This document shows, in pieces, positions 1 to 64,000 of a stretch of DNA of 64,000 nucleotides (within the stretch, counting starts at the first letter, position 1; each line of letters opens with the position of its first letter). The DNA is taken from positions 46,988-110,987 of the forward strand of contig JABSRU010000011.1 of NCBI GenBank assembly GCA_013214965.1, given 5' to 3'. This stretch comes from Gammaproteobacteria bacterium (GTDB lineage: Bacteria > Pseudomonadota > Gammaproteobacteria > Enterobacterales > Psychrobiaceae). The position numbers and the translations under genes were made by a program. The notes under the pieces are model-generated. The model did no database searches, had not been told where the DNA came from, and worked only from the letters and a program-made list of their open reading frames with translations.

Positions 1-1093
1 AGATAAAGTATTAGCAGTTAATAACGATTTACCTATTCGCACCTCAGCACCCGTTCATAGCGGCAAAGTTCGCAGTGTTTATTGGTTAACGCCTGAAGAT
101 AGTGCCCGCTTGATTAAAGATAAAGGCTATAATGTCGCGGCCGATGCGCCATTAGCGATTATGGTGATTAGCGATCGGATTTCAGCATTCGATTGTATCT
201 GGCGTGGCGAAGGTGGCATGAATGGTGTACCAGGTAAAGGCGCAGCATTGAATGCTATTTCAAATCATTGGTTTAAATTGTTTAAAGATAATGGTTTGGC
301 AGATAGTCATATTCTTGATATTCCGCACCCTTTTGTTTGGATCGTCCAAAAAGCCCGTCCAGTCATGATTGAGGCTATTTGCCGCCAATACATTACCGGT
401 TCAATGTGGCGCGCCTATAGTAAAGGCGAAAGAGAATTTTGCGGTATTGAAATTAGTGATGGTCTAACCAAAGATCAAAAGCTGCCGTCATTATTAATGA
501 CCCCTTCGACTAAAGGTATTTTAACTGGCATTCCTGGTGTGCCAGCGGTTGATGATGTCAATATTACTCGCAGTGACATTGAGAATAACTTTAAAGCGTT
601 TAATTTTAGCAAAATTGAAGACATCCATTATTATGAAAAGTTATTACAACAAGGCTTTGATTTAATCAGCAGTGAACTTGATAAAATTGATCAAGTCTTC
701 GTCGATACTAAGTTTGAGTTTGGTTATGTTACAGATGCCAGCGGCGCTGAAAAACTCATTTATATGGACGAAGTCGGCACACCCGATTCATCAAGAATTT
801 GGGATGGTCCAAGTTACCGCAACGGTGTGGTGGTTGAAAACTCGAAAGAGGGCTTCCGTCAGTTATTACTGAAAAATTTCCCAGATCCAGACATCTTATT
901 AAACAAAGATCGGATGGTTGAGCGTACGGCACTAGCTGCTGACAATGAACTACCAGAATCGGTTCTAATGGATATCTCAACGACTTATATTGGGATTGCT
1001 GAAAAAATTACTGGTCAAACTATCGTGTTATCGGATAACCCAAAGGCTGAAATCATCGAGATTTTACGTCGTGACTACGATTTGATTGATTAA
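1..1093 (+). CDS. purC: SAICAR synthase (PurC), 5' end cut by window edge
   Basis: This enzyme joins aspartate to CAIR with ATP in de novo purine synthesis, in the cytoplasm. The reading frame is open from base 2, upstream of the first in-frame start-like codon at 110 (TTG). The family N-terminal block with SGKVRSVY lies in that upstream part, so the gene begins just before the window and lacks only a few residues. SDRISAFD and [10 protein letters not shown] are visible SAICAR synthetase motifs. The 363 visible codons fit the roughly 367-residue form of Vibrio and Shewanella rather than the 237-residue E. coli form. A strong hairpin follows the stop codon, so it is probably transcribed alone. 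Confidence 0.95.
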
Positions 1094-1108
1094 TTAAGGT
1101 TAATCATC

Positions 1109-1146
1109 GCAGGTTACTCGCCAAAGAGTAACCTGCTACTTTAACT
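1109..1146 (+). terminator. Rho-independent terminator after purC
   Basis: An 11-bp perfect stem (GCAGGTTACTC pairing with GAGTAACCTGC, at 1109-1119 and 1126-1136) encloses a 6-base loop. A T-rich tract follows, so this should end purC transcription. Confidence 0.8.
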
Positions 1147-1209
1147 TTTACTTTCTTGATTTAACCAGCTATTATTTAAGGTAATTACATTAAATTTATA
1201 GGGCGTTAA

Positions 1210-2151
1210 ATGGACATTTTATTTGAGTATTTGTTTAGAATAGAAGTATTTATTTTGGTACTGGCGGTGATTGTTTTAAAATCATCGGTGATCTTTGTGC
1301 CACAGAATCGAGCTTTTTTGATTGAACGCTTTGGTAAATACCAATCAACCCGTGAAGCAGGGTTAAATTTTCTTGTGCCATTCATTGACCACATTGGTGC
1401 CGACCGCTCACTTAAAGAACAAGCGGTTGATGTGCCAAGTCAAAGTGCGATTACCAAAGATAATATTTCCTTATCCGTCGATGGTGTATTGTACTTTCGG
1501 GTGCTAGACCCTTACAAAGCCACCTACGGCGTTGATGATTATGTTTTTGCCGTGACACAACTGGCACAAACCACCATGCGTTCTGAATTAGGTAAAATGG
1601 AACTCGATAAAACCTTTGAAGAACGTGACGTGTTAAATGTCAATATAGTTTCCTCGATTAATCAAGCGTCAGCGCCATGGGGCATTCAAGTGCTGCGTTA
1701 TGAAATTAAAGATATTGTGCCGCCAAGTACCGTGATGGAAGCGATGGAAGCACAAATGAAAGCGGAACGGGTTAAGCGGGCACAAATTCTTGAATCGGAA
1801 GGGGATCGTCAATCTGCGATTAACGTTGCCGAAGGGGCTAAACGTTCGGTGGTATTGAAAGCTGAAGCGGAGAAAGAACAGCAAGTATTACGAGCTCAAG
1901 GTGAAGCTCAAGCTATTTTAGCTGTGGCGGATGCACAGGCACAGGCGATAACAAAAGTCGGTGAAGCCGCCAATACCGAAGCGGGTCAAAAAGCGATTCA
2001 GCTCGACTTAGCCACCAAAGCGATTGAAGCTAAAGCTGCAATCGCCAAAGAGTCTTCCGTGGTGTTATTGCCAGATAGCAGTACAGATGCTGCATCGATA
2101 GTGGCGCAGGCGACGACCATTATTAATGCCTTAAATAACAAGGAAAAATAA
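1210..2151 (+). CDS. qmcA: SPFH/Band 7 membrane protein (QmcA-like)
   Basis: This is a stomatin/prohibitin-family protein of the inner membrane. One N-terminal membrane segment (about residues 8-30) is followed by an SPFH domain starting near VPQNRAFLIERFGKY. A long Ala/Glu/Lys-rich helical region (about 190-275) is typical of oligomerising flotillin-like proteins. The 313-residue length matches E. coli QmcA (305). Its stop codon overlaps the start of the NfeD-family gene by one base (TAATG), the usual QmcA-NfeD pairing, in which the partner is thought to assist assembly or quality control of the SPFH ring. The exact cellular role is not well defined in the family. Confidence 0.88.
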   Translation: MDILFEYLFRIEVFILVLAVIVLKSSVIFVPQNRAFLIERFGKYQSTREAGLNFLVPFIDHIGADRSLKEQAVDVPSQSAITKDNISLSVDGVLYFRVLDPYKATYGVDDYVFAVTQLAQTTMRSELGKMELDKTFEERDVLNVNIVSSINQASAPWGIQVLRYEIKDIVPPSTVMEAMEAQMKAERVKRAQILESEGDRQSAINVAEGAKRSVVLKAEAEKEQQVLRAQGEAQAILAVADAQAQAITKVGEAANTEAGQKAIQLDLATKAIEAKAAIAKESSVVLLPDSSTDAASIVAQATTIINALNNKEK

Positions 2152-2603
2152 TGGAATACATTTTAGAACACCTGCCACAAACTTTTATCGTGATTGGTTT
2201 GATCTTATTAACCATTGAAGTGGCGGTATTGGGTTTTTCAACCTTTGTGTTATTTTTTGTTGGTGTTGGAGCGATAGCTGCTGGAGTATTAATGACCCTC
2301 GGCGCTGTGCCTGCTACGGTTCTTAACTCGCTATTAGCCACTGCTATTATTTCAATCGTGGTCGCCATTGTTAGTTGGAAGCCACTAAAAGCGATGCAAA
2401 ATAAAGTGGAAGTGAGTCATGTCACTAACGATATGATTGGGCATGAGTTTGTACTTAGTGATGATTTAACCGTTGGCCAAACGGTAATTTATCGTTACAG
2501 TGGTATTGATTGGAAAGTGCAATCTTCTCAATCGATGGTGATTGGAGCCCGAGTTAAGATTATTGCGATTGACGTTGGTTTGATGACGGTAGAGCCAGTC
2601 TAA
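2151..2603 (+). CDS. NfeD-family membrane protein (YbbJ-like)
   Basis: This 150-residue protein has hydrophobic segments at about residues 10-30, 34-50 and 52-72, followed by a soluble C-terminal beta domain (about 90-150). That is the short NfeD layout: membrane helices plus an OB-fold domain. It is translationally coupled to the preceding SPFH gene through a TAATG overlap. In the family the OB-fold domain is known or inferred to bind the SPFH partner. A hairpin terminator lies 8 bases after the stop codon, so the operon is just these two genes. Confidence 0.88.
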   Translation: MEYILEHLPQTFIVIGLILLTIEVAVLGFSTFVLFFVGVGAIAAGVLMTLGAVPATVLNSLLATAIISIVVAIVSWKPLKAMQNKVEVSHVTNDMIGHEFVLSDDLTVGQTVIYRYSGIDWKVQSSQSMVIGARVKIIAIDVGLMTVEPV

Positions 2604-2610
2604 ACAAAAT

Positions 2611-2640
2611 AGCCATCGTTATTGAAGCGATGGCTTTTTT
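2611..2640 (+). terminator. Rho-independent terminator after the QmcA/NfeD pair
   Basis: The 8-bp stem AGCCATCG/CGATGGCT (2611-2618 and 2628-2635) is followed directly by a run of six T residues. It also sits 4 bases past the stop of the convergent lpxL gene. Confidence 0.88.
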
Positions 2641-2643
2641 ACG

Positions 2644-3567
2644 CTATAAATACAATGAAGGATCGTCTTCATTAGGCCTGGTTTTAAAGCGGCGATGGAG
2701 CCACATATACTGACCAATCCCTTTCATAATACTTTTCTCAATTACTTTATTTGAAAAAATAGCATCTTGGGTATTATCACCGGTTGGAAAGTCAACTAAT
2801 GGTGCACTAAGTTCAATTTCGTAGCCACTGCCATCACTTTTTCGAACGACATTGTAGGGAATAACATCACAATTAGTGCCCTTGGTTAAAATGCTAGCAC
2901 CCACGACGGTTGCTGCCTCTTCTACACCAAAAAATGGCACGAACACGGCTTTGCGACGACCAAAATCTTGATCTGAGGTATACCACATCGCTTGACCATT
3001 ATTGAGTGCTGCAATCATGCCTCGAATGTCACGTTTATGGATTAAGTCTGTCGTGCGTAAACGGCCACATACTTGAAGGTATTCCATTAATGGATTGTTA
3101 TGGGGGCGATAAACCGCCGTTGGTCGCATATGGGTTGAGAATAATCGGCCGCCAATCTCTAAACAAAAACTATGAGTGGCAAACAATAACACCCCTTTAC
3201 CTTGTGCTTTGGCTTGTTCAATATGTTCTAATCCGGTAAAAGTGACTAACTTATCCAGACGCCATTGCGGCCACCACCAAGCCATGCCTGTTTCAAATAG
3301 TGCGATGCCTAATGATTCGTTATGGTCGTTTAAAATGTTAGCTCGCTGTTGTGCTGACATCTCAGGGAAACATAATTCAAGATTGCGTATCGCTGTTTTT
3401 TCACGTTTTTTAATCAGCTTCATTAATAGTTTGCCGATCACTGCTCCCAGTTTTAATAACGCTTTATAAGGTAAAAGCGTCACTAATATCCATAATATTG
3501 AGATCCCAATCCACAATAACCAATAACGGGGATGAATAAAACGGAGTTCGAACGAAGGCTTTTGCAA
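2644..3567 (-). CDS. lpxL: Lipid A lauroyl/secondary acyltransferase (LpxL/HtrB family)
   Basis: The product adds a secondary acyl chain to Kdo2-lipid A at the inner face of the inner membrane. It has one N-terminal membrane anchor (about residues 13-32). The catalytic HX4E motif is visible as HSFCLE (about 131-136), and HRRFKTRP near the C terminus is the family's conserved end block. Length (307) is normal. It is convergent with the QmcA/NfeD operon and divergent from hldE, which makes lipopolysaccharide core heptose, so two envelope genes share one upstream region. LpxL versus LpxM substrate preference cannot be settled from sequence alone. Confidence 0.9.
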   Translation of the reverse strand: MQKPSFELRFIHPRYWLLWIGISILWILVTLLPYKALLKLGAVIGKLLMKLIKKREKTAIRNLELCFPEMSAQQRANILNDHNESLGIALFETGMAWWWPQWRLDKLVTFTGLEHIEQAKAQGKGVLLFATHSFCLEIGGRLFSTHMRPTAVYRPHNNPLMEYLQVCGRLRTTDLIHKRDIRGMIAALNNGQAMWYTSDQDFGRRKAVFVPFFGVEEAATVVGASILTKGTNCDVIPYNVVRKSDGSGYEIELSAPLVDFPTGDNTQDAIFSNKVIEKSIMKGIGQYMWLHRRFKTRPNEDDPSLYL

Positions 3568-3686
3568 AACACAATCCTAAATATTAACAATAAGCTGCGT
3601 ATTGTAGACCATGCAATAGTACATGTCTCGGTTTTGAGCTGAGTGCATGCTACAATCGCGATAAATAAAGTCTCAGGAATGACAAA

Positions 3687-5114
3687 ATGACCATCAGTTT
3701 ACCGCAATTTAACCAAGCCAAAGTTTTAGTGTTAGGGGATCTTATGTTAGATCGTTACTGGCATGGACCCACTGGGCGTATTTCGCCAGAAGCGCCTGTG
3801 CCTGTGGTTAAAGTCGAAGAAATTGAAGACCGGCCTGGTGGTGCAGCTAATGTTGCACTAAATATTGCGGCGCTGGGCAGTCAATGTGACATTATTGGGA
3901 TCGTTGGTGATGATGAGGCGGGGCGTATTCTCGCTCAAAAAATGCAAGCGTTAAATGTTACGGCCGATTTTTATCAGCAATCTGACATCCCAACGATTAC
4001 TAAACTGCGGGTCATTAGTCGTAATCAACAGTTAATTCGGTTAGATTTTGAAGAGCATGCTAGTAAAATACCATCGCACCCGTTACTTGAAAAATTAAGC
4101 AAGCGCTTAGCACAAGCGAATGTCGTAATTTTATCCGACTATGCTAAAGGTGCACTAGACCAAGTGAGGAAAATGATCACACTTTGTCGTGACGCAAACA
4201 CGCCGGTAATGATTGATCCAAAGGGCAGTGATTTTTCACGTTATCGCGGTGCGACATTATTAACCCCCAATATGGGCGAATTTGAAGCAGCGGTTGGCCA
4301 CTGTGTTGATGATAATGATTTAGTGGAAAAAGGGCAAACATTAATGGTTGAACTTGATTTACAAGCACTTCTTGTCACCCGCTCTGAGCATGGCATGACC
4401 TTGTTACGTCGTGATCAACAAGAATTACACTTTCCGGCCATGGCTCGTGAAGTCTATGATGTAACTGGTGCTGGCGATACCGTGATTTCAGTGTTGGCAG
4501 CAGCGTTTGCAGCGGGTTCAGATTTAGAACAAGCCTGTGCTTTAGCGAATATTGGCGCGGGTGTGGTGGTAGGTAAGTTAGGTACCTCATCGGTCAGTAT
4601 TGTTGAATTAGCGGGGGAAATTGCTAAGAATCATCCGGAAGTCGGTTATGGGGTGGTGACGGAGCAGCAACTTAAAATTTGCATTGCCGCGGCGAAAGCC
4701 CGTGGTGAAACAGTGGTGTTAACCAATGGCTGTTTTGATATTTTACATGCGGGTCATGTTTCTTATTTGGGGCAAGCGGGGACATTAGGCGATCGATTAA
4801 TTGTGGCGGTTAACGATGACGCCTCGGTGAAGCGGCTAAAAGGTGAAGCGCGACCAATTAACCCGACCAATCGTCGAATGGCGGTGTTGGCTGGCTTAGG
4901 CGCGGTAGATTGGGTCGTTAGTTTTAGCGAAGATACCCCACAGCGTTTGATTGGTGAGCTATTGCCCGATCTGCTGGTTAAAGGTGGTGACTATCTACCA
5001 GAGCAAATAGCCGGTGGAGCAGAAGTGATAGCCAATGGCGGTGAAGTTAAAGTGCTTAATTTTGAAGATGGCTGTTCAACCTCTAAAATCATCGCCGCTA
5101 TTCGTAATAAATGA
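3687..5114 (+). CDS. hldE: Bifunctional heptose-7-phosphate kinase / heptose-1-phosphate adenylyltransferase (HldE)
   Basis: HldE carries out two steps in making ADP-heptose for the lipopolysaccharide inner core. The N-terminal half (about 1-318) is a PfkB/ribokinase-type kinase with the anion-hole motif DVTGAGDT. The C-terminal half (about 340-475) is a nucleotidyltransferase with [12 protein letters not shown], containing the HxGH signature. The 475-residue length matches the fused form of E. coli. A Shine-Dalgarno (AGGAATG) precedes the ATG. The stop overlaps the xseA start by four bases (ATGA), so the two are probably co-translated. Confidence 0.96.
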
Positions 5115-6478
5115 GCCCTGATATGACAAGTTCAAGTAATCAAAATGTCTACAATGTGTCCAAACTTAATAATGAGATCAAACGATTACTTGAGGGTAAT
5201 TTTGGTCGAGTATGGCTTAGTGGCGAAATTTCTAACTTTGTTGCTGCGTCGTCAGGACATTGGTATTTCACCCTAAAAGATCATAAGTCACAAATAAAGT
5301 GTGCAATGTTTCGTGGCCGTAATCGCAGTGTTAGTTTTTTACCGAAAAACGGTCAGCAAATATTGGTGAAGGCCAATATCAGTGTTTATGAGCCTCGTGG
5401 CGATTATCAATTATTGATTGATATAATGGATGTGGCGGGTGACGGTTTATTACAACAACAATTTGAACAGTTAAAGTGTCAGTTAGCTGCCGAAGGTCTG
5501 TTTGCAAGTGAGCATAAAAAAGCGTTACCGAGTTCGCCAAAAACTATCGGCGTTGTTACGTCGCCAACAGGGGCGGCGGTGCGTGATATCATCTCAGTAT
5601 TACAGCGACGTAACCCGACGGTTAATATCATTATTTATCCGACGTTAGTGCAAGGCGCGCAAGCGAGTAATGATATTATTAACGCGATTAACATCGCCAA
5701 TCAACGCAATGAGGTTGATTTATTGATTGTCGGCCGTGGTGGCGGTTCACTGGAAGATTTATGGTGCTTTAATGATGAAGCGTTGGCTCGGACTATTTTT
5801 AATTCTCAACTGCCGATTATCAGTGCTGTTGGTCATGAAATTGACATTACTATTAGTGATTTTGTTGCCGACTATCGTGCGCCAACGCCGTCGGCGGCCG
5901 CTGAGATTGCCGTTGATACCACGGAAGAACTACGTCATCGCTTGCATTATTGTCAGCAGCATTTAACCAGTTCGATCAACGCGATATTAGCGCAACGGCA
6001 ATTAAAATTACAGCAATTACAGCAACGTTTGGTGAGTCAAGATCCTAAATATCGGCTGCAACAGCAAGCGCAATATTTAGATGAAATGACCACTCGTTTA
6101 ACCCGCGCAATGACGTTACGGTTAAATAATCAGCGTTATAAAATGGGTCAATTGTCGCAACGTCTGCTGGCTAAAAACCCTCAGGGTGCACTCAATCAAA
6201 GTGTCGAACGCAGTAAACAATTAGAGCTGCGATTGCACCAAGCGATAAAAAGCATGTTAAAGACCAAACAAGCGTCATTGCATGCCACACTGCGAGAACT
6301 TAATAGTGTTAGCCCTCTAGCAACCTTAGAACGTGGTTACAGTATTACGGTTGATGAGCATAATCAGGTGATTAGTGATTTGAAAGGGTTAAAACCACAG
6401 CAAAAAATTATTAGTCGTTTAGCTCAAGGCACCATCACCTCAGTGATTGAGCGGGTCGACGCTATTTGTAATAAATAG
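5111..6478 (+). CDS. xseA: Exodeoxyribonuclease VII large subunit (XseA)
   Basis: XseA is the catalytic subunit of ExoVII, which degrades single-stranded DNA to oligonucleotides with XseB. An N-terminal OB-fold (about 10-105, with SGEISNF and GHWYFTLKD) precedes the nuclease core with [14 protein letters not shown] and [13 protein letters not shown] long coiled-coil, Gln-rich region (about 270-400) and the ERGYSI end block complete the usual architecture. The chosen start overlaps the hldE stop; an ATG at 5123 is an alternative. Linkage to hldE is not the familiar guaB neighbourhood of enterics, so the pairing is lineage-specific. A strong terminator follows. Confidence 0.95.
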
Positions 6479-6495
6479 GCATATAAATGAGTGAT

Positions 6496-6534
6496 AAAAA
6501 AGCCATATCCATTAGTAACGGATATGGCTTTTTT
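6496..6534. terminator. Bidirectional terminator between xseA and the purine permease
   Basis: A 10-bp stem (AGCCATATCC/GGATATGGCT, 6501-6510 and 6520-6529) has an A-run on its left and a T-run on its right. It can therefore terminate transcription from both convergent genes. Confidence 0.9.
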
Positions 6535-6550
6535 CAACGGTAAAACTCGT

Positions 6551-7840
6551 TTAGAAGAAAGCGTATTTAACCACAAACAATGCAGCCAAAGCGACAACGC
6601 TCAGGTTCAAATCTTTAAAACGACCCGCAAAAACTTTCACTGCCACGTAGCTAATAAAGCCAAACGCAATGCCGTTAGCGATTGAAAAAGTTAATGGCAT
6701 CATCACCGCAGCGACTACGACTGGTACGGCTTCCGTTAAATCTTCCCATTCAATATTGATCAAGCTCGACATCATTAATACTGCGACATAGAATAACGCA
6801 CCTGCGGTAGCATAAGCTGGCACCATGCCTGCTAGTGGCGCAAAGAACAATGCAAGTAAAAATAAAATACCAACCACCACAGCGGTTAAACCGGTGCGAC
6901 CGCCGGCTGCCACGCCTGCGGTGCTTTCAACATAGCTGGTAGTCGTTGAGGTACCAAGCGCAGCTCCGGCCATGGTGGCTGTTGAATCAGCTAATAATGC
7001 TTTACCTAAACGTGGTAATTTACCATTTTCATCCAGTAAGCCACCGCGCTGTGCAACGGCGATCAAAGTACCTGAAGTATCAAATAAATCAACAAATAGA
7101 AATGCGAATATGACACTAATCATCCCCACTTCAAGGGCACCACTTAAATCCATTTGCATGAAGGTCGGTGCTAATGATGGTGGCATTGAAACAATACCAT
7201 GGTAAGCGATGTCACCGAAGGCAACGCCAAGCACTGTAATGGCTAAAATTGAAATCATGACTGCGCCGTTAATACCGCGATGAGTTAGGCCAACAATAAT
7301 AAATAAGCCGAGTGCTGCCATTAGCGCAGGAAAAGTGGTGATATCGCCTAAGGTCACTAAAGTCGCTGGGCTATCAACCACTATCCCGGCATTTTTTAGT
7401 GCAATAATCGCTAAAAATAAGCCAATACCCGCAGCTATACCATAACGTAATGACATTGGGATGCTATCGACAATCCATTCACGAACCTTAAATAAGCTCA
7501 TAATGACGAATACAACGCCAGAAATAAATACGCCACCTAAAGCGACTTCCCAGCTGTAACCCATTTCCATCACGACAGTGTAGGTGAAAAACGCGTTTAA
7601 ACCCATGCCTGGCGCTAAAGCGATAGGGTAATTAGCAACAAAACCCATAATAAAACAACCAATAGCTGCCGCTAAACAGGTTGCAACAAAGACTGATCCA
7701 TTGTCCATTCCCGCAGCTTCTAACATCGACGGGTTAACAAAAATAATGTATGCCATGGTCAGGAAGGTGGTGATCCCGGCTATGATTTCGGTTTTAACAT
7801 TAGTTTCGTGTTCTCGTAACTGAAACAGTTTTTGTAACAT
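6551..7840 (-). CDS. NCS2-family purine permease (AzgA/AdeP-GhxP type)
   Basis: This polytopic inner-membrane proton symporter probably takes up adenine or guanine/hypoxanthine. It has about a dozen hydrophobic segments. The family N-terminal motif FQLREHETN is followed by TEIIAGITTFLTMAYI, and the loop motif SYVESTAGVAAGGRTG is typical of the AzgA branch. The frame opens at a TTG (7867), but the ATG at 7840 is better supported: it has a GGAG ribosome site about 11 bases upstream and begins at the conserved MLQKLFQLREH. That gives 429 residues. A sigma-70-like promoter and a palindrome lie just upstream. Exact substrate is not determined by what I can see. Confidence 0.9.
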   Translation of the reverse strand: MLQKLFQLREHETNVKTEIIAGITTFLTMAYIIFVNPSMLEAAGMDNGSVFVATCLAAAIGCFIMGFVANYPIALAPGMGLNAFFTYTVVMEMGYSWEVALGGVFISGVVFVIMSLFKVREWIVDSIPMSLRYGIAAGIGLFLAIIALKNAGIVVDSPATLVTLGDITTFPALMAALGLFIIVGLTHRGINGAVMISILAITVLGVAFGDIAYHGIVSMPPSLAPTFMQMDLSGALEVGMISVIFAFLFVDLFDTSGTLIAVAQRGGLLDENGKLPRLGKALLADSTATMAGAALGTSTTTSYVESTAGVAAGGRTGLTAVVVGILFLLALFFAPLAGMVPAYATAGALFYVAVLMMSSLINIEWEDLTEAVPVVVAAVMMPLTFSIANGIAFGFISYVAVKVFAGRFKDLNLSVVALAALFVVKYAFF

Positions 7841-7860
7841 GTGTAAAAATACTCCGCTTG

Positions 7861-7921
7861 ATGCCAATTGTTGGCATATAATTTAGCGCGCGATTATGCG
7901 GTCTCGCTCACGTTTTTTCAA
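7861..7921 (-). promoter_or_regulatory. Promoter and palindromic site upstream of the purine permease
   Basis: On the minus strand a -35-like TTGAAA (7916-7921) and a -10-like CATAAT (7893-7898) are 17 bases apart. Downstream of the predicted transcription start lies a perfect inverted repeat, ATGCCAA-N3-TTGGCAT (7861-7877), immediately before the ribosome site. It could be a repressor operator or a small RNA hairpin affecting translation. It does not match the classical PurR box. Confidence 0.55.
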
Positions 7922-7984
7922 GCATTACTGATGAAAACTTTATCTTTATCACATATTTTAAGTTTTTTATAATCTATCAAGTGA

Positions 7985-9364
7985 CTAGATCTCATTGGTC
8001 TGTTTTCGAAATGACTCCGGCTGTAAATGGTGTCGATTAAGTAATTTATAAAATTCTGTTCTGTTACGGTTGGCAATTTTGGCTGCTTGCGAGACATTGC
8101 CAGCGGTGAGTTTGAGTAGCTTTGATAGATAATCTAACTCAAATTGGTCTCGAGCTTCTTGAAAAGAAAGAAAATTATTGGTTTTGTTGCGCAGGGCATT
8201 AGCGATTAAGTCAACACTGATTAAACTATCTGTTGCTAGTGCAACGCTGTGCTCTATTACATTTTGTAATTGACGAATATTACCAGGCCATGGCGCGCTA
8301 ATCAGTAGCTCCATCGCTTGCTGGGTAAATCCGCTAATATCATAGTCTGAGTTTTTGAGGGTGTTGGCCAAAAAATGCTGTGCTAGCAAAGGAATATCTT
8401 CGCGGCGATTCGCTAAGCTGGGTAATTCAAGTTCCACCACATTCAAGCGGTAGTATAAGTCTTCTCGAAATGTTTTATCGATAATCGCTTGCAGTAAATT
8501 CTTATGAGTTGCAGAAATAATTCGGACATCGGTGGCAATAGATTTAGTACTGCCAACCGGTCGTATTTCCTTTTCTTGTAAAGCTCTTAATAACTTCACC
8601 TGAAAGTTCATTGGCATATCACCAATTTCATCCAGAAAAAGCGTCCCGCCGTTAGTGGCTTCAAACAATCCAATATGATTTGTTTGGGCACCTGTAAATG
8701 CGCCTTTGACATGGCCAAATAACTCTGACTCGAGTAATGCTTCAGGAATTGCGGCACAGTTTATAGCGGTAAATGGTTTCTTTGAACGAGGGCTCGCCCG
8801 ATGAATTGCTTTTGCTAATAGCTCTTTACCAGTTCCACTTTCGCTAGATATTAATAAACTGAAATCTGTTTTTGCGACTTGTAATGTTTGTTGAATTAAC
8901 GCGTTCATCACCGTGCTGCGGCTAATAATATCGCTACGCCAATAATCACTATCTGCTTGATCGCTATCATTCATCGGTGTGGGCTGTAAGCGAATAGCTT
9001 GTTCCACAGTATTGAGTAGTTCTTGGCTTTCAAAAGGCTTAGTCAAAAAGCTAAAGACCCCTTGTTTAGTCGCATTGATAGCATCCGGAATCGTGCCATG
9101 GGCCGTCATGATAATCACGGGGATATTGGGGTATTGCTGGCGCACTTTTTCAAATAAAGCCATGCCATCCATTTCATCCATCCGTAAATCACTGATCACC
9201 AGTTGGGGGTTAAAACTGGTTAAAATACCTAAGGCCATTTTAGCACTTGAAGCAGATTGCACCTGGTAGCCAGCTGCCGACAACCTGATGCCCAATAAGC
9301 GTAATAAACTAGGGTCATCATCAACGATTAAAATTTTCTCGACTTGATGTTGTGGTGAGGTCAT
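7985..9364 (-). CDS. glrR: Sigma-54-dependent response regulator GlrR (QseF)
   Basis: This is an NtrC-type activator. Residues about 10-120 are a receiver domain (VDDD acidic pocket, phospho-Asp in [14 protein letters not shown] switch). About 150-385 is the AAA+ sigma-54 activation domain, with Walker A SESGTGKE and the sigma-54 contact motif GAFTGA. The C terminus is a Fis-type helix-turn-helix ([16 protein letters not shown]). It is the last gene of a three-gene operon with QseG and GlrK, each overlapping by four bases, exactly as in E. coli. In E. coli GlrR binds TGTC-N10-GACA sites and activates sigma-54 promoters; both elements occur upstream of the operon here (11473 and 11651). Confidence 0.93.
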
Positions 9365-9939
9365 TGCGGGTCGGTCCCATGGTTATTAATATTGAGCTCA
9401 ATGGTTTTCAATTGCTGCAATTGCAATTTTAGTAAACTAAGTTGTTCGTTTAATGAGCTTAGCTGGACATTTAGCTGATTGATGGTATTTGTTTGTTGTG
9501 CGAGTTGTGCAATGTTGCGGTCGTTGACTAAATCTTGACCAATTAGCTTTTGAAACAGTAAAATCTGTTGATTAAGTTGATCTCTTAATACCGTTAGTAA
9601 TGCGATATCTGAATTGTTCATTTCAAAATATTGGCTATTATCGAATTGATATTTATTAAGAATTGTTTTTGCTGTGTAAGGATTGTGTATCGAGGAATTG
9701 GGCAAACTATGAATCATTAATAACTTTATATTACTGTCGAACTCTTCGCTATTAAGCCGTTTTTGCTGGTGTATTTCCGTTAATAGTTGTTCGTTACTGA
9801 GCTTTTTAAGGCCTAAGTAATATTGACCATAGTTTGTCGGTGTGATGATCTGAATGATCTCAGTTTCTTTGTTCGGTGATGAAATATGTTGGCAAGCCGT
9901 TAAACAAAACAGGGTTAATGTGATTAATAGGTACTTCAT
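9361..9939 (-). CDS. qseG: QseG/YfhG-like outer-membrane lipoprotein
   Basis: This 192-residue lipoprotein has a type II signal peptide with lipobox LTAC (cysteine at residue 16). A mostly helical, Gln/Leu-rich body with coiled-coil character follows at about 130-185. Its position between the GlrK-type kinase and GlrR, overlapping both by four bases, identifies it as the QseG (YfhG) position of the glr/qse operon. In enterics QseG interacts with the periplasmic part of the kinase and tunes its activity. Sequence conservation in this family is low, so the call rests mainly on lipobox, length and context. Confidence 0.8.
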   Translation of the reverse strand: MKYLLITLTLFCLTACQHISSPNKETEIIQIITPTNYGQYYLGLKKLSNEQLLTEIHQQKRLNSEEFDSNIKLLMIHSLPNSSIHNPYTAKTILNKYQFDNSQYFEMNNSDIALLTVLRDQLNQQILLFQKLIGQDLVNDRNIAQLAQQTNTINQLNVQLSSLNEQLSLLKLQLQQLKTIELNINNHGTDPQ

Positions 9940-11354
9940 TGTTCTTCTCCTTGCTGAAAGGCTCTTGGTAGAGTGATAGCCATGGTTGTACCCGTTGGCC
10001 CACTGGTGTAACTGTTGATAGATATATCGCCATTCAAACGCATTAATAGCTCTTTGACGATAGTTAACCCTAAACCACTGCCTTTTATTTTTGAATGTTG
10101 TGGTGGTGCACCTTGATAAAATGCATCGAAAACAAATTGTTGAGCCTCTAATGATATCCCTGTTCCTTGGTCCGATATCGATAATGTTAATTGTTGTTTG
10201 GTGATTGAACTAGCAATGGTGATGGTGCCGTTAGGCGGAGAATATTTGATGGCATTAGAAATTAGGTTTTCTAAGATCACCGTCAGTTGTTTACCATTAC
10301 AGTATAAACCAATTGGCGTGAGCTGTTTGCTCATGGTGATATTTTTGCTTTTAATATCTAAAATGTGCTGAGCGACAACTTGTTCGATGATGGGTGATAA
10401 GGGCATTTTTTCGCGATCTTGGAGGCTAGTGGAATCGAGCACGATATTAAAATCAAGTAAGGCTTCAATCAATTGCTGCAGACGTTTGACGCTTGATTTG
10501 ATGATGGTACAAATTTCTTGCTGTGATTGATTGAGCGTTCCAACACTGTTGTCATAGAGTAACTCGACACCTTCTCGAATCGCCGCCAGTGGTGTTTTTA
10601 ATTCGTGAGAGGTATGACGAATAAAGCTCGATTTTTGCAGCTCTAAAGCATGTAGTCTAGTGCGCATTATTTCCAAGGCATTGGCAATTTCACTGATCTC
10701 ATTTGAACCACTAACTATCATCGTTTGCTCAAAGTTACCATGGGCTAATGATTGGATTTGTTTGGTTAATTTTTTTAATGGTGTGGTGATTAAATAGATA
10801 AACAAAATAGAAATAAGTAAAGAAATCGGAATAATAATCAAAGTTTTAAGGATGTTAAGACTCACGAGTTCGGCGGATAGTTTTATATCCTGTGCCTTGC
10901 TATTAATTATTCGGCTGGTGTGTTGATCTATTTGTCTGTTTAATTGAGCTAGTTGTCGAAATTTATTTTGCAACTGCGCCAAGGTTACTGGATGACTCTG
11001 GCTCTCGCCTTGCGTCATTAATTGCACGGTTGAGTTGGTTAAATGATTAAACTCAGTCGTTAACTTAGACAGTTGGCGGTTTGACTTCTTTTGCTGATAC
11101 ATCACTAAAATATCAGGTATTTCGAGCGAGAGTTTGATGAAATTTTGTTTTAATTCCTCATCATTTAACACCAAAAATTGGCTCGCAGAACGTTCCATTT
11201 TTTTTAAAGTGTCGATTAGTTCGCTATTAATCTGGGTTAGTTTTGCTACTTGAAAAATAGCATTGGTACTTTTTATTGATAACATATTGATTTGGCTAGC
11301 ACTATAAAACAGCCCCATCATTAATGGCAGTGCCACTAAGGCAAAGCCGAGCAA
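9936..11354 (-). CDS. glrK: Sensor histidine kinase GlrK (QseE)
   Basis: GlrK is the membrane sensor that phosphorylates GlrR. It has a first membrane segment at the N terminus, a helical periplasmic sensor, a second membrane segment near residue 165-190 and a HAMP linker. The HisKA box is HTSHELKTPLAAIRE, followed by an ATPase domain with N box NLISNAIKYSPP, SDQGTGI and GSGLGLTIVKEL. The TTG at 11354 is the first standard start, but the open frame continues upstream and encodes a basic stretch (KKL) expected before the first membrane helix. An ATT at 11399 preceded by CGGGGAATAAC could be the true start; no ATG or GTG exists in that extension. Confidence 0.92.
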   Translation of the reverse strand: MLGFALVALPLMMGLFYSASQINMLSIKSTNAIFQVAKLTQINSELIDTLKKMERSASQFLVLNDEELKQNFIKLSLEIPDILVMYQQKKSNRQLSKLTTEFNHLTNSTVQLMTQGESQSHPVTLAQLQNKFRQLAQLNRQIDQHTSRIINSKAQDIKLSAELVSLNILKTLIIIPISLLISILFIYLITTPLKKLTKQIQSLAHGNFEQTMIVSGSNEISEIANALEIMRTRLHALELQKSSFIRHTSHELKTPLAAIREGVELLYDNSVGTLNQSQQEICTIIKSSVKRLQQLIEALLDFNIVLDSTSLQDREKMPLSPIIEQVVAQHILDIKSKNITMSKQLTPIGLYCNGKQLTVILENLISNAIKYSPPNGTITIASSITKQQLTLSISDQGTGISLEAQQFVFDAFYQGAPPQHSKIKGSGLGLTIVKELLMRLNGDISINSYTSGPTGTTMAITLPRAFQQGEEQ

Positions 11355-11472
11355 TGTTAGTTTTTTGATGGAGATATTAGTGAGAGTAAAGCTTTTAATG
11401 TTATTCCCCGTGTTAACAATTTCCTATAATGATAAGGTGGATTAAACGTGATTTTTGATGGAATATCAATCA

Positions 11473-11490
11473 TGTCTCAATTTGGAGACA
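11473..11490. promoter_or_regulatory. GlrR-type upstream activating site (TGTC-N10-GACA)
   Basis: The sequence at 11473-11490 is TGTC, ten bases, GACA, a perfect match to the E. coli GlrR binding motif. The inner bases extend the dyad (GTCTC/GAGAC). It lies about 160 bases upstream of the sigma-54 promoter on the plus strand, a normal enhancer distance, and next to the glr operon start on the other side. Confidence 0.75.
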
Positions 11491-11650
11491 GTCTATGATG
11501 ACAGCAAAAAATTATATAAGATTATGATTTTTATTGTTTATCTTGATGATTGTCAGTTGTTTTTATTTTTACTAAAAATAACTGTTGTCAAATGGCAACA
11601 GAATAGTTGTTGCGTAATATTTAAAGTGTTTATTATCAGTTGGTTACTAG

Positions 11651-11667
11651 TTGGCACAGAGGTTGCA
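11651..11667 (+). promoter_or_regulatory. Sigma-54 (RpoN) promoter of the EF-hand gene
   Basis: TTGGCAC at 11651-11657 and TTGCA at 11663-11667, five bases apart, give the invariant GG (-24) and GC (-12) at the correct spacing. The start of transcription would be about 11678, leaving a leader of some 33 bases before the ATG at 11711, with Shine-Dalgarno AAGGAAG. Confidence 0.85.
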
Positions 11668-11710
11668 TTTTCGAGGGAGATATAACATAACTAATAGATA
11701 AGGAAGTAAC

Positions 11711-12112
11711 ATGAAAAATATCTTAAAAATCACGGCCACCTCATTATTATTAATATCAGCGAGTTCAGTGTTAACAATCAATGCGAATGAGTTGACCAAC
11801 GTTGCGCAAGAGGCCAAAGTGGCATCAGAGCTTAAAGTGACACAAGAGTCTAAAGCTATAAAAAATTCGGCCGCTGTTGAATTGAAAAAATTGGATTCAC
11901 TGGAAATCCAGCCTGTTAAGCAGTTATCTTTCAAAGATATTATCAAAAACTTAGACACTGACCAGAGCGGGACGCTAAGTTGGTCAGAAGTGAAAAACTC
12001 TGATGATGAGCTACTACAAAATGCATTTAGCAAAATTGATCTCGATAAAGATGCCGAAATCACCGAGTTTGAGTTCAACACCTTTTTAGAACCAGTACAA
12101 ATACAGAGCTAA
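11711..12112 (+). CDS. Secreted two-EF-hand protein, predicted GlrR/sigma-54 target
   Basis: This 133-residue protein has a Sec signal peptide (about 1-26, ending in NANE). A low-complexity Ala/Lys/Glu stretch is followed by two EF-hand calcium loops. Loop 1 has D82, D84, S86, T88, S90 and E93; loop 2 has D110, D112, D114, E116, T118 and E121, both with the full 12-residue ligand pattern. It probably binds calcium in the periplasm. A sigma-54 promoter and GlrR-type enhancer precede it, so an envelope-sensing kinase may control it. Its specific function is unknown. Confidence 0.85.
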   Translation: MKNILKITATSLLLISASSVLTINANELTNVAQEAKVASELKVTQESKAIKNSAAVELKKLDSLEIQPVKQLSFKDIIKNLDTDQSGTLSWSEVKNSDDELLQNAFSKIDLDKDAEITEFEFNTFLEPVQIQS

Positions 12113-12120
12113 CTCGATCC

Positions 12121-12152
12121 TCCCGTAATCAATTAGTAAAATGATTACGGGA
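12121..12152 (+). terminator. Hairpin after the EF-hand gene
   Basis: A perfect 10-bp stem TCCCGTAATC/GATTACGGGA (12121-12130 and 12143-12152) follows the stop by 8 bases. There is no strong T-run, so termination may be partial and may allow some read-through into the next small gene. Confidence 0.55.
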
Positions 12153-12185
12153 ATAATAACAATCGCACTTAATAAAGGTGAAGCG

Positions 12186-12521
12186 ATGAAAGATATTATG
12201 TCTCGTTATGTTGAAATAGACGGTTGGATATTTGAAATAAAAATGGTGCGGGCAATTAGAGCCGATACTTACGGAAAACCCTATAATGCCATTGCAAATA
12301 TATCGATTAATAATGATAAAGGTTACATTGATGGCCTAATGACCAATGAAAATGATGATTTTGGTCGAGAAGATTTTCAGACCTTTGTGAAGTTTTCGCA
12401 ACAAATTGGCTTGTCACAAGTGCAATTTGATCGCTATAAGAATAATAAAAAGCGCTCAGTTACGGTCGATGTTCCACCACTGCCAGCAGAATTTCCTAAG
12501 TTAAAACTGGTACAAAATTAA
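12186..12521 (+). CDS. Hypothetical 111-residue cytoplasmic protein
   Basis: I do not recognise the family. The frame is open from an ATG at 12141, but that falls inside the preceding hairpin. The ATG at 12186 has AAAGGTG about 5 bases upstream, giving a protein starting MKDIMSRYVEIDG. It has no signal peptide or membrane helix, and looks like a small alpha/beta protein with many charged residues and a Pro-rich segment (VPPLPAEFPK) at the C terminus. It sits between the EF-hand gene and a convergent PEP-CTERM gene, with which it shares a terminator. Confidence 0.65.
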   Translation: MKDIMSRYVEIDGWIFEIKMVRAIRADTYGKPYNAIANISINNDKGYIDGLMTNENDDFGREDFQTFVKFSQQIGLSQVQFDRYKNNKKRSVTVDVPPLPAEFPKLKLVQN

Positions 12522-12556
12522 AAAAGGCGAGCATCAACATGCCCGCCCTTAGTTTT
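12521..12556. terminator. Bidirectional terminator
   Basis: A GC-rich stem (GGCG-A-GCAT with ATGC-C-CGCC, loop CAAC, 12526-12547) has an A-run on the left. On the minus strand it ends in TTTTTT and should terminate the PEP-CTERM transcript; on the plus strand a weaker T-rich tract follows. Confidence 0.8.
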
Positions 12557-12570
12557 GTTAACTAAATTTA

Positions 12571-13176
12571 TTACTTAATCATACGTCTAACTTGAACCAG
12601 CATTAAACCCACTAGGATTAATGCAACTGACGTTGGTTCCGGTATCGCTGTCGCTCCTGATGTTGTAATAAAGCTAGTGCTATTACTTTGAATATCAGTT
12701 AAAGCAGTACCAATGTCATTACCAGTAGCGATGTTATTTAAGCTAAATAAACCTGAGCCGACATTGATGATGTCAAAGTTAATCGAGGCTAAAGTAAATT
12801 TACTGATCCCGTCTTGTAAAACCAGTAGCTCATCATAAAGTAAATAGCTCAATTCAAAGATATTTAAGATCCCTGAAGCAGTCACATTATCTAGTTGTAA
12901 ACTATCTAAACCGTCTCCTAGTTTCTCACCAAACGACAATGAGTCAAAAGATAGCAAACTGTTATCAAACATCAGGTCAAGTTCAAAGTCGGCAATTAAC
13001 GAAGTAAAGCCAATGCTGTCTTTTTCAATATCAGACACCACCAGGTTGGCCGTTAACGTTTGACCAACATTGAAGTCTGTTTGATCTAGCTCGATAGAGA
13101 ACAGTGTCGCATTCACTGAGCTGGCAAACATTACCGACAGTAGTAAACCTGAGATAATTTTAATGGTATTTTTCAT
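12571..13176 (-). CDS. PEP-CTERM protein with cohesin-like domain
   Basis: This is an exported 201-residue protein. A signal peptide (about 1-23) precedes a beta-rich domain of about 140 residues. That domain opens like cohesins (VGQTLTANLVVSDI, then FELDLMFDNSLLSFDS). The C terminus is a PEP-CTERM sorting tail: IPEPTS, a hydrophobic helix, then RRMIK. Such tails are cut by an exosortase (not in this window) and fix proteins in the envelope or exopolysaccharide. The gene begins 35 bases after a nuclease gene ending in a dockerin-like module, on the same strand and without an intervening terminator, so the two are probably co-transcribed. Cohesin assignment is by pattern and should be confirmed by profile search. 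Confidence 0.8.
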   Translation of the reverse strand: MKNTIKIISGLLLSVMFASSVNATLFSIELDQTDFNVGQTLTANLVVSDIEKDSIGFTSLIADFELDLMFDNSLLSFDSLSFGEKLGDGLDSLQLDNVTASGILNIFELSYLLYDELLVLQDGISKFTLASINFDIINVGSGLFSLNNIATGNDIGTALTDIQSNSTSFITTSGATAIPEPTSVALILVGLMLVQVRRMIK

Positions 13177-13211
13177 TATTTTTCCTTAACAAATATTGTT
13201 ATCAATCGATA

Positions 13212-16200
13212 TTAGTTGGTTGCACAACGTCTGCGAGTACACAGCTTAGTCATGGCACGGAGATCTCGAGTATTAACCCGTTGATCATGGTTAAAGTCAT
13301 ATTCGTTACCAAAAACTTCACCGCGACGTAATCCGATTGAGAATAAGCGAATGTCACTGCGGTCAACATCATTGTCGTTATCTAAATCACCCAATAGTAC
13401 TGAAGTGGCTGGTTGTAGGTCTAAGGTAATAACCACTGGATCATGATCCGAGGCACGATAGGCATCGTTGCCATAGAAGGTGTCAAGTTGTTGCGCTGAT
13501 TTATATTCGGTGTTGTAATCGAAAATTCGCGGTTCATCAGCATTGATGTGCCATACCGTAGTATCAACGATTTGTACTGCTAACTCAGATGATGCTAATG
13601 CATGATCTAGGTAGCCCATTTCACCTTGATAAGCATATGAATAAGCCGCGCGGCCAAGATGAGTGGTTAACAAGTTTTTGAAACCAGCATCAGTAATAGT
13701 ATTGATAGGATCTTCTTTACCGTAGGCATTTAAATCGCCAATGATTAAGAAATCTTGATCATTACTTTGGGTCGGATCAGTCGCTAACCATGACACTAAA
13801 GTTGTCGCAGCTTGCGTTCGCATGGTATTCCAACAACCTTGACCATCTCGCTGATCTTGGTTAGTGCCTGTCGCACGACTACAACTGCCTTTCGATTTAA
13901 AGTGGTTGACAGCGACGGTCAGTACCTGATCATTACTTAGCTGTTTAAAACTTTGTGCTAGCGGTTGACGATTACCGTAATCAAAAGGTGTTTGGGTAGT
14001 GGTTACTGCTTCACCCATTGGCATCACTTTGCTTGGCTGATAAATTAAACCAACAGCAATCGCGTCAGATCCTAAGGTCGCTTGATTGTAACTCACATAG
14101 GCGTAGTTATTGCTGCCTTGTCTGCTGTTAAGCTCATTAACCAGTGTGGCAATGGCTGAATCAGCACCGTAGCCATCATTTTCAATTTCCATTAAGCCAA
14201 TGATATCAGCGTTAATGCTTAAAATAGCAGACACTATTTTGTCGCTTTGACGGTTAAATTCTTCCACGGTATGAGCACCACGAGCGGTTGGAAAACCACC
14301 TTCATTACCGTCACCGTTGAAATAGTTTAAGACATTAAAGCTTGCAATTTTTAAGCTACCATTGCTTAAGCTTGGTTGTGGCGTGCGTGCGTTACTTGTG
14401 ACAAACGTCGGTGTTTGGGTTGGTAAAACTCTAAAATCACCAAAACTGTAATCAATAATACCGCTAAGTTCAATCACCGAATCTCCTAAACGCACGGTAT
14501 TTTGATGGCTTAAAGAAGGCACTGGAAATGCAATAATATCTGGGTTTTGACGGCTGTTTAGGTCATCAAGCAATATCTTATTTCGGCTATTTTTGTCTGC
14601 TAAGGCAATCGCCTGTGCTGAACCTGCTTTAAAGATATTAGTTGGCTTAATTAAACGACCTTGCGATAACGTTAACTGACCAAAACGCGCTAGATTATAA
14701 GTATCAGTAACGCTTAGCTCGTCATTAAAGTGAACTAACATTCCTTCAACCGATTCAAAATCGCTTGTTTGAGATATTGGTAAACTAACCGCTGTTACAG
14801 TAATCGGATCTACGCTACCACAATCAAGCGCAGCCACGGTGGTGCTTAGTTGAGTACGACTGTAGAATTCTTTGACTTCACCAATAACACGTACTTGATG
14901 ACCAATCGTTGGATAAGTGCTTATGTCAGCATGATGAACAAAAATAGCTTCTGATGATGCTTGATTATCATCGTAGTCATTAAGTTCTTCTTGGACAAAG
15001 TAACCGCTTAAATGTGGCATTGTTGCGCTCACTACACCTTCGATGGTGTGTGTTTGAGCGACCATTGTTGACGCAAAATCAGTGCCTTGGATCGCATGGA
15101 TTTTGGTTGCAGGATCATCACATTGACCAATTTCAAGCACTGGCTCAGTCGGTTCGATAGGGTCTGGCGTGGTATCCGCTTGATGGCTACCCAAGAAGCT
15201 AAAGGTATTCTTAGGATGAGTTAACCACTGAGCATCAACGTCAAAACCTACTGTGCGATCGGTATTTCCGGCGGTCACTGATGATTTTCTAACGAACGTT
15301 TTGTCTTTACCCCATTTGATTTTAACGCCAAATACGCCGACAAAATCGATCACCTGATCATTCTTAACCAGTTCAAAGTAGTCATCACCATTAAAGTTAA
15401 TCGCGCTAGCAACTTGATCGATTAAATCACTTGGTGCGAATTTTTTATGGCCCAATACCAGTACATCACCGGCGGCTAATTCACCGGATAATTGATTGGT
15501 GGTTGAAGCACTAGTGGCACCATTGGCATACATTTTAATACTGTAATCACTTAATGAAACACTGAGTGATGTTGGGTTATATATCTCAATCGCTTTGTTG
15601 AAAGAGCTGCCTTCAACATATTCAGAAATAAATAACTCGTCGCCATTACCTGGGGTTGGTGTTGGAGTCGGTTCTGGCGTTGGCTCGGGTGTAGGCTCGG
15701 GATCTGGCGTGCCAGTATTAGAACAATCGTTAGTAAAAACTTGATCAATCCATTCTGGATGATCAATAAACGGATTACGATTGCCTTGGAACTCATAAAT
15801 GGCATTATTACGATTTAGCTCGAAATCACTGACAGGATCGGCATTGCTCCATGCTAATAGAGTACATATTTTACCTAGCTTAGCATCGCCAACACTGGTG
15901 ATGTGATTGACTAACGTTAAATCTGGAGTTGAACCATCATTGCCGTTGTAACGTACATCCATATAAAACAAGATTCGGGCGATATCACCTTTAACATTGT
16001 TATTGGGCTCAAATGAGTCTGAATCGACCCGATTTTGTGGCGCTTCACTTAAAGGAGTGTCACTTAAATCAAAATCTAAATTACCTCGAGCTGAATTAAC
16101 TGAAATATCTGAAGGTCTTAAGTGATGGATATCCGTGTAGGCGAAGGCACTACTACTGGGAAAACCATGGCTTTTAGCCCATACATGTTCACGATTCCAA

Positions 16201-16643
16201 TTATCAGGATTACTAGATTGGCTACCACTACCGTTTGAGTGTTTTGCAATGGAGTTACCCTTATAAATTAAGATAACGTTATCAGGATTTTGTGGATCTT
16301 GATCCGTCACGGTCAGTGCCGTCCATGCCTCTGAATAAGATAGCTTTTTATGATTTTCACTAATGGTGCTATTGATTGCGCCACGTAGTTGATAATTTGA
16401 TTGGTTAGCGATGATTGCCGTTGTTACTCGCTGATAATAATCACTGTCAGAAAATAGAGTGGCATCGGCAATTTTAGTTAAACTAGGGCAGTTATAGCAA
16501 GCATCGGTCACTGTATCATTGGCCATTGCTGTCGTGGCTATACCGAAGCTTGATAATATGCTTAAGGCGATTAAATGTTGATTAAAATGTGCATTGGTCG
16601 ATCGCTTAGTATGAAAATCGTTATTGTTTTTCATCAGGTTCAT
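13212..16643 (-). CDS. Extracellular multidomain nuclease (EndA + LTD + EEP + dockerin-like tail)
   Basis: This 1143-residue secreted protein has a signal peptide (about 1-41). Next come an endonuclease I domain (about 60-290, with NWNREHVWAKSHGFP), a Pro/Thr/Glu linker (about 313-333), a lamin-tail domain (about 335-480) and an OB-like segment (about 505-760). An endonuclease/exonuclease/phosphatase domain follows (about 775-1075, with FNVLNYF, LMEIENDG, VNHFKSKG, GDLNAYGKEDP and SDHDPVVI). It ends in two calcium-loop repeats (GDLDNDNDVDRSDI and YDFNHDQRVNTRDL), a dockerin-like module, then CTRRRC. It resembles ExeM/NucH-type nucleases that degrade extracellular DNA, with an added second nuclease. 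The ATG at 16643 was taken; a Met three codons later is possible. Confidence 0.92.
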   Translation of the reverse strand: MNLMKNNNDFHTKRSTNAHFNQHLIALSILSSFGIATTAMANDTVTDACYNCPSLTKIADATLFSDSDYYQRVTTAIIANQSNYQLRGAINSTISENHKKLSYSEAWTALTVTDQDPQNPDNVILIYKGNSIAKHSNGSGSQSSNPDNWNREHVWAKSHGFPSSSAFAYTDIHHLRPSDISVNSARGNLDFDLSDTPLSEAPQNRVDSDSFEPNNNVKGDIARILFYMDVRYNGNDGSTPDLTLVNHITSVGDAKLGKICTLLAWSNADPVSDFELNRNNAIYEFQGNRNPFIDHPEWIDQVFTNDCSNTGTPDPEPTPEPTPEPTPTPTPGNGDELFISEYVEGSSFNKAIEIYNPTSLSVSLSDYSIKMYANGATSASTTNQLSGELAAGDVLVLGHKKFAPSDLIDQVASAINFNGDDYFELVKNDQVIDFVGVFGVKIKWGKDKTFVRKSSVTAGNTDRTVGFDVDAQWLTHPKNTFSFLGSHQADTTPDPIEPTEPVLEIGQCDDPATKIHAIQGTDFASTMVAQTHTIEGVVSATMPHLSGYFVQEELNDYDDNQASSEAIFVHHADISTYPTIGHQVRVIGEVKEFYSRTQLSTTVAALDCGSVDPITVTAVSLPISQTSDFESVEGMLVHFNDELSVTDTYNLARFGQLTLSQGRLIKPTNIFKAGSAQAIALADKNSRNKILLDDLNSRQNPDIIAFPVPSLSHQNTVRLGDSVIELSGIIDYSFGDFRVLPTQTPTFVTSNARTPQPSLSNGSLKIASFNVLNYFNGDGNEGGFPTARGAHTVEEFNRQSDKIVSAILSINADIIGLMEIENDGYGADSAIATLVNELNSRQGSNNYAYVSYNQATLGSDAIAVGLIYQPSKVMPMGEAVTTTQTPFDYGNRQPLAQSFKQLSNDQVLTVAVNHFKSKGSCSRATGTNQDQRDGQGCWNTMRTQAATTLVSWLATDPTQSNDQDFLIIGDLNAYGKEDPINTITDAGFKNLLTTHLGRAAYSYAYQGEMGYLDHALASSELAVQIVDTTVWHINADEPRIFDYNTEYKSAQQLDTFYGNDAYRASDHDPVVITLDLQPATSVLLGDLDNDNDVDRSDIRLFSIGLRRGEVFGNEYDFNHDQRVNTRDLRAMTKLCTRRRCATN

Positions 16644-16814
16644 CCGTCTTAATTAATTTACTACATCGTTACTGAGTCTTATGACAACCGTATGACGTTA
16701 ATGATATGTCATGGTTGGTTAGCTCGTTTGATGCGTCCCATTTAGCGTAAACACTCTAAATTTCGCGGATTTTAGCATTAATTTTGTGATGGATGTAACA
16801 TGTTTTTGAAAGTA

Positions 16815-16834
16815 GCGGAGCTTTATTACTCCGC
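16815..16834 (-). terminator. Weak hairpin after rhlE
   Basis: A 6-bp GC stem (GCGGAG/CTCCGC, 16815-16820 and 16829-16834) lies 11 bases past the rhlE stop. The following tract on the minus strand is only moderately T-rich, so this is a weak candidate. Confidence 0.4.
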
Positions 16835-16844
16835 GATTCAATGA

Positions 16845-18077
16845 TTAACGACGTCGACGGGATTTGTTATTACCGCCAAAAGCGCGGTCGTTAGCACGTT
16901 TTTTCTGTGCCGAGTTAGAATTGTTCTTGTTATCAAAGACTTTATTTAAGTCAGGTTCAAAGCCAGGGATCCACTCTTGGGCTATTCTTGTATCAAGAAC
17001 TGACTCAACCGCTTCCAGTAAATAGTTTTCTTCACTACTGAGTAATGAAATGGCGATACCACTGCTACCTGCACGACCGGTGCGACCGATGCGGTGAATG
17101 TAATCTTCGGCGATATAAGGAAGTTCATAGTTGATAACATATTGTAATTGGTCAATATCGATACCACGAGCCGCGACGTCAGTGGCAACCAGTGCGCGGA
17201 TTTTTCCTTCTTTAAACTCGGATAAAGCGCGTTCTCGAGCGCCTTGGGATTTATCACCATGAATAGATTGGGTCTTGATACCATCTTTACACATTTCTTT
17301 GGCTAGGGCATCACAGCCTTGTTTAGTGCGGGTGAAAATAAGCACTTGCTGCCAATTTCTAGAACCAATTAAATAAGAGGTTAACTCTCGCTTTCGATCG
17401 CTATCGACACAATAAATCGTTTGCTGTACTTGGCTCGCTGCGGTGTTGCGGTCGTTCACTTCAATCAGTATTGGATCGTTAAGCAAAGTTTTACTTAAAT
17501 TGAAGATCGCATCGTCGAAGGTCGCTGAAAATAACATCGTTTGGCGTTGTTCTGGCATCCGCTTTAAAATGCGTTTGATATCGATAATAAAGCCCATATC
17601 GAGCATCCGATCTGCTTCATCAAACACTAAGTGCTCAATATCATCAAGACTGATGGTACCCTTAACTAAATGATCCAATAAACGACCTGGGGTCGCGACC
17701 AAAATATCAACCCCAGCTTTAAGAGCATCGACTTGGTTTTTTATGCTAATACCACCATAAGCGATCGTCATGGTTAAATCACAATATTGGCCATAGCTTT
17801 CAAAGCTTTTAGCGACTTGCTGAGCTAGTTCGCGCGTTGGGGTTAGCACTAACGCGCGTAATTTACCTTGTCGCTCAGGAGCACTGGCCAGTTGATGTAA
17901 TATTGGCAAGGCGAAAGCCGCTGTTTTTCCGGTACCGGTTTGTGCGCCAGCCATGACATCTTGCTGGTTTAATATAGCAGGAATTGCTTCAAGTTGGATT
18001 GGAGTCGGCTCTTGATAACCTTGTTGTGTGATTGCTTTGATTAAATTTTGATTAAGATTTAAGGTTGAAAACCCCAT
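16845..18077 (-). CDS. rhlE: DEAD-box ATP-dependent RNA helicase (RhlE type)
   Basis: This cytoplasmic RNA helicase unwinds short RNA duplexes, commonly in ribosome assembly, RNA decay and cold adaptation. All core motifs are present: Q motif (GYQEPTPIQ), motif I AQTGTGKT, Ia PTRELAQQ, Ib TPGR, II DEAD, III SAT and VI HRIGRTGRAG. The short C-terminal tail is basic and disordered (KKRANDRAF to SRRRR), as in RhlE. Length is 410 residues. It is a single gene preceded by a 50-base gap to the next minus-strand gene. Confidence 0.93.
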   Translation of the reverse strand: MGFSTLNLNQNLIKAITQQGYQEPTPIQLEAIPAILNQQDVMAGAQTGTGKTAAFALPILHQLASAPERQGKLRALVLTPTRELAQQVAKSFESYGQYCDLTMTIAYGGISIKNQVDALKAGVDILVATPGRLLDHLVKGTISLDDIEHLVFDEADRMLDMGFIIDIKRILKRMPEQRQTMLFSATFDDAIFNLSKTLLNDPILIEVNDRNTAASQVQQTIYCVDSDRKRELTSYLIGSRNWQQVLIFTRTKQGCDALAKEMCKDGIKTQSIHGDKSQGARERALSEFKEGKIRALVATDVAARGIDIDQLQYVINYELPYIAEDYIHRIGRTGRAGSSGIAISLLSSEENYLLEAVESVLDTRIAQEWIPGFEPDLNKVFDNKNNSNSAQKKRANDRAFGGNNKSRRRR

Positions 18078-18128
18078 GACCGCCTACCCATATTTGAAGT
18101 GATAACTATTTTTGCGCAGTGTAGCAGA

Positions 18129-19856
18129 TTACACGGCTGCTACTAAACGATTATTGGTCGAATTAGTGATCGGAAACGAAGTATTGGCAATAAACTCAAT
18201 AAATGAATCGGCCATGGTCATGTGATGATCAACATGATCGGTACTGGCTAACAAAGCTTCATAGCCTTCTTTGCCGGCAATAGTATAAGAGGATGAAACG
18301 CCGCAATAAATTTCATCGTTGTTGACGGCTATCCATTGTTGATCACGCCACAGTAATAGCGAACTAATGCGATGGTTTGCTGGGAGTACACCATCGTATT
18401 CAAATTTCAAATAGTGGGTATAGGGGTAGCTGCCATTGCCACTGCCTTTTATCCCATTATTGGTCGCATTATTAATTGCGCCCTCTAAGGCTAGCTTTAA
18501 CTGTTTTCCTGAGATTAAGTAGCTAATAATCGGGATAGCGAAAGGTAATAATCGACCGGAAATTTCAGCGACGGTTAGCGGACCATCCTTTATTGATACC
18601 CGGACACCGCCGGCATTATGCAGTGCAAAGTCAATATTGCGCTTTTGCTGGGCGCTATGGTAGAAGCCTTGAGCAACTAACGGCGCAATTTCACTGCCAA
18701 AGGGCAGGTCGCTGGTCGGCAACCGGACATGAGTTAATGGCTGAGATAATGTTGCTACTACTTTTTTACGCATTTTTGCGACCGCGGGCCGATAGTCTGT
18801 TGCAATAAGTTGTTCGACATATTGATCGCTTTCCACTTGATGAAAACACGGATTAGAGCTAATAAAACGGGCGATTTCCTGATGCTGTTCTGACGTCACC
18901 ACTTGTTGATGCTCAAAGGCTTGCCACTCATTGTTGATTAAAAACTTAACCCCGCCCTCGAAGTGACTGACTACGCCTTTCTGATCAAAGGTAATTTGGC
19001 ATAGGCCCATTGATTCAGCGTGCTGACCGCCATGCAAAATTAAGGTGTTATTGACCCGTTGATCGGCTTCGCCCGTGCAGGGAATGTTTAACGAGCTAAA
19101 ATCACCAGATAAGGTATGGGTATGTCCACCGACAATCACACTGATACCATCAACTTGTTCCGCCAGCTCAAGATCCCCCAAATAACCTAAGTGACTAAGC
19201 ACAATAATATGTTTAATCCCTTGTTGGTGGAGATGATTAATAGTGGCTCTGGTGGTAGAGATTGCATCTAAAAAATGGCAATCGGGATCCGGACAACCAA
19301 TTTTTTGCATTAAATCTAAGGTGATACCAACAATTGCGATTGGTACTTGGTGATTATCGTTACGCAGAGACTTAATTAAATAATTGGCAATTTTTTTATT
19401 ATTATCATAAAAATATAAATTTTTATGAGGGCGCAGCGGTGCTTCTTTTGTTTGATCCTCTTGGCTAAGATCCATGTTACCAGCGAGCATTGGAAAGTTA
19501 ATCTGGCTTAAAAATTCAGAAACGGGCGTATTGCCTAAGTCAAATTCATGATTGCCAATAGTCATGGCGTCGGGTTGCAGATAATTTAATAACGTTGCAT
19601 TGGCTTGGCCTTTAAAACAACTAAAATAAAGACTGCCCTGAAAACTATCCCCAGCGTGTAAAAACAATGAGTTTTGTTGAGCTTGCTTGGCATTTAAACG
19701 ATGTTGTTGTAGTGCGCTGGCAACATTAGCATAGCCACCACAGGGAATATCGAGTCGATATTGGGTGTGATTGAGTTCGAGATTAAAATGCAATAAAGAG
19801 GGCTCAAAATGTGAGTGGGTATCATTGATATGAGCCAAATGCAGGGTGTAATTCAT
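18129..19856 (-). CDS. 5'-nucleotidase / metallophosphatase family enzyme (UshA-like, no signal peptide)
   Basis: The N-terminal calcineurin-like metallophosphatase domain carries AHINDTHSH, HAGDSFQGS and IGNHEFD with metal ligands, and VGGHTHT. The C-terminal 5'-nucleotidase domain shows NAGGVR and a Gly-rich substrate region. Relatives hydrolyse nucleoside monophosphates or UDP-sugars. The frame opens at a TTG (19871), but the ATG at 19856 has GGAG at good spacing and starts directly at MNYTLHLAHINDTHSHF, so the product is 575 residues. Unlike UshA it has no export signal and is probably cytoplasmic. Exact substrate is unknown. Confidence 0.88.
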   Translation of the reverse strand: MNYTLHLAHINDTHSHFEPSLLHFNLELNHTQYRLDIPCGGYANVASALQQHRLNAKQAQQNSLFLHAGDSFQGSLYFSCFKGQANATLLNYLQPDAMTIGNHEFDLGNTPVSEFLSQINFPMLAGNMDLSQEDQTKEAPLRPHKNLYFYDNNKKIANYLIKSLRNDNHQVPIAIVGITLDLMQKIGCPDPDCHFLDAISTTRATINHLHQQGIKHIIVLSHLGYLGDLELAEQVDGISVIVGGHTHTLSGDFSSLNIPCTGEADQRVNNTLILHGGQHAESMGLCQITFDQKGVVSHFEGGVKFLINNEWQAFEHQQVVTSEQHQEIARFISSNPCFHQVESDQYVEQLIATDYRPAVAKMRKKVVATLSQPLTHVRLPTSDLPFGSEIAPLVAQGFYHSAQQKRNIDFALHNAGGVRVSIKDGPLTVAEISGRLLPFAIPIISYLISGKQLKLALEGAINNATNNGIKGSGNGSYPYTHYLKFEYDGVLPANHRISSLLLWRDQQWIAVNNDEIYCGVSSSYTIAGKEGYEALLASTDHVDHHMTMADSFIEFIANTSFPITNSTNNRLVAAV

Positions 19857-19920
19857 AAAATCTCCATTCAAAATAGAATCCTATCTTATAAACCACACCA
19901 CAGCAATTATATTGAGTTGA

Positions 19921-21525
19921 TTAAGCATTCTTTATCATATCAGCGGCTTTTTCGGCGATCATAATGGTTGGTGCATTGGTGTTACCGGTGATGATGGTTG
20001 GCATAACTGAGGCATCGACTACTCGTAAATGACTAACACCTCGGACTTGAAGTTGTAGGTTAACCACGGCTTCGTTGTCTTGGTCTATACCCATTTTACA
20101 GGTGCCTACTGGGTGATATTCAGTGTCGGCATTGGCACGTATAAACTCGGTGAGCTGTTCAACATTCTCTCGATCTATTGGATAAACCATTTTACCTTTA
20201 ACCGCATCAAACGCGCTACTTTCCATGACCGCTAATGTGTGTTGCAACCCGGTGATTAGCGCTGGTAGATCATCAGGATGAGATAAGTAATTAGGGTCAA
20301 TTAACGGGTCCTGTCGATAGTCTGTACTGGCTAATCTGACGGTGCCGCGACTTTTCGGGCGCATCAAACTGGCATGTACGCTATAGCCATGGCCTAAATG
20401 GAGTTTGCGATTATGATCATCAACCAAGCCAATCACAAATTCGAGTTGAATGTCTGGCGCTGGGGAGTTTGGATCGATGGTAACAAATGCATGAGACTCG
20501 GCAAAGTTACTGGTGAGCTTACCCTTGCGCTGTTTAAACCATTGGTAAATCCCTTTACTTATATCTAGCCCGCCGCGAGGGCTAATACCAAAGGTATCAT
20601 TACTACTATGAGTCCGATAAATCGGTACCACGGTAATATGATCTTGTAAATTACTACCAACGCCAGGTAAATCAACCAGATCATTAATGCCTAATTGTTG
20701 AAGGTGAGCCTTAGGCCCGATACCAGAGAGCATTAAAATTTGTGGCGAGCCAAACGCTCCAGCACTTAAAATGATTTCCTTATTGGCTTTAACATAGTGT
20801 GATTTTTGATCTTTTGAGTAATGAACACCGAGTGCGACTAATTCACTAATGTGAATTTTTTCGACCTGAGCTTGGGTAATAACCGTTAAATTACGACGAT
20901 TTAAATGCGGCGTGATATAGGCTTTAGCAGCACTACAACGCTCGCCGGCTTTTTGGGTGACCTGTGGTTGACGGCACCCTACTTGCGATAACCCATTGAT
21001 GTCTTCGTTGTAGGGAATACCCTGCTCTTGACAGGCGGTGAGAAAAATCTTGTTTAAAGGACTTGGCGATTGCAATTCCATGACATTGAGCGGACCGGCA
21101 TTGCCATGGAACTCGTTATCGTGAAATGTTTGGTTATTCTCAGCCTTAATGAAATAGGGTAGGACATCATCAAAACCCCAGCCGAGATTACCTTGGGCTA
21201 ACCAGTTATCATAATCCCAACGATTACCACGGATATAGACCATGGCATTGACTGAGCTACTGCCGCCGAGCACTTTTCCGCGGGGCTGGAAGCCTAATCT
21301 ATTATTCAATTGAGCTTGTGGCACGGTATTGTAATGCCAACTATTAATACCGTAGGGCAGGGAAGCTGCAATACCCGTTGGCATTTGGATTAATGCCGAA
21401 TTATCAGTTTTTCCTGCTTCAATCAAGCAAACGCTAACGTTGGGATCTTCGCTTAAACGTGATGCCATCACACAGCCGGCACTGCCGCCGCCAATAACTA
21501 TATAATCGTAATTCGGTTGACTCAT
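19921..21525 (-). CDS. GMC-family FAD-dependent oxidoreductase (choline/alcohol dehydrogenase-like)
   Basis: This flavoenzyme oxidises an alcohol group. The FAD-binding fold is at the N terminus (YIVIGGGSAGCVMASRL), followed by the GMC signature (GKVLGGSSSVNAMVYIRG) and the active-site region HPVGTCKMG. Another conserved block, NTNAPTIMIAEKAAD, closes the protein. The frame opens at 21555, but the ATG at 21525 has AGAGGA nine bases upstream and begins at MSQPNYDYIVIG; this gives 534 residues, the usual length. An AraC regulator is transcribed away from it with an 84-base gap, which suggests substrate-induced control. BetA is similar, but no betaine genes lie nearby. Confidence 0.9.
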   Translation of the reverse strand: MSQPNYDYIVIGGGSAGCVMASRLSEDPNVSVCLIEAGKTDNSALIQMPTGIAASLPYGINSWHYNTVPQAQLNNRLGFQPRGKVLGGSSSVNAMVYIRGNRWDYDNWLAQGNLGWGFDDVLPYFIKAENNQTFHDNEFHGNAGPLNVMELQSPSPLNKIFLTACQEQGIPYNEDINGLSQVGCRQPQVTQKAGERCSAAKAYITPHLNRRNLTVITQAQVEKIHISELVALGVHYSKDQKSHYVKANKEIILSAGAFGSPQILMLSGIGPKAHLQQLGINDLVDLPGVGSNLQDHITVVPIYRTHSSNDTFGISPRGGLDISKGIYQWFKQRKGKLTSNFAESHAFVTIDPNSPAPDIQLEFVIGLVDDHNRKLHLGHGYSVHASLMRPKSRGTVRLASTDYRQDPLIDPNYLSHPDDLPALITGLQHTLAVMESSAFDAVKGKMVYPIDRENVEQLTEFIRANADTEYHPVGTCKMGIDQDNEAVVNLQLQVRGVSHLRVVDASVMPTIITGNTNAPTIMIAEKAADMIKNA

Positions 21526-21609
21526 CGTGCTATATCCTCTTTTTATTTTTATCATGCCTAGAAAGTTGGGCTAAAACTTGTTATTTTTGGACATAGGCTG
21601 GAGGGGATA

Positions 21610-22632
21610 ATGAGCGAATTAATACGCAGTGAATCGTTGCAAGGGTTTATCACCTTAGTGACACAACTTGGTGGTGATAGTAATCAGTTATTGGAAAAAT
21701 TGGATTTGCCGTTGCAAGTTGCCCAGCACAAAGGGCTGTATATGTCCTATCGTAAATATGCTGAACTATTAGAATTGAGCGCGGCAACACTCAATTGTGA
21801 CGACTTTGGAATTCGATTAGCGGCTTATCAAGATTTTGATATTTTAGGTCCCCTAGCTCTGGCTGCAAAGCAAGCTACAAACTTGTCCGATGCCTTTGGC
21901 TGGATTAATCAATATATTCATTTTCATACCCCAGGTTTAGAGACGTCGATGATTGTATTGCCCGATAACGACAATATTTTGCTTAATGTTAATATTTTGC
22001 TTAATCCATTGCCGCCGGTGAAACAAACGCTTGAATTAACTTTGGCCTTAGCGTGCCAGTTTATTGATTTGTTGAGTAATGGTCGATGTAAACCACAGAT
22101 GATTTATCTTCCCCATCAAAAAAGTAAAAACAGTAAAGCACGCAGGGAAATATTTGCTTGTCCCGTTGTTTATCAAGACACGATTGCCGCCATTGTAATA
22201 AAAAGTAATGATTTAATGATTCCATTGTCATTAAAACCGGACATGATGGCTGAGTCTGCGCTAAATTTTCTCAATCGTAGTTGTGACGCCAAATTGTTTG
22301 GACTTAAAGATCAGGTGGCGGCATTGATTCGGCCTTTGTTAATGATTGAGCAATGTGATAATCAAACGGTTTCATTGGCCTTAGGGTTAGGAGTTCGGCA
22401 ATTGCATCGTAAATTACGACAACAAGGCACTAGTTTCATTCAAATAAAAAACCAAGTTAGGCAGCAGTTAGCTGAGCAATACTTAGCGCAAGACTTACTA
22501 CCTATTGGTCAAATATCGACTCTGTTAGGCTATCAAGAGCAATCCGCATTTTGTAAAGCCTGTCAAATTTGGTTTAAGCAATCAGCAAAGTCTTATCGCG
22601 AGCAATTAATCAACGGTTTACTGTGCCCTTAA
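21610..22632 (+). CDS. AraC-family transcriptional regulator
   Basis: This 340-residue regulator has an N-terminal arabinose-binding-like domain (about 20-200) of the OruR/ArgR-like type. The C-terminal AraC helix-turn-helix pair (about 255-335) includes LALGLGVRQLHRKLRQQGTS and GYQEQSAFCKACQIWF. A ribosome site GGAGGG precedes the ATG. It is divergent from the GMC oxidoreductase and probably controls it. Its last 15 bases overlap a truncated kinase fragment on the other strand. Confidence 0.88.
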   Translation: MSELIRSESLQGFITLVTQLGGDSNQLLEKLDLPLQVAQHKGLYMSYRKYAELLELSAATLNCDDFGIRLAAYQDFDILGPLALAAKQATNLSDAFGWINQYIHFHTPGLETSMIVLPDNDNILLNVNILLNPLPPVKQTLELTLALACQFIDLLSNGRCKPQMIYLPHQKSKNSKARREIFACPVVYQDTIAAIVIKSNDLMIPLSLKPDMMAESALNFLNRSCDAKLFGLKDQVAALIRPLLMIEQCDNQTVSLALGLGVRQLHRKLRQQGTSFIQIKNQVRQQLAEQYLAQDLLPIGQISTLLGYQEQSAFCKACQIWFKQSAKSYREQLINGLLCP

Positions 22633-22812
22633 CTGAGTGAAGGTGTTATATACCACTGTCATCCCTAATCCAGCGCTGCCACGTTCTAGATCGATGGTAT
22701 AATAAGGCCTAAATGTTTTTTCGACTTGATGACTTTCCATGCCAATACCATTATCTGATAACCGTATGCTAATTACAGAGTTAGTGCTCGTTACTGTTAA
22801 TTCGACGAGCAC
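22618..22812 (-). pseudogene. Fragment of a histidine-kinase ATPase domain
   Basis: A 64-codon frame encodes part of a HATPase_c domain: LSDNGIGM (G1 box) and GSAGLGMTVVYN (G2 box), with ETFRPYYT-like sequence between. The N box, the phosphorylation domain and the sensor are absent, and the protein stops soon after the G2 box. It is therefore a relic, lying against the AraC gene end and an insertion-sequence remnant. Confidence 0.65.
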
Positions 22813-22815
22813 TTG

Positions 22816-23005
22816 TTACTGACCAATTTTAGCGTGTAACTTGTCTACTTCCTTCCCATCATTACTCTTGTCTAGCGGAGACTTCCCATCGAATATTGAC
22901 GAGGCGTTCTTAAGTAATTCCTGCTTCCAGGTGGTCATTTGGTTGGCATGAAGACTAAATTTCTGCGCTAACTCTGGTGAGTGGTTTTCTACGTTTCCTC
23001 GTCAT
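22816..23005 (-). mobile_element. IS3-family OrfA (transposase helix-turn-helix) remnant
   Basis: On the minus strand an ATG at 23005 starts MTRKRRK. After a one-base frameshift at about 22984 the frame reads HSPELAQKFSLHANQMTTWK, then LFDGK-like and EVDKLHAKIGQ before a stop at 22816. These are hallmarks of IS3-group OrfA, with about 20 residues missing between HSPE and LAQKF. No OrfB and no clear terminal repeats were seen, so it is inactive. Confidence 0.75.
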
Positions 23006-23296
23006 AATCTACTCCAGCGGTGATGCTAGTTATTAAAACAGATTAATCACTTAAGATCGTGTCTGATTTTGAGGGTCTACTTCTGTCTTCGGCAATTGAG
23101 TTTAATCGTGGTGAAAGGTAAACTCGCTTGATCTGAGTCTTTATTAAAACGGGTGAAATTATTACGCTGCCGGTTAAATTTGTCTCACAGCTAGGGTTGG
23201 CTCGCTACCGATATTGAATGACTTTTAAAATGATATGGAGAGCTATTAGCGGATAGTACCGCAGAGGAAAAAACAAACAATTAATTTTTTCATTAA

Positions 23297-23332
23297 AGCC
23301 CCACCAAACGAATAGACCAAGTTTGGTGGGCT
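23297..23332 (-). terminator. Hairpin downstream of the second PEP-CTERM gene
   Basis: A stem of about 12 bp (AGCCCACCAAAC with GTTTGGTGGGGCT, read on the minus strand) lies 70 bases past the gene end at 23403. The trailing tract is only moderately T-rich (CTTTAAT), so efficiency is uncertain. Confidence 0.6.
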
Positions 23333-23402
23333 AAAGGCTAGCTTATCAGTACACTTCATTATTAAATCCTTTTAAAAATAACACACCTAGTCCCTGATAT
23401 TC

Positions 23403-24077
23403 TTAACCATTTTTTGTGCGGAAGCGACTGCCTAATAGTAGAAGACTAAGAGCCATTAAAGCAAGACTTGATGGCTCTGGAATTTTTACCGTTGTCGCTA
23501 CTGTTACTGGGATCGTTGTTGTTGTCGAGTTATCATTATTTGCGATGGCTAAATTAGCATTTGATAACATTTTCCAATCACTATCGTTATGCTTAAAGCG
23601 GATACTACTGGTGCCATTACAACAATTCTCGGCCCAATAAATGTCAATAAATTTGTTGTTATTGGTTAAGTTCTTAATTGAAACATCAAATACATCAGAA
23701 TCAGACCACCGATTTCTCCACCATAAATCGTCGGTCCGTTGTGAAACTAATTTGTTATCAACATAAACAGATGCACCAAAACCAGCATCAAGCCCCAAGT
23801 TAAATTGCCAAGTGTTGTTAGATGAATCAAGATCTAAGTTAATTTTAATGTGGCTAAATGTATAGCCACCTGATTGGATTCGTCCAAATTCAGTGATTTT
23901 TTTCTGTACAATCAAACTGGTTTGATTGTGCCAAGAATTGATTAAATCATTTTTATCAATGGTAAATCCAGTACCAGAGCGATCTAAGTTTCTGGTTTCA
24001 AAACTCATTAATGAAGCACTCACATTTGCACTCATAAATAGCGATAACACTACAAAAAATTTCATACTACTCGTCAT
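23403..24077 (-). CDS. PEP-CTERM sorted exported protein
   Basis: This 224-residue protein has a signal peptide (about 1-22), a beta-rich body with no family I recognise, a Thr/Val-rich spacer (TTTTTIPVTVATTV region), and a C-terminal PEP-CTERM tail: KIPEPSS, a hydrophobic stretch and RFRTKNG. The body carries Asn/Asp-rich segments and a paired cysteine (ENCCNG). It is a predicted exosortase substrate anchored in the envelope. The first ATG was used; the Met at 24065 is an alternative. It is a single gene, with a weak ribosome site. Confidence 0.8.
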   Translation of the reverse strand: MTSSMKFFVVLSLFMSANVSASLMSFETRNLDRSGTGFTIDKNDLINSWHNQTSLIVQKKITEFGRIQSGGYTFSHIKINLDLDSSNNTWQFNLGLDAGFGASVYVDNKLVSQRTDDLWWRNRWSDSDVFDVSIKNLTNNNKFIDIYWAENCCNGTSSIRFKHNDSDWKMLSNANLAIANNDNSTTTTIPVTVATTVKIPEPSSLALMALSLLLLGSRFRTKNG

Positions 24078-24379
24078 TTTATTTTCTCAATATTAAGAAC
24101 TGCCAATACAGTATGCATGCTAAGCATTCTCCTTATTAAAATCAATCCTTTTGTATTGCATTTTTGAGGTTGGCACTACTATGGGGTGTTTTTTGTTCAA
24201 ATAAAATGAAAGAAATAGATCCCTTTATCTATTAGATCAATAGAGAGTTAAAATAACGGATAAAACGACAAAATAGGCTAGCCATTAGCAGCTAATTCCT
24301 TTCTAATATCTTTTTTTTTCATTGGGTTGTTATTTTTTGATGCAATCTAATCAGACATTTCCTTCTAAGGGGATTTTAA
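24078..24379. other. AT-rich intergenic region between divergent PEP-CTERM and nhaD genes
   Basis: This stretch of about 300 bases contains the promoters of both divergent genes, but I could not identify specific sites with confidence. A TTGGCAC at 24170 resembles a -24 element but lacks a TTGC -12 element at the right distance. Confidence 0.4.
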
Positions 24380-25642
24380 ATGATAACTAATATCATTTTA
24401 GTGTTAATTACGCTCGCTTTTGTTTTGATTATTATTGAAGATATCGTGCATGTGAATAAAGCAAAAACCACCTTGTTTTTTGGTACGTTATGTTGGATTT
24501 TGCTATTTGTTTTCCCCATTAATGGCCTGAATGCCGCAGACGTTCAACATGAGTTAGATCATAACATTCTAGAAATTGCGACATTATGGTTATTTTTAAT
24601 GGCGGCGATGACTTTTGTTGCTTATCTCAATTCAAAAGGTTTTATTCAAACCTTGGTTCATCGTTGGATGCCTAAAAAAATTAGTGAAAAGCAGTTGATG
24701 TTTCTCGTTGGAATGTTTGCATTTGCATTTTCTTCTATTTCAGACAATATTACCGCTACGCTGATTTCATTAGCGGTAATATTGTCATTAAAATTAGAGG
24801 CTAAAAAGCGGATAAAGTACGCGACTTTGATTATTTTTGCGGTCAATTCTGGTGGGGTATCATTAATTACTGGCGACGTGACAACGTTGATGATTTTCTT
24901 AGCGGACAAAGTCTCCATTGCTAATTTATTATTGTTGATTATTCCTGCTGGATTTAGTGTCTTAATCCTTGCCATGATGTTATCGATTGGGATGAATGGG
25001 ACGTTAACGTTTGAGCAAATCAGCAAACAGAGAATTGAAAAAACCGATATTACTATCGCGCTTATTTTTCTCAGTACTATTTTTTCAACGTTACTTCTTA
25101 GCGCTATTTATCGGGTTCCGCCGGTATTAACGTTTTTGTTTGGCCTGTCAGTGATGTTTTTAACCGCACAATTTTTAATGCGTAAAAAAGATGTCAATAA
25201 AAAAATCATCGATTATATTCGTGAAATTGAGTATGACACTTTGTTATTTTTTGTCGGTGTTTTATTGTTGGTTGGTGCGCTAAAGCAGATCGGAGTGTTA
25301 AATAAATTTACCGAACTCTATGTGATATTAGACCCTAAGTATGCCAATTATTTAATGGGCTTATTGTCTTCAATGATTGATAATGTACCGTTAACGGCTG
25401 CGCTATTAAAGGCGAATATTGAGATGGATGCTCGTCAATGGTTAGCATTTACTTATGCGACAGGGGTCGGTGGTTCGATGCTAATTATTGGTTCTGCGGC
25501 CGGAATTATAGCCATGAGCAAGGTCAAAGAGCTGACTTTTGCAAGCTATTTTAGGATGAGCTTTTATTTGTTAATTGCCTATACTATTGGATATTGTGGC
25601 GCTTATTTAGCCGGTTATGCAATTCCATTAACCACTGGATAA
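24380..25642 (+). CDS. nhaD: Na+/H+ antiporter, NhaD type
   Basis: This 420-residue inner-membrane protein has about eleven to twelve hydrophobic segments and exchanges sodium for protons in pH and salt homeostasis. NhaD/ArsB-superfamily blocks are visible: SSISDNITATLISLAV, NSGGVSLITGDVTTLMI, and the second repeat SSMIDNVPLTAALLKA with VGGSMLIIGSAAG. The ATG has a strong ribosome site (AAGGGGAT). It fits a marine lifestyle. The next gene starts 21 bases later and may be co-transcribed. Confidence 0.9.
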   Translation: MITNIILVLITLAFVLIIIEDIVHVNKAKTTLFFGTLCWILLFVFPINGLNAADVQHELDHNILEIATLWLFLMAAMTFVAYLNSKGFIQTLVHRWMPKKISEKQLMFLVGMFAFAFSSISDNITATLISLAVILSLKLEAKKRIKYATLIIFAVNSGGVSLITGDVTTLMIFLADKVSIANLLLLIIPAGFSVLILAMMLSIGMNGTLTFEQISKQRIEKTDITIALIFLSTIFSTLLLSAIYRVPPVLTFLFGLSVMFLTAQFLMRKKDVNKKIIDYIREIEYDTLLFFVGVLLLVGALKQIGVLNKFTELYVILDPKYANYLMGLLSSMIDNVPLTAALLKANIEMDARQWLAFTYATGVGGSMLIIGSAAGIIAMSKVKELTFASYFRMSFYLLIAYTIGYCGAYLAGYAIPLTTG

Positions 25643-25663
25643 TAACATTACAAGGACTACGTT

Positions 25664-26122
25664 ATGGATTTTGAAGCTAAAAAATTTAAAGAGTTATCTC
25701 TTGATCAGTTATATGAGCTACTGCAGTTGCGTAGTCAGGTGTTTGTGGTTGAACAGACTTGTTATTATCAAGATATCGACGATAAGGATCGTGACCCACA
25801 AGCGTTACATGTGTTGGGTTACCATAAAGGGATACTGGTTGCTTATTTACGAATTTTACCTCAAGGAATTTCCTATCCAGATCACCAAAGTATTGGTCGT
25901 GTTGTGACCAGCGATGTCATGCGGGGGAGAGGTGCTGGTCATCAATTATTAGCCCATGGCATTGAGCTTTGTGTCGCGCAAAACCCAAGCATTGGTATTA
26001 AGATATCAGCTCAAGAGCATTTACAAAAATATTACGGACACCATCGTTTTGTCACGGTCTCTGAGGTTTATTTAGAAGATGATATTAATCATGTGGCGAT
26101 GATTCGTTTGGCTGACGATTAA
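25664..26122 (+). CDS. elaA: GNAT N-acetyltransferase (ElaA-like)
   Basis: This 152-residue acetyltransferase matches the ElaA subfamily in order: LYELLQLRSQVFVVEQTCYYQDID at the start (split by charged residues), IGRVVTSDVMRGRGAG as the acetyl-CoA loop and LQKYYGHHRFVTVSEVY near the end. Substrate is not known for the subfamily. The ribosome site AAGGACTACGTT precedes the ATG. Its final 38 bases overlap the convergent sensor-kinase gene. Confidence 0.85.
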   Translation: MDFEAKKFKELSLDQLYELLQLRSQVFVVEQTCYYQDIDDKDRDPQALHVLGYHKGILVAYLRILPQGISYPDHQSIGRVVTSDVMRGRGAGHQLLAHGIELCVAQNPSIGIKISAQEHLQKYYGHHRFVTVSEVYLEDDINHVAMIRLADD

Positions 26123-27449
26123 AGGCACAGCTGAACTTGGCACCACCGTGGCGGTTATTAGTCACGGTTAATTGGCAGTTCATTCGTTTAGTAGCAGCTT
26201 TAACAATTGCTAAACCAAGCCCTAAACCACCGGTTTCTCTACTGCGGCTTTGGTCGAGGCGCGAGAATGGGTAAAATATAGTCTCAAAATGTTCCGGAGC
26301 AATACCGATACCATCATCTTCAATGATAATGTCGATATGTTCTTTATCGGCAATGATGATAATAGTGACCGCAGATTTTGCGTAGTTGAGTGCATTTTTT
26401 AATAGATTATCGATAACTAACCGTAGATAAACAGGGTTGGTGGTTATTTCAATCGCCTCAGTAACTATAATATCGACGGTGATGGTAGAATTTTTTGCAA
26501 CGGTGTTTACTCTTGACTCGACAAATGCTTTGCAATCAATAGTTTGATAATAATCGAATTCATCTTCATCATTATCAGTGATTGAATTTAAGCGTGAAAA
26601 GGCCACAACTTGGGAAATTAATTCATCTATATCATTGATGTAAGTGTCAATATTATCTAACAACTCAACAGCTTGTTCGTTCTCGTTTAATTTTCGTAAC
26701 AAGCCAGCAGCTAACTGAATTCTACTTAATGGTGTCCGGATCTCGTGAGGTACGGCTTGAGCAAAAATTTGATTTTCTTTGACTGTGTCACTGATGGAAT
26801 TAGCCATATGGTTAAAGCTATTGGCTAATTGATTAAAGGGCTTAGGCAATGCCTCGTTGGCCCGTTCACTTAACTGACCTTGACCAAAACGTTGTTGTGT
26901 CTTAATTAAATTTTTAATTTTGAGTTGAAAAGTGCCTAACGACCAATAAATTGAAATACCGATCGTTGATAAAATAATTAGCCATAGTATCAATTCGACG
27001 GGGACACCTGCAATTTCTTCGTCATTATCATCAATTTCATAAGTTGGATTATCGCTGACCAAAAACCAAGATTGATATTTTGCTAATGGGTAGGCGGCTA
27101 TACCAACACCTTGATCTGAAACGTATACTTGAACATCGTCGACAACGCCAATAAGGTCGCACTGTTCACAGGGGTGATTGTGTTCACCCATCTTGACGAT
27201 GGTGATTGTAAAAACACTGGCCAAAAATTCTGTTTGAGAAAATTGTTTTAATTTCATCGTCGGTGAGGTGCCTAGTTGATTGTTTAGGGCTTGAAAAGCA
27301 TAGTCTGTGTGACTGACAAAATACTGAAGCTCTTGTTGTTCAGCGTCCCTGTCGACAAGCCAAATTGTTGCCGAAGTTGTTAATAGTAACGAGAGTGCGA
27401 TGCTAATGTACAATCGGGTAAATAATGAAATTTCACTCAGTTTAACCAT
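26085..27449 (-). CDS. Sensor histidine kinase, OmpR-partner class (RstB/PmrB-like)
   Basis: This 454-residue membrane kinase has membrane helices at about 9-29 and 155-176, with a periplasmic sensor between them holding a CEQC pair. A HAMP segment, HisKA box HEIRTPLSRIQLAAG, N box NLLKNALNYAK, EDDGIGI and GGLGLGLAIVK follow, all intact. Its start overlaps the response regulator by 8 bases. The pair faces eptA, so a role in sensing envelope stress, metals or cationic peptides and adjusting lipid A is likely. Which enteric system it is orthologous to (RstAB or PmrAB) is undecided. Confidence 0.9.
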   Translation of the reverse strand: MVKLSEISLFTRLYISIALSLLLTTSATIWLVDRDAEQQELQYFVSHTDYAFQALNNQLGTSPTMKLKQFSQTEFLASVFTITIVKMGEHNHPCEQCDLIGVVDDVQVYVSDQGVGIAAYPLAKYQSWFLVSDNPTYEIDDNDEEIAGVPVELILWLIILSTIGISIYWSLGTFQLKIKNLIKTQQRFGQGQLSERANEALPKPFNQLANSFNHMANSISDTVKENQIFAQAVPHEIRTPLSRIQLAAGLLRKLNENEQAVELLDNIDTYINDIDELISQVVAFSRLNSITDNDEDEFDYYQTIDCKAFVESRVNTVAKNSTITVDIIVTEAIEITTNPVYLRLVIDNLLKNALNYAKSAVTIIIIADKEHIDIIIEDDGIGIAPEHFETIFYPFSRLDQSRSRETGGLGLGLAIVKAATKRMNCQLTVTNNRHGGAKFSCAFNRQPNESSPHD

Positions 27450-28128
27450 TGATCAACATGTATCCTTTGTTTCTGACGGTAGTGATAATCTGATAGGGCA
27501 TTTGATCATCGTTTAGCTTCTTCCGAAGGCCTGAAATACGCATATCGATCGATCGATCATTGAAATCATAATCAATACCTCGTAAGCCTTGGCAGCAAGC
27601 ATTTCGCGACACTGGCTGGCCAATATTTTTTTCTAATAGCACTAATAAGTCATATTCGGCCCCTGTTAAATTAAGCACACTGTGCTCAAAGGTAACAGTA
27701 TTACTGTTTTTATTAATGCTTATTTTACTATGATGATGCTTGTCTTCACTATACTTTGAATGTTTAGTTCGCCGCAATATTGCTTCAATTCGAGCGACTA
27801 GAACATGGGGTTTTAACGGCTTAGTTAAAAAATCATCGGCCCCAAGCTTTAATAAGGTTACCTCACTGACATCGTCATCACAGGCGGTTAGTACTAAAAT
27901 GGGTCCCTGATAAAACTCACGGGCAAGTTGGCAAATTTCCATGCCGGACATCCCAGGTAACATCAAATCTAGGATCACTAAATCAGGTTGATAATATTTT
28001 ATCCCATCAATCGCTTCATTACCCTTGGCAATAATATGGCTATCAAACCCTTCAACGTGTAAATACATCGCCGTTAAGCGAGATATTTCTGCGTCGTCTT
28101 CAATAATTAATATTTTTGTTTTATTCAT
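27442..28128 (-). CDS. OmpR-family response regulator (RstA/PmrA-like)
   Basis: The receiver domain has EDDAEI, phospho-Asp in VILDLMLPG and Lys in FLTKPL. The C-terminal winged helix has RSIDMRISGLRKKL and RNKGYML. The frame opens at 28152, but the ATG at 28128 is preceded by TGGAGG at good spacing and begins MNKTKILIIEDD, giving 228 residues. It is divergent from eptA, and CTTAC direct repeats spaced 10 bases apart in the shared gap (28186-28231) look like its binding sites. The same repeats precede the lipoprotein gene at 29987. Confidence 0.9.
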   Translation of the reverse strand: MNKTKILIIEDDAEISRLTAMYLHVEGFDSHIIAKGNEAIDGIKYYQPDLVILDLMLPGMSGMEICQLAREFYQGPILVLTACDDDVSEVTLLKLGADDFLTKPLKPHVLVARIEAILRRTKHSKYSEDKHHHSKISINKNSNTVTFEHSVLNLTGAEYDLLVLLEKNIGQPVSRNACCQGLRGIDYDFNDRSIDMRISGLRKKLNDDQMPYQIITTVRNKGYMLING

Positions 28129-28185
28129 ATATACCTCCAGTAAAAGACCCATTTTAATTGAAAAAGTTCCATCGTATAAGGGGGA

Positions 28186-28231
28186 CTTACATAGGCTTAC
28201 ATTTACCTTTATTTCCTTACACTCTCTTACT
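28186..28231 (+). promoter_or_regulatory. Phased CTTAC repeats upstream of eptA
   Basis: CTTACA/TTAC motifs begin at 28186, 28196, 28216 and 28226, so the two pairs have a 10-bp period and sit 30 bases apart. Direct repeats on one helix face are typical OmpR-family response-regulator sites, for example the PmrA box YTTAAK-N5-YTTAAK. The GTAAG at 28234 also makes a short dyad with the last CTTAC. Confidence 0.65.
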
Positions 28232-28292
28232 TTGTAAGGGGGAAAACATCGTTAAGCTGCGTAGCAATTTTAATTTGACTGAATGATTTTAT

Positions 28293-29891
28293 ATGACTAC
28301 TCGCTACTCAACGACGCTAGCATCAAACACCGTTCTTATTATCACTGTACTATATTTTACCGCAGTATTTAATTTTCCATTTTTATCGGGCTTTAGCCAA
28401 GCAATAATGGAATTAGAACACTATAGTGTGTTTTTCTTATGCTCTGTGCCCATTTTACTCTATTGTTTACTCACTATTTTAATTAGCGTTGTGTCGATAA
28501 AATATCTGTTTAAACCTATTTTAATCGTGTTAATTTTGTTCTCGTCATTGGTTTTTTATGCAGCAATTAAGTACGGGATTGTTTTTGATTATGGGATGAT
28601 TGAAAACACCATCGAATCAAACTCCGCGGAAGCGATGTCTTATCTTAATTTCGAATCCATTTTGTATTTTACCGTGACAGGATTCATTCCCGCGTTGTTT
28701 GTTTTTTTTACTGATATTTATTTTAAGCCTTTGGTTAAAGAAATTTTTTCTCGGATAAAGTTAATTGTCGTGATGATAATGACATTACTCATTATTCTGT
28801 TCTTTTTCTATCAAGACTATGCATCTGTAGGTCGTAATAACAGTTACTTAAAAAAATATATCATTCCCTCCCAATTTGTTGGTAGTACTTATAATTACAT
28901 CAAAAATACCTATTTTCATCAAAACACTGTGTTCAAAATATTAGATCCACAGCCAAGCTTGCCCGTTAATCAATCACAAAATCAAGTGATTGTGATGGTG
29001 GTTGGTGAAACGGCCCGGGCGAAGAACTTCTCATATAATGGCTATCACAAGCCGACGAATGGTTATACCCAAGGTGCTGGTATTATCTCTTTTCAACGGA
29101 TGGAATCTTGCGGTACCGCAACCGCTGTTTCAGTGCCTTGTCTCTTTTCTCAGTTGCAGCGGGAGAACTTTGATCGTCATCGTGCCGATAATCAACAGAA
29201 TTTACTCGATATTGCAGCACTTGCTGGGGTTGATGTGTTATGGATTGATAATAATGGATGCAAGGATGTTTGTAACCGCGTACCAACGGTGAAAATAGCG
29301 AAGGATCAGAGTAATCCATTGTGTGATGGTCACTATTGTTTAGATGAAGCGCTATTATTACCTTTGCAACAAAAACTCGATAATCTAACCGCTCAAACAA
29401 CCTTAATTGTACTTCATATGATGGGATCTCATGGGCCAACATATTACAAACGTTATCCCGAACAGACCAGGCTATTTACCCCCGATTGCCAACGTAATGA
29501 TATTCAAAACTGCTCGAAGCAGCAATTAATCAATACCTATGATAATACTATTGCCTATACTGACTTCGTATTATCTAACATTATTGAGCAGTTAGATCAG
29601 CTTCCGCAAGCGATCACCAAATCGATGATATATGTCTCGGATCATGGCGAGTCATTAGGGGAATCAGGTATTTATTTACATGGCTTACCTTATAGTTTCT
29701 CACCTTCAGAGCAGCGACATATTCCCTGGTTAGTTTGGTTTCCTGATCAACAATTTGATCAGCAATGTCTGCAAGAGCAGGGGAAGCACGCCGTAGTGAG
29801 CCATGATAATATTTTTCATACCATGCTCGGTTTATTACATATTTCATCGACCGCTTATCAGCAGAAATTAGATATTTTTTCAGATTGTTGA
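28293..29891 (+). CDS. eptA: Lipid A phosphoethanolamine transferase (EptA/PmrC family)
   Basis: EptA transfers phosphoethanolamine from phosphatidylethanolamine to lipid A phosphates, lowering surface charge and raising resistance to cationic peptides such as polymyxin. About five N-terminal membrane helices (to residue about 185) precede a periplasmic alkaline-phosphatase-fold domain. The acceptor threonine lies in ESCGTATAVSVPCLFS, and metal-binding motifs include VGETARA, MGSHGPTYY and YVSDHGESLGE. Six or more cysteines fit the disulfide pattern of this family. The 532-residue length is normal. The divergent two-component system and the phased repeats upstream suggest regulated expression. 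Confidence 0.94.
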   Translation: MTTRYSTTLASNTVLIITVLYFTAVFNFPFLSGFSQAIMELEHYSVFFLCSVPILLYCLLTILISVVSIKYLFKPILIVLILFSSLVFYAAIKYGIVFDYGMIENTIESNSAEAMSYLNFESILYFTVTGFIPALFVFFTDIYFKPLVKEIFSRIKLIVVMIMTLLIILFFFYQDYASVGRNNSYLKKYIIPSQFVGSTYNYIKNTYFHQNTVFKILDPQPSLPVNQSQNQVIVMVVGETARAKNFSYNGYHKPTNGYTQGAGIISFQRMESCGTATAVSVPCLFSQLQRENFDRHRADNQQNLLDIAALAGVDVLWIDNNGCKDVCNRVPTVKIAKDQSNPLCDGHYCLDEALLLPLQQKLDNLTAQTTLIVLHMMGSHGPTYYKRYPEQTRLFTPDCQRNDIQNCSKQQLINTYDNTIAYTDFVLSNIIEQLDQLPQAITKSMIYVSDHGESLGESGIYLHGLPYSFSPSEQRHIPWLVWFPDQQFDQQCLQEQGKHAVVSHDNIFHTMLGLLHISSTAYQQKLDIFSDC

Positions 29892-29902
29892 GCGTTGCCA
29901 TT

Positions 29903-29956
29903 GCTTACATCAGCTTACTTTCGCTTACCCTATGGTGAGCTGAATTTTGCGATAAT
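29903..29956 (+). promoter_or_regulatory. Triple GCTTAC repeat and -10 element upstream of the DUF4156 lipoprotein gene
   Basis: GCTTAC occurs at 29903, 29913 and 29923, exactly 10 bases apart. A -10-like GATAAT lies at 29951-29956, 22 bases after the last repeat, so the repeats occupy the -35 position, as for class II activation by OmpR/PhoB-type regulators. The motif matches that upstream of eptA. Confidence 0.7.
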
Positions 29957-29986
29957 CATTGGGTTGAAACGTTATAGGAAATCAAA

Positions 29987-30334
29987 ATGAAAAAAATTAT
30001 ATGTGTCATTATTGTACTTACATTGGCTGGCTGCGCTGCAAAAAATACTATCAGCGGCGCTGAAACCATAGAACTAGTCAATCAACTGCAAGATAAAAGT
30101 CATTGTCAGTTTCTTGGTGAAGTCGTTGGCTCACAGGGTAACTTCTTTAATGGTGACTTTACTAGCAATAAAGATCTAGTCATTGGTGCTCGTAATGAGT
30201 TGAGAAATGAAGCATTTAAACTCGGCGGTAATATTGTTCATGTTCAAGACATGAAAAACACTAACGCTGATGGCTCACTGGGCACGACAAATACTACCGT
30301 GGTCGGAAAAGTGTATTTTTGCCAAACAATCTAA
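29987..30334 (+). CDS. DUF4156-family lipoprotein
   Basis: This 115-residue lipoprotein has a type II signal peptide with lipobox LAGC (Cys at residue 16). The small domain contains CQFLGEVVGSQGN and GARNELRNEAFKLGGN, as in the DUF4156 family; two further cysteines could form a disulfide. Function is unknown. Ribosome site AGGAAA precedes the ATG. The GCTTAC repeats upstream suggest it is co-regulated with eptA as part of an envelope-stress response. Confidence 0.82.
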   Translation: MKKIICVIIVLTLAGCAAKNTISGAETIELVNQLQDKSHCQFLGEVVGSQGNFFNGDFTSNKDLVIGARNELRNEAFKLGGNIVHVQDMKNTNADGSLGTTNTTVVGKVYFCQTI

Positions 30335-30397
30335 ATTGGGCTCCTTAATGCGTTGGTTAGTGGGGTAGGGGATAAAAACTAACGTTAGAAAAAAGAG

Positions 30398-30603
30398 CTA
30401 CGCGCGGACATGACCCACAGCACTGCTATTTGTCCAATAAGATTTATCAGTTAAATTATTAACATTTAATCTTAAGGTAACAGGGATGTTTGCAAGCTTT
30501 ACTTGATAACGAGCACCTATATCTAGCAAGATATAAGTATCCATTTTTTCTAAGTTTTCCATATCTATGTAAAATATGCCCGTACGGCTAATGCTAGCGT
30601 TAA
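30398..30603 (-). pseudogene. TonB-dependent receptor C-terminal remnant
   Basis: Read on the minus strand, the frame ending at 30398 gives SRTGIFYIDMENLEK, then YILLDIGARYQVKLANIPV, RLNVNNLTDKSYW and a stop after GHVRA. The NNLTDKSYW pattern is the conserved penultimate strand of siderophore receptors. The usual aromatic C-terminal residue is missing and everything upstream is gone, so this is a gene relic. Confidence 0.75.
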
Positions 30604-30626
30604 AAAAAATGCAACAAAAAACAAAG

Positions 30627-30660
30627 TGGTCAAGTCACTTTTATTACGAGACTTTGTCTT
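30627..30660 (+). repeat. GGTCAAGTCA repeat, copy 1
   Basis: GGTCAAGTCACTTTTATTAC and a trailing GAGACTTTG belong to a family also found at 30811 (inverted), 34186 and 39251. This copy is inverted relative to copy 2, with about 150 bases between them. Confidence 0.65.
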
Positions 30661-30810
30661 CTCTTTACTATTATCTGTTATTCGGTATAAGTAGGGAAAG
30701 TTAAATCTGTAAATTGGCTTGAAAAGGAAACAACCAATCGTATGGATAATCATAAATAGTGCTTAGTGGTTACAGTGAATTTTCCCCAAGGTATTAATAG
30801 TTTGATCAAA

Positions 30811-30840
30811 GTATCATAAGATAAGTGACTTGACCCCTTG
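30811..30840 (-). repeat. GGTCAAGTCA repeat, copy 2 (inverted)
   Basis: Read on the minus strand this is AAGGGGTCAAGTCACTTATC followed by TTATGATAC. It is the closest of the four copies to the 34186 copy. Confidence 0.65.
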
Positions 30841-30956
30841 TCTGTTTTAGACCCAATTAGATCTTGTTTAAAGCAAACCTAGTTGGAAATTCCAGAGTAT
30901 TATCGGAAACAAAGATTTCCTAAAATAATAAATTTAACCTGACCACTACACTGTTA

Positions 30957-32441
30957 TTACTGACGTGGAGTAAAGTCGGGTAAATCGATCGTGATGGTTT
31001 TCGTTGTTATTTCTTTATCACCTAAGAATAATTTAATGACATTGGTTACCTCGGGTGAAACCATCAACAGATTATGTCCCGCATTAATTATTTTAACCTG
31101 TGTTAGATTCAAAAGTCCTTGAGTGGCTTGTTCTTGGGAGTCGATATACGTTCGACCATCTAAGGTTCCGGTTAATAACAGGGTGGGGATATCACTGATA
31201 GGATCTTGGCGAAAACTATCTCCCAAATCTAACCCCTTTACCGCTTTATTGAGCTGTGGCATAGGAAAATTAAGCGTCAAACCTAATAACGAACTCTGCG
31301 CTTGTTTGTTCACTAATGCTAAGCGTTTCTCGGTAATACCAGAGGCAATATCCATGGCAAACGACATTGCATTAAACGCAATGGGTTTGTTGTCGAAGTA
31401 GCCACGCTTTAGTATGCCGATGAGGACACTGTCGATTCCTTGATCTAATGTTTTATATAACATTAATAGGTGCTTTACGCCCCTGTGTGGATCTGAAATC
31501 ATCGCAGAGGCAATGATTTGTAAATGGGTCTTTTGAAAAAGCATATCAACTGACGAGTCGTCTTTTTGCGGAATTTTAACCAACATTGGCGCTTTCTCAA
31601 GCTTTTTATGTACACGGTGCATCAGCTTAACAATATCTGGATAAGCCTTAGCTGAGTGCTCTTGCGTGTTGATGGCTTGTTGTAATCTTGCAAAGTAAGC
31701 ATCTGTTGCAGCGGGTAATTTTACCGTTTGGTTTAAGCCCTCGACACTAGCGATCACCACTTTGTCTATTTTACCTTTAAGTTGCTTCATTGCTGCAAGT
31801 GCGAGATGACTACCATATGATATTCCCCATAGTGTCACTTTTTCGGCATTTAGATGCCGCCTTAAATCATCAATATCTAATACGCTTTGTACGGTGGTGT
31901 AACCTAAAATATCGACACCTTGTCTCTGCCAAAACTCAACACATTCATCGACAGACTTTTGATAAAGACCCGCAACGTTAATATCGGTCAACCGAGTTGT
32001 TAGCGACAAGGTCTGTGACGAGATACATTTAGGGGCAGTATTTGATGCGCCAGTACCTCGCTGATCAAGAGCGATCACATCTCCAAACTCCCTTAATGCC
32101 ATAAATAGTGGAAAACGGAAATGGGGGTATTTTGCGGTATCAATTCCCGAACCACCAGGCCCGCCAGACAGATATATGATAGGCGATCCCGCTTTATCAC
32201 CGATTGCGGGGAAACGAACGTATTTCACCGGGATTAATCGGCTATCGGTATTGTTTCTGTTTTCCGGAACATTGATAACGCCCTCAAATGCATCGGTGGT
32301 TTTGTTATCCATAGTTTGAAATATGATAGCGTGTTCACCGGAATACACTCTCTGGGTAGACGCTGTCGCGTAACTCGACGTCAGAATGGCTAATATGGCT
32401 AAGGAATATTTTAGCGCGCTATTTAATTGATGATTTAACAT
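30957..32441 (-). CDS. Exported alpha/beta hydrolase (peptidase S33-like)
   Basis: A signal peptide (about 1-27) precedes an alpha/beta-hydrolase fold of the tripeptidyl/prolyl aminopeptidase type. Visible features are the oxyanion region GGPGGSG, DQRGTGAS, nucleophile elbow GISYGSH (Ser) and, near the C terminus, GTLDGRTYID and NAGHNLLM supplying the acid and histidine. The 494-residue length fits S33 relatives. It is probably periplasmic, cleaving peptides or esters. A membrane LytTR regulator is transcribed divergently from a 149-base gap and may control it. Confidence 0.85.
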   Translation of the reverse strand: MLNHQLNSALKYSLAILAILTSSYATASTQRVYSGEHAIIFQTMDNKTTDAFEGVINVPENRNNTDSRLIPVKYVRFPAIGDKAGSPIIYLSGGPGGSGIDTAKYPHFRFPLFMALREFGDVIALDQRGTGASNTAPKCISSQTLSLTTRLTDINVAGLYQKSVDECVEFWQRQGVDILGYTTVQSVLDIDDLRRHLNAEKVTLWGISYGSHLALAAMKQLKGKIDKVVIASVEGLNQTVKLPAATDAYFARLQQAINTQEHSAKAYPDIVKLMHRVHKKLEKAPMLVKIPQKDDSSVDMLFQKTHLQIIASAMISDPHRGVKHLLMLYKTLDQGIDSVLIGILKRGYFDNKPIAFNAMSFAMDIASGITEKRLALVNKQAQSSLLGLTLNFPMPQLNKAVKGLDLGDSFRQDPISDIPTLLLTGTLDGRTYIDSQEQATQGLLNLTQVKIINAGHNLLMVSPEVTNVIKLFLGDKEITTKTITIDLPDFTPRQ

Positions 32442-32590
32442 GTTTTTTCCTACTTTCTCATTTGTTAATGTCAGTTAATTAAAATACACAATAGTCCCCA
32501 GTGCATGTGCTACTCTTCCAATATCACTGATTTTATAGGCGAAAGAGACCAAAGGTATGAAAAAAACGATAAACGGTAATCGAGAAATCC

Positions 32591-34132
32591 ATGAATAAAT
32601 CGCTAGTCGTCGGCTGGGTTACCTTACTGTTGAGTTTTTTCATTCAATCATCCGCTTTTGCTCGGGAAATAATCTCCATTGATAACGATAACGTGATTGT
32701 TTGCCCCGCTAAACCACAGCAAAAAGGTCAGCCAAAATTTAACGAGGTCGGTTGCGAGACACGCAATTTATTTCGTGTCGATCCTCAACAAACTGAAATT
32801 TGGTTGAAAGGAAATTTAACAATCAGCCAAGCATACCTGCAAAGGAAACAGCCATCAGCCTTGTTTGTATTTGCTAAAATGTCGAGCGAAGTTTTTTTAA
32901 ATGGAGAGCGGTTAGGTAACAACGGAACGCCGAGTTATTTAAAGGAACAGGAATTTCCAGGGGACATGGATGCTTCATTTTATATCCCGCCTAGATTAAT
33001 TAAGCAGGGGCTCAATGAAGTAATAATACACGCCTCTAGTCATCAAGGGCTTCTGTCACTTTCAACCCCCATTCATTTTATAGGTATTTCAGAGTATTCC
33101 CCAACCAGTGAGTTTTTTAAGCAAGATTTATTGATATCACTGAGCTTACTCGGCGCTATGTTGCTTGGCTGTACCTATTTGGTGACTCTAGCATTTAGAG
33201 CCGAAAAAAAATCGATCATCCTACTGATGTTATCCATGTTAATGTTGGCTAGCGCTCAGCTCCTTGTCGAAATCAGTCGAGTTATGTTTAATTACAGCTA
33301 CCCTATGCATGATATTCGCCTGATTGCTATTGTTGTTTTGTCATTAGCCTTTGGTTTTAGTTTTCTTTTATTCTCGATTAAAAAATTCGCTCGCTCCTAC
33401 CAGAAACTATGGCTAGCCATAGTAATACCATCGACTCTCGTTTTATCTATAATGTTACCGGGCTTTGATGGGAAATCGGCGATTGCAATCTTAGTTCCTG
33501 CGCTATTTAGTGCCATTCTTAGCGGTTATAGCTGTTGGAAAGAACGCACTCGTGAGTCCCTCTCATATTTAATTGCCTACATCTTGTTTTCGTTAACTAT
33601 TATATTTACTTTCCTTGATTTTCACTCGATGCTCTTCTATTACATTGTCACGGGCATGATGGCTTTTCTGGTCATTCGAGTCGCCAATGAATTTATACAA
33701 GAGCGAAGCCTTAGAAAAGCGGAAGCGCAGCAAGTGCTAAAGTTACAACTGAGGCTCGATCAATTGGTTCAGCAAGAATCACCAACAAAATTACAACTTA
33801 ACAGCGCTGGTAAAGTTGAGTTTATCCCCGTAGACGAAATCGCTTATTGTAAGGCCGCAGGGGATTATGTTGAAATTATGCTAACCAACTCACGCCAGTC
33901 ACTGTTTAGCGGTACATTAAAGAGTATTGAGAAAATGCTTCCGTCAACGTTCTTAAAAGTTCACCGTTCATATATTGTCAACTTGGACCAGGTTGTCTCA
34001 ATTGCATCACCCCAAAAAGGCGCGGCGAGCAGCGGTGTGATGGTAATAAGCAGTGGAGATGAAATTCCAGTGAGTCGCAGGATATTACCTCATGTGAGGC
34101 GAGTGATTAAAGGGAATGTTACGCCTGTATAG
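32591..34132 (+). CDS. Membrane-bound LytTR-domain transcriptional regulator
   Basis: This 513-residue protein has a signal sequence (about 1-24) and a periplasmic beta domain (about 25-175) like 7TMR-DISM extracellular modules. Seven or so membrane helices (about 180-375) and a short coiled coil follow, then a LytTR DNA-binding domain (about 405-505, with IPVDEIAYCKAAGDYVEI, LPSTFLKVHRSYIVNL and IPVSRRI). It is a one-component sensor whose DNA-binding part stays at the membrane. The divergent S33-like hydrolase is the obvious candidate target. The ligand is unknown. Confidence 0.85.
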   Translation: MNKSLVVGWVTLLLSFFIQSSAFAREIISIDNDNVIVCPAKPQQKGQPKFNEVGCETRNLFRVDPQQTEIWLKGNLTISQAYLQRKQPSALFVFAKMSSEVFLNGERLGNNGTPSYLKEQEFPGDMDASFYIPPRLIKQGLNEVIIHASSHQGLLSLSTPIHFIGISEYSPTSEFFKQDLLISLSLLGAMLLGCTYLVTLAFRAEKKSIILLMLSMLMLASAQLLVEISRVMFNYSYPMHDIRLIAIVVLSLAFGFSFLLFSIKKFARSYQKLWLAIVIPSTLVLSIMLPGFDGKSAIAILVPALFSAILSGYSCWKERTRESLSYLIAYILFSLTIIFTFLDFHSMLFYYIVTGMMAFLVIRVANEFIQERSLRKAEAQQVLKLQLRLDQLVQQESPTKLQLNSAGKVEFIPVDEIAYCKAAGDYVEIMLTNSRQSLFSGTLKSIEKMLPSTFLKVHRSYIVNLDQVVSIASPQKGAASSGVMVISSGDEIPVSRRILPHVRRVIKGNVTPV

Positions 34133-34185
34133 CCTGTTGAGTCTAGCGACAAAGAACAACCCAAAAATCGAACCGACACATTCAC

Positions 34186-34226
34186 AAAGGGGTCAAGTCA
34201 ATTATCTTATGAGACTTAACTCCTTG
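34186..34226 (+). repeat. GGTCAAGTCA repeat, copy 3 (self-complementary)
   Basis: AAGGGGTCAAGTC and GACTTAACTCCTT, about 12 bases apart, form an imperfect hairpin with 11 of 13 pairs. It lies between convergent genes and could also act as a terminator. Confidence 0.7.
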
Positions 34227-34256
34227 GTTTCCAAATCGAATGGTTTCTAGAATAAC

Positions 34257-35471
34257 CTAACTATAAGAAAAAACAGCTTTAAATTTGTTATTGGTTATTT
34301 GAGTCTTAAAATCCAGATTGAATCGTTCTGTAAGCTTTTTAATTAATTCCAGACCTAAACTAAAATGCTGTTGTTCACCAACCCCGCTTGCTTGTTCATT
34401 ACTAAATAAAATTTCATTTTCGCCAATACTAATGGTAAGCGCTATCGAACCTTCTTGTCGTTTGCCGTGATGAATAACATTATTAATCAGATTGAAAAAT
34501 ATCAATTCCAAGACATTCTCAGGTATCGATATCTGCGGTTGGTAATGGTTTATGTTAGTTAGTGTTATATTCAGTTGATGGGAACTAGCAAGGAGTTTTG
34601 ACTCTGATAGCACTTGCTTAAGCACGGTATTTACACAGCTAATACCTTGATATTCTTCCTTAGATGTAAGCCAAAGCAAGGCATTACTGATGCGTTTAAT
34701 TCTAGCGAGGGATTTAACTAATCTTTGCAGCGAAGGTTGTCGGTATATCTGGGCATGATTGGCCTCAATAAGCTCCATTGAATGACTCATGACTTGCAGT
34801 GGTGTTCTCATTTCATGGCTCATTCCTTGATTAAACGCGATTTGTTCATCGATTAATTGCTGCTGTTTTGCTAACGCTTGTTCTAATTGCTCCGCTATCG
34901 CTTTTACATCAGTTTCTTCAATTTCGTTGATTTCGGATAGTGATCCACTTTGCGATGCGCCCTTCGATTGAAAGTAATGGCTTAAACGATGAAAGGGTTT
35001 TAAGGCTTGAGTTGAAATTGCTCGGGCAATGAAAAATGACCCTAGCAAGCAAAGGACAAATAACAACACTAAAACCAGAATAATATCTTTGGCACCGCGT
35101 TTAACCACCACTTGATCAGTAACATCCATCAACAGCAAACCGTCGGCTAGTTTCATATAATGATAATGCTTGTTGCTATGGCTAAATTCACCAAATAAAT
35201 CATCGGCATCAAATTCGAGATATTGTTTGTTTGGAGTAAGTGTTAAATCAAATTCAGAGAGATCTGTTTTTTTTTCAATATGAAATGGCAAGATTTTCTG
35301 TTGCTTAAATTGTTCTTCTGCTTGTAGTAGCTGCTGATTAAACATAATGTCTTCAAGAGAATATGCAACGAAAAAAGTCACCAATGAAAATAAAAAAAAC
35401 AAGCCAAAAGTAAGTAAAGCAATGAATTTAGTCAGTCTTGTTGATAATGTGGCTGATTTAAAGAAAGTCAA
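34257..35471 (-). CDS. Sensor histidine kinase with atypical ATP-binding boxes
   Basis: This 404-residue kinase has membrane helices at about 15-38 and 130-152, with a short periplasmic sensor between. The phosphorylation box is HEMRTPLQVM, and the N box is recognisable (FFNLINNVIHHGK). The G1 box appears as FSNEQASGVG, without the usual DxGxG aspartate, and the G2 box as FSLGLELIKKL, missing the normal GxGLGL pattern. Nucleotide binding may therefore be weak or altered. It overlaps the response regulator gene by 14 bases, and a serine hydrolase gene lies upstream in the same direction. Confidence 0.87.
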   Translation of the reverse strand: MTFFKSATLSTRLTKFIALLTFGLFFLFSLVTFFVAYSLEDIMFNQQLLQAEEQFKQQKILPFHIEKKTDLSEFDLTLTPNKQYLEFDADDLFGEFSHSNKHYHYMKLADGLLLMDVTDQVVVKRGAKDIILVLVLLFVLCLLGSFFIARAISTQALKPFHRLSHYFQSKGASQSGSLSEINEIEETDVKAIAEQLEQALAKQQQLIDEQIAFNQGMSHEMRTPLQVMSHSMELIEANHAQIYRQPSLQRLVKSLARIKRISNALLWLTSKEEYQGISCVNTVLKQVLSESKLLASSHQLNITLTNINHYQPQISIPENVLELIFFNLINNVIHHGKRQEGSIALTISIGENEILFSNEQASGVGEQQHFSLGLELIKKLTERFNLDFKTQITNNKFKAVFSYS

Positions 35472-36132
35472 AACGGTATCCCACGCCTTTTATTGTCGTA
35501 ATAAATGATTGCCCAAAGTCTTGGCTAAACTTTTTTCTTAATTTATATATATGTGCCCTTAAAGGATCGCTATCTGGGGTATCATCTCCCCATAAGGCGT
35601 GATGAAGCACTTTGGTTTTAACTACATTTGGTGCGACATTGAGCAGTGTTTTGACAATATCAAAACCGACTTGATGCAATTGCATTACTTTATTTTCAAA
35701 ATGAAAGGTCATCGTGCTTTCATCAAGTTCAACGCCATTAAAATAAAGCACTTTTTTGGGAACGCTAATAGCTTTCGCTAAATTAGCGCTAATGCGTGCA
35801 GATAATTCAGCAAAAGAAAATGGCTTTACTAAATAGTCCCAAGCTCCTGAGTCAAAGCCTTTTAAAATATCTTCGGTAGTACCTCTGGCCGACATAATAA
35901 TAACCGGCAGTCTCGCTAACTTATCTTGGAGTAACGAACGGCAAACATCGAACCCATTGATAAAAGGTAAATTAACATCAAGTAAAACGAGATCATAGTG
36001 ATGTTTATTTAGGTAGTTAATTGCTTGTTTACCATGGTAAGCAAAATCTAATAGGTAGCCTTTAGGCTCTAAAAATTCGGCTAACCCTTGGGCGATATCA
36101 ATGTCATCTTCTACAATTAAAATGTTTACCAT
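35458..36132 (-). CDS. OmpR-family response regulator
   Basis: The 224-residue regulator has a receiver with EDDIDIA, phospho-Asp in LVLLDVNLPF and the Lys in YLVKPFSFAEL. The C-terminal winged helix carries PLRAHIYKLRKKF and TTIKGVGYRF. It overlaps the downstream kinase gene and starts 8 bases after the stop of the serine hydrolase, so the order is hydrolase, regulator, kinase in one operon. The target is unknown. Confidence 0.9.
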   Translation of the reverse strand: MVNILIVEDDIDIAQGLAEFLEPKGYLLDFAYHGKQAINYLNKHHYDLVLLDVNLPFINGFDVCRSLLQDKLARLPVIIMSARGTTEDILKGFDSGAWDYLVKPFSFAELSARISANLAKAISVPKKVLYFNGVELDESTMTFHFENKVMQLHQVGFDIVKTLLNVAPNVVKTKVLHHALWGDDTPDSDPLRAHIYKLRKKFSQDFGQSFITTIKGVGYRFDFL

Positions 36133-36140
36133 GCTTATAT

Positions 36141-37355
36141 TTACTCTTGATTTTTAATCATTCTATATACCTCTGGTATCAGCCACTTTTCAAGTGCAAT
36201 CCAACCATCTTCAACTTGCATCATGACCACAACTTGTACATCAGCTATCGGATCAAACCAGAATATTGTGCCGCCCATACCGGCCCAAAAAAAGGAGCCT
36301 TGATGACGAGTATCACCACTGGTTTCCTTAATGCCAATACCATAGCCGAATCCAACGCCTTGATAGATTCTAGGTAAAAAGTGAGTATCTAATCCTGTGG
36401 TTTTTGAGCTTAACATTTTTTCTACCAAATGCTCTGATAAAATAGATTTCCCATTAAACTGCCCTTTATTTTGCAACATAGTGACAAAGTTACTGTAATC
36501 TATTGTGGTTGAGACTAAGCCACCGCCACCAGACATCAACTCTGGCCGTTCAAGGTATTCACTGTCTTTTCCTTTTTCAGAAAACAGAATGTTTTCTCGT
36601 TTGAAAATAGATGCTTCTTCAAAGGAACCAACATCAAGTTCATACATGTCAACTAAACGATGTTGATCTCTTTTTGGCACATAGAAGCCCGTGTCTTTCA
36701 TATTCAGCGGAGTGAAGATATGCTGTTGTAAGTAATCATCTAGTCGCATACCTGATACGGCCTCAATTAAGGCACCTTGAATATCACTTGCAATACTGTA
36801 TTCAAACCTACTGCCTGGGGGGAATTTCAAATCGATGCCAGAAAGATCATCAACTAAATCGGTTAAAGTATTACTACGGCTTAAAGGATTGGCCAATAAA
36901 TAGCGGATATCTACCCAAGACTTTATTCCGCCGCCATAGCCGAAACCTGCGGTATGAGAGAGCAATTGATGTATGGTAACGATGTGATTTTCACCTTCAA
37001 ACTCAAATGGCTCAAAGCCAGGCAAGTACTTTCGTATATCATCCTCTAGTGACACTTTTCTTTGCTCAACTAATTGCAATAAAGCAACCGCTGTAATTGG
37101 CTTACTCATCGAATAAAGTCGAAAAATGGCATCTTTCTTCATTAGTTGAGCTTGTTCAACGTTAACTTTGCCATAAGCATCATAATGAATAATGTTATTG
37201 CCTTTTTTTATTAACACCACAGCCCCCGGCAATTGATGCTGCTTAATCATTGATGTAAAGCTATCTGTAAACTGATCGGATGCAATCGTTGATAAGGAAA
37301 GGAAATAAAGACTTAATATTGATTGACATAGATTTTTATTTATCATTGTGTTCAC
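36141..37355 (-). CDS. Exported serine hydrolase (class C beta-lactamase-like / esterase fold)
   Basis: A signal peptide (about 1-25) precedes a beta-lactamase-fold hydrolase. The SxxK motif is SMSK, a YSI follows in the second motif position, and HQGSFFWAGMGGT holds the third motif as HxG. The YxN asparagine of true class C lactamases is missing, which favours an esterase or D-amino-acid peptidase over a lactamase. The 404-residue length is normal. It leads an operon with a two-component system, which suggests that the system senses envelope or peptide signals. Confidence 0.87.
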   Translation of the reverse strand: MNTMINKNLCQSILSLYFLSLSTIASDQFTDSFTSMIKQHQLPGAVVLIKKGNNIIHYDAYGKVNVEQAQLMKKDAIFRLYSMSKPITAVALLQLVEQRKVSLEDDIRKYLPGFEPFEFEGENHIVTIHQLLSHTAGFGYGGGIKSWVDIRYLLANPLSRSNTLTDLVDDLSGIDLKFPPGSRFEYSIASDIQGALIEAVSGMRLDDYLQQHIFTPLNMKDTGFYVPKRDQHRLVDMYELDVGSFEEASIFKRENILFSEKGKDSEYLERPELMSGGGGLVSTTIDYSNFVTMLQNKGQFNGKSILSEHLVEKMLSSKTTGLDTHFLPRIYQGVGFGYGIGIKETSGDTRHQGSFFWAGMGGTIFWFDPIADVQVVVMMQVEDGWIALEKWLIPEVYRMIKNQE

Positions 37356-37561
37356 CTTTTATTTAATGATTAATAGCTTATAAAAGGTGATGTAAATCTA
37401 ATGTAAATTCAGCTAGCCTCGACTAAAAACGGCTTTACTTCATTAAATCAATAATAGACACTAACTTTTGTCGTAAAGGTTAGCGGATACTTACTTGGGT
37501 CATCTTATTTCTTGTTCCGTCACCGAAGCGTTTCGTTCAATTAACTCTAGGATATAGTTTT

Positions 37562-39241
37562 ATGAGAAAAAACACTTACATCGCTTTAACATTTGTTGGC
37601 TTCAGCATGTCAATATCAGCCACCGAAACCTTAATAGAACCACTGATGGTGACCATACCTGCTGGTGAGTTTTTAATGGGTAGTGACAGCGGCGGCACGA
37701 ATGAGTTACCCATTCACAACGTGAAAATTGAGACATTTAAACTGGCCAAGTACGAAGTGACGGTAAAGGAGTTTCGTCAGTTTGTGGCTGCAACAGGGTA
37801 CAAAACACCTCAAGAGTGTTATCACCAACCAACGGATAAGTGGCTTGGCAAAAAAATAAAAGGTTCTTGGGACAATAATGCTCTGACAAATAATGAGTTT
37901 CAACCCGTGGTATGTATCGGTGCCAATGCTGCTACGGCGTATGCTGGCTGGCTCTCCCAACAAACGGGAAAAGGATATCGCTTACCCACTGAAGCAGAAT
38001 GGGAATATAGCGCAAAGGCAGGCAGTAACACAAAATATCATCTTGGTGATATAACCCAAGATCCGCGGATATGTCAGTACGCTAATGTAAGAGATCAAAC
38101 AGCTGAACAACGTGCTCAACTCGATTTTGGTGCATCTTATCATGGTGCTAAAGGGGTCACTGAGTGTGATGATAAATCTGGTTATGCCAGTATTGTCGGT
38201 ATGTACCAACCCAACGCCTTTGGAGTATATGATTTAGTTGGCAATATTATTGAGTACGTTCAAGATTGTAAAAACGACAATTATAAAGGAGCACCCACCG
38301 ACGGTTCAGCATGGTTAACTGGTGATTGTGAACGTCGGGTTCTACGCGGTGGTTCCTGGCATTGGCACGAGTTTTCATCAAGTCAGAGATCAGCAATGCC
38401 ATTGAATTTTATCGGGGTAATCGAAGGGTTTAGATTGGCACAGGACATGGCAAAAAATGAGACCGATACTACATCTTACTCAACAATACAGTTTGAAAAA
38501 TCTCTTCTAAACGCTCAAAAAGAAGAACGTTTACGCCGAAAAAACATATTACCAAATCCAACAAAACCAACAGGATTAACACTAAAACAAGATAATATTA
38601 ATCGCAGTGTTAAATTATCTTGGCAAGCAAACACCGAATTAAACGTGACGGGATATAATGTCTATCGAAGTGTGAATTTTGGTGGCGTTTACAAAAAGAT
38701 AGCCACTGGCATTAATGCAACCGAGTTTTTCGACGAAACACCGCCTTCACATAAACATAGTTACGTCGTTACAGCCTGTAATCCCGATCGATTTAGTCAA
38801 TATAGTGAACTTGTAACCACAGTGGATGCTGTCAATAACATTTCAGATCCTATTCAAGCCGAATTTTACAATCTAATGGAAGGTGCCGTCGTTGGTGCTA
38901 TTAGGACCAAAGAAGAAAAGGGAGGCGGTTTAACCCTAACCGGTAAAGGAGGGATAAATAAAGACAGCTGGACTGAGTATCTGATAGCAGTGAAATCTGG
39001 TGGATTTTACGAATTAACCTATCGAATAGCTAGCCCCGACGGAAGTGATGGTTTTCAGTTGCTAATCGATAACAAGATCGAAGCGACAATAGCTGTGCCT
39101 GCAACGGGAGGCTTTAGGAAATGGAAAACAGCATCCGGTGGTAAAATTCATTTAAAAGCAGGTAAACACACACTTCGGATTAAATCAATTGCTGGTAGTT
39201 GGAAGCTAAATTGGTTTTCGTTTAAGGCGATTACCCGTTAA
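37562..39241 (+). CDS. Exported formylglycine-generating-enzyme-like protein with FN3 and carbohydrate-binding modules
   Basis: A signal peptide (about 1-20) precedes a SUMF1/FGE-type domain (about 25-300) with MVTIPAGEFLMGS, YRLPTEAEWEYSAK, NAFGVYDLVGNIIEYVQDC, VLRGGSW and GFRLAQ. Next are a fibronectin type III domain (about 335-425) and a C-terminal jelly-roll module (about 440-559) that resembles CBM6/CBM35. Similar FGE-fold proteins modify sulfatases or act as binding modules. No sulfatase gene lies in this window, so the substrate is not known. Convergent with the receptor gene at 39321. Confidence 0.83.
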   Translation: MRKNTYIALTFVGFSMSISATETLIEPLMVTIPAGEFLMGSDSGGTNELPIHNVKIETFKLAKYEVTVKEFRQFVAATGYKTPQECYHQPTDKWLGKKIKGSWDNNALTNNEFQPVVCIGANAATAYAGWLSQQTGKGYRLPTEAEWEYSAKAGSNTKYHLGDITQDPRICQYANVRDQTAEQRAQLDFGASYHGAKGVTECDDKSGYASIVGMYQPNAFGVYDLVGNIIEYVQDCKNDNYKGAPTDGSAWLTGDCERRVLRGGSWHWHEFSSSQRSAMPLNFIGVIEGFRLAQDMAKNETDTTSYSTIQFEKSLLNAQKEERLRRKNILPNPTKPTGLTLKQDNINRSVKLSWQANTELNVTGYNVYRSVNFGGVYKKIATGINATEFFDETPPSHKHSYVVTACNPDRFSQYSELVTTVDAVNNISDPIQAEFYNLMEGAVVGAIRTKEEKGGGLTLTGKGGINKDSWTEYLIAVKSGGFYELTYRIASPDGSDGFQLLIDNKIEATIAVPATGGFRKWKTASGGKIHLKAGKHTLRIKSIAGSWKLNWFSFKAITR

Positions 39242-39250
39242 GCCCCCTAA

Positions 39251-39313
39251 GGGGGTCAAGTCACTTTTCTAATGAGACTAATTTAAAGTCTTATAAGATC
39301 AGTGATTTGTCAC
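39251..39313 (+). repeat. GGTCAAGTCA repeat, copy 4 (long inverted form)
   Basis: GGTCAAGTCACTTTTCTAAT at the left arm and an imperfect complement at 39287-39313 form one long hairpin, with loop AATTTA. It lies between two convergent genes, and could serve as a bidirectional terminator as well as a repeat. Confidence 0.65.
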
Positions 39314-39320
39314 CATTTAC

Positions 39321-41180
39321 TTACCAGTGATAAGTCGCGCTGATCGTGTATTGCTCTCCGCGTCCTGGCGTGCCAGGTACTTCTTCAAAAGATTCATCCC
39401 AAAGATTATCAGCAGCAATCATAATATCGAGACCTTTAAACTGCAAAGGTGAAATGGTTAATGTAAGGTGAGTAAATAAGGCATCGTCATCACCATTTCG
39501 AAGCATATTATCTTGTTGTTTACGCCATTCATTATCAACACGAATTGTAACAATATCAGTAGGATGAAAGATAACACCTAAGGTTACCCGATGATCAGGG
39601 TAGTTTAATGCGTAAAAGCTCGCATCGATATCTGCAGTGCCATAATCTTCCGATTTCTTAAGGAAGGTATAGCTGGTGATGATTTCTGCGTTGTCTAAAC
39701 GCTTTATCGCCAGTATTTCTAATCCTAATGTCTCGATATCGACCGGATTGGCCGTACGAGCAGAGGTAGAGTTTAAGCTGTAAGTCCAATCGGTTAAGCC
39801 ATCATCTTGACGATGAAAAATGGCAGAATCAAGACGCCAGGTTTCGCGATCTAAGGCTAAGCCTAATTCGATATTTTTAGTGGTTTCTCGTCCAAGATTA
39901 TAATTACTTCTGAATAATCCACCTTTGTCGCTACCACCGATAGCCGTATAACCTGCAACTTGACTGGCCTCTGCATAAGATAGGTAGATAGTTTCAGAGC
40001 TATCATCGGCATTGATGGTGCTCCACGTTATATCACCAATCACTGAAACTTCGGAGTCGTCTCGGTTGGTATCGTCAAAGGCTGCGCCAAGGCGGATAAT
40101 TAACTGTTGATCATGTGCTAAATCCATTTGGACTTCAGGTAATACGCTGAGCTTGTAATAGTGACGAGAGGTAAAGTTCTTTTCAAGCGTGGTTGATTCA
40201 ATACGATCTGCCATAAACTGGGCTGAGTAATTGAATGCCAAAGAGTCCGTTTTGACATGACGACCAGACAACGCGATTGAGTTGACATCCGTTTGGTGAA
40301 AAGCTTCAAATATACTTGGCTTTTCACGAGAAAAAACATAATGGTCGTTGTTACGACGATAATAAGTGGAAATTTCAAATGTGCTGTCTTGTCCATAATG
40401 CTGTTGATGATTAAGGATCAACAGTCGTGTTTTAAGATCTTCAGTTTCATTGACATTAAATGGCGTGTACATATTTGGCCAGCCAAAGAACTTCTTGTGA
40501 GAACCAAAAAACAGATCGGTTTGTGATGATGGTCCGGCTAACTGAATACGAGCCGATGTTCGTTTAAAATCATGATCGCCATTATCTATCGTTCCGTCAC
40601 TTTCTGAACGAGAGTGTTCACCTTCAAAACCGATAGTCCAATCGTTAGAGCCTCCCAGCGCTATACTGACAGCACTGTGAACGCGTTGTAGATTAAAGTT
40701 ATTGTTACCTGCGCCAATTGAAACGCTGCCAGCTGTTTGTACTGGTTTCCAGTTGCGAGAAACAGTACCGACCGAGCTATTAACCCCGAGTAGGGCATTA
40801 TCTGCGCCAGTTAATATACTAGCGTTACTCAACATCTCTTGAGCGATAGGAATTTCCGCAACATAATGGCCAGTTTGTGGGTCAAATAATGTCGTGTTGC
40901 CGACTCTAAAACCAGTATTTTCGAAAATACCGCCACGAATACTTACATCGGCTTGAGCTTCCGCCATATTACGTGATTGTAGGTCAACTCGCGGATCAAA
41001 TTCTAGATTGGAAACTGGTGAACCAAAGGTTCCCACCGGTTTGTTATTCGCCGTCGCTGAGCCTTCAACCGTAATTTTTTCAATCTCAATATCGGCTTTA
41101 TTACTCTCATCGGCTAGTGATGAGAAAGTCGATATGCTAAATAACAAAGCAGGCAAGGCAATTTTTACAACTGGGATCAT
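39321..41180 (-). CDS. TonB-dependent outer-membrane receptor
   Basis: A signal peptide (about 1-23) is followed by a TonB box-like IEKITVEGS, a plug region (about 45-165, with ADVSIRGGIFENTGF) and a 22-strand-type barrel ending in ATYHW. The 619-residue length suits a compact receptor. The plug resembles the BtuB branch more than ferric-siderophore receptors. A Fur-like site 75-93 bases upstream of the ATG (41254-41272) argues for iron or heme regulation, so the ligand is unresolved. Confidence 0.88.
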   Translation of the reverse strand: MIPVVKIALPALLFSISTFSSLADESNKADIEIEKITVEGSATANNKPVGTFGSPVSNLEFDPRVDLQSRNMAEAQADVSIRGGIFENTGFRVGNTTLFDPQTGHYVAEIPIAQEMLSNASILTGADNALLGVNSSVGTVSRNWKPVQTAGSVSIGAGNNNFNLQRVHSAVSIALGGSNDWTIGFEGEHSRSESDGTIDNGDHDFKRTSARIQLAGPSSQTDLFFGSHKKFFGWPNMYTPFNVNETEDLKTRLLILNHQQHYGQDSTFEISTYYRRNNDHYVFSREKPSIFEAFHQTDVNSIALSGRHVKTDSLAFNYSAQFMADRIESTTLEKNFTSRHYYKLSVLPEVQMDLAHDQQLIIRLGAAFDDTNRDDSEVSVIGDITWSTINADDSSETIYLSYAEASQVAGYTAIGGSDKGGLFRSNYNLGRETTKNIELGLALDRETWRLDSAIFHRQDDGLTDWTYSLNSTSARTANPVDIETLGLEILAIKRLDNAEIITSYTFLKKSEDYGTADIDASFYALNYPDHRVTLGVIFHPTDIVTIRVDNEWRKQQDNMLRNGDDDALFTHLTLTISPLQFKGLDIMIAADNLWDESFEEVPGTPGRGEQYTISATYHW

Positions 41181-41253
41181 TTTAATGTTCTCTATTTACA
41201 CTGTTTAACTATCGGTATGTTAATCAGCATTGTATCTTAGCGGATAAAATATA

Positions 41254-41272
41254 GCACATGATAATCATTCGT
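41254..41272 (-). promoter_or_regulatory. Fur-like box upstream of the 39321-41180 receptor
   Basis: On the minus strand ACGAATGATTATCATGTGC matches about 13 of 19 positions of the Fur consensus (GATAATGATAATCATTATC). The central ATGATTATCAT dyad is complete. Confidence 0.6.
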
Positions 41273-41324
41273 ATTTGGTGGTTTTGTAAGAAAAAAAGCA
41301 ATGGGGTAAGTTAAAACAGTACTT

Positions 41325-41553
41325 AACCTGAACTCGGGATAAAGAGCTTTGTATCAATATGAGATATAAGATGTTTTAATTTTAAAGTGTGTAATTAAAA
41401 ACAAAACATCAGCTCGTGTGACCCCAGTGACGAGATTTAGGTGGGTATCAAGGCATTTTTACGAGCGAATAGCTGGCTATTTGGAATAAAAATAACGCCG
41501 ATAACCATTTAAATAGCGTTATTGGGTAAAGTTTCTTATCCCGAGCTCAGGTT
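41325..41553. mobile_element. Non-autonomous TIR element (MITE-like), copy 1
   Basis: The ends are 18-19-bp terminal inverted repeats: AACCTGAACTCGGGATAA at left and TTATCCCGAGCTCAGGTT at right, with one mismatch. Flanking ACTT on both sides suggests a 4-bp target duplication. There is no coding capacity. An almost identical copy in opposite orientation lies at 57168-57395. Confidence 0.85.
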
Positions 41554-41705
41554 ACTTAGTTATTACAGTGTTTTTAGTGGTCTATAACGCTTTTGACAAA
41601 CTTTACTGTCCGTACATTTACACTGTTAGGGTGTAAATGTGCGAAAATCAAATACGCATTTCTAATTTCGTTCCTAAATTTCAATACCTAATATGTCTGC
41701 CTGTT

Positions 41706-42250
41706 TCAGATATTCATTAAATTATTTGAAGTCACACTAATAGCGTATGGGGTTTGCTGTAAACTTCGGTTGGTCCAAATATCAATATTAGTATTGGCAG
41801 CGCTGATATAGCCATCCTCGGCGGTGCCATCTTTTAAATCATCCCCTTGTACGACAGCAGTCGCTAATGTGCCGATAACGGCAGAGTTATCTGTAATAAG
41901 CACATATTACTCTCGGAAAGCTGCTTAATCGCCAGCCCTGTACCCGTTAATAACTTAATGAATGCTTGGTCAATTGAGCCAGTAAAACTGAGTGTTTGAC
42001 AGGCTTTGTTATTGGTCAACCTGGCATCTGCACTAATAAAAAATGTCAGAATGTTTCGCAAATATATTAAGGCACTGGGCTAGATCACTGCTGGTTAGGC
42101 TGATCTTAACTTGCTTGTTGCTGTTTGAACAATTGGGTTGTTCGGCATAGCGTTGGCTACTAGATAATACAGTGGCGCAAGTAAAAGCGATGAGTGTTAA
42201 ACGTGTCTAAGTCCGCTAGTTTGGCGGGAGTACCGAAGCTGTTGTCCATG
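41706..42250 (-). pseudogene. TonB-dependent receptor N-terminal relic (STN domain and plug start)
   Basis: Across two frames the minus strand encodes an STN signalling domain and the start of a plug. First comes SLTSSDLAQCLNIFAKHSDI, then, after a frameshift near 42050, ISADARLTNNKACQTL and LLTGTGLAIKQL. After another near 41890 comes TAEDGYISAANTNIDIW and RSLQQTPYAISVTSNNLM before a stop at 41706. This parallels the STN of the intact receptor at 57545. About 500 barrel residues are missing. Confidence 0.78.
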
Positions 42251-42901
42251 ATTGATTAAGAATCGTTGATTATTTGCCGTGAGGGCGACTTGGCCACGCT
42301 GAACATGAGTGGTGGTTTTTTGAGCGGTTTTTCGGACGGTAAATTCTGTCCCCAAGGTTTCAATGATCACAGCTTGTTGCGCGAGAGAGGTGTGCATCAA
42401 AAACCGTCGACTGTCCGCCGCGCTGTTGGTAGTGATAGCGATTTCACCCTGCTACAAGGTTAATAGCCTGACGGTGTTGGTTTGATTGACATCGATGCAC
42501 TATTGCTGTGCTGAAATCGGCGTGAGCATACTGCCAGCGCCTGTTGATCCAAGGTGATAATTACCAGATGCACGTAACCGCAAAGGCTAAACTAAATAAT
42601 CCTTTTATCGCACCACGGCGACTGATGTTGCGATTGGTATTACTGCTGCTTGTTAACAGTGTTTGAGTCGCGACATGACTAGGCATTTGATGATTTATTG
42701 GTGAGAAAAACTGTTCGATCTGACAAATTTGTTGCCAGGTGCTTTGATGAGCTGGCGGGATTATCCAGCGCTTAAATGCTTGCTGTTGCTTAAGGCAATC
42801 GGGTTGTTTTTGAGGGTAATAAACCAATGCGCCGCTTGCTCTAATGCTACCTGCAGTGAAGGGCTTAGTTCTGATGGCTGAGGATCAATAGATGCCGTCA
42901 T
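42197..42901 (-). pseudogene. FecR-like anti-sigma factor, frameshifted
   Basis: The ATG at 42901 overlaps the stop of the fecI relic by four bases, as in fecIR operons. It encodes an N-terminal FecR domain (AAHWFITLKNNP, then in another frame QQQAFKRWI, STWQQICQIEQ and RRGAIKGLFSLA), and later the C-terminal part LGTEFTVRKTAQKTTTHVQR with RFLINHGQQLRYS. At least two frameshifts separate these, so no full product can be made. Confidence 0.75.
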
Positions 42902-43280
42902 AGCCTAGCGACTAAACTGGATAATTTCACTAACGCCTGCGCCATATAATTTTTGACGCTGCGCTCGCTTACGGCTAATCGCTGTGCAATTTCTTGGTAA
43001 GTAAGACCTTCAATTTACGCGTAAATAAACGTGTGAGCGACTTTTTCAGGCAACTGACACAGTATTATATTGACCTGATATAAGGTTTCAATGGCTGCAT
43101 GATACAGCGACAAATCACCACTTTGATCCGCTTGCAACAAGGCCAGTGATTGCAAATATGCTTGTTCAACCTGTTTTCGCCGCCCTTTAGCGATACGGGA
43201 TAAATAATTGCGGGTGTCTTTATTGGTATCAAAAGATCGCGGTTTGACCAGCAATTTGTAAACAACAACTATTGCCGCAT
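42898..43280 (-). pseudogene. FecI-like ECF sigma factor, truncated with nonsense codon
   Basis: The frame contains LLVKPRSFDTNKDTRNYLSR, RRKQVEQAYLQSLALL and LCQLPEKVAHTFIYA, then an in-frame TAA (near 43015). The region-4 sequence IEGLTYQEIAQRLAVSERSV and SVKNYMAQALVKL follows. The first 30 or so residues are lost at the boundary with the PepSY gene, and about six residues (LCIDLW region) are deleted. It is inactive as annotated. Confidence 0.78.
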
Positions 43281-43282
43281 GA

Positions 43283-44890
43283 TTAGTTGCTGACACGGGA
43301 TCTGCCAATTGATTGGGCTGCCATGTCGAGAGGATTACTTGGCTTATCATCTTCAACCGTAGCCTCAGTCGGTACCAATAATTTCGATGAAATTAACCAG
43401 CAACATAGCGCTAAGCTCAACAGGATGACTTCAATAATAATCACATCAAAATATCCGGCTTTGAGCATGGCAATAATACCAGATGACATCATTAACCAAT
43501 CTAAGATAGGGATCATGATTAATGCCAGCGCGGTAATTTTTAAGAAGATTGCTGAAAATTGTTGTTGCGCTTTAATCGCTAGTGACACCAGCAGGCTGGC
43601 ACCTAAACATGCAAAGAAAATTTGACCAATGACATCACTGCGATCCAATAAATCGGTCGGCAACACTCTGGCGCAAATAAAGCCAACAGCGGTGGCAAAA
43701 ACAGTGCCGATAAAGCCGCCCGTGGTCATGGCTTTAACCAGCTGTAAGCCAAATTCATTTTGCTTTTCACTGCGCAAGTTAGCCTTCTTTTGCAGCCACA
43801 TTAAGTTGCCAGTTAAGATGATATAGCAGGTACCAATCCCTAAAATAAAGAACAATATACGTAATGAATACCCTGCAAAATTACCAAAATGTAAATTGGC
43901 AATCACCGTTAGGCCACCGCGTAAATTATTATCATTATTGTTTTTAGTGAGATAAAGCTCGCGGCCGGAGGCAATGTGATATGTCACTTCTTTATTCGTT
44001 GAGAACTGGCTGTTGTCAAAACCGCTGAAGGTAACCGAGGCACTTTCATCGCCAAAATGGTCAATCGTCATTCGAGTGATATCCACTTCGCCTAATGACC
44101 GTTTCGCTGTTAATAACAGTCGATCTAAGCCTTGCATAGGCACGGCAATATTGGTTTCTTCAAGATGAATATCAACCACTCCAGCGGCTTTTAATAGCTT
44201 GCCTTGGTCGCCGCCATATAATGCAACAGCATAGGATATTTGATAAACAATTAATAAGTTAAATACTAAACCAGAAAAGGCATACATAATATGAAAAGGT
44301 AAGCCCATCACGCCAATTAAGTTGTGGGCATCGAGCCATTTATCTTTTTTACCATCTTTACGGTATTGAAAAAACTTACTGATTATTTTGCGCCAATGAA
44401 TGACAACACCACTGATTAGTGCGACAAAAAAGAATAAGGTCACGATACCAACAAAGTACAATCCCACTTCTGGAATGTGAAGATTGTAATGCAAGCGATA
44501 GAGAAAATTAGCCCACTCAAAACTGTCACCATCGCCAATTATCTTGCCATCGGCTGACACTAATAAATGTTGATCAAGGTGTTGGTCTGCTGCTATTTTT
44601 TGCTCAAAATACAGATTAATAATCGGTTCTTTAACACTGGGAAAAATAACTTTAAGCCCGCCTTCCATATCAACATCATATTTTTTGACGACTTTAGCTA
44701 CAATGTTATCGAGGCTAAATTGTTCAATGTCGCTGGTGACCGAAAAATGAGGGCTGCGTTCCCACGCGATAATATCGTCGCGAAACAAACTTAAAGAGCC
44801 AGCAAAAAAGATGATAAATAAAATAGTCGAAATAATCAGGCCAACCCAAGCGTGCGCATTGGTGAGGGCTTTTAGTGCATCGCGTTTCAT
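43283..44890 (-). CDS. PepSY-TM family membrane protein (iron-uptake associated)
   Basis: This 535-residue inner-membrane protein has four main membrane helix regions. An N-terminal ALTNAHAWVGLIISTILF, a large periplasmic PepSY portion, and WLDAHNLIGVMGLPFHIMYA near a conserved membrane segment place it in the PepSY_TM family. Members next to siderophore receptors are proposed to reduce or help release iron in the periplasm. The frame opens at 45031, but the ATG at 44890 begins the conserved sequence and overlaps the previous gene's stop by four bases. Its sister copy at 51404 is decayed. Confidence 0.85.
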   Translation of the reverse strand: MKRDALKALTNAHAWVGLIISTILFIIFFAGSLSLFRDDIIAWERSPHFSVTSDIEQFSLDNIVAKVVKKYDVDMEGGLKVIFPSVKEPIINLYFEQKIAADQHLDQHLLVSADGKIIGDGDSFEWANFLYRLHYNLHIPEVGLYFVGIVTLFFFVALISGVVIHWRKIISKFFQYRKDGKKDKWLDAHNLIGVMGLPFHIMYAFSGLVFNLLIVYQISYAVALYGGDQGKLLKAAGVVDIHLEETNIAVPMQGLDRLLLTAKRSLGEVDITRMTIDHFGDESASVTFSGFDNSQFSTNKEVTYHIASGRELYLTKNNNDNNLRGGLTVIANLHFGNFAGYSLRILFFILGIGTCYIILTGNLMWLQKKANLRSEKQNEFGLQLVKAMTTGGFIGTVFATAVGFICARVLPTDLLDRSDVIGQIFFACLGASLLVSLAIKAQQQFSAIFLKITALALIMIPILDWLMMSSGIIAMLKAGYFDVIIIEVILLSLALCCWLISSKLLVPTEATVEDDKPSNPLDMAAQSIGRSRVSN

Positions 44891-45150
44891 GAGTAATACC
44901 GTAGGGTGAGTAATAGAGCATTCAATAAAGCGGAAGGAGCAAGGGTTAGCGTGAGGGTTTGCCACGCTTTTTTCGAGCTGGTGAATGTGTACGCCCACAC
45001 CTGACAACTTGCCCAAATAGGAAATGCACACAGCAGTCCAATTAACAACATGGTTGCTTCTTTAATCGGCAACAGCAAATTGAGGTTTAACACCACGGAA
45101 ATAGACAGTAATAAACCCAATAGAAAACCAGCAAAAGTACGTGACCACAT
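44887..45150 (-). CDS. Small membrane protein, DUF3649-like
   Basis: This 87-residue protein has three hydrophobic segments (about 5-24, 33-52 and 63-85). Its order and overlap with PepSY (ATGA) match the DUF3649-PepSY arrangement of fec-type iron clusters, and the middle SCQVWAYTFTSSKKAWQTL recalls WIFSGVSAKQAWLGLL of the plus-strand paralogue at 51061. The role is unknown. Confidence 0.7.
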   Translation of the reverse strand: MWSRTFAGFLLGLLLSISVVLNLNLLLPIKEATMLLIGLLCAFPIWASCQVWAYTFTSSKKAWQTLTLTLAPSALLNALLLTLRYYS

Positions 45151-45476
45151 CAGACATTCACTCCTAGCCAGCCAAATAGAAGCGAAGTAAATGCAAACAC
45201 ACCAATTAAGCCACTGGTAAGGTATAAATATTGTTTTTTATAAGCAGCGATGAGGGTGACTAAGGGTAAAAAGCAACAGATTAATGATAATGCAGAGATC
45301 AGCGCCGAAACGGTGGGCAAATGCTGCAATAAGATGGCTAACATCAGCGCCATTAAGATTGCCGCAGTGATCTTGCTACTGAATGATGGCAACGATTTTT
45401 TGAAATATGTTTGCTTTGAACTTGACCCGTACAACAGACAACAGGCAAACCAGGCTGGAATAAAACTTAAAAACAT
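45150..45476 (-). CDS. Small membrane protein of the PepSY iron cluster
   Basis: This 108-residue protein has about three hydrophobic segments (about 2-18, 38-56 and 58-78, with another near 88-104). It is the first gene of a three-gene operon, with stop and next start sharing base 45150. In topology and position it may replace the DUF3325 protein of such clusters, but I see no convincing sequence match. A Fur-like site lies 28-46 bases upstream of the ATG. Confidence 0.65.
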   Translation of the reverse strand: MFLSFIPAWFACCLLYGSSSKQTYFKKSLPSFSSKITAAILMALMLAILLQHLPTVSALISALSLICCFLPLVTLIAAYKKQYLYLTSGLIGVFAFTSLLFGWLGVNV

Positions 45477-45503
45477 AATGCTCTTTATTTTGTAATTATC
45501 ACC

Positions 45504-45522
45504 GAATGATAATGGTTGTTAT
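45504..45522 (-). promoter_or_regulatory. Fur-like box upstream of the PepSY operon
   Basis: GAATGATAATGGTTGTTAT has the complete AATGATAAT half-site and an imperfect second half, about 12 of 19 positions. Its position just upstream of the operon start fits iron repression. Confidence 0.5.
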
Positions 45523-45640
45523 TCTTTTTAATAATACGGAAGGTGAGAGCTTTAAGCAATAGTTGGTCTTATGTTTTTTTACCTCGGTGATTCAAATAGA
45601 TAGCTGACTTTAAATATCTCACATAGTCATCATTTATATA

Positions 45641-45669
45641 CGGTATTAGATCTACTCTACCTAATACCG
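45641..45669. terminator. Stem-loop downstream of the TonB operon
   Basis: The perfect 9-bp stem CGGTATTAG/CTAATACCG (45641-45649 and 45661-45669) lies 15 bases past the TPR gene stop. The following minus-strand sequence lacks a T-run, so it may be a weak terminator or an mRNA-stabilising hairpin. Confidence 0.5.
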
Positions 45670-45683
45670 ATTTTGTCTGGACG

Positions 45684-47159
45684 TTAAATTTGTCGGTTAT
45701 TCATTTGATCTAACAAGTGAATGTTTTGCACTAAATCTTGTCGTGATGGATTTATTTTTAATGCTTTTCTTAACATGGTCGCTGCCTGCAGGTAATTCTT
45801 TAGCTCAATATATACTTGAGCATGACCGACATAAGCACGTTCGGCAAAGTCTCTTAACGTGGCAGCTCGCACGAATAACAATTGCGCCTGAGTATAGTTT
45901 TTATACTGTTGATAATGCTCAGCTAAAGCTATTAAAGCCCGTCCGTTGGTTGGTGCAAGCGCGATCGCCGCTTCATAGAGCTTAGTGACTTGGCGTTTGC
46001 TTTTACCTGGGATGTTAGCGTGGTGCAATTTAAGTTGACTGCGTTGCAGTTGGGTTAAGTTTTTAGCGTATTTGTTGCTATGTTTTAACAGCTTTTTAGC
46101 ATCGACCCAGTGCTTTTCATAGACCAACCAACCAATAATTGATTCGATAGCCTCGAAGTGCTCGCGTTTTTTACCACGATTGTTAGAAGGCTTACGTTGC
46201 CACTGTGTTAACAATTGGCCCATTAAATCAGCGGCACGACTGACGCTGCCATGATTTAAGTGTAACTGCGCGGTGGCAATTAAATTGTCAGGATCTTTGT
46301 TGCCTAATCTAATGGCCATTTCCATGCTGGTTAGCGCTTCTAACGGCGTGTTGTCATCAAGGGAAATACGGCTGCGTTGGAGCCATAAACGTGCGTCGTT
46401 GGGCGTTTTTTGCAGCATTTCATTGATCATGGCTTTGGCAGCATGATTGTCTTTGGCGGTGATCAAACTGTACAACAAACCCTGTTGCCATTGTTTGTTT
46501 TCGGGTTCAAGTAACAAGGCCTGTTGGTAGCCAGCAATAGCAGACCAAGGCGTGCTGAGTTGAAGATTAATGTAGGCGAGATACCCATATAACTGGGCGT
46601 CGCCTTCGCCTAAGGTGATGGTTTTGACTAAATGTTTGCGAGCAGCCTGGTAGTTTTGTTGTTTGATGTAAATAACCGCAAGGCTTTTATGGGCCCGAAT
46701 AAAATCGGGCAGTTTGGCAATGGCGGCCAAAAAACTTTTTTCCGCATTATCATCTTTATTTAACGATAATTGTATTTGTCCCTTAACTTGCAACAATGCT
46801 GGGCTTAACGTGAGTAGCTGCTCAGGTTCATAATCGGGTAGCGCCGATTGCTCAATTGCCTTTAATGCCTCGGCATAATTTTTTTTATTGAGCAGCGGCC
46901 GCAAGGTTAGTGCTAAATTTTGTTCTGCGGGTAATAACTTGGCATCACGTTGCAACAGCGGATTATTACCGGTAGTCATGGTCCAAACTGGCGCTAATTG
47001 CTTTATTTTTATGTTATTAATTTGCAGTGGCTTTCTTTCCGGTTGGCTACTCTGTTGGGCGTTAGCAATCATCGGATAGCTAGCGAACGTGAGCAAGGCG
47101 ACCAACAATGAACGTTGCCATGCCATAGTGACAAACGGTGATATTAGATTAATTTTCAT
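45684..47159 (-). CDS. TPR-repeat protein of the TonB2-type system
   Basis: This 491-residue exported protein has a signal-like N terminus (about 12-34). An array of tetratricopeptide repeats spans about 120-480, for example ARKHLVKTITLGEGDAQLYG and AATMLRKALKINPSRQDL. Its start overlaps the tonB stop by four bases. TPR proteins of this kind end TonB2 operons in Vibrio and Alteromonadales, where they are thought to scaffold the periplasmic complex. Confidence 0.83.
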   Translation of the reverse strand: MKINLISPFVTMAWQRSLLVALLTFASYPMIANAQQSSQPERKPLQINNIKIKQLAPVWTMTTGNNPLLQRDAKLLPAEQNLALTLRPLLNKKNYAEALKAIEQSALPDYEPEQLLTLSPALLQVKGQIQLSLNKDDNAEKSFLAAIAKLPDFIRAHKSLAVIYIKQQNYQAARKHLVKTITLGEGDAQLYGYLAYINLQLSTPWSAIAGYQQALLLEPENKQWQQGLLYSLITAKDNHAAKAMINEMLQKTPNDARLWLQRSRISLDDNTPLEALTSMEMAIRLGNKDPDNLIATAQLHLNHGSVSRAADLMGQLLTQWQRKPSNNRGKKREHFEAIESIIGWLVYEKHWVDAKKLLKHSNKYAKNLTQLQRSQLKLHHANIPGKSKRQVTKLYEAAIALAPTNGRALIALAEHYQQYKNYTQAQLLFVRAATLRDFAERAYVGHAQVYIELKNYLQAATMLRKALKINPSRQDLVQNIHLLDQMNNRQI

Positions 47160-47812
47160 GATTTTTTAAACTCCACAGGCCAGATAAAACGCGCGCGCAC
47201 GGGTTGACCATTTTTTGTCGGCACTGAAAAATGTGAGGTACGAATAATTTTATAAATTGAATCGAGTAATGCTTCATCAGGCATTTCTTTAATATTAATT
47301 AAGGTGATATTGCCTTGCTCGTCAATAAAGACATCGAGGGCTACTTTCGCTTTTTTAATTCCTTTACGGGCTAAGCTGCGCGGAAATATAGCCTTAATTT
47401 GGGTCAGTAGCACCGGTACACTGTCCAATTCACCCAGACCAAATGCTTGCCAGTCAATGGCTAAATCTAAATTAAGATCACTGGGCGCATGATTAAAATC
47501 AGGCGGTGATAACATCGGATTAAGCGGTTGTTTGATGGTTAATTTGGTTAAATCGATAGCAGGGCCTTTTCCTGCCGCGTTTAAATCGATGGTCGGTTGG
47601 CTTTGCTTCGTCGGTTGGCTAATGGGTTTTGGCGGCGGTGGTGGCGGGGTAAATGCTTGCGTTACCTTGCGCACCATCACTTTAGGATCGTATTCACTCG
47701 CAAACCAATCACCCGCGAAAATACCCAGTATTGACAGTGCCATTAAGCTGCAACTGGCCATAAAGGCTAAAATATGAAAACGATTTAATTTGTTGCTCAT
47801 TCGCTGTGTCAT
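47156..47812 (-). CDS. tonB: Energy transducer TonB (TonB2 type)
   Basis: This short TonB (218 residues) has one N-terminal membrane anchor (about 13-36), a Pro-rich periplasmic region with TPPPPPPKP, and a C-terminal domain (about 130-215, KKAKVALDVFIDEQG to FIWPVEF). It carries energy from ExbB/ExbD to outer-membrane receptors. It begins just after exbD (TAATATG) and overlaps the TPR gene. TonB2-type proteins are shorter than TonB1. Confidence 0.9.
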   Translation of the reverse strand: MTQRMSNKLNRFHILAFMASCSLMALSILGIFAGDWFASEYDPKVMVRKVTQAFTPPPPPPKPISQPTKQSQPTIDLNAAGKGPAIDLTKLTIKQPLNPMLSPPDFNHAPSDLNLDLAIDWQAFGLGELDSVPVLLTQIKAIFPRSLARKGIKKAKVALDVFIDEQGNITLINIKEMPDEALLDSIYKIIRTSHFSVPTKNGQPVRARFIWPVEFKKS

Positions 47813-47813
47813 A

Positions 47814-48215
47814 TTAAAGCGCCGTGGCGATATTGACCGAACTCGCGCCGGCTAACTTCGCTTCATCAATCACCTGAACCAATAATTCAGTCATCACTTG
47901 TTTGTCAGCCTGAATAACTACTGCTCGTTTTCTTACTTTGAGTAGTTGCTCGATGGTATTTCGCACTCCAGCCACTCCAATGGAGGTGCTGTCATATACG
48001 ACGTCACCTTTACTGGTAATAGCAATCATGATGACCGTATTTTCAAGGCGTTGCGCGGAGACCGCCTGTGGTTTATCGACATCAACACCGGTTTCTTTGA
48101 CAAACACCGAGGTCACAATAAAGAAGATCAACAGAATAAAAACCACGTCCAGTAATGGCGATAAATCGATGCCATTGTGCGTTTGTTCTAACCTTTGCTG
48201 TAAATTAGCTCGCAT
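47814..48215 (-). CDS. exbD: ExbD-type biopolymer transport protein
   Basis: This 133-residue protein has one membrane helix (about 18-40) with the conserved aspartate in LSPLLDVVFILLIFF, which carries the proton. The remainder is a periplasmic domain. It overlaps exbB by 11 bases and precedes tonB, completing the ExbB-ExbD-TonB motor. Confidence 0.92.
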   Translation of the reverse strand: MRANLQQRLEQTHNGIDLSPLLDVVFILLIFFIVTSVFVKETGVDVDKPQAVSAQRLENTVIMIAITSKGDVVYDSTSIGVAGVRNTIEQLLKVRKRAVVIQADKQVMTELLVQVIDEAKLAGASSVNIATAL

Positions 48216-48588
48216 GAACAGCTCCTTGCTTAGAGATTAAATGTTTAACATGCCCTAATAATAACCAAGCAGGGATCGCGATGACTAAACCGAGTTGGGT
48301 GGTCCATAACGCATCGGCAATCCCTTGACTTAACGCACCCGATTGATCCAAAGCACCACCTAATGACATGGCATGGAATGTATCAAGTAACCCACTAATC
48401 GTACCCAATAACCCCAGCAGCGGTAGTGCGCCGATAAATATTTCGGTAGAACCAATCCATGAGGCATCTTTGAGTTGGTAAGATCCTGAGTAAACACGAA
48501 TAATGTAATAGGTGAGTAACTGATAGCACACAAAGCCTAACGCTAAGATGCTCCATACAACTGGGTTATCAAAAGAATGAAATGACAT
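48205..48588 (-). CDS. exbB: ExbB-type proton channel subunit (short ExbB2 form)
   Basis: This 127-residue MotA/TolQ/ExbB domain protein has three membrane segments and the conserved GLLGTISGLLDTFHAM and LVIAIPAWLLLG. Its start lies 3 bases after the previous stop. The short form is typical of TonB2 systems, where a second, longer channel protein (the TtpC-like neighbour) also participates. Confidence 0.9.
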   Translation of the reverse strand: MSFHSFDNPVVWSILALGFVCYQLLTYYIIRVYSGSYQLKDASWIGSTEIFIGALPLLGLLGTISGLLDTFHAMSLGGALDQSGALSQGIADALWTTQLGLVIAIPAWLLLGHVKHLISKQGAVHAS

Positions 48589-48591
48589 AAT

Positions 48592-49935
48592 CTATTGCTC
48601 TATTTCTAGTTGACTTAAATTGACACCACATGACTCTAATTCGCCGTAGTAAGTTTTAACGCGCCTTGAGAGTAATGCATGAAGTAATAATGCCGGTATC
48701 GCGACGACTAATCCTAATTCGGTGGTGACTAACGCTTGCGAGATCCCGCCAGAAACAGCCGCTGGATCACCTGCACCAAACAGGGTCATTAATTTAAAGG
48801 TTTCAATCATGCCACTAACCGTACCGAGTAAACCTAATAAGGGTGATACTGCAGCCGTGATTGCGATGGCACCAAGCCAATAATCGAGCTTATGTTTATT
48901 GCTGAGTAAATTGGCGAATAAACGATCATCACGTTTTTGACCAATATCACAGTGGCGAGCTATCTCGACTAACTGTGCCTGCATCCCTTTAGCTTGTACT
49001 AGTAATGCTTGGATTGCAGATGCTTTATCATCCGCTTTGGTGATTTTTTCTAACTGCGCAAAACGTTCGTTAAATGCTGGGATCAACTTCGGTAAACGGA
49101 CAAATTGGATGGTTTTGGCGAGGGCAATAATTAGCGCAAAAATACCAAAGAATACAATTGGGAAGATCCATATTCCGCCTTTACCGATGTGATCAATGAG
49201 TGATTCTTTCTGGCCATTTATTTGAAATGCGCGCGTCAGGGTGGGATCGAAAGAAATCATCCCAGCACCAGTATTCATTAATTCGATTAAACCGGCGCTG
49301 TCTTGCGATGATAAAGTGAGTTCTGCTTTATATAAATTGGCTGCGGTAGGGTCTTCACTCTCAATCAGAGTAACGAATCCTGCATTGTTAGCTAGATTGT
49401 CGACATACCAAGTCACAGGACCTAACGCTAAGATCTTAGCCGATTGCAATTCACCGGTAGGCATAACAATGCGTTTAGTTTGCCAGGTTGGCACCATTTT
49501 ATGGTTAATCGTTGCCAAGTGTTCAGATAACCAAGCCAGCTTTTCTGTTGCCGGTACTTGGGCTGAGAAAGGCTGTTTCGAGATGTTATGATTAAAACGA
49601 CTTAAAATATTCTGCTGGTATTGGTTTTGTTCGTTCCAGCTTTTTAAGCGCGCTTGTAGTTGTTGCAAGCTTAAGGTTTTTTCATCCTGAAGGCGCTGCG
49701 ATACGGCGGCTTGATCTCTTAATTTTATGACTTTTTGTTCTTGAACTCTTACTTTTTCTGCTAGTTTTGAGCGAACTTTATTGAGTGTTTTTTGGCTAGA
49801 TACGAGTTTGCGCTGCGCCACTTTAATATCTTTTAACAACCCGTTGATTACTTGATTGCTGCTAACGGCCGCATGACTGTCGAAGTTAACAATTGAAAAG
49901 AAAATGAAAGAAATAATAATAGCTAACTTAATCAT
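48592..49935 (-). CDS. TtpC-like MotA/TolQ/ExbB channel protein
   Basis: This 447-residue protein has a signal peptide (about 1-22), a long periplasmic coiled-coil region (about 25-110) and a beta-rich section. A C-terminal proton-channel domain (about 255-445) carries SPLLGLLGTVSGMIETFKLM and ELGLVVAIPALLLHALL. In Vibrio TtpC is essential for TonB2 function. It starts directly after the DUF3450 gene (stop 49936), so translation is probably coupled. Confidence 0.9.
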   Translation of the reverse strand: MIKLAIIISFIFFSIVNFDSHAAVSSNQVINGLLKDIKVAQRKLVSSQKTLNKVRSKLAEKVRVQEQKVIKLRDQAAVSQRLQDEKTLSLQQLQARLKSWNEQNQYQQNILSRFNHNISKQPFSAQVPATEKLAWLSEHLATINHKMVPTWQTKRIVMPTGELQSAKILALGPVTWYVDNLANNAGFVTLIESEDPTAANLYKAELTLSSQDSAGLIELMNTGAGMISFDPTLTRAFQINGQKESLIDHIGKGGIWIFPIVFFGIFALIIALAKTIQFVRLPKLIPAFNERFAQLEKITKADDKASAIQALLVQAKGMQAQLVEIARHCDIGQKRDDRLFANLLSNKHKLDYWLGAIAITAAVSPLLGLLGTVSGMIETFKLMTLFGAGDPAAVSGGISQALVTTELGLVVAIPALLLHALLSRRVKTYYGELESCGVNLSQLEIEQ

Positions 49936-50739
49936 TTATTTGCCACCTGATAATGAAATAGGTAATTTTAAGAATTTCGCTTCGGTTTTACGTTCAATCA
50001 TTGCAATGGCATTGAATAGGGTATCGCCATCAACGGCGTCATCGCTTAACCATTGCCACCCTGCGGCTGTCGGTTGCCCCCGGCCCACTAAACGACCATC
50101 AAGCGAGACATACCACGCTTGTGATAATCCGAGATAGAGTTGATGAACCATCACTTCTTTGTCGCCATCGTTACTTGGCAATATTAGTGCCGATTGAACA
50201 TGACTAATCCGTTGTTCAAAATCATGCAGTTTTTCTAACAGCTCTAATAGGGTATTAAGGCGTGCGGTGGTATCAGCATTCGAAAACTCTGCTTCAGAGA
50301 GTTTGTTGTGCCATGCTTTACGCAGCGGTGGTGGCAGTTGTGGTTGCAGTTGAGCAACTAACTGATAATAGTTGACGAGTGAGGTTTCTAACAAGCCTTG
50401 TTGTGCTTCCATTTCACTTTGGGATTGGAGCAGTTCAGAACGCTTTTTATTGACATCAGAATCATTGATGTTGGCGGTACTTAAATCTTTTTCAAGTTGA
50501 CTTTGTTCTTGTTTTAATAGGGAGAGTCGTTGTTCTAATAACGGCTGTTGTTGATGCCAGTCGTTGAGCATTGCATTGCGCTGTTGCTCTAGAGATAACC
50601 ATTCTTTAATTAAGCTGTCTGCTTGTTTTACGTTATTTACGTTTTTAGTGTTAGCAGTAGCAGTAACACTGCCAGAAGATATTAATAAGCCCAACGCCAC
50701 TACAGCAAGGTTACGAGCTAAATCCCTTCTTATTCCCAT
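49936..50739 (-). CDS. DUF3450-family exported protein
   Basis: A signal peptide (about 1-29) precedes a long coiled coil (Gln/Leu/Glu-rich, about 45-130) and a C-terminal beta region with LYLGLSQAWYVSLDG and WQWLSDDAV. DUF3450 proteins always accompany the TtpC-ExbB2-ExbD2-TonB2 cluster; their role is unknown. The frame opens at 50829, but the ATG at 50739 has AAGGCG upstream and begins MGIRRDLARN, giving 267 residues. It is the first gene of the operon. Confidence 0.85.
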   Translation of the reverse strand: MGIRRDLARNLAVVALGLLISSGSVTATANTKNVNNVKQADSLIKEWLSLEQQRNAMLNDWHQQQPLLEQRLSLLKQEQSQLEKDLSTANINDSDVNKKRSELLQSQSEMEAQQGLLETSLVNYYQLVAQLQPQLPPPLRKAWHNKLSEAEFSNADTTARLNTLLELLEKLHDFEQRISHVQSALILPSNDGDKEVMVHQLYLGLSQAWYVSLDGRLVGRGQPTAAGWQWLSDDAVDGDTLFNAIAMIERKTEAKFLKLPISLSGGK

Positions 50740-50978
50740 GATTACGCCTTCAATTAGTATAATATAGCCCTGAATTTCATGATCCAGCGCAGGTGAATTT
50801 CTCGGGATTATAATGCGAACCATTACCATTTACAATGGTTTTCGTGTTATTTGCTATTGAGATGTCACGGCAAGAGCGTTTTAAATAAAGCACTCGATAA
50901 TGCGCCGATATCTAGATTCTAATGCGCTTGCCCTGATTGAGATGTGATGGGTTAAGCTAAGCAATAAACCATAAAGAT

Positions 50979-50997
50979 TAATAGTTATCATTATAAT
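50979..50997. promoter_or_regulatory. Fur-like box between the TonB operon and the decayed PepSY operon
   Basis: The region TTAATAGTTATCATTATAAT around 50977-50996 contains ATCATTAT and TAAT half-sites, matching about 13 of 19 Fur positions. It lies between divergent iron-related operons, so it could control both. Confidence 0.5.
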
Positions 50998-51060
50998 TCG
51001 TTTTTTTAAAAATTATTTAATCGATGATTGAGTATTGCCTGAGTTTAATCGCACCTTCGG

Positions 51061-51404
51061 ATGGAATTAGTGATAGTAAATAAGCCTGAAATAACCTTTA
51101 TCAATCGTTGGCAACAACGGTTGCAACAGCGCAATTGGGTGGTGTTTTCCTCTGTATTGCAGCAATCTTTGGTGGTTATGCGTTAGCGACCAGCATGGCA
51201 CTGTTAATCGGTCAAATATTAGGTTTAGTGATGGATGGCAATGAGGCAACACATACTGGGCTATTATTGGCATTTATCGTTTATGCGTGCGCAGCGATGT
51301 GGATTTTTAGTGGTGTTAGTGCGAAGCAAGCTTGGCTTGGGTTATTGAAATTAAACCTGATATGCGCAGGTTTAACATGGCTACTAATACAGGTGAACAG
51401 TTAA
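51061..51404 (+). pseudogene. DUF3649-family gene with a frameshift
   Basis: The ATG at 51061 starts MELVIVNKPEITFINRW and continues to NWVVFSSVL. After that the homologous sequence AAIFGGYALATS resumes in another frame and runs to 51404. A missing base near 51160 (GTATT-GCAGCAATC) explains it. The intact paralogue position is 44887-45150. It could be a sequencing error, but the next gene is also broken, so real decay is likelier. Confidence 0.65.
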
Positions 51405-52692
51405 TGGCTGCATCAGATAAAAGTAGCACAATAGCAGCTAATGATGTGACCTTTCGCCAGTCGATGAAATGGCTGCATACATGGGTTGGTCTGGTGGTTG
51501 GTTGGGTGTTGTTTTTTATGTTTGTTACCGGTACCGCGGGATATTTTGATGATAAAATCACTCGCTGGATGGAACCAGAGCGGCCTCTTGTTGCGCATGA
51601 TGTTAGCACTGACAGGTTGCTTGATTTAAGTCAGGCATACTTAACCCAGCATGCTGCTGGCGTGGACAATTGGCAAATAAAATTACCCAGTCGGCGCGAT
51701 GGCAATCTAACACTAAAATGGAGAGAACCCGCCAAAGAAGGTGAAAAACGGATCACCAAAATACTCGATCCGCACACGGGACAGGCCGTGTCTAACATTC
51801 GAGCCACTGGTGGCGGCTCTGAACTGTATTCAATGCATTATGCGCTGCAATATTTACCCAACATAGTGAGTTATTGGATTGTTGGTTGTTGCACCATGCT
51901 GATGTTACTTGCGGTGATCACTGGCTTGATATCCATAACGTCTTGAGTGTTGCTGCGTGACCGTTTCATTTTATGATCACCTACAGTGGTTTGATCTTTT
52001 TTAGTGGCACCACGGGTCAGTTGATTGATGTTCCAGCCCGAGATTATTCAATAGTAGCATCGATAGATGAGGGGTTTATTTCTTTACACGAAGGAAAATA
52101 TGCTGGTCCTGTCGCCCGTTGGATCTACATTCTGTTTGGTTTAATGGGCGCGTCGATGGTGGCTTCTGGCTCTATTTTGTGGGTCACCAAACGCAAGCCG
52201 AAGCAACTTAAAAAACCCAACGGTCCAGATTTTGGTTACCGTTTGGTTGATCAATTAAATATCGGCACCATTGTTGGTTTGCCCATTGCGATTGCGATGT
52301 ATTTTTGGGCTAATCGCCTGTTGCCAGTCGACTTTGTAGCTCGTGAACAATGGGAAATCCACGTGATGTTTATCAGTTGGGCCATCTTGTTAGTGTATCC
52401 AGCTTTTAGACCCGCTGGCCGTGCCTGGTTTGAACAACTTTATCTGGCGGCAGTGGTGTTTAGTTTTATCCCAGTATTAAATTGGTTGACCACCGATAAG
52501 CATCTTGGCGTGACATTACCAATTGGTGATTGGAACTTCGCTGGCTTTGATTTAACCATGCTAGTGATTGGCGCAGGTTTTTCCTTTACTGCTTATAAAG
52601 TGAAACAACGGCAGCAATCAACAGTTAAAGTCGCTAAAAAGCGAGCACCTAGTAAAGCCCGAGTATTAGCCCAGCGCAAGGAAGTTATTTAA
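51404..52692 (+). pseudogene. PepSY-TM gene, broken (deletion and nonsense codon)
   Basis: The ATG at 51404 overlaps the DUF3649 stop (TAATG) and opens MAASDKSSTIAANDVTFRQS. The frame ends after AVITGLISITS at 51946. The homology resumes in another frame as LDIHNVLSVAA, meets a TGA, then continues PFHFMITYSGLIFF to 52692 with the normal C-terminal membrane part. A block of about 25 residues around the HKKIFKDFFTFR-type segment is lost. An intact paralogue is at 43283. Confidence 0.8.
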
Positions 52693-53015
52693 TGTTGTTG
52701 TTGATGAGTTTTTTTACCATGTCGCTGTTTTGTGTCGCAATGACCAAACATCGCAAACAAGTTTTTAACATTAATTTTAATAACACCTTGGTGTTAACAC
52801 TCAGACCTCTGGCTTGGCTATCATTGTTGGGCACGGCATATCTTAGTGTTGAATTTTATGGTTGGTCGATTGGGCCGTCATTGTTGGTTGGCGCGTTATC
52901 GGCGGCTTTCTTTTCGGTGGTGCTGTTATTGACCTATCGACCTAAATGGCTGCCAGGGTTCGCAGTGGCCTTGCCCGTAGTGGCTATTGTCAATTATGGT
53001 TGGTCGTTCAGCTAA
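52692..53015 (+). CDS. DUF3325-family small membrane protein
   Basis: This 107-residue protein has three to four hydrophobic segments and the motif MTKHRKQVFN after the first one, as in DUF3325 proteins of fec-type clusters. It overlaps the broken PepSY gene (TAATG). Its own frame is intact, but with its partners damaged it may be under weak selection. Function is unknown. Confidence 0.75.
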   Translation: MLLLMSFFTMSLFCVAMTKHRKQVFNINFNNTLVLTLRPLAWLSLLGTAYLSVEFYGWSIGPSLLVGALSAAFFSVVLLLTYRPKWLPGFAVALPVVAIVNYGWSFS

Positions 53016-53028
53016 ATAATGGGATAAT

Positions 53029-53066
53029 AAAAAAGCAGTCTAGTGATTAACTAGGCTGCTTTTTTG
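53029..53066. terminator. Bidirectional terminator
   Basis: The stem AGCAG-T-CTAG/CTAG-G-CTGCT (53034-53043 and 53051-53060) is flanked by an A-run and a T-run, and lies between convergent genes. A nearly identical sequence occurs at 57481-57516. Confidence 0.85.
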
Positions 53067-53093
53067 TTTGTAGCTTGTTGCAATTAATTGATA

Positions 53094-53915
53094 TTAATCG
53101 CGGATAGCTAAGGTCAAAGTGGCACGATGACGTACCGCTTCGTAGGCCTTATCAGAGAATATACCAGGCTTAGCTTCACGATAAACTATATCGATCACAT
53201 ATACACCAGGCATCGTCGGAGTAAACCGTCCTATGCCATGGGCGTCAAGCTTTGGTTCGCGCTTCCAACCATTAGGCGCATAAACACTGATATCAGCTTT
53301 GCCGGTAAAAGGTTTGCCCTTAAAGAACACCTGAAAAGGTACTTCTTGTTGGGGTAACGATCCAAAAGTCCCCGCGTTAATATCAATAGCATGTGCAACA
53401 GGCACAATATCAAAATCAAGTTGTGGTGTTATTGACGCCGTTTTTTCAGCGACTTGACCTTGGGTAAAGGCAAGGAACTGAGCACGAGCATAAAATATAG
53501 GTCGTACGATGCCGATCCCATACTTAGTATAATCCACCACTGCACTTTGATTATCGGTTGCCATGACATTATAAACACCGGATGTGGTCGTCGACAGCAT
53601 GGCCCAAAAGTGGTTCTTATTTTGCTTTAATACTAGGTCATTAGTTGCAGTTGCTGCTGGAGCAAGCACTTGAAGCTTGGTATTGCTGCGTTCATCAAGA
53701 CGACCTCCGGTGATCTCTCGCAAATTGTCATCATACTCACCAAAATAGATTTTAACGGCTACCTGTTCACCGGTTTTTACAACCGCAGGCAAGTCGAACC
53801 ATAAAGCATGAGCAAAACTAGCTTTAGCCACCACGGTTAACAGCAGTGCGATTGCCATTAATCCAGATTGTTTACCCGTAGACCAACGTTGAGCTGTTCG
53901 ATGTAATAATTTCAT
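53094..53915 (-). CDS. DUF4198-family periplasmic protein
   Basis: This 273-residue exported protein (signal about 1-35, cleaved near SFAHALW) contains beta-rich domains. A His near the mature N terminus (AHALWFDLP) and FGEYDDNLRE are typical of DUF4198 proteins, which accompany TonB-dependent receptors for metals. It begins 12 bases after the stop of the receptor gene and is therefore probably in an operon with it. A role in binding or delivering a metal is inferred. Confidence 0.85.
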   Translation of the reverse strand: MKLLHRTAQRWSTGKQSGLMAIALLLTVVAKASFAHALWFDLPAVVKTGEQVAVKIYFGEYDDNLREITGGRLDERSNTKLQVLAPAATATNDLVLKQNKNHFWAMLSTTTSGVYNVMATDNQSAVVDYTKYGIGIVRPIFYARAQFLAFTQGQVAEKTASITPQLDFDIVPVAHAIDINAGTFGSLPQQEVPFQVFFKGKPFTGKADISVYAPNGWKREPKLDAHGIGRFTPTMPGVYVIDIVYREAKPGIFSDKAYEAVRHRATLTLAIRD

Positions 53916-53927
53916 GGATCTTAGCCT

Positions 53928-55970
53928 TTAAAAAGTTAATGAAGCGCCGACATAAACACTGCGCGTAGCACCAGGAATAATGCCACCAAAAAATCCTTGA
54001 CGACGAACTCGGTAATGCTTATCCAGTAGATTATTAATCCCGGCAAACACTTTCCAATCACCGTGCTTGATCTCGCCTTTTAAATTAAGGACTGTATATG
54101 ATGGCAACATGCCATTATAACCATTGGCACTTTCTGTTACCGTGTTAGCGGTATCGGTAAATTGTGTTCCAATGTATTGACCTTCTAAACGAACATAACT
54201 TTCGAGATCATTGTTAAGAATCGTTTGATATTGCATACCGGCATTGTACGTTTGCTCTGGTGCCATCACTAACTGATTGCCACGATTATTACCCGTTAAT
54301 ATTTCGGTATCCAATAAGGTCGCATTAGCATCAAATAGCCAATTATTCCAAGGGGCACTCACACTTAGTTCAACACCTGACTGACGAGTTTCGCCGATAT
54401 TTTTTACGATACCTGCGTCTTTAGCGATTTGGTTGTCAAAATTAGTTTGGAATAACGTCAATTCAGCATGTAATTGAGAATCAGTATTTACCCGCATCCC
54501 AATTTCATAATTAATGCTGGTTTCAGCATCAATATCATTAGCGACACCGCTGGTCGGATCAACCGCTTCTTTAAAAGTAGGTGGTTGAAATGCCTTATGG
54601 ACACCCGCATAAACATTGACTATGTCATTTGCCTTAAATAAACCAGAAACACCCCACGTAAAGACATTGGTATCTTTAGCATCATAAGTTTCATGAGATT
54701 TACCCTTTTTAAGCGCACCATTACGCATTTGGGTGAGTGACTCATAACGGATCCCCGGTGTTACGGTTAGCTGTTCACTAAGTGTTAAGTTAGTTTCAAG
54801 ATATGCGGCCAACGCATTAGTTGATAAATCGGCTTCATCGGATGTTGTGCCAGTACGGGAATCGATGGCGCTACCTTTACGCACTACATTTGCCTGCTGT
54901 TCGTGGTGAATTTTTACCCCAGCTAACCAATTTTTCCAACGGATACGTGGCTCAAGCCCGGCGACAAAAAATTCTCGTAAATAATGGCTATTAGAGGTTG
55001 CGCCACTGAGATCTGAACCTTTGGCTATGCTCCAATTACGCTCAAAGAAATTCATATAGGCTAGAGTATCAATGCTCCAATCTGAATTGATTGGTTGTTG
55101 ATAGCGAAGGTCAAAAGAGCCACGACGACCATTAAAATTATCATGACTACGCTCGCTTTTATTCGGATCTTTGTTAAATTCAGCAAGGGATATGCCGCCA
55201 GGGGTCTGTGATAATTCGCGATAGTAATTCATTCGCATTGAAATTTCGCCATCATTAGCCGTTGGCACTAATAAACGCATGTTAAGCTCGTTAACTTCGG
55301 TATCTGTGTTCTCACGTAAAGTATGGCCACTTTTATTTAAATAACTAATCTGAGCTCCAACCCCATTCCAGGTATTACCAAGGGATAGTTCAGTCACGGC
55401 GAAGCCACCTTGGCGGATCGTTTCAGTAATACGCGCTTGTGCTTCTTGTGGCGGACGACGCATTTTATAATTAATAACCCCTGCACTGGTATTTGGACCA
55501 TAAATTACCGACGTGGCGCCTTTCATCACCTCAATTTGTTCAACAGATTCGATCGACACGTTATAATACATGCTCGGATCGCCATAAACCGCTGGTTGCA
55601 CTGGAATACCATCGGCTAATACCAAGACATTACGGCTACGGTTAGGGTTAACGCCACGAATACCAATATTCGGTCGTAAACCTCGGCCAAACTCAGCCAT
55701 TGCTCTAACCCCAGGTAATGCACTTAACGCATCTGCCGAGCTCATAAAGTGACCAACGGCAATTTTTTCTTCGCTGATGACACTAGCAGAGCCTGGACTG
55801 TTTTCTAATGCAATGTTTCTAACACCAGAAAGAGTGATGGCTTTTTTAGTGATGACTTTCGTTGTTTCTAGTACGGTTATAGCATTATCAACCTTGGCAC
55901 TAACCATGGTCGGGGCGGCAAGAGCACATAATAATAAGAGACGTAAAGACGGTAAATTGTCGTGTTGCAT
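53928..55970 (-). CDS. TonB-dependent metal/siderophore receptor (FecA/CirA-like)
   Basis: Residues 1-25 form the signal. A plug follows (about 60-170: SALPGVRAMAEFGRGLRPNI, IGIRGVNPNRSRNVLVLADG, VMKGATSVIYGPNTSAG), then a barrel ending in SVYVGASLTF. The frame opens at 56045, but the ATG at 55970 is preceded by AAGGAA and begins at MQHDNLPSLR, giving 680 residues. DUF4198 follows in the same operon, so the ligand is likely a metal or metal chelate. There is no STN domain, and ligand identity is unresolved. Confidence 0.9.
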   Translation of the reverse strand: MQHDNLPSLRLLLLCALAAPTMVSAKVDNAITVLETTKVITKKAITLSGVRNIALENSPGSASVISEEKIAVGHFMSSADALSALPGVRAMAEFGRGLRPNIGIRGVNPNRSRNVLVLADGIPVQPAVYGDPSMYYNVSIESVEQIEVMKGATSVIYGPNTSAGVINYKMRRPPQEAQARITETIRQGGFAVTELSLGNTWNGVGAQISYLNKSGHTLRENTDTEVNELNMRLLVPTANDGEISMRMNYYRELSQTPGGISLAEFNKDPNKSERSHDNFNGRRGSFDLRYQQPINSDWSIDTLAYMNFFERNWSIAKGSDLSGATSNSHYLREFFVAGLEPRIRWKNWLAGVKIHHEQQANVVRKGSAIDSRTGTTSDEADLSTNALAAYLETNLTLSEQLTVTPGIRYESLTQMRNGALKKGKSHETYDAKDTNVFTWGVSGLFKANDIVNVYAGVHKAFQPPTFKEAVDPTSGVANDIDAETSINYEIGMRVNTDSQLHAELTLFQTNFDNQIAKDAGIVKNIGETRQSGVELSVSAPWNNWLFDANATLLDTEILTGNNRGNQLVMAPEQTYNAGMQYQTILNNDLESYVRLEGQYIGTQFTDTANTVTESANGYNGMLPSYTVLNLKGEIKHGDWKVFAGINNLLDKHYRVRRQGFFGGIIPGATRSVYVGASLTF

Positions 55971-56045
55971 TGAGATTTCCTTGATTGTAAATTCAGCCAT
56001 TAACAGCAGTACGTAAAGTTCACTAAATAATGACCACGTATTCAA

Positions 56046-56430
56046 TGGTAAATATGGATAAAAAGATAAATGTTATTTTTGTATTAATCTGATCTCTCTC
56101 TCTGAATGAGACCTTGATAACTAAAACATCAGTAGTCAGTTATATTGTTTTTATAATGTTTTAGTCTCACGATATAACACTATTGCGAATAGTAACGATT
56201 GCTGTTAGCGTTTGCGAGTTATTTCGGGTTGGTAATAGTTGGAAGTTTAAAACTGAGAGATACATCTTACTTTACGCTGTCGTGAGTTTTTTAATCACGA
56301 CAGAAATTGACATTGTTTTATCAAATAGGCAACAAATCGACGAGGCTGCTTTTTATCTAGAGTTTTTAACTCAGTTAGCTGGAAATTTTAACCGGTTAAG
56401 TAACACTCTGGTATAAACGGATAGTAAAGT
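56046..56430. other. Non-coding stretch upstream of the DUF4198-linked receptor
   Basis: About 385 bases. I see a short palindrome ACTATT-GCG-AATAGT (56179-56193) and, at 56343-56381, a partial copy of the terminator segment found at 57502-57541. A 77-codon frame on the plus strand (56183-56416) has no recognisable content. Confidence 0.5.
56343..56381 (-). repeat. 40-bp direct repeat, left copy
   Basis: AGGCTGCTTTTTATCTAGAG and the following TTTTTAACTCAGTTAGCTG match 57502-57541 at about 38 of 40 positions. It flanks the decayed PepSY/receptor relics and the mobile element. Confidence 0.75.
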
Positions 56431-56975
56431 CATGGTGCCTATTGTCCAAAGTAGAATAAAGCTTGCCGTTGGAAAGCTATCATCGGCAGTTGTTGAACAC
56501 CGTCGACTACCGGACCTGTTTTATACAGCATTAGCGCTGCAAGGATGGTGGTTAGCCAAATGACAGCCATGGTGATTATTAATGACCATTTTATGGTCTG
56601 ATAATTTTTAATCGCATTTTTACCCAACCATAAAAATTTCCAAAGTGCAGTGGATCTGCCATGTTTGACCATAACCAATAGAGGAGAAGATCTGCTGCGC
56701 GCTGAGCATAAATAACTTCTTGAGTATGGGGATTAATATAGATTTTATTTGCTCTGTCTCTGACTAATATACTGTCTGTTTGGTCCGTAACAAAAACATA
56801 ACCGCCGCGATTAAGAGAAATGCTACGTATATCTAACTCCACAATAGCATTAAGAGCAGACTCAACTAAGCTGCCGATGTCTGCAATATCATGGTGGGCG
56901 TTATTTCAGGCAATGGCTTGCTGGCATTTGGATACACATCGACATAAGAGAACCGGCCATCGATAAAATCAGATC
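56430..56975 (-). pseudogene. PepSY-TM protein relic
   Basis: Three frames give DGRFSYVDVYPNASKPLPE, then DIRSISLNRGGYVFVTDQT, IYINPHTQEVIYAQRAADLL, ADPLHFGNFYGW and, after another frameshift, FLWLGKNAIKNYQTIKWS and a membrane segment. ADPLHFG and the preceding PepSY pattern are family hallmarks. Its start is fused to the receptor relic by a deletion. Confidence 0.7.
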
Positions 56976-57167
56976 TGCTTGCCTCTGGAAACGGATCTTA
57001 CTGTCACCAAGTTGTGTCGGCATCATAGTATACCAAAGTGAAAAATCGACCGTGGTATGACTACCTAATTGCCAAGAGTTTGCGTTGTCGCCATATCGAT
57101 TACCCATATAGAATAAACCGACGCCTGCGCCATAACCTTGCCACTTGCCCTGATGAACTTCATAGTT
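56901..57167 (-). pseudogene. TonB-dependent receptor C-terminal relic
   Basis: Directly inside the mobile element end, the minus strand encodes VHQGKWQGYGAGVGLFYMGN, then RYGDNANSWQLGSHTTVDFS, which is the penultimate barrel region of FpvA-type receptors (GVFYVGDRYGDDANT-like). The last strands are lost where it meets the PepSY relic. Its upstream part stops exactly at 57167, beside the element. Confidence 0.75.
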
Positions 57168-57395
57168 AACCTGAGCTCGGGATAAGAAACTTTACCCAAT
57201 AACGCTATTTAAATGGTTATCGGCGTTATTTTTATTCGAAATAGCCAGCTATTCGCTCGTAAAAATGCCTTGATACCCTCCTAAATCTTGTCACTGGGTC
57301 ACACGAGCTGATGTTTTGTTTTTAATTACAGACTTTAAAATTAAAACATCTTATATCTCATCTTGATACAAAGCTCTTTATCCCGAGTTCAGGTT
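57168..57395. mobile_element. Non-autonomous TIR element (MITE-like), copy 2
   Basis: The ends are AACCTGAGCTCGGGATAA and TTATCCCGAGTTCAGGTT. The 228-bp interior is the near-exact complement of the copy at 41325-41553, so the two are inverted. Flanks AGTT and AATT are compatible with a mutated 4-bp target duplication. Confidence 0.85.
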
Positions 57396-57480
57396 AATTA
57401 ATCTATATTTGCTGAACGGTGAATTATGTAGTACATATCTGCTTTTTTCTTCGTCATTAGAAAGCCGAACAACTTTAGAA

Positions 57481-57516
57481 AAAGCAGCCCAGTGATTAAC
57501 TAGGCTGCTTTTTTAT
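57481..57516 (-). terminator. Terminator of the STN receptor gene
   Basis: The 9-bp stem AAAGCAGCC/GGCTGCTTT (57481-57489 and 57503-57511) lies about 35 bases past the gene stop on the minus strand, followed by CTTTAG-like T-rich sequence. The loop AGTGATTAACTA matches the terminator at 53034. Confidence 0.7.
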
Positions 57517-57541
57517 CTAGAGTTTTTTACTCAGTTAGCTG
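57502..57541 (-). repeat. 40-bp direct repeat, right copy
   Basis: This matches 56343-56381 and sits just downstream of the STN receptor gene. The duplication brackets the relics and the mobile element. Confidence 0.75.
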
Positions 57542-57544
57542 TGA

Positions 57545-59935
57545 TTAAAAATTGGCACGGACCGTAAATCGGGCATTGCGTGGTTCGCCATAATAGGCCG
57601 CGTTATAATGCGGTACGGCACTGTAATATTTCTTATCAAACACATTATTAATGTTGATATTGGCTGAGATGTTATCAGTAATTTGGTAGCGTACCATTAC
57701 GTCGGTGACTCCAAAAGCTGCTTGTGTTGCGCGTTCGCCATTGGGCCCTTTATCCTCGGTATAAATTTCACTTTGCCAGCGTAACGCGCCGCCAATGACC
57801 CATTGCTCTAAGCGGCCAGATAATTGATAGTTGCCGCTGACACGTAACATGTGTTCAGGCTCAAAGGTGGTTGCTTTACTGCCATCCTCTTGTTCGGCAT
57901 CGCGATAGGTGTAGCCTGCGGTTAGGTTTAGTCCCGTGAGTAATTCGCCGCTTAATTCGGTCTCGAAGCCATTGACTTTAATTCCTTTCATCGCTTTGTA
58001 GCGTTGTTCGCCATCAATCATGATGTCAGCCTGCGCAACATTTGTCTGCTCAACATGAAAAAATGCCAACGAAGTATTAAGACTACGATCAAAAAACTCG
58101 CCTTTAACGCCAGCTTCGATATTTAAGCCATATTTGGGATCCAGATAGTGGCCATCACGGTCTTTATTGTTTTGTGGCTTAAATACTTTGGTGTAACTTG
58201 AATATAAAGAGAGATTATCATTGAGCTGGTAAACGATGCCAGCATAAGGCGTCAACACATTACTGTGTTGATACCCGAGACCATCGATACCGTTTTTCCA
58301 GTCTTGGTTATCCCAGCTACTTAAACGGGTCCCCAATAATAAGGTGACTGGCTCAGCAACATTCCAACGACTGGTCATAAAAATACCGCGTTGTTGGTTT
58401 TCCCAGCCCCAGTCTTCTTCGTACTCTCGATCATTACTCGGGGCGGCTACTGGCCATTGATAAAAGCTACCGAAATCAAAGTCTGGTGCTTTATATGCTA
58501 TCCGCGAAATCTTTTCATTGGTTTGGTTCCAGCCCAGTAATAATTCGTGATCGCGACCAAACAGGGTGAAATGACCGTTGGTGGTTAAGTTAACATTCTC
58601 GATATCACGGTCGCTGTCATAGGGATTGAAAAAACCACCTAATCCTAAGCCCGTATCTTGATTGAGATAGCCATAAAGATAGACTAGGTATGAGTCCATG
58701 GTATCAGCGAGTTTACTGACCGATACCTTGGCCTGCCAGCCGTTGTAAAACTGATGGCTAAGATCTGCAAACATGATGGTGCGTTGTTTGTTTTTATAGG
58801 CCCAAGGGGCACTGGTGGTGGTTGAGTGATCAAAGTCAGTTGGGCTGCCATCATCATAAAAGAATGGCACGGGCTCACCGTAAGTAGTGCCATCAATATT
58901 CTCTTTTTGATAATCGAAACCAATCGAAGCAGTGGTGTGCTCACTGAGATCAAATTCGGCAATACCATAGATCACACTGCGGTCATTCTGATAAAAATTA
59001 ATGTAGGAGTCGCGGCTATCATAGGCTGTCACTAAGCGAGCACGGATGCTGCCGTTGTCGGTTAAACTGCCTGAAATATCCCCTTCAATACGGCCCGCAT
59101 TCCAACTGCCGCCACTAGCTTTGATGTAGGCGTTAAATTCTTTAGTCGGCCGTTTGCGAATTAAGTTAATGGTGGCCGATGGATTACCAGCGCCGGAAAG
59201 TAGCCCCGATGCTCCGCGGATCACTTCTACTCGATCGTAGGTTGCAGTATCGGCGAGCAGATCGCTGTTCATCATACCGCTGGCTTCAGAAGCTACACCA
59301 TCAATTTGCAGGTAGTCGATATCAAAGCCGCGAGCAGACGGATAGGCGCGATCCGTTTCGATGCGGTTAACGTTGATCCCCGTGGTGTTCGCCAGTACGG
59401 CATCGACGGTATCGAGCGAAAAATCATCCATTTTTTGGCGGGTGATAACGGTGACCGATTGCGGTGTATTACGTAGCGACAGGCTCAAACCCGTGGCTGA
59501 GTTCATCGATTGGGCCGTATAGCTCTGTTGATGTTGTGCCGATTGATCATCGATAACCTTGGTGGTGGCTAACGTTTGGATTGCGGTGCTGGTGGGTTGA
59601 CGTTGGAGGGTATATTTTTTACCGCCTTGATGTTTAACGGCTAGCTCAGTACCTTGCAAAATTTTGGTAAAGCCGGTAGCGATGTCATAACTGCCGGTGA
59701 GTACTTGGCAGCCTTTACCTCGGGTCAGCTCAGGGTTAATACTAATAAATATTTTTGCTTGGCTGGCAAACTGATTTAAGCATTGGTGTAAATCAGCGGC
59801 TTGTATTGTTACTTGAACCGTTAGTTGAGGCGCTGCAACTACCGAGGCAGTAAAGCCCGTGAGACCTAAGCCAAACAGGGCGATTGGCGCGAATAATGCC
59901 AGCCTGACCGCAGAGGCTGCTAGAGTGGTGTTCAT
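57545..59935 (-). CDS. TonB-dependent siderophore receptor with STN signalling domain (FpvA/FhuE-like)
   Basis: This 796-residue receptor has a signal peptide (about 1-35), an STN domain (about 38-110: VTIQAADLHQCLNQFASQAK, LTGSYDIATGFTKILQGTEL), a plug (about 140-270) with the block YDRVEVIRGASGLLSGAGNP, and a barrel ending RFTVRANF. STN domains normally signal to a FecR-type anti-sigma factor and FecI-type sigma factor; the only such genes here are relics (42197-43280). The ligand is probably a hydroxamate or mixed siderophore, which is inference from family. It is divergent from the Fiu-like receptor. Confidence 0.92.
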   Translation of the reverse strand: MNTTLAASAVRLALFAPIALFGLGLTGFTASVVAAPQLTVQVTIQAADLHQCLNQFASQAKIFISINPELTRGKGCQVLTGSYDIATGFTKILQGTELAVKHQGGKKYTLQRQPTSTAIQTLATTKVIDDQSAQHQQSYTAQSMNSATGLSLSLRNTPQSVTVITRQKMDDFSLDTVDAVLANTTGINVNRIETDRAYPSARGFDIDYLQIDGVASEASGMMNSDLLADTATYDRVEVIRGASGLLSGAGNPSATINLIRKRPTKEFNAYIKASGGSWNAGRIEGDISGSLTDNGSIRARLVTAYDSRDSYINFYQNDRSVIYGIAEFDLSEHTTASIGFDYQKENIDGTTYGEPVPFFYDDGSPTDFDHSTTTSAPWAYKNKQRTIMFADLSHQFYNGWQAKVSVSKLADTMDSYLVYLYGYLNQDTGLGLGGFFNPYDSDRDIENVNLTTNGHFTLFGRDHELLLGWNQTNEKISRIAYKAPDFDFGSFYQWPVAAPSNDREYEEDWGWENQQRGIFMTSRWNVAEPVTLLLGTRLSSWDNQDWKNGIDGLGYQHSNVLTPYAGIVYQLNDNLSLYSSYTKVFKPQNNKDRDGHYLDPKYGLNIEAGVKGEFFDRSLNTSLAFFHVEQTNVAQADIMIDGEQRYKAMKGIKVNGFETELSGELLTGLNLTAGYTYRDAEQEDGSKATTFEPEHMLRVSGNYQLSGRLEQWVIGGALRWQSEIYTEDKGPNGERATQAAFGVTDVMVRYQITDNISANININNVFDKKYYSAVPHYNAAYYGEPRNARFTVRANF

Positions 59936-60092
59936 AGAGCATATTCCTTGTTAATCGTGTAAGTACTTGTGCTGTTAAGTGGCTTTTTATAAAGCCTTTA
60001 CTAAGGAATCGAAGCGGGGAGATAGATCAGCCAAAAATAATTGAATTATTTTTAATCTTGCTGTCTGCACAATGAAACTGTGCGGCAGCATC

Positions 60093-60130
60093 GGTATGTT
60101 TAATTATTCGGCTAAATAATTAAACATACC
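60093..60130. promoter_or_regulatory. Perfect 16-bp inverted repeat
   Basis: GGTATGTTTAATTATT (60093-60108) and AATAATTAAACATACC (60115-60130) are perfect complements with a 6-base loop, CGGCTA. No gene ends here, so it is not an ordinary terminator. It could be an operator or a leader hairpin of the STN receptor mRNA. Confidence 0.6.
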
Positions 60131-60303
60131 AAGATAGATGATTGTAATAAAAGTAATTGATTATTAAAGTAAATAGTAATCATTTGTATTTATCGGGTGA
60201 GATCGCCAGTTTTTATAGAGTGTAAATCCTCATATCAAAAATACATATTAGTTATTTGATAGATAAAAAAAGTTCAACTTTAAATTAATTTAACATTGTA
60301 AAC

Positions 60304-60322
60304 GATAATGATTATCATTATT
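60304..60322 (+). promoter_or_regulatory. Fur box of the Fiu-like receptor gene
   Basis: GATAATGATTATCATTATT matches the 19-bp Fur consensus at 17 positions. It lies 71-89 bases upstream of the GTG start and supports iron repression. Confidence 0.88.
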
Positions 60323-60392
60323 ATGGCTCGGATCAAGAATATCTACGGTAATGCCATTTGGTTTTACCCTTAAATAAAAATAGGAATTATCT

Positions 60393-62612
60393 GTGCTTAT
60401 CTTTACTCGTTCAACTCTATCAAAAGCCGTTGCGCTTGCTGTGGCAGCAGTTGCTGTGAATGCTCATGCTGAAACATCAACAGCAACGTTAGCAAAAACA
60501 ACAGTGAGTGGTGACTCGTCATCTATCTTTAAAAAAGAGAAAGTATCTAACCATAAAATAACGACTTCGTTACTTGATACGGCTAAAACCATTAGCGTTA
60601 TCGACGCTAAAGTATTATCTCATCAGGGTGTTACTAGCTTGAGTGATGCGCTTCGTAATGTTACTGGTGTATCTACTTTTGGCGCTGGTGAAGGTGGTGG
60701 TGGCAACATTACCACCAATGACAAAATCACCATTCGTGGTTTTAGCGCCAATAGTAATATTTACATTGATGGTGTTCGCGATGTTACCGGTTATTCACGA
60801 GATTTATTTAATACTGAGCAAATCGAAGTGAGTAAAGGTGCTAGTTCAAGCATTACCGGTAAAGGTTCATCGGGTGGTGTTGTGAACATGGTGACTAAAA
60901 AAGCAAAGTTAGATGATTTCGCTAGCATGAATGTCATGCTTGATGATGCAGACACTAAGCGTATTACCGCCGATGTTAATGTTAGCTTAGGTGATAAAAC
61001 AGGTTTGCGAATTAATGCGCTGGCGACCGATGGTGGTGATCAGTTCGGTAACGGGGTTGAAGATTATCAGACATTGGCCATTGCGCCATCGTTGTTGCAT
61101 GAATTTAGCGACAAAACCAGTCTGACTGCTGACGTGATGCTGATGAAGCAAGATAACACTCCAATGTTAGGCATGCCTTTTATTACTGACGAAGCAAGTG
61201 AGCAGCTTGGTATTAAAGCGGGTCCGATCGATTCTTCGTTATGGGATAAGTTTTACGGTAATAAACAACGAGATTTCGAAGAAGTTAATATTAATGTTGC
61301 GACGGTAGTTGTTCAACATCAATTCTCTGATAGCATTAGCATTATTAACCAAACGCGCTTTGCCAGCAATGATAAAAAGTCAGTTATGGGTCGTCCTATT
61401 TTACATCGTGATTACGATAGAGAAGCCGGAACGAGCACTTATTATAACGAATTTGATACCAGTTATACCCGCACATTAGATGAAGAAAATACCTTATTTG
61501 TTAATCAATTTGATTTGTTGGCTAATTTCACCACCGGTCAGGTTGATCACAACTTAGTGACAGGTATCGAATTATACAACGAAGAGAAAACCACTTACCG
61601 TTTAGCCAATGACATTGAAATGACCAATCAATATTTACCGATTGATCAGCCTAATCCCTATCAGGCTTATACCGGTTCGATTCATCGTGAGGATGCGCCA
61701 ACCAAAGTAGAAGGTACTGGTGCTGCGCTTTATTTATTAGACACCATGACCATTAACAAGGACTGGTTAGTAACCGCTGGTGTGCGCGTTGAAGACTATA
61801 CTGCGGAAGGTTCTGCTTATATGTGGCAAAAAATCGATGGCAAGTGGAATCGTATCTTAACAACTGGGTTAGAGGCGAAATCTACCTTTGTCAGCTGGAA
61901 CGCTGCCATTAATTACAAACCAACTGAACAATCGAGTGTTTATGTCTCTTTTGCTAATTCACAAGATCCAGCTGGTGGTGATTTAGCCTTTTCTGGTCGC
62001 GCCAACACCGTTACTGAGATTAATAAACTTGATCCTCAAGACTCAACTAATTTCGAGTTAGGGGCTAAAATTGATTTGTTTGATGGTGATTTACAGTTAG
62101 CTGCCGCTTATTTTGTGACCAGCAAAACCGTTAAAGACCGTGATGATGAAGGGGTTACTTATTTATCCGGTGAACAAGAAGCGAAAGGTTTTGAGTTCAA
62201 TGCAAATGGCATGATTAACGAAAACTTTAGTATTTTAGCGGGTTACACCCACCAAAATACCGAAGTGACCAAAGACTTTAGCGCCGACAAAGTGGGTAAT
62301 GGTTTATCTGCTGCACCAGAAGATACAGCTAACCTGTGGTTAGAATATCAACAGGAACAGCTAACGTTTGCTTTAGGTACTCAGTATAGCTCGGGTAACA
62401 CTTATTGGCGTCGTGACCGGGCATTTTATGAAACCGGTAGTATCACGTTAATTCAAATGATGGCCGCTTATCAAATCAATAATGCGTTAAGCGTACAGTT
62501 TAATGTTGATAACTTAACCGACAAAGAGTTTGTTAATGATTACAGTGCTCGTGGCCATTTCCGTCCTGGTTCACCGCGTGTGATGAAGCTGTCTATGAAT
62601 TATGTCTTTTAA
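60393..62612 (+). CDS. fiu: Catecholate siderophore receptor (Fiu-like)
   Basis: This 739-residue receptor has a signal (about 1-26, AHAET), a plug with KTISVIDAKVLSHQGVTSLS, a Gly-rich loop (GAGEGGGGN), FNTEQIEVSKGASSSITG and GSSGGVVNMVT, and a barrel ending MKLSMNYVF. This plug pattern, including the RGF and DGVRDV blocks, is that of Fiu/CirA-class monomeric catecholate receptors. The start is GTG with TAGGAA upstream. The PiuC/YbiX dioxygenase downstream and the Fur box upstream are the classic Fiu neighbourhood. Confidence 0.9.
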   Translation: MLIFTRSTLSKAVALAVAAVAVNAHAETSTATLAKTTVSGDSSSIFKKEKVSNHKITTSLLDTAKTISVIDAKVLSHQGVTSLSDALRNVTGVSTFGAGEGGGGNITTNDKITIRGFSANSNIYIDGVRDVTGYSRDLFNTEQIEVSKGASSSITGKGSSGGVVNMVTKKAKLDDFASMNVMLDDADTKRITADVNVSLGDKTGLRINALATDGGDQFGNGVEDYQTLAIAPSLLHEFSDKTSLTADVMLMKQDNTPMLGMPFITDEASEQLGIKAGPIDSSLWDKFYGNKQRDFEEVNINVATVVVQHQFSDSISIINQTRFASNDKKSVMGRPILHRDYDREAGTSTYYNEFDTSYTRTLDEENTLFVNQFDLLANFTTGQVDHNLVTGIELYNEEKTTYRLANDIEMTNQYLPIDQPNPYQAYTGSIHREDAPTKVEGTGAALYLLDTMTINKDWLVTAGVRVEDYTAEGSAYMWQKIDGKWNRILTTGLEAKSTFVSWNAAINYKPTEQSSVYVSFANSQDPAGGDLAFSGRANTVTEINKLDPQDSTNFELGAKIDLFDGDLQLAAAYFVTSKTVKDRDDEGVTYLSGEQEAKGFEFNANGMINENFSILAGYTHQNTEVTKDFSADKVGNGLSAAPEDTANLWLEYQQEQLTFALGTQYSSGNTYWRRDRAFYETGSITLIQMMAAYQINNALSVQFNVDNLTDKEFVNDYSARGHFRPGSPRVMKLSMNYVF

Positions 62613-62644
62613 CCAATAGAATAGACATCAAAATCAGTTAATAA

Positions 62645-62817
62645 GGGAGCTAATACCCATAATCAATGCAAGTGCAGGTTTTGTAACGCTCTAAAACCCA
62701 ATCTACTTCGTTGCGCTCAATCCCAATAGCCAGCTATTGGTCAATCGCGCGCCTTGTATATTGAATTTTATATCATTTACAAACTCCCGCATTTCAATGA
62801 TCACGGGTATGGCTCCC
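62645..62817. repeat. Imperfect inverted-repeat element of about 170 bp
   Basis: The ends read GGGAGCTAATACCCATAATC and, inverted, GGGAGCCATACCCGTGATCA, with further partial pairing inward. It lies between fiu and the dioxygenase gene. It looks like a small non-autonomous repeat or ERIC-like element and may fold in the mRNA. Confidence 0.65.
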
Positions 62818-62834
62818 TTTTTTAGGAGTGAAAT

Positions 62835-63515
62835 GTGTTAATTACGTTGGATAACTTATTAAGCCAATCACAAGTGATAGAAGCTAAGGCGATGTTAGAG
62901 CAAGCTGATTGGGTGGATGGAAAAACCACTGCAGGACATTTAGCACTGGATTGTAAAAACAACTTACAACTGCCCACTAACAGCGTTGAAGCACAGCAAT
63001 TAGGTGATTTTATTTTGGCGCGGTTACAGGATCATCCGGTCTTTAATAGTGCGGCATTGGCCAATAAAATATTACCGCCAATGTTTAACTGTTATCAAGG
63101 CTCTGGTAATTTTGGTAATCATATCGATAATGCTATTCGTGTGATCCCGGGCAGTTTAAACCAAATTCGGACAGACATCTCTATAACGGTCTTTTTGTCA
63201 GAGCCAGAAAGCTATGAAGGTGGTGAGCTGATTATTGAAGACACCTACGGCCAGCAATCGGTCAAACTAAAAGCTGGCGATGCCATTTTATACCCTTCTA
63301 CTAGCACGCATCGTGTCAATCCGGTGACTCAAGGTCGACGACTGGCCTCATTTTTCTGGATCCAGAGCTTAATCCGCAGTGATGAGCAGCGCCGGATCTT
63401 ATTCGATTTAGATCAAAGCATTCAAAGTTTAACGGCCACCAATAAAGGGGCTGATGAAATCGTGAAATTAACCGGCGTTTATCATAATTTATTACGACAA
63501 TGGAGCGAAACCTAG
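62835..63515 (+). CDS. piuC: Fe(II)/2-oxoglutarate-dependent dioxygenase (PiuC/YbiX family)
   Basis: This 226-residue dioxygenase has the iron ligands in NHID (about residue 97-99) and a later His in STSTHRVNPVTQGRR, with the Arg that binds 2-oxoglutarate. The GTG start has AGGAG upstream. Members of this family lie next to Fiu-type catecholate receptors and are thought to help process siderophores. It overlaps the convergent gene's end by 24 bases. Confidence 0.9.
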   Translation: MLITLDNLLSQSQVIEAKAMLEQADWVDGKTTAGHLALDCKNNLQLPTNSVEAQQLGDFILARLQDHPVFNSAALANKILPPMFNCYQGSGNFGNHIDNAIRVIPGSLNQIRTDISITVFLSEPESYEGGELIIEDTYGQQSVKLKAGDAILYPSTSTHRVNPVTQGRRLASFFWIQSLIRSDEQRRILFDLDQSIQSLTATNKGADEIVKLTGVYHNLLRQWSET

Positions 63516-64000
63516 TGCTGGCATCCGTATTTTATCGATATTAATGTCACTAATGGTGGCGCAGCCCGTCAGGGTCATGGTTAACGTTAGTTCGTCTTTA
63601 AGTAACCGTAAGCAATGAGCGACTCCCATTGCGCCAGCGGTGGCTAATGCGTAAATAACCGGACGACCAATTAACACACTGTTTGCCCCAAGTGCGAGGG
63701 CTTTAAATATATCACTGCCGCGGCGAATACCGCTGTCACACAATATCTTCATTTCAATGCCTACGGCCTGCCTAATTAGCGGCAGCATCTCGATGCTAGT
63801 CGGCACGCCATCTAAAATTCTACCGCCGTGGTTTGATACAATAATGCCCGTTGCGCCGATCTCTTGCGCTTTAAGTGCATCGCTAACACTTAATATTCCC
63901 TTTAAATATACTGGCAGTTTAGTGAGCTTAATAATTTCTGAAATATCTTGCCAACTAGGTGCGGGTAGTATTTGCTGGGCGTGACGTTGATAGTCGTGAC
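63492..64000 (-). CDS. FMN-dependent alpha-hydroxy-acid dehydrogenase (LldD family), 5' end outside window
   Basis: The C-terminal portion of a lactate-dehydrogenase/glycolate-oxidase family enzyme is visible on the minus strand, open to the window edge. It contains LPVYLKGILSVSDALKAQEIG, GIIVSNHGGRILDGVPTSIE with the active-site His in SNHGGR, and CDSGIRRGSDIFKALALGAN with GRP for FMN phosphate binding. The first 200 or so residues are not in the window. The exact substrate (lactate, glycolate or mandelate) cannot be told. Confidence 0.9.
   Translation of the reverse strand, partial: HDYQRHAQQILPAPSWQDISEIIKLTKLPVYLKGILSVSDALKAQEIGATGIIVSNHGGRILDGVPTSIEMLPLIRQAVGIEMKILCDSGIRRGSDIFKALALGANSVLIGRPVIYALATAGAMGVAHCLRLLKDELTLTMTLTGCATISDINIDKIRMPALGFAPLS

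Follow-up and report, generated by a model that had tools for sequence, protein, structure and literature searches.

An array of GlrR-type palindromes and a sigma-54 promoter precedes genes for predicted exported EF-hand proteins in several gammaproteobacterial families

Background

Nearly all that is known of the two-component system GlrK/GlrR (QseE/QseF) comes from enterobacteria, where it controls the small RNA GlmY and rpoE; the nature of its signal is a matter of debate. In E. coli, QseF activates both glmY and rpoE, is assisted by IHF, and has sites with the consensus TGT-N12-ACA, as set out in passages of PMC6075780; a stricter form of the QseF box, TGTCN10GACA, is given in part of PMC8745638. 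The initial annotation of the DNA described here had named sites of this type as those through which E. coli GlrR drives glmY and rpoE.

Many bacteria have exported EF-hand proteins, the control and role of which are mostly obscure. In the Cpx system, a small exported protein is encoded beside the sensor and is induced by the system's own regulator, which is not known to use sigma-54. CpxP is described as a periplasmic inhibitor in a passage of PMC6075780. Another small periplasmic protein in a stress circuit, this one with EF-hands, is CaBP of Caulobacter vibrioides, which has three of them and is tied to sigV (PMC13171946, in part). The linker of lanmodulin (LanM) is 12-13 residues long, compared with about 25 in ordinary Ca2+ EF-hand proteins, according to a section of PMC11845868. 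No link between GlrR/QseF and EF-hand proteins was found in the literature searched, the coverage of which stops short of subscription journals. A comparative study of sigma-54 has a QseF-like class, and EF-hands and calcium are not mentioned in the relevant portion of it (PMC3162934); likewise, the section of PMC8895600 on the distribution of GlrK/GlrR discusses it without EF-hand proteins.

The window analyzed here is a stretch of 64,000 nucleotides from a marine bacterium related to Colwellia. With the enterobacterial QseE/QseG/QseF-GlmY system its locus shares a three-gene layout of the same kind, the palindrome, the sigma-54 promoter, an IHF-like element, and a target adjoining the operon. 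It differs in output, which here would be an EF-hand protein and there is the small RNA GlmY; in its array, which here and in close relatives has two sites 110-133 bp apart whereas glmY has as many as three, with distances of 63 and 33 bp; and in the direction of the target, which is divergent in the Colwellia group. With the QseF-activated promoter P2 of E. coli rpoE (PMC6075780, in part) the locus would share GlrR-sigma-54 control of an envelope-related gene, the target there being the gene for a sigma factor.

Results and discussion

Three genes on the minus strand make up one side of the locus:

7985..9364, minus strand: glrR, sigma-54 response regulator, from domain and family models
9361..9939, minus strand: ORF in the qseG position, with a lipobox recognized by eye
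9936..11354, minus strand: glrK, sensor kinase, with a TTG start as listed; the open frame extends beyond this codon, which makes the true start uncertain

The glrR product has receiver and sigma-54 AAA+ domains, and GlrR is its top NCBIfam model, at 611 bits. This does not reach the equivalog cutoff of 763 bits, so the name GlrR rests on similarity, synteny, and the binding site and does not denote a certified equivalog. Its Pfam HTH_8 match is below cutoff; the HTH itself is nearly identical to that of enterobacterial GlrR, and it shares the stretch GNV-S/T-QAA... with Providencia, Proteus, Yersinia, and Serratia. The divergent operon had been annotated as encoding GlrK, QseG, and GlrR. The sensor kinase stands and GlrR is the best model at its sub-cutoff score, while the name QseG reflects position and lipobox, the ORF having no match among the Pfam and NCBIfam models.

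The intergenic region and the plus-strand genes contain the following:

11473..11490, no strand: distal GlrR palindrome TGTC-N10-GACA, a perfect match, TGTCTCAATTTGGAGACA
11583..11600, no strand: proximal GlrR palindrome TGTT-N10-AACA, which fits TGT-N12-ACA, TGTTGTCAAATGGCAACA
11634..11646, plus strand: IHF-like element, one mismatch to WATCAANNNNTTR
11651..11667, plus strand: sigma-54 promoter (-24/-12), TTGGCAC-N5-TTGCA, perfect and facing the EF-hand ORF, TTGGCACAGAGGTTGCA
11700..11706, plus strand: AAGGAAG, resembling a ribosome-binding site, by eye
11711..12112, plus strand: protein of 133 aa with two EF-hand loops (residues 82-93 and 110-121) and an N-terminus resembling a signal peptide
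12122..12151, plus strand: perfect 10-bp hairpin 3' of the EF-hand gene, with no T run after it
12186..12521, plus strand: 111-aa conserved 'VRAI' protein, function unassigned, probable second gene of the unit

The element at 11634-11646 was called with WATCAANNNNTTR, which we take to be the IHF consensus. The distal palindrome and the promoter had both been picked out from the letters of the window, and both are there and perfect; the proximal palindrome, which lies between them, 110 bp from the distal one, had been missed.

Taken one at a time, these motifs say little. TGTC-N10-GACA occurs twice in the window, where 0.60 are expected, and two were reached in 14 of 100 shuffles; the other occurrence, at 22226-22243, is probably due to chance. 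The whole genome has 33 matches against 26 for the reversed control and is hardly enriched, and a single site was rejected as evidence by itself on this count. For the exact sigma-54 pattern there is one match where 0.15 is expected, and 15 of 100 shuffles contained one. The palindrome alone or the sigma-54 motif alone is weak evidence. An extended palindrome pattern, built from the sites of relatives, has three matches in the window, at these two palindromes only, and none of 100 shuffles reached three, a comparison that is descriptive since the pattern was fitted to such sites. The composite of promoter and proximal site matched the 4.25 Mb genome here alone, with 0 matches for the control, and, there being no second place, rpoE has no match in this genome under that pattern. 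Across 369 genomes, the strict composite occurred at 13 places in 12 genomes against 4 in the control, and the one in the window was the sole match to a known EF-hand array; the pattern was too strict and too noisy and was rejected as a map of the regulon. The array is placed above chance by the second palindrome, by the uniqueness of the composite, and above all by conservation in relatives, which we take as decisive for the reality of the predicted sites.

A scan for GlrR in the genome collection gave 80 named loci, among them L031-L049 from Colwellia, Pseudocolwellia, Cognaticolwellia, Thalassotalea, Psychrosphaera, and one Alteromonas. Twenty-four loci were measured: the window, the L031-L049 loci other than L037 (whose contig ends in glrK), and five loci of family code f10, presumably Shewanella-like. 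All 24 contained the palindrome pair, 19 with both halves exact to TGTY-N10-RACA and five with one mismatch. Spacing within the pair was 121 or 122 bp in 20 loci and 110 (the window), 114, 127, and 133 bp in the rest; the search spanned 100-140 bp and slightly favored 121, and a later scan that favored no spacing returned the same pairs. A sigma-54-like site was present in 23 of the 24, the contig of L040 ending inside its promoter. Counted from the first base of the proximal palindrome, the promoter started 68-71 bp further on in 16 loci, 80-81 bp in six (including L040), and 93 and 112 bp in one each, so that the offsets are mostly one helical turn apart. An IHF-like element was found just before the promoter in 18 of the 24 loci, compared with a shuffle mean of 4.36.

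In the Colwellia/Thalassotalea/Psychrosphaera-type loci that have both genes and the DNA between them, the window included, the array precedes the EF-hand gene in every case (17/17). Among L031-L049, the intervening DNA is missing from L037 and L040, and L048 has an acidic peptide in place of the EF-hand protein: at L048 4330-4542 (Alteromonas sp. a30) the array faces a secreted-looking peptide of 71 aa with an acidic tail and no EF loops. In the f10 loci it is the VRAI gene that the array faces, and there is no EF-hand gene at the locus.

The distribution within the genus was also examined. Of nine genus genomes, GlrR was found in that of the window (G000) and as a contig-end fragment in G001, and the VRAI gene only in that of the window. 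In the complete genomes G004 and G002, xseA is still near the permease gene (the one that flanks glrR in the window), and no glrR, qseG, glrK, EF-hand, or VRAI gene was found at that place; GlrR and VRAI were not found elsewhere in these two genomes either. The glrR-qseG-glrK-EF-hand-VRAI block appears, on this comparison, to behave as a unit.

GlrR-like regulators were then sought in 369 genomes of the class. There were 97 places scoring at least 404 bits, not counting G000, G014, and G038, and upstream DNA was used for 93 of them, the other four having too little. An array was defined as two palindromes separated by 55-140 bp, with no more than one mismatch in total, and a sigma-54 score of 18.5 or more (out of 23) within 38-124 bp. 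By this rule an array was present in 61 of 194 GlrR loci, compared with 1, 4, 2, 0, and 0 in five dinucleotide-shuffled sets. At the rule's threshold, 133 of the 194 GlrR-like loci had none, including most of the class-wide loci, where ruvB or other genes lie upstream, and most halomonads. Chance would account for single motifs, each of which is expected now and then, but the pair, its spacing, and the promoter are kept together in 23 of the 24 close loci and the shuffled sets yielded 0-4 arrays; chance is very unlikely, and we give it practically no weight as an explanation of the sites.

In 25 of the 61 loci the gene after the array encoded an EF-hand protein. Another 21 loci were glmY-type; in four the array faced the VRAI gene and in one the gene for the acidic peptide (Alteromonas sp. 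a30), and ten had no clear assignment. Five of the glmY assignments were made by Rfam (L061, L109, G018, G025, and G084) and the others by synteny. The 25 array-EF loci are 17 from the Colwellia group and eight from six further family codes:

family code f15: G046
family code f7: G014
family code f91: G293
family code f102: G299
family code f109: G406
family code f158: G340, G435, and G228

The initial annotation had proposed conservation in relatives that keep both genes as the check on its reading, and the sites are conserved there, upstream of the EF-hand gene in the 17 loci above and in these six further family codes. The palindromes of the other-family loci are 65-67 bp apart, or 107-112 in two. 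Many sigma-54 activators are encoded in the genome of the window (17 scored matches), any one of which might in principle use the sites. Yet the palindrome is the published QseF box (PMC6075780 and PMC8745638, in the passages on these sites), arrays go with glrR loci across families, and the block is missing in the two genus mates that have no GlrR, and use by a different activator is extremely improbable.

The orientation of the target varied. The EF-hand gene is divergent from glrK in f7 (G014), f102, f158, and the Colwellia group, and codirectional with it in f91 and f109; in f15 (G046) the array and EF-hand gene are behind glrR and not beside glrK. These arrangements bear on the idea that the array mainly autoregulates glrK-qseG-glrR, with the EF-hand gene as a passive neighbor. 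The palindromes of the window are in a divergent intergenic region, from which bound GlrR could act both ways. However, the sigma-54 site points to the EF-hand gene, the f91 and f109 arrays precede EF-hand genes that run in the same direction as glrK, the f15 array stands behind glrR and before the EF-hand gene, and a results heading in PMC6075780 gives an absence of autoregulation for E. coli qseEGF. Autoregulation as the main role is very unlikely. The recurrence of this array before EF-hand genes in other families, in both orientations and once behind glrR, speaks for the EF-hand gene as the target of regulation rather than a bystander.

EF-hand ORFs were also counted without regard to arrays. 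A home-made rule (60-180 aa, an EF loop, a hydrophobic N-terminus) found 37 small EF-hand ORFs in 1.895 Mb of GlrR loci, and all 37 were upstream of the kinase gene, 24 of them placed by script and 13 from separate readings of the loci; this 1.9 Mb control consists of loci drawn around glrR, that is, DNA within about 10 kb of glrR. Three EF-hand ORFs escaped the rule, those of L033, L097, and L117; that of L117 is behind glrR. When the secretion rule was dropped there were 28 ORFs with at least two loops, 26 of which were upstream of the kinase gene; the others were that of L117 and the 1143-aa nuclease-like ORF of the window. An EF-hand gene stands right upstream of glrK without a convincing array in L097 (Neptunomonas marina), L124, and L127. 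Tandem runs of three to five small EF-hand genes were seen beside glrK in L036 (2508-4422), L039 (3243-4429), L165 (2828-4184), and L128 (5023-6089).

The window's EF-hand ORF starts 43 bases past the sigma-54 promoter. The palindromes and the promoter are in register with it. Its product matches Pfam EF-hand_1 and has two loops of 12 residues, each with ligands at its positions 1 and 12; position 6 of loop 2 is Ala. The description of this product as a secreted two-EF-hand protein holds for the loops and the Pfam match, and for secretion it corresponds to a signal-peptide-like, hydrophobic N-terminus recognized by the home-made rule and by eye. Twenty-five proteins were aligned, leaving out L047 and L173 (near copies), the three of L165, and the extra tandem copies in L035, L036, L038, L039, and L128. 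All 25 matched EF-hand_1, and the four columns invariant across the alignment were positions 1 and 12 of both loops. In the predicted model the EF-hand pair is confident, with pLDDT 94-98 in blocks, and follows an N-terminal half of low confidence. A fold search with the EF-hand returned EF-hand proteins, calmodulin included, none with E < 0.001. As a query for homologues the window protein was fruitless, matching only 3 of 98 genomes, a result by which absence of EF-hand proteins elsewhere cannot be judged. The loop-to-loop linker is 13-16 residues in the 25 proteins, a compactness shared with lanmodulin; in contrast to lanmodulin, the proteins have two loops and none of the 25 has Pro at loop position 2. 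Membership of the lanmodulin family was rejected on the latter feature and on a NCBIfam LanM score of 16.8 against a cutoff of 135.

The VRAI protein was found in 8 of 98 genomes, all eight with a GlrR orthologue, and had no family match. Its top PDB matches were GNAT acetyltransferases with E ≥ 0.017 (none < 0.001) from a model of pLDDT 73, and assignment to a known fold was rejected, leaving a weak lead only. No exact GlrR palindromes were found near the VRAI genes that are distant from glrR in G094 and G014. Further downstream in the window are an exported-looking ORF with a PEP-CTERM-like tail by eye (12571-13176) and the large nuclease-like ORF (13212-16643), which has two EF-like C-terminal loops, dockerin-like by eye.

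As a control, the same motif was found upstream of glmY in enterics. Rfam GlmY (RF00128) was detected in five of 98 genomes (G018, G025, G033, G042, and G084) and in none of the genomes of that set where an EF-hand or VRAI gene adjoins glrK or follows an array, the filters being strict enough to lose weak matches. Under the same kind of strict filters GlmY was not found in G000, and Rfam matches in the window were weak and at chance level. The idea that the EF-hand gene is a target of the enterobacterial type that has merely moved was rejected, no GlmY having been found in G000 under these filters.

A different possibility is that the product at the EF-hand position is itself an RNA, either GlmY-like or derived from the 3'UTR, and that the ORF is incidental. 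GlmY does occupy this place in enterobacteria, and a hairpin lies 3' of the EF-hand gene, between it and the VRAI gene; at least five T follow it in six of nine relatives read (L031-L049 gaps) and none in the window. An alignment of these hairpins was too poor for use. However, no Rfam small RNA reached the gathering score in the EF loci scanned, the predicted leader of about 34 nt ends directly at an ORF that is preceded by a ribosome-binding-site-like sequence, and the EF loop residues are conserved across families, all of which makes an RNA product very unlikely. The EF-hand protein remains the preferred output. Arrays upstream of glrK with no clear protein target were seen in three halomonad loci, L050 (4140-4330), L108 (3020-3210), and L098 (4034-4270); L050, the one of the three that was scanned, gave no Rfam match. 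These halomonad arrays possibly serve an undescribed GlmY-like RNA.

In an unrooted tree of GlrK with 84 rows, seven of them long and of unsure place (L237, L128, L097, L123, L210, L217, and L048), the 16 glmY loci fell inside one supported group of 17 rows, and the 25 array-EF rows were scattered, with eight label changes of which at least six were forced by well supported branches. The scatter of the one and the confinement of the other indicate that the EF-hand output is not simply a local switch from glmY. Of the target change relative to E. coli that had been suggested for the window, the EF-hand output is supported by conservation, while a simple local change from glmY is not. The EF-hand output would be either old and often lost or gained repeatedly, and the unrooted tree favors neither.

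Conclusions

The array likely lets phosphorylated GlrR switch on a predicted exported, predicted Ca2+-binding EF-hand protein, and the genomic comparisons indicate that GlrR control of such a protein is very probably real and widespread. The many GlrR loci that have no array, and the f10 loci with their array but no EF-hand gene, weigh against this reading. By analogy with E. coli, GlrK, aided by the QseG-like lipoprotein, would sense a change in the envelope and phosphorylate GlrR. The matching sites and the conserved HTH suggest that GlrR binds both palindromes. As in other members of its family, looping of the DNA, perhaps with IHF, would bring GlrR to the sigma-54 polymerase at 11651-11667, where ATP hydrolysis would open the promoter. 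The transcript would consist of the leader and the EF-hand ORF and may read on into the VRAI gene. Once exported, the EF-hand protein would bind periplasmic Ca2+, and might act as a buffer, as a stabilizer of the envelope, or as a ligand in feedback on the sensor. CpxP and CpxA offer a parallel to the last, CpxP being, as is predicted for the EF-hand protein, a small exported product encoded beside a sensor; the two have no relation in fold, and it is a hypothesis that the EF-hand protein feeds back on GlrK.

A broader reading is put forward tentatively and is somewhat doubtful: outside the enterobacteria, GlrK-QseG-GlrR may be a module for homeostasis of periplasmic calcium or envelope charge, its compact exported EF-hand output may feed back on the sensor, and enterobacterial GlmY may be a later replacement behind the same kind of array.

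If GlrR drives EF-hand proteins in many gammaproteobacterial families, the wider purpose of the system would be tied to a predicted periplasmic calcium-binding protein. The locus would then be a case in which a regulator and its DNA motif keep their match while the product switches between protein and RNA, and the EF-hand link, if true, would give a concrete handle on what GlrK senses.
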